A stretch of DNA of 20,032 nt from a virus. The DNA lies in IMG/VR virus record IMGVR_UViG_3300032081_000312, positions 1 to 20,032 of that record, one strand, 5' to 3'. The notes under the pieces are model-generated. The model had not been told where the DNA came from. It ran no database searches and saw nothing but the letters and a program-made list of their open reading frames with translations. Of this stretch, positions 1 to 20,032 are shown piece after piece. The translations under genes and the position numbers were made by a program. Each line of letters begins with the position of its first letter. Position 1 is the first letter of the stretch.

Positions 1-21
1 CAACACCCTAGTGGTTTAAAT

Positions 22-306
22 ATGGACGAGAGAATGAAGCCTATGCGACCGAAAGCGCGTCCAGATTCTGTTATGGAACGTGGCGCTGTTAAACGCGGTA
101 ACAACGAGGCTAAACGCCGTTCTAAAGAGACTAAGCTGTTTAGTTATGGTGGAGACGTAAAGTATAAGGATGGAGGAAAAGTTTTTCCTGACTTAAACAA
201 CGACGGAGAGGTTACTCGTTCGGATATTCTAAAAGGCCGTGGAGTGGAAGGTTTTTACCAGGGTGGCGATGTGCGTTCGAACCCTAAGCGCGGAAAGTGT
301 TACTAA
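22..306 (+). CDS. Small basic protein with dockerin-like EF-hand loop
   Basis: 94-aa protein, function unknown. Residues 1-45 are rich in Lys and Arg. Residues 57-68 read DLNNDGEVTRSD, an almost ideal calcium-binding loop of the dockerin/EF-hand type: acidic or Asn/Thr ligands at loop positions 1, 3, 5, 9 and 12, with Gly at 6. It is followed by ILKGRGVEGF. Such loops followed by an ILKGRGV-like string are common in small marine phage proteins; whether they bind calcium is an inference. No cohesin partner is visible here. The ATG at 22 has a poor ribosome site, and the frame is open back to base 1, so the true start could lie upstream of the window. The stop overlaps the next start by one base (TAATG), suggesting translational coupling. 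Confidence 0.75.
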   Translation: MDERMKPMRPKARPDSVMERGAVKRGNNEAKRRSKETKLFSYGGDVKYKDGGKVFPDLNNDGEVTRSDILKGRGVEGFYQGGDVRSNPKRGKCY

Positions 307-659
307 TGGTTAACGTTATGATTAGCATTCTTCCGGACATGCCGGGCAACCTTCTAGAAGACATTGAGGAGGTAGATACAGACGACATCTGCCCTCTTGC
401 CACACAAGACGAGACTATTAACGAAGAGAACCGAAACATTGCAGTTGCGTCACACAACTATCGTGGCCCTAATACAAGCACTGCGTTTCGGAACGACGAA
501 TCTTGCGGGTCTTGTGTTTTTTATGATGTGTCTGACGAAACGCTAGAGTGCATTGGGGACGAATCTGGCAAGCTGGGTTATTGTCGATCTTTTGACTTTG
601 TGTGTATGTCTAAGAATACATGTGACATGTGGATGGAAGACTACAAGGACAATATGTGA
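306..659 (+). CDS. Cys-rich protein, HiPIP-like iron-sulfur candidate
   Basis: 117-aa acidic protein. Cysteines lie at residues 29, 67, 70, 82, 93, 100 and 106. The pattern SCGSC (67/70), GYC (93) and TCDMW (106) resembles small phage proteins annotated as high-potential iron-sulfur-like, in which four Cys would hold one cubane cluster. That assignment comes from recalled family patterns and is tentative; a zinc site or disulfides fit the spacing as well. The ATG at 306 is chosen over the GTG at 297 because it overlaps the upstream stop by one base and has GGAAAG eight bases upstream; the ATG at 318 is a weaker alternative. No signal peptide or membrane segment is visible. Its stop overlaps the next start by one base. 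Confidence 0.8.
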   Translation: MVNVMISILPDMPGNLLEDIEEVDTDDICPLATQDETINEENRNIAVASHNYRGPNTSTAFRNDESCGSCVFYDVSDETLECIGDESGKLGYCRSFDFVCMSKNTCDMWMEDYKDNM

Positions 660-871
660 TGGACCTTGTAGATTTAGCGCATCACTTGTATAGAAAAATA
701 GAAGAGCGCCAGAACGACATTTCTGATGCTCTTTCTCACGGTGCTGTAAAGGACTGGGAGCAGTATAAAATGTCTGTGGGCGAGATACGGGGCCTCTCGT
801 TTGCAAGAGACGAAATTAAGGCCCTGCTGAATGGATACGTAGACGATGTCGAAGACACTTTATCTTCCTGA
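659..871 (+). CDS. Conserved-type small phage protein of unknown function
   Basis: 70-aa protein that looks mostly alpha-helical: LAHHLYRKIEERQNDISDAL, then a middle part with WEQYKMSVGEIRGLSFARDEIKAL. The segment 'Y-x3-VGEIRGLSFA' is like small proteins often found just before capsid genes in marine phages; no function is known to me. The ATG at 659 shares its first base with the upstream stop (TGATG), so I prefer it to an in-frame ATG at 629 inside the previous gene. Its last 26 bases overlap the start of the GroES-like gene in another frame. Confidence 0.75.
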   Translation: MDLVDLAHHLYRKIEERQNDISDALSHGAVKDWEQYKMSVGEIRGLSFARDEIKALLNGYVDDVEDTLSS

Positions 872-1331
872 CCACGTTGCGCAGAAAATTAACAAAGGAA
901 GGGAAGAGGCGAAAGCTGATCCTGATACTTTGAAAAGCGCATATGTTGACTCTAGTCAACGGGTTTTAGACCCTACCCTCTTAGAAAAACCTTTGCTTGA
1001 ACGACTCCCGCAACCTACTGGTTGGCGGGTTTTAGTTATGCCGTACCAAGGCAAATCTAAAACATCGAGCGGGTTGTACATTCCCGATGAGATTCGGGAG
1101 CGTGAAAGCGTAGCTACAGTCGTGGCGTACGTTATGAAACTTGGGCCATTGGCATATAAAGACCCCGACAAGTTTGGGGATTGTGAGCCGTGGTGCAAAG
1201 AAGGCCAGTGGGTATGCATTGGTCGTTATTCTGGTTCTAGGTTTAAAATTGATGGCGGGGAGGTCCGCATCATTAATGACGACGAAGTCATTGCCACCCT
1301 TTTAGAACCAGATGACATTAAACACGTTTGA
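846..1331 (+). CDS. GroES-like co-chaperonin (Cpn10 family)
   Basis: 161-aa protein. About 58 N-terminal residues of unknown role are followed by a GroES-like beta-barrel: GWRVLVMPYQ (59-68) matches the first strand, GKSKTSSGLYIPDEIRE (69-85) occupies the place of the GroEL-binding mobile loop, ESVATVVAYVMKLGP (87-101) matches the 'GxVxAVGxG' part, and GQWVCIGRYSGSRFKIDGGE (120-139) with VRIINDDEVIATL matches the C-terminal strands. Bacterial GroES has about 97 residues, so the extra length is mostly N-terminal. By family it would cap host GroEL and alter the chamber for folding phage proteins, as T4 gp31 does for gp23. Its place directly before scaffold and capsid genes fits that role. No GroEL gene is visible. 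The start at 846 has only a weak ribosome site and overlaps the previous gene by 26 bases. Confidence 0.88.
   Translation: MSKTLYLPDHVAQKINKGREEAKADPDTLKSAYVDSSQRVLDPTLLEKPLLERLPQPTGWRVLVMPYQGKSKTSSGLYIPDEIRERESVATVVAYVMKLGPLAYKDPDKFGDCEPWCKEGQWVCIGRYSGSRFKIDGGEVRIINDDEVIATLLEPDDIKHV
1007..1033 (+). other. Terminator-like hairpin inside the GroES-like gene
   Basis: CCCGCAACC (1007-1015), loop TACT, then GGTT, one bulged G and GCGGG (1020-1029) form a nine-pair stem, followed directly by TTTT (1030-1033). The shape is that of a weak rho-independent terminator, but it lies within codons for the start of the GroES domain (LPQPTGW). It could attenuate transcription into the head genes or be a by-product of coding. 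Confidence 0.4.
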
Positions 1332-1341
1332 GGATAGCGTT

Positions 1342-2235
1342 ATGGCAGAAGAAAACATGGAAGAGCAGGAGATTGTTGTTGAAACGGAAGATACTTCGGA
1401 AGAAGTAGAAGATTCCGTATCACTTGAAAGTTCTCCAGAGGAGCCGGCAAAAGAGCAGAGCTCCGATGAGTTAGAGTCCTACAGCAAGAATGTTCAAGGT
1501 AGGATTAAAAAACTGACGGAAAAATACCGTCAGGAGGAACGAGATAAGGCAGAGGCCGTTAGGTTATCTCAACAGCTTATTGAAGAAAACAAGAAGCTAA
1601 AGTCTCGTGTTCAAAATTTGGATAGTGGTTACTTAAACGAGTACAACAACAGGCTTCAGTCTCAAGAGACCACTGCAAAAGAACTTTACCGGCAGGCTTA
1701 CGAGTCTGGCGATACAGACAAGATGATAGAGGCTCAACAGCTAATATCCAATCTGGCTGTTGAAAAACAGAGGTACACTGCTGCTAAGTCACGTGCAGAG
1801 TCTGAGGCGAAACTGCAAGTTGAACGGCAAAAGGCGCCACAACAACAGCAGCAACAGCAACAGGCCGCTCCACCGGTAAAACCGGATCCTAGGGCTGAGA
1901 AGTGGGCAGGCAAAAACGATTGGTTTGGTAACGATAGGGTCATGACGACCGCAGCGTTTGCTATTCATCAGCAACTCGTCGAGGACGAAGGGTTTGACCC
2001 AATGACCGATGAGTACTATACTGAAATCGATAGCCGCATGCGGACAGAATTTCCGCATAAGTTTCAAGCGGCTAAAAAATCGGGTGGGGGAAGCCAGGTC
2101 GCTTCTGCTAGTTCCTCCGCATCCCGCAGTGCAAAACAGGGGCGCAGGTCGGTCAAGTTATCGCATTCACAAGTCGCAATAGCAAAAAAACTTGGCGTAC
2201 CTCTCGAAGAATACGCTAAGTTTGTGAAGGATTAA
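1342..2235 (+). CDS. Capsid assembly scaffolding-like protein
   Basis: 297-aa protein with the build of a phage scaffold: a very acidic N-terminus (1-45), a long charged helical/coiled-coil region (about 45-165), a run of eight Gln (167-174), a Pro-rich linker, then a conserved-looking segment AEKWAGKNDWFGNDRV (185-200) continuing to FDPMTDEYYTEIDSRMRTEF (218-237), a Ser/Gly linker and a basic C-terminal helix SQVAIAKKLGVPLEEYAKFV. That AEKW...EFPHKF segment is characteristic of scaffold-type proteins next to marine phage capsid genes. Expected role: it co-assembles with MCP into the prohead and then leaves; the basic C-terminus would be the shell contact. The ATG at 1342 has GAGG at 1330-1333 and is preferred to an in-frame ATG at 1312 inside the previous gene. 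No protease motif seen. Confidence 0.82.
   Translation: MAEENMEEQEIVVETEDTSEEVEDSVSLESSPEEPAKEQSSDELESYSKNVQGRIKKLTEKYRQEERDKAEAVRLSQQLIEENKKLKSRVQNLDSGYLNEYNNRLQSQETTAKELYRQAYESGDTDKMIEAQQLISNLAVEKQRYTAAKSRAESEAKLQVERQKAPQQQQQQQQAAPPVKPDPRAEKWAGKNDWFGNDRVMTTAAFAIHQQLVEDEGFDPMTDEYYTEIDSRMRTEFPHKFQAAKKSGGGSQVASASSSASRSAKQGRRSVKLSHSQVAIAKKLGVPLEEYAKFVKD
1840..1863 (+). repeat. CAA/CAG microsatellite encoding Gln8
   Basis: Eight consecutive Gln codons (a mix of CAA and CAG) in the scaffold gene, directly before a Pro-rich linker. Such tracts can change length by slippage; here it joins the coiled-coil half to the conserved C-terminal half. Confidence 0.85.
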
Positions 2236-2238
2236 AAA

Positions 2239-2700
2239 ATGGCAGACACTAGAACTCCGCGCAAGAGCGCGACACGCGAAACAGAAACGCGCAGAAAACC
2301 CTGGGCACCGCCCAGTCACCTTGCCGCACCATCCGCACCTGATGGGTTCGTACATCGATGGATTCGAGTCTCAATGCGAGGCGAAGAAGATAAGATGAAC
2401 GTAAACGCTAAGTTGCGTGAAGGTTGGGAACCCGTTCGCAAGGACGAGTATCCAGATTACGAGGCCCCTGTTATCGACGATGGTCGTTATGAGGGCGTTA
2501 TAGGTCAAGGTGGCTTAATGTTGTGCCGTATACCTGAAGAAACAGCCGCTGAAAGAACTGCATATTACGGGGGCAGGACCCGCGAACAGATGACCGCTGT
2601 AGATCAGGACCTTATGAAGGAACAACATCCTTCAATGCCGATTCAAAACAATCGGCAAAGTCGTGTAACTTTCGGAGGCCGCGAACGCGACTCCGAGTAA
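2239..2700 (+). CDS. Head-module protein of unknown function
   Basis: 153-aa, mostly hydrophilic protein between scaffold and decoration genes. The N-terminus (1-22) is rich in Arg, Thr and Lys; then APPSHLAAPSAPDGFVHRWI, a middle part with NAKLREGWEPVRKDEYPDYE, and an IGQGGLMLCRIPEETAAER segment. The C-terminus is polar. I recognise the 'HRWIR...REGWEPVR...GLMLCRIPEE' arrangement from proteins beside marine phage capsid genes, but no function has been tied to it. Position suggests a minor head or assembly role. AAGGA at 2227-2231 sits seven bases before the ATG; the gap from the scaffold stop is three bases. The last 65 bases hold two hairpins described separately. Confidence 0.75.
   Translation: MADTRTPRKSATRETETRRKPWAPPSHLAAPSAPDGFVHRWIRVSMRGEEDKMNVNAKLREGWEPVRKDEYPDYEAPVIDDGRYEGVIGQGGLMLCRIPEETAAERTAYYGGRTREQMTAVDQDLMKEQHPSMPIQNNRQSRVTFGGRERDSE
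2636..2696 (+). other. Two consecutive hairpins before the decoration and MCP genes
   Basis: The first is a perfect 8-bp stem: TGCCGATT (2636-2643), loop CAAAAC, AATCGGCA (2650-2657). The second pairs TCGGAG (2672-2677) with CTCCGA (2691-2696) and CGC with GCG inside it around a four-base loop. Both lie at the end of the coding sequence, just before the strong ribosome site at 2704. No T-run follows, so they are not ordinary terminators. mRNA processing or 5'-end protection of the head-gene transcript is an inference. Confidence 0.45.
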
Positions 2701-2717
2701 TTTAGAGGATTGCTACA

Positions 2718-3353
2718 ATGGCAAACACTAACGGTGCATTCGGACTTCGTCCGGTTGGCGTAGTCGGTCAGGCTGCGAACACCACTGGTGCGACCGAGTA
2801 TCGTATCGCCTCTGGAAACACTAACGCGATCTATCAAGGTTCTCCTGTTATCCCGCTTTCAACTGGCTTTATTGACATTGTTGGCGCGGCTGCAGGGGGA
2901 ACTGTAGGTCTAGTTGGTGTGTTCTGGGGATGCGAATACGTTTCGTCGACCACTGGTGAGAAGATTTTCTCAAACTACTGGCCCGGTTCTGGCGCGGATT
3001 CTAATCATCCCGTCAAGGCTTTTGTGTATGACAACCCAATGCAAACATTTGTCATCACATCTGACGGTACATTGACAGACGAAGCAACTGCTCGTGGTCA
3101 TGTATTTGCAAACGCTAACTTTGCAACAGCTACAAGTGGTTCAACAACCACAGGTATCTCTTCTGCTAAATTGGCTGTAAGCACTATCGCTGTCACCGCT
3201 GCGCTTCACTTGCGCATCATGGGGATTCAGGACGACCCTGAGAACCAAGACTTCACTGCGGCTGGCGTTCCATTACTTGTTCGACTGAATAACAGTTTCA
3301 ATTCCGCTAATGGTGCGATTGTAGCTGGTACTCCTTCGACTACTGGCGTTTAA
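2718..3353 (+). CDS. Capsid decoration-like structural protein
   Basis: 211-aa protein, rich in Gly, Ala, Thr and Val, with low charge. It starts MANTNGAFGLRPVGVVGQ, a start typical of a family of phage head proteins (decoration or stabilising) encoded directly upstream of the capsid gene. A middle segment IYQGSPVIPLSTGFIDIVG followed by VGVFWGCEYV suggests a beta-barrel, and the rest is also beta-rich. Expected role: binds the outer shell surface and stabilises it; a role as head fibre base cannot be excluded. GAGGA at 2704-2708, nine bases before the ATG, supports the start. The stop codon lies inside the ribosome site of MCP, so the two should be translationally coupled. Confidence 0.75.
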   Translation: MANTNGAFGLRPVGVVGQAANTTGATEYRIASGNTNAIYQGSPVIPLSTGFIDIVGAAAGGTVGLVGVFWGCEYVSSTTGEKIFSNYWPGSGADSNHPVKAFVYDNPMQTFVITSDGTLTDEATARGHVFANANFATATSGSTTTGISSAKLAVSTIAVTAALHLRIMGIQDDPENQDFTAAGVPLLVRLNNSFNSANGAIVAGTPSTTGV

Positions 3354-3359
3354 GGAGGT
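3352..3359 (+). promoter_or_regulatory. Very strong Shine-Dalgarno of the major capsid gene
   Basis: AAGGAGGT is a full match to the 16S rRNA 3' end, seven bases before the MCP ATG at 3367, and stronger than the other ribosome sites here. CTCCTT at 3331-3336 can pair with AAGGAG of this site (six pairs, 15-nt loop), so ribosomes finishing the decoration gene might be needed to expose it. Confidence 0.8.
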
Positions 3360-3366
3360 CTAACAA

Positions 3367-4281
3367 ATGGCTATTTCACGCGCACAATTAGCGAAAGAGC
3401 TAGAACCAGGCCTCAACGCTTTGTTCGGTATGGAGTACTCTCGGTACGAAAACCAACACGCTGAGATTTATACAACAGAATCTTCCGATCGAGCATTCGA
3501 AGAAGAAGTGATGTTGTCTGGATTTGGCGCAGCACCAACCAAATCGGAAGGTTCTGCAATTAACTTTGACGACGCTAACGAAGCATACACTGCTCGTTAC
3601 AACCACGAAACAGTAGCGTTGGCATTCTCTATCACAGAGGAAGCAGTCGAAGACAATCTTTATGATCGTCTTGGTTCACGTTATACTCGTGCTTTGGCTC
3701 GTTCAATGGCTCACTCAAAGCAAGTTAAGGCTGCTGCAGTTCTTAACAACGCATTTACTGCCGGCGCAACTGCTGGTGGTGACGGTGTTGCTTTGTGTGC
3801 AACTGACCACCCACTTACTTCGGGCGGAACGTTTGCCAACGAACCATCAGTAGCTGCAGATTTGAACGAAACATCTCTTGAAGATGCTTTGATCAACATC
3901 GCAGGTTTTGTTGATGAGCGTGGTCTTAAAGTCGCATTACGCGGCATGAAGTTGATCCTTCCACGTCAACTGCAATTTGTTGCAGAGCGTTTGATGGTTT
4001 CCAACTTGCGTGTTGGTACAGCGGACAATGATACAAACGCACTGCGTTCAATGGGTATGTTGCCTAACGGTTATGCCGTTAACGACTTCCTCACTGATCC
4101 AGACGCGTTTTTCATCCTGACAGACGCACCTCGTGGGTTCATCCACTTTGAGCGCACACCGATGTCAACCGGCATGGAAGCCGATTTTGACACAGGTAAC
4201 ATGCGCTTTAAGGCTCGTGAACGCTACAGCTTCGGCTTTAGTGATCCACGTGCTGTATTTGGTTCTCCGGGCGCAGCGTAA
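3367..4281 (+). CDS. Major capsid protein, Mu gpT-like HK97-fold
   Basis: 304-aa shell subunit. The N-terminal arm ELEPGLNALFGMEY (11-24) leads to a segment with FEEEVMLSGFGAAPTKSEG, then the core with YNHETVALAFSITEEAVEDN and LGSRYTRALARSMAHSKQVK; further on come PRQLQFVAERLM and the C-terminal part with MRFKARERYSFGFSDPRAVF. This order matches the Mu major-head-subunit (gpT) type of HK97-fold capsid proteins that is very common in marine phage genomes. It assembles on the scaffold into the icosahedral prohead. Length is normal for the family. I see no N-terminal delta domain. High expression is expected: full Shine-Dalgarno upstream and a strong terminator directly downstream. Confidence 0.92.
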   Translation: MAISRAQLAKELEPGLNALFGMEYSRYENQHAEIYTTESSDRAFEEEVMLSGFGAAPTKSEGSAINFDDANEAYTARYNHETVALAFSITEEAVEDNLYDRLGSRYTRALARSMAHSKQVKAAAVLNNAFTAGATAGGDGVALCATDHPLTSGGTFANEPSVAADLNETSLEDALINIAGFVDERGLKVALRGMKLILPRQLQFVAERLMVSNLRVGTADNDTNALRSMGMLPNGYAVNDFLTDPDAFFILTDAPRGFIHFERTPMSTGMEADFDTGNMRFKARERYSFGFSDPRAVFGSPGAA

Positions 4282-4303
4282 GTTTGCACTCATCACCAAA
4301 GTT

Positions 4304-4340
4304 AAGGGGCGGTCTTCGGATCGCCTCTTTCTTTTTATTT
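4304..4340 (+). terminator. Rho-independent terminator after the capsid gene
   Basis: An 11-bp stem (two G-U pairs), 4304-4314 with 4319-4329, is capped by the very stable TTCG tetraloop and followed by a T-rich tract ending at 4340. It lies 23 bases after the MCP stop and would end the head-gene transcript, or reduce read-through into the neck and tail genes. Confidence 0.9.
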
Positions 4341-4343
4341 AGA

Positions 4344-4441
4344 CCTAGTATATTCTGTTGCCACTAGGGCAAACATCAGCTTTGTAGACAGGTTTCCGCC
4401 CTCCTGACGTTGCATAGACTACAAAGCGAATCCTTATGCAA
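4344..4441 (+). promoter_or_regulatory. Candidate structured 5' leader RNA (interlocking inverted repeats)
   Basis: The 171-bp gap 4282-4452 is the largest non-coding stretch. After the terminator it holds four perfect inverted repeats: CCTAGT/ACTAGG (4344-4349, 4363-4368), AGGGC/GCCCT (4366-4370, 4398-4402), GCTTTGTAG/CTACAAAGC (4379-4387, 4419-4427) and TTGCATA/TATGCAA (4410-4416, 4435-4441). The 9-bp pair joins the loop of the second to the loop of the fourth, a pseudoknot or kissing-loop layout; the first and second exclude each other. The last arm touches the ribosome site AAGGG (4441-4445) of the gene at 4453. Seen: the repeats. Inferred: a folded leader that controls translation. I match it to no known riboswitch, and see no convincing promoter; TATATT at 4349-4354 lacks a good -35. 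Confidence 0.45.
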
Positions 4442-4452
4442 AGGGTACTAAA

Positions 4453-4677
4453 ATGGCTTCAACTACATTTTCAGGTCCAGTGACCTCAACCGCTGGTTTT
4501 GTTGGCGACATCAAAGTTCCAACCTATACTGTTGCTTCTGCTCCTTCCGCCGCTACTGCAGGCGCAGGTACACTTGTTTATGTTTCTAACGGTGCGGCTG
4601 GTTCACCTATTTTGGCCTTCTCTGACGGGACCGATTGGAAGCGTTCTGATACAGGTGCCACAATCGCAGCGGCATAG
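4453..4677 (+). CDS. Small beta-rich virion-type protein
   Basis: 74-aa protein, rich in Ala, Thr, Ser and Gly. It begins MASTTFSGPVTSTAGFVG and carries GTLVYVSNGAAGSPILAFSD, then GTDWKRSDTGATI. This 'GTLVYVSNGAxGxPxxAFSDGTxWxRxDTG' string also occurs at tail-fibre ends and in small structural proteins of marine phages, where it looks like a trimerising or capping beta motif; that role is an inference. It is the first gene after the terminator and structured leader. Start supported by AAGGG at 4441-4445, seven bases upstream. Confidence 0.75.
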   Translation: MASTTFSGPVTSTAGFVGDIKVPTYTVASAPSAATAGAGTLVYVSNGAAGSPILAFSDGTDWKRSDTGATIAAA

Positions 4678-4688
4678 AGGGCTAGCTT

Positions 4689-4898
4689 ATGAGTAGGTTT
4701 AAAGCACCTTCAGCAGAAGAACTCGCACGGCGCGGACTAAATCCTGATGGCTCTCCCATCAAGACAACTAAAGTTCGTGCGCGAAACGAGAACGGAACAC
4801 TTAAAGCAGATGACCCATCTACGCCTGATGTAAATGAGGCGTGGACGGATGCACCTGTTAAAAAGAAACGTGTTCGTCCTCCCAAGAAAAAGGGATAA
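4689..4898 (+). CDS. Small Lys/Arg-rich protein, unknown
   Basis: 69-aa hydrophilic protein. It begins MSRFKAPSAEELARRGLNPDG, has an acidic middle (DDPSTPDVNEAW) and a strongly basic end with VKKKRVRPPKKKG. It looks mainly disordered. I recognise no domain; the basic tail could bind nucleic acid or an acidic partner. GAGGG at 4677-4681 supports the start; it sits 11 bases after the previous stop and three before the next start. Confidence 0.65.
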   Translation: MSRFKAPSAEELARRGLNPDGSPIKTTKVRARNENGTLKADDPSTPDVNEAWTDAPVKKKRVRPPKKKG

Positions 4899-4901
4899 AC
4901 C

Positions 4902-5183
4902 ATGGCAGGTCCAGTAACTGCACATAATTGGGTTCAAGGCACCGCGGCAGCGATTGTTGGTCCTACCCGTTCGCGTCTTCGTCAGGTAGTTATATACGCT
5001 GCCGCAGCCGGCGCGTTCACTCTTAAAAACGGTAGCGCATCTGGGGGCACTTTGCTCACGCAGACGTTCCCTACGGGTCATCATGTTATGAACATTCCTG
5101 ACGATGGCATCATTGCCTCTGAAGGTGTTTATGTCTCGGCCTTTACAGGGGCCGCAAACCAACTGACAATTATTTTGTCGTAA
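4902..5183 (+). CDS. Small beta-rich structural-type protein
   Basis: 93-aa protein, rich in Ala, Gly and Thr, probably a compact beta-sandwich: RLRQVVIYAAAAGAFTLKNG, then a TLLTQTFPTG segment, MNIPDDGIIASEGVYVSAF and QLTIILS at the end. The last part resembles head or tail accessory proteins with a 'DGI-xSxGVYVxxxxxxxLTIxL' ending, seen in marine phages. Function not known; a small virion protein is likely from position and composition. AAGGGAT directly upstream supports the start. Confidence 0.65.
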   Translation: MAGPVTAHNWVQGTAAAIVGPTRSRLRQVVIYAAAAGAFTLKNGSASGGTLLTQTFPTGHHVMNIPDDGIIASEGVYVSAFTGAANQLTIILS

Positions 5184-5192
5184 GAGGTTTTA

Positions 5193-5930
5193 ATGGCTTA
5201 CGATATCCGCTCCATATCACAGGTCGGAACATCTGAGCCTTTTGAGCTTCAAATGGCCCGGGGACAGATCCCGGGCCATTCCATAAGGAATTTGTTTGGC
5301 ACAAACCCTGAAATAGGAACGTCGTTTGTTACGCCTTGGGAGAACAACACGGCGCTTCCGTTTCTTAGCGCAGAACAAAATCTCTCTTTTGTCAGCACTG
5401 TGGCTGGAGATGTGGATATAAAAATTTTGGTTTCTGGTGTAGATCAAAACTACGCCGAAGTAAGCGAGGTCGTGACCTTACTTGGCACGTTGCCTGTTAC
5501 CACTACGAATAAGTTTTTTCGAATAAACGACATACTCACTGTTTTCGGTAATCCGGCTGGTGATGTCACTGCCTCGTATAACGCTGTGGTATATGCTAAA
5601 ATTATTGCGGGTCGTGGCAAGAACCAAGCTGCGGTGTTTACGGTCCCTGCTGGGCATTCTTTTTATCTTGGTCGCATTGACGCCTTTACAGCAACATCTA
5701 ACAATGACACTAAGATTATGACGTTTCGCAACCGAGTTACATACAGTGACGGTCGGGTGTTTAATGTTGCTCAGACTAACTTTGTCGAGCGTATGGATAT
5801 TGCGCGTAACCTTCCGTTCAAGGTTCCAGAAAAAGCGACTATTGAGTTCCAGGTTAAGATGAGTAGCAACACTGCGGATATTGGTATCTTTAGCGACGGG
5901 GTTCTAGTTAAAGAGCAAGGGCGTTTGTAA
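5193..5930 (+). CDS. Virion structural protein of marine-phage type
   Basis: 245-aa beta-rich protein. Near the N-terminus is EPFELQMARGQIPGHSIRNL, then a stretch ending in SFVTPW, followed by VDIKILVSGVDQNYAEVSE and VTLLGTLPVTTTNKFFRIND, VYAKIIAGRGKNQAAVFTVP, and AGHSFYLGRIDAFTATSNND. The 'FELQxARGQIPGH...GxDxNYxExSExVxLxGxxxVTTTxxFxRIN...VPAGxxxYLG' order is characteristic of a structural protein widespread in pelagiphages and cyanophages, found in virions but with no defined position. A head or neck surface protein is my best guess. AGAGG before the ATG supports the start. Codons 20-30 hold a very stable hairpin. Confidence 0.75.
   Translation: MAYDIRSISQVGTSEPFELQMARGQIPGHSIRNLFGTNPEIGTSFVTPWENNTALPFLSAEQNLSFVSTVAGDVDIKILVSGVDQNYAEVSEVVTLLGTLPVTTTNKFFRINDILTVFGNPAGDVTASYNAVVYAKIIAGRGKNQAAVFTVPAGHSFYLGRIDAFTATSNNDTKIMTFRNRVTYSDGRVFNVAQTNFVERMDIARNLPFKVPEKATIEFQVKMSSNTADIGIFSDGVLVKEQGRL
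5252..5280 (+). other. Strong GC-rich intragenic hairpin
   Basis: AATGGCCCGGG (5252-5262) pairs perfectly with CCCGGGCCATT (5270-5280) around a 7-nt loop, an 11-bp stem with nine G-C pairs in a moderately AT-rich region. It lies in codons 20-30 of the 245-aa structural protein and has no T-run, so a pause, RNase site or differential-expression element is more likely than a terminator. Confidence 0.6.
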
Positions 5931-6184
5931 TGGCAGAAAAACGTAAGAAAAAGAATGTTAAATTATCTGTTGGTCGCGGTGAAAAACGATCCGTCAAACA
6001 GGGTGCTGGTCTCACTGCTAAAGGGCGAGCAAAGTACAATCGTCAAACCGGATCAAACTTAAAGGCTCCCGCCCCAAACCCAAAAACGAAGGAAGCCAAG
6101 GGTCGAAAGAAGTCTTTCTGCGCTCGTTCTAGTGGCTGGACAGGTGAGCGAGGTAAAGCCGCCCGTAAAAGATGGAATTGTTAG
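5930..6184 (+). CDS. Small basic Lys-rich protein (DUF6321-like)
   Basis: 84-aa, strongly basic protein. The motifs are KQGAGLTAKGRAKYNRQTGS (23-42), LKAPAPNP, KKSFCARSSGW (60-70) and a final ARKRWNC with Cys 64 and Cys 84. I know this pattern ('GLTAKGRAxYNRxTGSNLKxP...RKSFCARxxG...ARxRWxC') as a small family of marine phage proteins, I believe named DUF6321; the name is from memory. A nucleic-acid-binding or packaging-related role would suit the charge but is unproven. The start overlaps the previous stop by one base, and its own stop abuts the next ATG. Confidence 0.75.
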   Translation: MAEKRKKKNVKLSVGRGEKRSVKQGAGLTAKGRAKYNRQTGSNLKAPAPNPKTKEAKGRKKSFCARSSGWTGERGKAARKRWNC

Positions 6185-6466
6185 ATGGTCCAGAAGAATG
6201 TGTTTATGTTGGCTACCGTGATAGTAGTTGGTGTTATTAGCAGCTACGGAATAGTTGTTCAAAATTGGGTTGAGTGGAGCACTACAACACTTGTGGATTT
6301 AGACAAAAGATCTGCTATAATGGAGGTTGAAGTGCGACGTACGAACGAAATGGTTTTGCAAAACTACGAGATGTTAAAGGATCTCACGGATCGTACAAGG
6401 AAAACAAGTCATGGCGATTACCAGGAACCAACAGGTCAAACAGATGTCTACTGGACGGAGAAGTAA
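6185..6466 (+). CDS. Small membrane protein with coiled coil; lysis-type candidate
   Basis: 93-aa protein. Residues about 6-26 (VFMLATVIVVGVISSYGIVV) form one hydrophobic transmembrane helix after a short N-terminus; the rest, from about 38 to 70, is a charged helix likely to form a coiled coil (DKRSAIMEVEVRRTNEMVLQ and onward). The layout, a membrane anchor plus helical domain, resembles small phage lysis accessory proteins (XhlA-like or inner spanin-like), but no diagnostic motif is present. An alternative is a membrane-docking virion protein. No endolysin gene is visible in the window. The start directly follows the previous stop with only a weak ribosome site. Confidence 0.65.
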   Translation: MVQKNVFMLATVIVVGVISSYGIVVQNWVEWSTTTLVDLDKRSAIMEVEVRRTNEMVLQNYEMLKDLTDRTRKTSHGDYQEPTGQTDVYWTEK

Positions 6467-6626
6467 GATGGCTAAGAAACCCGGATTGTACGCAAATATT
6501 GCGGCTAAGAAAAAGCGCATTGCCGCTGGATCTGGCGAAAAAATGAGAAAGCCCGGAACCAAAGGGGCTCCTACGGCTAAAAACTTCAAGCAGGCTGCGA
6601 AGACTGCGAAGAAGAGGAAGAAGTAA
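6411..6626 (+). CDS. Small Lys-rich protein with two possible starts
   Basis: 71-aa basic protein from 6411, or 52 aa from the in-frame ATG at 6468. The body reads MAKKPGLYANIAAKKKRIAA then GSGEKMRKPGTKGAPTAKNF and ends in a Lys/Arg run. This 'GLYANIxAKxxRIAAGSGEKMRKPGxKGAPTA' string is a short protein common in marine phages; function unknown. The 6468 start has GGAG seven bases upstream and gives the usual protein. The 6411 start has AAGGA upstream, gives MAITRNQQVKQM, a start I associate with other marine phage proteins, and overlaps the membrane protein gene by 56 bases. I cannot decide between them; both may be used. Confidence 0.65.
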   Translation: MAITRNQQVKQMSTGRRSKMAKKPGLYANIAAKKKRIAAGSGEKMRKPGTKGAPTAKNFKQAAKTAKKRKK

Positions 6627-7291
6627 TGGCGACCTCTGGATCAAGAGATTTTAACCTCGATGTAGGGGAAATCGTTGAAGAAGCGTATGAGCGGTGTGGG
6701 CTAGAGGTTCGCACGGGTTACGATGCGAAGACTGCTCGTCGGTCTTTAAATTTGATGTTTGCGGATTGGGCCAACCGTGGTTTAAACCTGTGGACTGTTA
6801 ACCAAGCGACAATCATATTAACTCAAGGCCAAGCACAGGAGACGCTGACTCCTGATGTAGTTGATATGTTAGAGGTTGTGCTGCGCAGAGATGGGACGGA
6901 CTACGAGTTAGATCGAATTAGCCGAGGTGACTATTTAACTCTGCCTAACAAGACGACTCAGGGTAGACCTAGCCAATTTTATTTTGACCGCCAAATTACT
7001 CCAGTAATTAATTTGTGGTCAGTTCCTGAAAACTCTACCGATCAATTGGTCTACTATTACGTCCGTAGGATCGAAGATGCGGACGCGTTAGTTAATACTA
7101 CGGACCTCCCGTTTAGGTTTTATCCTTGTATGGTTGCAGGCTTGGCGTACTACATGGCTGTCAAACGAGCGCCTGAACGCGTTCAGATGTTAAAAAGTAT
7201 CTATGAGGAAGAGTTCCAACGAGCAGCGGACGAGGACGAGAACCGCACTCCGTTAAAACTTCAACCAAGTTTAAGTTATTTGAGGGTCTAA
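6626..7291 (+). CDS. Head-tail adaptor, P22 gp4-like
   Basis: 221-aa protein. The N-terminal helical part (VGEIVEEAYERCGLEVRTGY, then ARRSLNLMFADWANRGLNLW at about 37-56) matches the phage P22 gp4-like tail accessory/adaptor family, which binds the portal ring after DNA packaging and closes the head for tail attachment. A beta-rich insert follows, then a helical end with FRFYPCMVAGLAYYMAVKRA and a Glu-rich helix. P22 gp4 has 166 aa; the extra length is mainly the insert. The start overlaps the previous stop by one base and has a GAGGAAGAAG purine run upstream. Confidence 0.82.
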   Translation: MATSGSRDFNLDVGEIVEEAYERCGLEVRTGYDAKTARRSLNLMFADWANRGLNLWTVNQATIILTQGQAQETLTPDVVDMLEVVLRRDGTDYELDRISRGDYLTLPNKTTQGRPSQFYFDRQITPVINLWSVPENSTDQLVYYYVRRIEDADALVNTTDLPFRFYPCMVAGLAYYMAVKRAPERVQMLKSIYEEEFQRAADEDENRTPLKLQPSLSYLRV

Positions 7292-7788
7292 TGGCGTTCG
7301 CTAGTGGCAAAAAGGCTTGGGGTATTTCTGATCGTTCAGGAAAGCGATATCGTCTTTCTGAAATGAAGAAGGAATGGAACGGTCTTTTAGTTGGTCCAGA
7401 TGAGTGGGAAGAAAAACATCCCCAGCTCTTTCCTCCTCGTGTAGGGCCAGATCCACAAGCCCTAAAAGACGCACGTCCGGATAGAGAAGAACCTAAAGTT
7501 GAGGTATTGTTGAGATCGAATCCTTTGCTTTCTTCAGGGTCTGGAACAGGTGTCATAACCGTAATAGAGCCTGGTCATGGTAGAAGCACTTCTAATGTTG
7601 TACGATTAAGAAACGCGGCGCCGTTTGATGGTTTTACGGCTTCAGCATTAAACGACACGAACGGCTATTCGATCACAGTGGTCGATAGCGACACATACAC
7701 AATCACTGTGTCCGAAACGGCACAATCAGGGCAGGTTCGAGGGGGCGGAGATTTTACGTCTGCAGGGCCTGTCACGGTGGAGGCATAA
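7291..7788 (+). CDS. Virion accessory protein with a tail-type beta module
   Basis: 165-aa two-part protein. The N-terminal half (SGKKAWGISDRSGKRYRLSE, WNGLLVGPDEWEEKHPQLFP, then RVGPDPQALKDARPD) is a conserved-looking marine phage segment of unknown function that is always near the neck genes in my experience. The C-terminal half, from about residue 80, carries the beta pattern 'GVITVIEPGHGRSTSNVVRL ... YSITVVDSDTYTITVSETA', a single copy of the AHGL-type module repeated in the 1,879-aa tail protein downstream (annotation pipelines often label it FCCH-like). Its place between two adaptor-type genes suggests a neck or tail-hub attachment role. One-base overlap with the upstream gene; GAGGGT ribosome site. 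Confidence 0.75.
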   Translation: MAFASGKKAWGISDRSGKRYRLSEMKKEWNGLLVGPDEWEEKHPQLFPPRVGPDPQALKDARPDREEPKVEVLLRSNPLLSSGSGTGVITVIEPGHGRSTSNVVRLRNAAPFDGFTASALNDTNGYSITVVDSDTYTITVSETAQSGQVRGGGDFTSAGPVTVEA

Positions 7789-8442
7789 ATGGCTTTTACA
7801 TATAGTCAGTTAAAACAGGCGGTTCAGGATTACACTGAAAATTACGAGACGACTTTTGTAAACAACCTCCCTGTTTTTATCAGGTTGGCTGAAGACAAAA
7901 TTTTAAAACAAGTTCAATTAAATTTGTTTCGCAAAACTCAGTCGTCCACTTTTGTGGTGGGAACTAAGTACTTAAATTTGCCAACAGATTTTTTGGCTCC
8001 GTATTCTTTGTCGTATATCAAGAACAACGAAAAGAACTACCTTGATTTTAAAGATGCTAGTTTCGTACAAACGTACTCTCCGGACGCGACAGTTCAGGGC
8101 GATCCTCGTTATTACGCACAGTTTGATAACGTTAATTTCATTCTTGGGCCAACTCCAGGTACAGCGTACCCGTTTGAGTTAAGCTATTTCTATGCGCCTG
8201 TTAGTTTGACCGAGGATTCTGCTGGAGACAATGCAACAAGTTGGTTAAGCATTAACGCTGAGACCACCCTTTTGTATGCGACCCTGGTTGAGTCTGGTGT
8301 GTTTATGAAAGCTGAGAACGATACAATGTCTATGTATCAACAACGGGTACAGGAAGGCTTAGTGCAATTAAAAATGTTGGGAGAGTCTAAACAGACTACC
8401 GACCTGTATCGTATGGGTCAGATTGTTCGGCCTAGCCAATGA
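7789..8442 (+). CDS. Phage adaptor protein, SU10-like
   Basis: 217-aa protein. The N-terminal helix-rich part (YSQLKQAVQDYTENYETTFV, FIRLAEDKILKQVQLNLFRK) is followed by a beta part (STFVVGTKYLNLPTDFLAPY, then YYAQFDNVNFILGPTPGT and FELSYFYAPVSL) and closing helices (INAETTLLYATLVESGVFMK and on). This order matches adaptor proteins of the podovirus SU10 type that sit between portal and tail. With the gp4-like protein two genes upstream, it defines the neck module. GGAGG upstream supports the start. Confidence 0.82.
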   Translation: MAFTYSQLKQAVQDYTENYETTFVNNLPVFIRLAEDKILKQVQLNLFRKTQSSTFVVGTKYLNLPTDFLAPYSLSYIKNNEKNYLDFKDASFVQTYSPDATVQGDPRYYAQFDNVNFILGPTPGTAYPFELSYFYAPVSLTEDSAGDNATSWLSINAETTLLYATLVESGVFMKAENDTMSMYQQRVQEGLVQLKMLGESKQTTDLYRMGQIVRPSQ

Positions 8443-8702
8443 TGGATGTAAAAGTTCACACTACAACAAACAGAGGCCATACTCCTGAAGAGATTGCCTC
8501 TTTTTGTTGTGATAAGTTGATGCATGTAGCGGATACAGCCCCTCCAGTGATCAGGGATCAAGCAAGGGCGTTTAAAAACGTTATGGAGTCTGTTATAGCG
8601 GATCACATAAAACAGGGTATTCTCAGTGACCGAACAACTGTGTATAATGCCTTAAAGGATGCAGGACACCCAGAGCTTGCTGAGTTAATAAGGAGAATGT
8701 GA
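8439..8702 (+). CDS. Small helical protein common in phages, unknown
   Basis: 87-aa (86 from the second ATG at 8442) alpha-helical protein. The segment RGHTPEEIASFCCDKLMHVA, then APPVIRDQARAFKNVMESVI and a C-terminal TTVYNALKDAGHPELAELI, fits a small family seen in T4-like and marine phages next to structural genes ('GHTPEEIA...IRDQAxAF...L...AGxxELA'). Function unknown to me. ATG at 8439 overlaps the previous stop by four bases (ATGA), which indicates translational coupling; no good ribosome site of its own. Confidence 0.75.
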   Translation: MMDVKVHTTTNRGHTPEEIASFCCDKLMHVADTAPPVIRDQARAFKNVMESVIADHIKQGILSDRTTVYNALKDAGHPELAELIRRM

Positions 8703-9214
8703 TGTCGATTACTGCAGGATTGACCACTTCGTTTAAAGAGGAACTCCTTTTAGGAGGTCATGACTTTAGTACGTCGGGTGCGTCAGCGGGAACGTTTGTA
8801 ATATCGTTGTACATTAACTCGTCCGATGTTTTAGGGCCAGGCACTACCACGCCTCCGTTTGGAGCCGAAGAAGTTCCTACGACTGGCGTTAGTGGGTCAG
8901 GTGGTTATACTGCCGGCGGTGGAGCTTCAGCAATTACCGACAATGCTCTGGTTGTTGGCACAACTCCTACAAACGGTGGTTCTGGAACAACTGTGTTTAC
9001 CAGTTTTTCAAACAAGACGTTTACTGGTGTGACGATCACAAATGCTAACTCTGCGGTCATTTTTAATGACACGCCGGCAGGAAATGCGTCCTCTAGGACT
9101 CAACCGACTGTTGCGGTATTAGATTTCGGTGGAAATAAAAGCGCGTCTGGTGGAGACTTCACTATTCAGTTTCCAACAGCAGACGCAAGTACGGCGATCA
9201 TAAGGATTGCATAA
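8702..9214 (+). CDS. Beta-rich virion protein
   Basis: 170-aa protein, Gly/Ser/Thr-rich and low in charge. It starts MSITAGLTTSFKEELLLGGH and carries FVISLYINSSDVLGPGTTTP, SGSGGYTAGGGA, and NKTFTGVTITNANSAVIFND; it ends FTIQFPTADASTAIIRIA. The 'KEELLxGxHxF...FxIxLYxSxA...GxGYxxGGxxL...T...G...I' plan is known from structural proteins encoded near phage neck genes; no exact role is established to my knowledge. The ATG at 8702 is preferred to the GTG at 8699 because AGGAG at 8691-8695 is six bases upstream and the stop-start overlap is the usual one base. Confidence 0.72.
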   Translation: MSITAGLTTSFKEELLLGGHDFSTSGASAGTFVISLYINSSDVLGPGTTTPPFGAEEVPTTGVSGSGGYTAGGGASAITDNALVVGTTPTNGGSGTTVFTSFSNKTFTGVTITNANSAVIFNDTPAGNASSRTQPTVAVLDFGGNKSASGGDFTIQFPTADASTAIIRIA

Positions 9215-9552
9215 TGCCTGTATTCGATAGAGTAAAAGAAACGTCTACAACCGAAGGTGTTGTGAGTATGACTCTCAACGGTCCTTCAGTAGGGTTTCAA
9301 TCATTTGCCAGTGTCTTTAGCATTGGAGACGAGACTTTTTACTCTATTGTTTCTGCGGAAGGTGACTTTGAAGTAGGTATTGGAACATACTCTGCATTAA
9401 ATACCCTGCGCCGAGATACGGTGTTATCAAGTAGCAACTCAGACAGTAAAGTGTCTTTTTCTGCAGGCATAAAATCAGTGTTTGTGACTTACCCTGCGAG
9501 TAAGTCTGTGACGATCGATCAGTCAATCGCACTATCAATTGCGTTAGGATAA
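9214..9552 (+). CDS. Small beta-rich tail-type protein
   Basis: 112-aa protein. It begins MPVFDRVKETSTTEGVVSMT and has FEVGIGTYSALNTLRRDTVL, then SSSNSDSKVSFSAGIKSVFV and TYPASKSV. The 'FDRVKETSTTxG...GFxSF...DFEVGxGTYxxxxTLxRDTVLxSSNxxxxVxFxAGxKxVFxTYPA' plan is one I know well from proteins before or within phage tail fibres, in small stand-alone form or as a domain. Likely a tail or collar attachment protein; evidence is family pattern and position. AAGGA at 9203 and a one-base overlap with the previous stop support the start. Confidence 0.78.
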   Translation: MPVFDRVKETSTTEGVVSMTLNGPSVGFQSFASVFSIGDETFYSIVSAEGDFEVGIGTYSALNTLRRDTVLSSSNSDSKVSFSAGIKSVFVTYPASKSVTIDQSIALSIALG

Positions 9553-9555
9553 AAA

Positions 9556-12500
9556 ATGGGCAAGAAACTTATATTTGATTACACGTTTGACGCTTCCGCC
9601 AAGACGGTAAAGGTCAACGATGTGTACGCACGGAAACGTTTCTTGTTGATTACAAACGTTACGACCGGAACAATTATCTACCAGTTTAATGACAGTGCTT
9701 TAGGCTTGGATAATATTGCTTTCGATTACAGTAATTTTGAAACAACCTTAACGTTGACCTTTGATACGACTTCTATGAGCGATACTGACGATCTTCAGAT
9801 TCTCTTAGAAGAAGAAAGCACCGACATGACCGTTAATCAACGGTTTGTTGACCCTGTTTCCAAAATACGTGTTTCAAACCCTGAGAACTTAATCGACACT
9901 GACTTCGAATATGGTTTGCAATCTACAAAATGGGAAACACTAGAGCTTACCAATAACATCCCAACGTTCTTCGCTCGTAATGGGGATTTTGATATTGATG
10001 TAGAAACTATGACTGTTTCTGCAGATAGCAATATTGTTACTGTAACAACGTCTGATGCTCACGGTCTTCAACGTGGCGCGCCTATTATTGTTCAGTCTTC
10101 TGGCAGTGCTTCTGCGGATGGCGGTTTTGTAGTGTCTGCTATTTTAAGCACAACGTCATTTAACTACATAGCTAAATCTACTTTTCTGCAGACACGAGAC
10201 ATTAAAGAAACGTTTACTCAATTGTTTCCAGGTTCTGTTTATTCAGGCACAGAGTTTAAATTAACAAACGTTGGAGGCATTACAACGGATTCAGCGGACC
10301 CTAGTGAGTTAACTGTTGGTACTGTTTTTCCAACAGATTTCACAAACGGCACTAGCATGGCGTTGTCCAACACTTTTGCTAAGTCGACACTTAACTTTGA
10401 GACGTCTGGAGTAGACGTAGACAATGTCTCATCTTTAGACATTTCTTACACAAACAATGTCGCTACTGGTGAGACTGATGGATTTTTGTTAGGCGGTGTG
10501 GCGTCGGTTACTTGGCAACCAGATTTCACTAAAACAAACGGCTTCTATTTTGAAGAAGGTGATGTAACGGTTGCTAATAACCGAGCAACTTTCTCAGCGC
10601 CACATGGTTTTTCAACAGGCGAGCTTGTTTCGTATTTAGGTGATAGTAGTAACACTGCTATTTCCGGCCTGTCATATATGAATGCGTATTTTGTAGTCGT
10701 AATCGACGACAACACATTGCAGTTTCATACTTTTCGTACGACCAGCACTTCATCTGGACGCATTAACATAAGTGCTGCTGGAACTAGCGCCGGTTTAGTT
10801 AAATCAGCTTTTGTGCGTTCTTATTGGCACAACTATTATTACGGTTATGTAAATAGTAATTTTTATTATCGCGGCGTTGCGTATTTGTATGTCAACTCAT
10901 CTTATACCATTTCTGATACGAATGTTTATAGCAAGTTTGGTTACACGTACGCTCTGAACCCTGCTTTTGCTGTTAGAATAAACGGCGTCGACAATTCTTA
11001 TTTTGATGAATCCACGAGTATAACTAATCCAGCTTCAAGCTCGAATTACGATTATTATCTAAGGGCTCGTTCGAGTGCATACTCAGGTCTAACCATTATA
11101 TATCGAAACAATAACGGTAGCCAAGTATACAATTACAGCAACAACAGCGGGGACCTGGCATGGGTTCCAGCTCTGTTTGATGTAACACCTTCAAGTCTGT
11201 ATGTTCCGAGCCACGGCATAACTGTGCCTTCAGTCGTTACAGTTACTGCTACATCAGGAACTTTGCCTACGGGTCTTTCTTCTGGAGCGTCTTACATAGC
11301 CAGTCGTTTAGACGACAATAGGCTTACTTTTACAACTCTAACAAATTCAAACGTTAAATTTTCAAGCAGTGGCTCTGCAGATCTTGTGTATAGAGTTGAA
11401 GGAACTCTTCCAAATGCGACGGGCAACACGGTTCAGATTCCTGGAAATACTCTTCTAGAGGGTTCTGCTGTTGTATATGACATAGACGGAGGAACTACGA
11501 TTGGTGGTTTGTCTGATGGCACTACTTACTATGCTGCTTTTAAGTCTGGAGATCGGTTTAAATTATCCACTACCGCCAACCCGTTTGGCGTAGCTGGTGT
11601 AGCCTTGGCTCAAAACAGTAGCTTTTGGGTTAGTCTAAGTCTAAACAGAATAACTATAGACGGCACTAATCCGTTTACTACAGGCGATGCTGTTCAATAT
11701 TCTTCGTTGAGCCCAATCGTTGGTTTGAATAACGGTCAGATCTATTGGGTAGAGGTTTCTGGTAGTTATATTTACCTTTATAACAGCAAATCTGATGCCA
11801 TAGGCGGAGTTTCTGGTAACCGAGTAAGCCTAGAATATTATGGTTCGGGTCGAGGAACTTTTTCAGAGCTTAATATTATAGACCTTACCTCTGTTCCGTC
11901 ACCCTCCGAGACGCAAGTTTTATTGGCGGATTACGTTGGCGCTGCAGATGGAAACTATGTGGTTTCCTCTACGTCAGCAGACGGATTGTCGTTTACTTTT
12001 GATGCGGGTAACGTAATTGAGGCTCGGACTACGTTGGTTACTGCGCAAGCTGTTTTTGTTGCTGATTTAAATGCTCTGTACATTTCAAACCACGGATTTA
12101 TTTCAGGAGACTCGGTCGTGTACACGACAAGCGGGACCACAAATATTAACGGGCTTACAAGCGGGGACACGTATTACGTAGTTCGGAAGAACAAAGATTT
12201 TCTTCAGTTTGCAACAACCGAAGATAACGCAAGTCTTGGCACAGTTATCTCTTTGTCAGAGACAGGGTCTAGCTCTAGTGAGTTAACAGGAACGGTTACG
12301 TTGCAACCAACAACTATTGTTGGTTCGTTTAATGGGCAAGGAGCTGTTTCATTTACAGGAGGCTCAACGAAACTGAACGGTGAAGGGACCTCGTTTACGT
12401 CTTACTTTAATAAAGGCGATACAATATTTATAAACATACCGGAAACGACAGAGGGGCCGACTACAATTTCGGGGGTTAACTCGTCCACCGATTTGTTCAC

Positions 12501-15195
12501 CGCCACCGGTCACGGTTTGACTACAGGGGATGCACTAAGGTTTACTGGAGACGGAGCTCCGGGAAATATAAACTTTGCTAACTTGTATTTTGCTAATGTA
12601 GCAAGCACCGACACATTTAGTGTTCATTACACTAAAACTGATGCCGACGCGAACACCAACAAAGTGCAGTTAACCACTATTGGAACGAACGCCACGGTGA
12701 CCGGCATGACTGACGCTGGTAGTGTGCATGAGGCTACCATTGATTATGTCAACTCGGATGGTCAAATTACAACAGGGGAAGCGTTGCCGGCAATTAGCCA
12801 AACAGGTATCGACTATCTACAGAACACGTCTCTTTTGCTGCGTCCTGATGGGTTTGCTTTGCATCGTCCTTACGATGGTGGAGTAGAACTAATTCCGCCT
12901 ACCAACCCAGACAGTCAAATGATTCGTCAAACTCGTAAGTACTTCCGTTATCAGTCAGGTAAAGGTATTCAGGTTTCGTTTGCTGTAAACTTTAGTCCAA
13001 CTTCTCAAATCGACAGATTTACGAGATCAGGAGATGTGGGGACAATTGTTACACGGTTCCCGCATAGGTTAAGCGCCGATTTGTCAGTTTTTGTGAGTGG
13101 TTCTACAAACACTAACACCGACACACTAGGAACAATTTCTCTCCCCGTTTCAGTGTCTACTAATTTGGACAATGAGAACAAGTATTACGTAAATGGAGAG
13201 ATTCCTACTACGTATACATTATACGAAGGTCGTACTTATAAGTTTGACCAGAGCGATAGTTCTAATTCGGGCCATCCGTTGCGCTTCTCAACCACACAAG
13301 ATGGAACACATGGAGGAGGCGTAGAGTACACAACAGGTGTGACAACTGTTGGAACTCCCGGCACCGCTGGAGCGTACACTCAGATTGTAGTGGCGGCGGA
13401 TGCGCCCACTCTTTACACTTATTGCTCTGTGCATTCCAACATGGGTTTTGAGGTTTCTACGCCTGTAGACCCAAATAATAATCAAGCGAACCTTTGGAAT
13501 GGTCTCCACCAAGTTATAAGTATTGTGGACGATTTTACTTTTACTCTACAGTTAGACGGTACTCCGTCAGACGTCTCCGCTTTTGGTGTAGTTGAGTATT
13601 ACGTAAACAGTTGGGAGAATAGTTCTTTACGTTGCGGCTTGTATGACGACCAAAACGGACTCTTTTTTGAGTTTGATGGAACCGACCTGTACGCTTGTCG
13701 AAGAAGCTCAATTCAACAAATCAGTGGTTATGTCAATGTTGCATTTAGGTCTAGTGCGGTGTCTGGCATCAACACTCAGTTCAGCTCTCAGTTGGACGTT
13801 GGTGATTACATAGTGATCAAAGGTCAGAGCCACCGAGTCTCTAAAATTGAAAGCGACGAGCTGTTGTATATTACACCAAGCTATCGTGGCGTTGGCGCTC
13901 AAAAGGTTATTGTTACTAAGACTGTAACAACAAGGGTTCCGCAATATGGGTGGAACTTAGATGTGTGCGACGGAACAGGGTACACGGGTTTTAAACTGGA
14001 TGTTAATAAAATTCAGATGGCCTACATAGATTACTCTTGGTACGGCGCAGGTAAAGTTAGGTTCGGTTTTAAGGACCAGCACGGAGACGTGCAGTATGTA
14101 CACAGTTTCGTGCATGGTAACTTCTTTACCGAAGCGTATATGCGATCAGGAAACATACCTGCGAGATATGAAATTCAGAACATTGGGCAACCAAGTTATG
14201 TTCCTGCTCTGGCACACTGGGGCACGTCCGTAATTATGGACGGTCGGTTTGATGCAGATAGAGCGTACGTGTTTAACGCCACGTCTCCAAACCTTACTTT
14301 ATTGGGTCAAGGTGCTTCTGGAGCAGTGACTGCTGATGGCAAAGTAGAGTTTGCTGGCATATACCGGTATTATCGGAGTTATAGAAACTACCCTCAAATT
14401 GGTTACGCAATAAGGTTGGACACCGCTAATAGCTCTCTAGCTTCGTTTGGACCAGGGACTGCCGTTGCGGGTGACAACATATCTGCCGGAACAAAACTGG
14501 CTAACCCAATTAATACTAACGTATTTCCATATCAGCCGTATCTTCCGTCTATTAACTCTCAACAGGATAATAAAAACTTCTCGAGTACTAGGGAAGCACG
14601 AAACTTGTTGGTTATAGACTCCGTTCCCACGGGCACGTCTGGGACAAGTACTACCTATACTATTGGTACGGCAGGCGATGATATTAACGTGACTAAAAGG
14701 ATACCGTTAATTAGTGTTCGCTTGGCTCCATCTGTAGACACAAGTGCCCCTGGGTTCTTAGGTGAGCGAGAGATCATCAACCGCATGCAGTTAATTCTAA
14801 ATAGCGTTGGAATTTTGTCCACTCACGCGGTTACGATTGAGCTGATTCTTAATGGTCAGCTAAGTAACAACGAATGGGAACGTGTTACTGCACCAAGTTT
14901 GAGTCAGTTGATCTCTCACTCGTCTTCTGACGACATCGATAGTGGGGCTAGTATTTACAACTTTGAGGCGCAGGGTGGTGCAGGTACAACAGATCGTCAA
15001 CCTGAGTTGACCACTGAGGCACTTGGAGAAATTGCAACCTTAGGTAACGCAATTTTGGGTGGAGATAACGTTTATCCAGACGGCCCAGATGTTTTGACCG
15101 TTGTTGCTACGCTGAACGAGGATCCTTCTACGGTATCTACAAACAACCCATTTATTATTTCGGGACGGGTGAGCTGGTCTGAGTCACAAGCATAG
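9556..15195 (+). CDS. Giant multidomain tail/adsorption protein with cupredoxin domain
   Basis: 1,879-aa beta-rich virion protein. Order: N-terminal domain (1-145) ending in LIDTDFEYGLQSTKWETLEL; about eight modules with a central H-G (or equivalent) turn, at His 169, 350, 553, 846, 986 and 1170 and degenerate copies near 622-670 and 697-745; a Tyr-rich insert (423-528); QTRKYFRYQSGKG (about 1125-1137); a cupredoxin-like domain (1210-1303; His1240, Cys1290, His1293, Met1296); then a C-terminal part with QMAYIDYSWYGAGKVRFGF and YMRSGNIPARYEIQNIGQPS. The ends match large structural proteins of marine podo- and myoviruses, where they belong to the tail or baseplate; receptor contact is an inference. 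No enzyme motif or signal peptide seen. TTAGGAT before the ATG supports the start; no frameshift or internal stop. Confidence 0.88.
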   Translation: MGKKLIFDYTFDASAKTVKVNDVYARKRFLLITNVTTGTIIYQFNDSALGLDNIAFDYSNFETTLTLTFDTTSMSDTDDLQILLEEESTDMTVNQRFVDPVSKIRVSNPENLIDTDFEYGLQSTKWETLELTNNIPTFFARNGDFDIDVETMTVSADSNIVTVTTSDAHGLQRGAPIIVQSSGSASADGGFVVSAILSTTSFNYIAKSTFLQTRDIKETFTQLFPGSVYSGTEFKLTNVGGITTDSADPSELTVGTVFPTDFTNGTSMALSNTFAKSTLNFETSGVDVDNVSSLDISYTNNVATGETDGFLLGGVASVTWQPDFTKTNGFYFEEGDVTVANNRATFSAPHGFSTGELVSYLGDSSNTAISGLSYMNAYFVVVIDDNTLQFHTFRTTSTSSGRINISAAGTSAGLVKSAFVRSYWHNYYYGYVNSNFYYRGVAYLYVNSSYTISDTNVYSKFGYTYALNPAFAVRINGVDNSYFDESTSITNPASSSNYDYYLRARSSAYSGLTIIYRNNNGSQVYNYSNNSGDLAWVPALFDVTPSSLYVPSHGITVPSVVTVTATSGTLPTGLSSGASYIASRLDDNRLTFTTLTNSNVKFSSSGSADLVYRVEGTLPNATGNTVQIPGNTLLEGSAVVYDIDGGTTIGGLSDGTTYYAAFKSGDRFKLSTTANPFGVAGVALAQNSSFWVSLSLNRITIDGTNPFTTGDAVQYSSLSPIVGLNNGQIYWVEVSGSYIYLYNSKSDAIGGVSGNRVSLEYYGSGRGTFSELNIIDLTSVPSPSETQVLLADYVGAADGNYVVSSTSADGLSFTFDAGNVIEARTTLVTAQAVFVADLNALYISNHGFISGDSVVYTTSGTTNINGLTSGDTYYVVRKNKDFLQFATTEDNASLGTVISLSETGSSSSELTGTVTLQPTTIVGSFNGQGAVSFTGGSTKLNGEGTSFTSYFNKGDTIFINIPETTEGPTTISGVNSSTDLFTATGHGLTTGDALRFTGDGAPGNINFANLYFANVASTDTFSVHYTKTDADANTNKVQLTTIGTNATVTGMTDAGSVHEATIDYVNSDGQITTGEALPAISQTGIDYLQNTSLLLRPDGFALHRPYDGGVELIPPTNPDSQMIRQTRKYFRYQSGKGIQVSFAVNFSPTSQIDRFTRSGDVGTIVTRFPHRLSADLSVFVSGSTNTNTDTLGTISLPVSVSTNLDNENKYYVNGEIPTTYTLYEGRTYKFDQSDSSNSGHPLRFSTTQDGTHGGGVEYTTGVTTVGTPGTAGAYTQIVVAADAPTLYTYCSVHSNMGFEVSTPVDPNNNQANLWNGLHQVISIVDDFTFTLQLDGTPSDVSAFGVVEYYVNSWENSSLRCGLYDDQNGLFFEFDGTDLYACRRSSIQQISGYVNVAFRSSAVSGINTQFSSQLDVGDYIVIKGQSHRVSKIESDELLYITPSYRGVGAQKVIVTKTVTTRVPQYGWNLDVCDGTGYTGFKLDVNKIQMAYIDYSWYGAGKVRFGFKDQHGDVQYVHSFVHGNFFTEAYMRSGNIPARYEIQNIGQPSYVPALAHWGTSVIMDGRFDADRAYVFNATSPNLTLLGQGASGAVTADGKVEFAGIYRYYRSYRNYPQIGYAIRLDTANSSLASFGPGTAVAGDNISAGTKLANPINTNVFPYQPYLPSINSQQDNKNFSSTREARNLLVIDSVPTGTSGTSTTYTIGTAGDDINVTKRIPLISVRLAPSVDTSAPGFLGEREIINRMQLILNSVGILSTHAVTIELILNGQLSNNEWERVTAPSLSQLISHSSSDDIDSGASIYNFEAQGGAGTTDRQPELTTEALGEIATLGNAILGGDNVYPDGPDVLTVVATLNEDPSTVSTNNPFIISGRVSWSESQA
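13183..13464 (+). other. Cupredoxin-like domain within the giant tail protein
   Basis: Residues 1210-1303 read as a plastocyanin-type fold: TYTLYEGRTYKFDQSDSSNS leads into GHPLRFS (His1240), then, after a Gly/Thr-rich loop, an AYTQIVVAADAPTLYTYCSV strand with Cys1290, followed by His1293 and Met1296. The four ligands His, Cys, His, Met of a type 1 copper site are present, and the C-x2-H-x2-M loop has amicyanin spacing. Copper binding is inferred; a structure model or metal assay would decide. Confidence 0.7.
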
Positions 15196-15204
15196 GAAGG
15201 TGAG

Positions 15205-16005
15205 ATGAGTCTTTTTGGAGCCTATGCCTTTAGTGAGGTCTCTTTTAGTTCGGCAGTCGTCAACGTAGTCGTTGAGGTAACTGGAGTTGAGGCTACCTTC
15301 TCTCCTCTGGCGAACACTGTTATCGCAACGGGCTCTACGTTTATCGTTAACGATATTTCTGAGGCTGTTACATCGTTTAATAATGACGGCTTAAATGTAA
15401 GAGGTGGTGCTCTATTTACCGTTGAGGAAATAGACGCCGCTCAATCAATCTTTAGTGGGGACACTAGAATTTTCAATAACGTGTTCGGCATGACTCCTGA
15501 ACGATACCTGGCGTACCCTAAAACAATCACAAGAGACGAAAGCATTTTAGGGGCGTCAAATCAGAGTGAAGTTTTCAATGTTGTTCAAAACCACATGTTG
15601 TATGTAATCGAGAATCAGCCGGGGGTTTACGATGACAGGCTTGTTTCTAAGACATATAATAACGATCCTATCGACCCCAGTTTTATTAACTGGATAGCGA
15701 GGGCCGATATTAGAACCCCTTATCGTGTTGCAATAGGAAACTTGACTCAAACAAACCGTATTCCTGTGGGAATAATCCCTAGCGGGGCTCCGGCGCAATC
15801 CGATATTGATATATTGCAAGATTACTTTAACGGTGTAGCATTAAGTGATGATGTGTATATACGCGTACAACAATTAATTTGGGGTGTCCCAAATGACTTA
15901 ATTGTAAACGCTAGAACGTATAACACTGTTACAAACGCCGGTTCGCAGAGTTATTCCGAAGAACAGCCTGCAGCTTCTAACTCTTGGAATGATCTAGTCA
16001 TATAA
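15205..16005 (+). CDS. Tail-associated protein, two-part, unknown
   Basis: 266-aa protein. The N-terminus (MSLFGAYAFSEVSFSS, then VVNVVVEVTGVEATFSP) is a recurrent start in marine phage tail proteins ('GAxAFSExxFSS...V...VTGVEAT'). From about residue 95 the character changes to a mixed alpha/beta part with FGMTPERYLAYPKTITRDES, VVQNHMLYVIENQPGVYDDR, INWIARADIRTPYRVAIGNL and IRVQQLIWGVPNDLIVNART, in which I recognise no fold. Its place between the giant tail protein and a fibre suggests a connector or tail-tip protein. GGAAGG at 15195-15200 supports the start. The 41-base gap after it holds only an AGGAG ribosome site. Confidence 0.72.
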   Translation: MSLFGAYAFSEVSFSSAVVNVVVEVTGVEATFSPLANTVIATGSTFIVNDISEAVTSFNNDGLNVRGGALFTVEEIDAAQSIFSGDTRIFNNVFGMTPERYLAYPKTITRDESILGASNQSEVFNVVQNHMLYVIENQPGVYDDRLVSKTYNNDPIDPSFINWIARADIRTPYRVAIGNLTQTNRIPVGIIPSGAPAQSDIDILQDYFNGVALSDDVYIRVQQLIWGVPNDLIVNARTYNTVTNAGSQSYSEEQPAASNSWNDLVI

Positions 16006-16046
16006 AAAAGACTTCTGTATAGTGGGGTCAAACTTAGGAGCGAAAC

Positions 16047-17471
16047 ATGCCTAGTACGTACAGTTTAAATACAGGACTCGAACTTATCGCTACAGGCGAG
16101 AAGTCTGGTTCCTGGGGTTCAATAACAAATGGCAACCTTGAAATTTTAGATGCTGCTATAAATGGAGGCGTTACCGTTAGCTTGACGGGTGAAGGCGCAT
16201 CATACGACCTAGACACCAGTGATTGGCTTGTGAGCGGCACAGATGTTTCCGAGGGTCAGTACAAACTGATTACTCTGACTGGAGGCGATGATCCGGGCGC
16301 CGGCAATAGGATCACTTTGAACATTGTAGCTGATGCAACAGGAACTCCACGATCGACTCTGGAGAAGTTGTATTTTATCAGAGCAAGCTCTTTGAGTTAT
16401 GGGGTGGAGATCTCCACCGGTACAGGCGCATCAAAAGTAAACATCGACGACGGTGACTTTAAAATAATCTTTTCAGATGGCAGTGACGAGGTAATTTCTC
16501 TTACTGACGATTTGACAGCAAGTTCTGTTAAGATCACCGGAGGGTCAATTGATGGAACTCCGATTGGAGCGACCACGGCTTCCACGGCTGTTTTTTCTAG
16601 CGTTGATATTAACGCCGGCACTGTCGATAATACTGTAATTGGTGGGGCGACCCCCGCAGCGGCAGACTTTACTGCTTTTACTGTTAACGCTGCGGGTTCT
16701 ACGTTTACGGTGTCGCCTGCTTCTGCCGGTACATTAAACAATGTTGTAGTTGGAGGTGTCACTGCCGCTGCAGCTACGTTTACTACTGTTAACGGCACAG
16801 ACGTGACGGCTTCTGGTAACCTTCAAGTGGATGGTAACACCACACTTGGCAGCGATGATGCAGACACGGTTACTATTAACGCAGACATAGCTTCTAGTTT
16901 AGTTCCATCTGTAGAAACCCTCGACCTGGGAGCGGTCGGTTCTGAATGGAGAGATTTGTACGTTACAGGAACAGCTAATATTGATTCGTTGGTTGCAGAT
17001 ACAGCAGATATCAATGGTGGCACAGTTGACGGAGCTACTATTGGTGGGGTGACGCCAGGTGACGCTACTTTCAACACGATGACTGCCGCGACTGTAAACG
17101 CAACAACGATCAATGCGTCTAATTTCTACGAGAGTTCTGACAGCCCTACCTTTAATGCAGGGGCTTCAACATTCACGTGTGACGCCAACACGGCATCATT
17201 GTTTTATTGTTCGCACAACGCGACGGGTAACATTGAGTTTGTTTTTACAAACGTTCCCGCATCAGGCAGCGTGTATAGTGCTACTATTATACATAACTAT
17301 TACGGAACATCCTCGAGAACCGGTACTTCGACATATCCAGGGACAACGTTGTGGCCTAACGGAACGCAGCCAGCGGAACCTGGTCCAGGAGAATCTGACC
17401 TAATTAATCTGTTTACTTACGACGGTGGAACTACTTGGTACGCAGGCCTCTCTGGCATTAATATGTCTTAG
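16047..17471 (+). CDS. Tail fibre with IGG-type repeats
   Basis: 474-aa protein, very poor in Cys and Lys and rich in Thr, Gly, Ala and Val. The start (YSLNTGLELIATGEKSGSWG, 5-24) is a common N-terminal attachment segment of marine phage fibres. Four imperfect repeats follow, at about 165-186, 190-211, 227-248 and 324-345, of the kind 'AGTVDNTVIGGATPAAADFT'. A module with ETLDLGAVGSEWRDLYVTGT (290-309) is familiar from cyanophage and pelagiphage fibres. The C-terminal 120 residues (from about 355) differ in composition, with Tyr-, Trp- and Cys-containing stretches, and may hold the receptor tip. Trimeric beta-solenoid fibre is expected from the repeats. AGGAG at 16035-16039 supports the start. 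No chaperone domain visible. Confidence 0.85.
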   Translation: MPSTYSLNTGLELIATGEKSGSWGSITNGNLEILDAAINGGVTVSLTGEGASYDLDTSDWLVSGTDVSEGQYKLITLTGGDDPGAGNRITLNIVADATGTPRSTLEKLYFIRASSLSYGVEISTGTGASKVNIDDGDFKIIFSDGSDEVISLTDDLTASSVKITGGSIDGTPIGATTASTAVFSSVDINAGTVDNTVIGGATPAAADFTAFTVNAAGSTFTVSPASAGTLNNVVVGGVTAAAATFTTVNGTDVTASGNLQVDGNTTLGSDDADTVTINADIASSLVPSVETLDLGAVGSEWRDLYVTGTANIDSLVADTADINGGTVDGATIGGVTPGDATFNTMTAATVNATTINASNFYESSDSPTFNAGASTFTCDANTASLFYCSHNATGNIEFVFTNVPASGSVYSATIIHNYYGTSSRTGTSTYPGTTLWPNGTQPAEPGPGESDLINLFTYDGGTTWYAGLSGINMS

Positions 17472-17479
17472 GAGTAGTA

Positions 17480-20032
17480 ATGGCTAATATACGTAAACTT
17501 TGGGCTATGAAGACGAGCCTAAGAGGTATCGCGAACACTGAGTCATCTCCTGACATGGTTGTTCCGGACTCTTTTTACTGGGTTGAGGATCCTTCAACAG
17601 GAAACACGCCTACCTATCGGTATTATACTGGAGGAGGTTATACAACTGATGATCCCAGTCCATTCTTGTGGTCCATAAAAAACACGTTTTACGAGAACTC
17701 TCCTCGCTCTGAATACAATTCTTACTATGGTACGTTGCAGGAATTTGACTTCACTGCATATTTTCGTCGTACCCAAGTAGGTTCTTCTGCAAACAGCTAT
17801 TATCCTTATGACAAAGTGTATCCTAGCTTTGACATGCAGATACTTGGCAGAGACCCTTATTACGATGTTACGTACACGACCAAAGACGGAACCGAGATTG
17901 GAAGTAACTTTCAAAAGTTTTTTACTGGCTCTTTGATTCAACCGTTTACAGACGACACTTTTAGCTACGCAAAAACTTCTTATTACGTTCCAGGGTCTGA
18001 TTCTACCGTAGTCAAGGGCTACGGTTGGTGGTACAGAAACTCGTACGTTTCTTCTGGGTCACTGCTGTTAAACACACCACAGGCCATGGAACAGGTTAGG
18101 TTTTCTCCAACAGTTCCTGATACGTCTTCGTTACAGGCTAATTATTACATTCAGTCTTGGAAGACTAATACCTCTGCGGTTTGGAATGAGTATGAAGGTG
18201 CGACGGTAACACCAAGCGTTCAAATTCCATACTTAGATAAATTTTGGTTTGGAGGTACAATTACCGACGCCGAAAAAGAACAGATGGCACTGAAAGGAAA
18301 ACCAAGACTAATTGCTCCGTCAGCAAATGCGGCTACTGGAAACAGCTCTGAGCCCAATCCTTTGTACCAAGCTGGGGGAACTAATATTGCGTTTGAGCTA
18401 GAGCTCGCATTGCATCGGTATGGCGCAGCTTACATCCAGGGGTCTAGTACTAACGTGTTTGGGGTAGACTACGTCGCGGGAAACTTTGCTTTTGACTCTG
18501 TTGGTTACGCTGAAAGTGGCGGGAACTTACTTGTTCCTTGTTACGTGACTTTAGAGGCTAACGAAGAAACTGTTAATTCTTCAAACATGTTTGGAGATAG
18601 TGGTAAGACCGTACAAGTTAATCGAGGTCACCTTAAAAAATACGTTGTTGTTTCGATTAGACTAGAGCAGTCATTTAATGCGGAATCTTTTGTGCCTGGT
18701 AGCGGAGTTGTTTTAAACCCTGAAGATTTACCGGACACTTTTTCTTATGGTGATGGAGTGTTAGGGGGTTTTGGAACCGGTTCTAACGGTTCGATGGGGT
18801 TGTCTGACGCTTTATTTCCTACGTCCAATTACACACAGATTGTATTAAACAATTCTTCTTACCTGACTACACCAAACGCTTTGTTAGGTCCTGTAAACTG
18901 TTTTAGGTTTAGCGAGAGTGGCGAGAACTGGTATTGGTCTGGCGGCACAAATGTTTATGGTTCAAACCCTACTAACAAAGTTATTTTTAAGGCTAATGGG
19001 GGGACGCGCGGCCAGGCTGTTAATTATACTTCCGGCCCAAGAAATAAGTTGTTTTTGTGGGCTCAAGTTAACCCAGAATACAATAGGGAAATTTATGCCG
19101 CTAACGATGTAATTGATATCGTTGTTCCACATTTATCAGCGGCAGCTACGCACGTGGACACCTCTAATAGAGTTAATTACTCAACGTTAGAAAATGACTT
19201 AGATTTTAAAATACAGTCTTTTCAGTGGAGTAATTGCGGAGAGTGGTTGTACGTTTTGTACACTTCCGGAGCACAACCTAATACAAGCTCAAGTAGTTAT
19301 GTTTACCAATGGGTCGAACGTTACTGGTCTTTCACGGATTCGGGCACAGGCAACAGTCTTTCTAATCTGCAGTGGGCAGGAAGTACAAATATTTACTACA
19401 AGTATGGAGACGGTGACTCAGATTATCCGACACTGTACCCAGCTCACTCTATAAACGTGACTCCGGACGGTCAGTATTTACAAGTGTTGTTTGATTATCT
19501 GTTCGAAGGTCATCCAACTATATCGGAACACTTTTTAGGTGGTGATCCGCATCTTATGGTTAATCCCGATGCTGCTAACCAATACACGCACCTTTCTCAA
19601 TATTCAGGTCTTAGTCGAAGCACGACTCCACGTTGTTACTCAGGGTTTAGCAGTGTCAGTACTGAAATTACGTGGCCTGTGGCTACGGTTGTACCGGGGT
19701 ACGTTGGTGACAATCTTACCACAGCACAGATAGACGCTGGACAGACCGAAATATACCTTCGCATGGGGACTGCGTACTACAGTGTTGATGACTTCGAATA
19801 CGCTTACCAAAGAAGAAACAGCACTGGAACTGACGCTCAAGAGACCATAAAAACATGGCCCACTGATTTTGCGTGGACTGCAGATGGAAGCTGCCTTTAT
19901 CTTTTTGGTTTTTTAGACAGAGATCTGTATGCGGATCAGTATCCAAGTGCGGCTCCTGCAAGTTATGGCATGTGGGAGTTGAACGACGGTGCTCCTGTTT
20001 TATGGAAAGTAAGGTTGTATCAACAGAGGGCA
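17480..20032 (+). CDS. Large Tyr-rich tail-type protein, 3' truncated by window end
   Basis: Open frame of 851 codons from ATG 17480 to the last base, without a stop; AGGAG at 17470-17474 lies five bases upstream. The start is MANIRKLWAMKTSLRGIANT. The N-terminal 300 residues are rich in Tyr, Ser and Trp. Four segments share an aromatic 'F-x-W/F-S/T-x-x-G-x-x-L-Y-x' pattern: FRFSESGENWYW (475), FQWSNCGEWLYVLY (581), INVTPDGQYLQVLF (658) and FAWTADGSCLYLFG (797), which look like blades of a WD40/PD40-type beta-propeller, though the spacing (about 77-140 residues) is wider than usual. I do not recognise the family. By position after the fibre it is probably a receptor-binding or tail-tip protein. 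Single Cys residues only; no signal peptide or enzyme motif seen. Confidence 0.8.
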   Translation, partial: MANIRKLWAMKTSLRGIANTESSPDMVVPDSFYWVEDPSTGNTPTYRYYTGGGYTTDDPSPFLWSIKNTFYENSPRSEYNSYYGTLQEFDFTAYFRRTQVGSSANSYYPYDKVYPSFDMQILGRDPYYDVTYTTKDGTEIGSNFQKFFTGSLIQPFTDDTFSYAKTSYYVPGSDSTVVKGYGWWYRNSYVSSGSLLLNTPQAMEQVRFSPTVPDTSSLQANYYIQSWKTNTSAVWNEYEGATVTPSVQIPYLDKFWFGGTITDAEKEQMALKGKPRLIAPSANAATGNSSEPNPLYQAGGTNIAFELELALHRYGAAYIQGSSTNVFGVDYVAGNFAFDSVGYAESGGNLLVPCYVTLEANEETVNSSNMFGDSGKTVQVNRGHLKKYVVVSIRLEQSFNAESFVPGSGVVLNPEDLPDTFSYGDGVLGGFGTGSNGSMGLSDALFPTSNYTQIVLNNSSYLTTPNALLGPVNCFRFSESGENWYWSGGTNVYGSNPTNKVIFKANGGTRGQAVNYTSGPRNKLFLWAQVNPEYNREIYAANDVIDIVVPHLSAAATHVDTSNRVNYSTLENDLDFKIQSFQWSNCGEWLYVLYTSGAQPNTSSSSYVYQWVERYWSFTDSGTGNSLSNLQWAGSTNIYYKYGDGDSDYPTLYPAHSINVTPDGQYLQVLFDYLFEGHPTISEHFLGGDPHLMVNPDAANQYTHLSQYSGLSRSTTPRCYSGFSSVSTEITWPVATVVPGYVGDNLTTAQIDAGQTEIYLRMGTAYYSVDDFEYAYQRRNSTGTDAQETIKTWPTDFAWTADGSCLYLFGFLDRDLYADQYPSAAPASYGMWELNDGAPVLWKVRLYQQRA

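Follow-up and report, generated by a model that had tools for sequence, protein, structure and literature searches.

What does the DNA between the capsid gene and its downstream neighbor encode, and which gene does it serve? The stretch analyzed here is a virus record of 20,032 bases (hereafter, the window), in which a gap at 4282–4452 separates the major capsid gene from a gene specifying a protein of 74 amino acids. A first-pass annotation of this gap noticed four interlocking inverted repeats and proposed an RNA switch in front of neck and tail genes. Comparison with related phages, which are mostly metagenomic and which supply all of our evidence, indicates that the gap element is a real, conserved double-pseudoknot RNA. 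That comparison establishes its fold, its location, its link to a single gene family, and its overlap with the ribosome site. The family is that of putative capsid cement proteins, and the RNA probably governs their translation.

Architecture of the leader RNA

All features described here lie on the plus strand. The gene encoding the major capsid protein (3367–4281; PF25209, with weak similarity to Mu gpT) is followed by a Rho-independent terminator at 4306–4338, recognizable by direct reading from its stem (4306–4314 with 4319–4327), TTCG loop, and T-run. Terminator hairpins of variable sequence occupy the same site in most relatives. As first proposed, the RNA element lies directly 3′ of this terminator and adjoins the ribosome site for the gene that starts at 4453. 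Between terminator and RNA, TATTCT (4351–4356) is a short consensus match to a −10 box. Among 248 distinct leaders, TANNNT is enriched 32–42 nt upstream of the core A described below, and the commonest spacing, which the window shares, places the end of the −10 box 9 nt before the first RNA strand, PKa. Transcription is predicted to start at about 4362–4366. Given the order of terminator, −10 box, and RNA, the RNA should form the 5′ end of an mRNA and, given the 9-nt spacing, PKa should be the first part of the transcript.

The 5′ half of the common plan consists of the PKa 5′ strand, P1, an A, the P2 hairpin with the PKa 3′ strand in its loop, ACG, and the PKb 5′ strand. The 3′ half continues with AGA, the returning strand of P1, a linker, the P3 stem with a 6-nt loop that is the PKb 3′ strand, the Shine–Dalgarno sequence, and ATG. 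Specifically, in the window, PKa pairs AGGGC (4366–4370) with GCCCT (4398–4402), the latter lying inside the P2 loop. P1 pairs GCTTTGTAG (4379–4387) with CTACAAAGC (4419–4427). An unpaired A at 4388, invariant in alignment A2, separates P1 from P2, which joins CAGG (4389–4392) to CCTG (4403–4406). The alignment also reveals a conserved unpaired ACG (4407–4409) and a conserved AGA (4416–4418) before the P1 3′ strand. PKb pairs TTGCATA (4410–4416) with TATGCAA (4435–4441), the last six bases of which are the P3 loop. Finally, the P3 5′ strand CCTT (4432–4435) is an anti-Shine–Dalgarno sequence; its partner, 4442–4445, belongs to the Shine–Dalgarno sequence AAAGGG (4440–4445) of the 74-residue gene (4453–4677), the protein of which begins MASTTFSGPVTSTAGF.

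Support for these helices comes from a covariation test of our own implementation, in the manner of R-scape. Sequences were aligned with MAFFT without structural information, a tree was built with FastTree, substitutions were re-placed along the tree to give 40 null alignments, and column pairs were scored by an APC-corrected G-test. Among all column pairs, 12 reach E < 0.05 in this tree-aware test, and all 12 fall within the proposed helices: eight in P1, one in P2 (37–46), two in PKb (51–82 and 55–78), and one in P3 (76–83). A second analysis used 36 diverse sequences, in which 92% of cells pair, versus 66% after shuffling and 27–42% when strands are slid, and in which 285 double changes occur versus 92 expected. 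For the AT-rich pelagiphage class, a dedicated pair counter shows the same picture.

The helices also stand up individually. With no fitting, each of the nine P1 positions is paired in 85–98% of distinct leaders, versus 40–92% (mostly 40–57%) with shuffled partners, and up to four Watson–Crick types occur per position; the pairing test, covariation, and column-pair changes agree on this helix. P2 is supported by covariation and by column-pair changes (AU 20, CG 8, and UA 8 in the 36-sequence set). A complete PKb occurs in 82% of the distinct leaders versus 15% with foreign strands; the clear misses are loci of the RNA Mu-gpT-DE, considered below. At the first PKb pair, AU, UA, CG, and GC all occur. 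One set of leaders was defined by a pattern and chosen partly on PKb bases, so for PKb it is the protein-defined sets that carry weight. PKa aligns poorly for the tree-aware test because its spacing varies. Its support is a helix-length comparison (at least 5 bp is reached by 89% of distinct leaders and, with the loops of other loci, by 38%), together with column-pair changes in the 36-sequence set and the AT-rich class. P3 occurs as CTC:GAG, CTT:AAG, CCTT:AAGG, and GTG:CAC, and its covariation is modest because the Shine–Dalgarno sequence constrains one strand.

How do the original inverted repeats map onto this fold? All four, checked base by base, are present and perfect. The 9-bp repeat is P1 and the 7-bp repeat is PKb; their interlocking is real and constitutes an H-type pseudoknot. 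Compensatory change in related phages, which the first-pass annotation had set as its refutation test, is massive in both. Comparison does not retain the 6-bp repeat (CCTAGT, 4344–4349, with ACTAGG, 4363–4368) or the 5-bp repeat (TTGCC, 4358–4362, with GGCAA, 4368–4372) as conserved helices. Both run into the −10 region, on the 5′ side of where the transcript probably starts, and with the 6-bp stem goes the alternative state ascribed to it. P2 and the second pseudoknot, PKa, were absent from the original description. The other proposed test, folding energy against shuffled sequence, is uninformative for a pseudoknot: the nested minimum free energy is ordinary (−27.7 versus a shuffled mean of −26.1; z −0.49), and it would have overlooked this fold because pseudoknots are not modeled. 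We also considered an alternative hairpin of the PKa strand, P0, as a conserved switch. It was rejected, since hairpins of at least 4 bp are only weakly above control both in type 2 leaders (47% versus 32%) and in type 1 leaders (16% versus 12%).

Distribution and the adjoining gene

Several hundred IMG/VR contigs contain the double-pseudoknot RNA. IMG/VR contains hundreds of proteins related to the 74-residue protein, and, of the best 80, only a few are without a recognizable version of the leader. Three further cement proteins, employed as queries with no use of the RNA, added more loci. Under a strict automatic rule, the four protein-defined sets have the RNA at 77 of 78 (set A), 62 of 80, 43 of 78, and 78 of 78 (set E) usable loci. 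The 18 failures in the second set show the motif by eye, L271 excepted, and the distinct ones that were run matched the covariance model; most failures in the third set carry Mu-gpT-DE. The real exceptions seen are L052, L305, and the truncated L271. In the last (1380–1500), PKa, the P1 5′ strand, and P2 are missing while the PKb 3′ strand, P3, and the gene are kept, an arrangement reflecting either a natural deletion or an assembly error. Upstream of 1501 in L305 and of 2501 in L052, the same cement gene families occur with no double-pseudoknot RNA, and L052 has a different hairpin, CCTC/GAGG, over its Shine–Dalgarno sequence.

The covariance model R1, built from the 36 diverse sequences, finds the window at 58.9 bits (E 1.6e-11), a score to be read knowing that the window is itself in the model. 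R1 gives one strong match per recognized phage record, at the leader only, with the next best match at 18.1 bits. It does not recognize the AT-rich class (HTVC027P and 023Pt_psg01); an alignment of that class alone served to place it. A blast search with the RNA against annotated phages returned zero matches because the RNA sequence diverges too fast; annotated phages were reached instead through the capsid and cement proteins. Among named phages, the RNA is borne by the cultured pelagiphages HTVC023P and HTVC027P (host of both, Pelagibacter HTCC1062), by 023Pt_psg01, and by DSL-LC04. Many freshwater phages have it too, as does the metagenomic genome MW202675, which is complete. In HTVC027P (MN698241), ACTGTATA lies ~90 nt before gp62. 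In DSL-LC04, the gene after the RNA is annotated as encoding a cement protein.

The identity of the adjoining gene is the constant feature. The 3′ end of the leader always coincides with the ribosome-binding site of a gene from a single family, marked by a TTFSGPV N-terminal arm. The RNA tracks this family rather than the neck and tail genes first named as its target. The genes are modular: an arm, MAxTTFSGPVxSxNGF or ..AGxIxNT, is joined to unrelated C-terminal domains of ~70–240 residues, with the same leader RNA throughout (L084, L095, L097, L124, L160, L185, and others, as well as the window at 4453–4677). A pattern scan for diverged versions likewise returned matches upstream of MAxTTFSGPV genes with very different C-terminal parts, along with an occasional chance match in coding DNA. 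A constraint at the RNA level on the TTFSGP codons was considered and rejected: synonymous sites vary freely, and it is therefore the protein sequence of the tag that is conserved.

Structure prediction for a sister family of 151 residues is compatible with capsid cement proteins in which an arm stays constant and outer domains are exchanged. It was used to examine an Ig-like cement fold of the Pam1/KHP30/GP4 type: the AlphaFold2 model has moderate confidence (pLDDT 65), and the best three PDB matches in Foldseek are the capsids of Pam1, KHP30, and GP4 (E 8.6e-5 to 6.4e-4, TM about 0.5), falling on the cement chains as judged by length. We infer that the 74-residue window protein, a family member with the constant N-terminal arm, is likewise a cement protein.

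Relationship to Mu-gpT-DE and other RNAs

In a gathering scan with Rfam 15, no family reaches its cutoff, whether in the window or at 16 related (type 2) loci, and at E up to 10 most of the low-score matches in the gap fall on the terminator and resemble chance hits. The window element has zero Rfam families, in keeping with the initial impression that it resembled no known riboswitch. Given the absent Rfam match, we regard the window RNA as previously uncatalogued, while a report elsewhere in the literature is possible.

The closest counterpart is Mu-gpT-DE (RF03012), reportedly described in a 2017 survey. We find it at L314, L317, L322, L324, L328, and L336 and in phages CRP-901 and CRP-902. 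Like the window RNA, it lies between a gpT-like capsid gene and a TTFSGP cement gene in sister phages, displays the order P1, A, P2 hairpin, AC, loop, AGA, P1 return strand, and ends on the Shine–Dalgarno sequence. Unlike the window RNA, it is 53 nt long and lacks both PKa and PKb. Its P1 3′ strand is itself the Shine–Dalgarno sequence (CCUG/CAGG), whereas P1 of the window lies away from that site. The RF03012 model has no match in the record at its 49-bit threshold or in the gap at E up to 10, and R1 in turn matches neither the Mu-gpT-DE loci nor phages CRP-901/902. Because core and place are shared but the pseudoknots are not, and because the models are mutually blind, we place the window RNA outside RF03012 itself, as a larger and novel variant allied to that known motif, to which no function is assigned. 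Every element that defines the larger class (P1, A, P2, ACG, PKb, AGA, PKa, a Shine–Dalgarno sequence at the PKb end, and a TTFSGP gene) is present in the window. Mu-gpT-DE looks like a reduced form of the double-pseudoknot leader; common descent is likely, not proved.

More distant parallels exist. The mRNA leader of T4 gene 32, which encodes a single-strand DNA-binding protein, contains a pseudoknot used in autogenous translational control. It too is a 5′ pseudoknot in the mRNA of a phage gene, before that gene's own ribosome site, but it is a single H-type pseudoknot farther from the Shine–Dalgarno sequence, and we do not claim homology. SAM-II and preQ1-II are pseudoknotted translational riboswitches in which, as in the window, the pseudoknot abuts or includes the Shine–Dalgarno sequence. 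Neither, however, has a match in the gap at E up to 10, and the window's target gene is structural, not metabolic.

Probable control of cement protein synthesis

We consider it probable that the RNA is a cis-acting leader that controls translation of the cement gene, its fold sequestering the Shine–Dalgarno sequence. A separate late mRNA would begin at the promoter past the capsid terminator, with the gap encoding its structured 5′ leader. The first bases of the transcript, the PKa 5′ strand, would dock into the P2 hairpin loop, inside the long helix P1, and the PKb strand from the P1 loop would pair with the bases at the ribosome site that form the P3 loop. With the Shine–Dalgarno sequence as the 3′ side of P3, the folded leader would keep that site closed, and unfolding would admit ribosomes. 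The leader would thereby determine when cement (decoration) protein is made, and how much of it, in relation to capsid protein.

The placement of the ribosome site is consistent with this proposal. Of 202 distinct leaders, 195 have a Shine–Dalgarno sequence that abuts or overlaps the PKb 3′ end. The main class closes this sequence with P3 and PKb, the AT-rich class lays PKb directly over AGGAGG, and in Mu-gpT-DE the sequence is the P1 3′ strand. That three lineages with a common core close this site in different ways is an argument for translational control. We infer that folding lowers initiation; a structure ending at the Shine–Dalgarno sequence could instead help initiation or protect the 5′ end. 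Protection, in its fuller form, would make the RNA a stabilizer or nuclease block that preserves an abundant late mRNA with no regulated switching. The fold does begin a few bases from the predicted transcript start, where a pseudoknot would pin the 5′ end. Such a role is nonetheless unlikely, as it leaves unexplained both the constant end of the 3′ half on the Shine–Dalgarno sequence and the different stems that close it in three lineages.

Somewhat less likely again is a metabolite riboswitch, with a small molecule bound at the conserved junction and a pseudoknot closing the ribosome site. Translational pseudoknot riboswitches have conserved unpaired bases beside the Shine–Dalgarno sequence, and a compact double pseudoknot with a near-invariant unpaired A, ACG, and AGA in that position would suit one. 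However, the RNA precedes one structural gene family alone and never a metabolic gene, and it matches zero Rfam riboswitches. Its bacterial distribution is also against the idea. When 369 genomes sampled from one bacterial class were searched with the covariance model, a single one had it: the seed metagenome-assembled genome (MAG), where the same gene lies on the contig concerned. A pattern search of bacterial genomes yielded 118 matches, nearly all chance occurrences in GC-rich genes; the two real ones both precede MASTTFS genes on MAG contigs.

Rfam types RF03012 as an sRNA, and that label, together with the head-module location, could suggest a trans-acting or structural small RNA, perhaps for head assembly. 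We judge this very improbable: no terminator lies between the RNA and the start codon, with the PKb end 8–16 nt from ATG in the leaders measured, and the RNA follows the cement gene, not the capsid gene. Specifically, it is absent where a related capsid gene has a different next gene (QDWS535, Caulobacter phage RW, and several Manatee Spring phages). The larger relative offered here for Mu-gpT-DE suggests, rather, that the Rfam "sRNA" is a leader at the ribosome site. Palindromes close to a promoter might also be protein operators in DNA, or chance, but this is refuted by crossing helices that all have compensatory changes, significant against a tree-aware null.

If translation is what the leader controls, what is the trigger? 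Our leading guess, ranked above a metabolite, is autogenous control by cement or capsid protein. It is possible, and we offer it tentatively, that free cement protein or a capsid component binds the conserved A/ACG/AGA core. More speculative still is an RNA assembly sensor: unassembled cement or capsid protein would bind the core, lock the double pseudoknot, and stop cement translation, in a superfamily of which Mu-gpT-DE would be a reduced member. If so, an RNA sensor of assembly would set head-protein stoichiometry in some of the most abundant phages in the sea.

HTVC023P-type pelagiphages are reported to account for ~7.6% of viromic reads, and RNA-seq of HTVC027P infection of HTCC1062 is published (PMC12753301). 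An RNA class with very strong covariation and no Rfam match resides in these pelagiphages and in many freshwater phages. The gene it would control can be named: it specifies a capsid cement protein in which the anchoring arm is constant and the outer domains are exchangeable. Cultured hosts together with the published infection RNA-seq make the mechanism directly testable. Finally, just upstream of the head module, the window carries a co-chaperonin-like gene (Cpn10, PF00166; 846–1328), and a GroES gene likewise precedes the head genes of HTVC027P.
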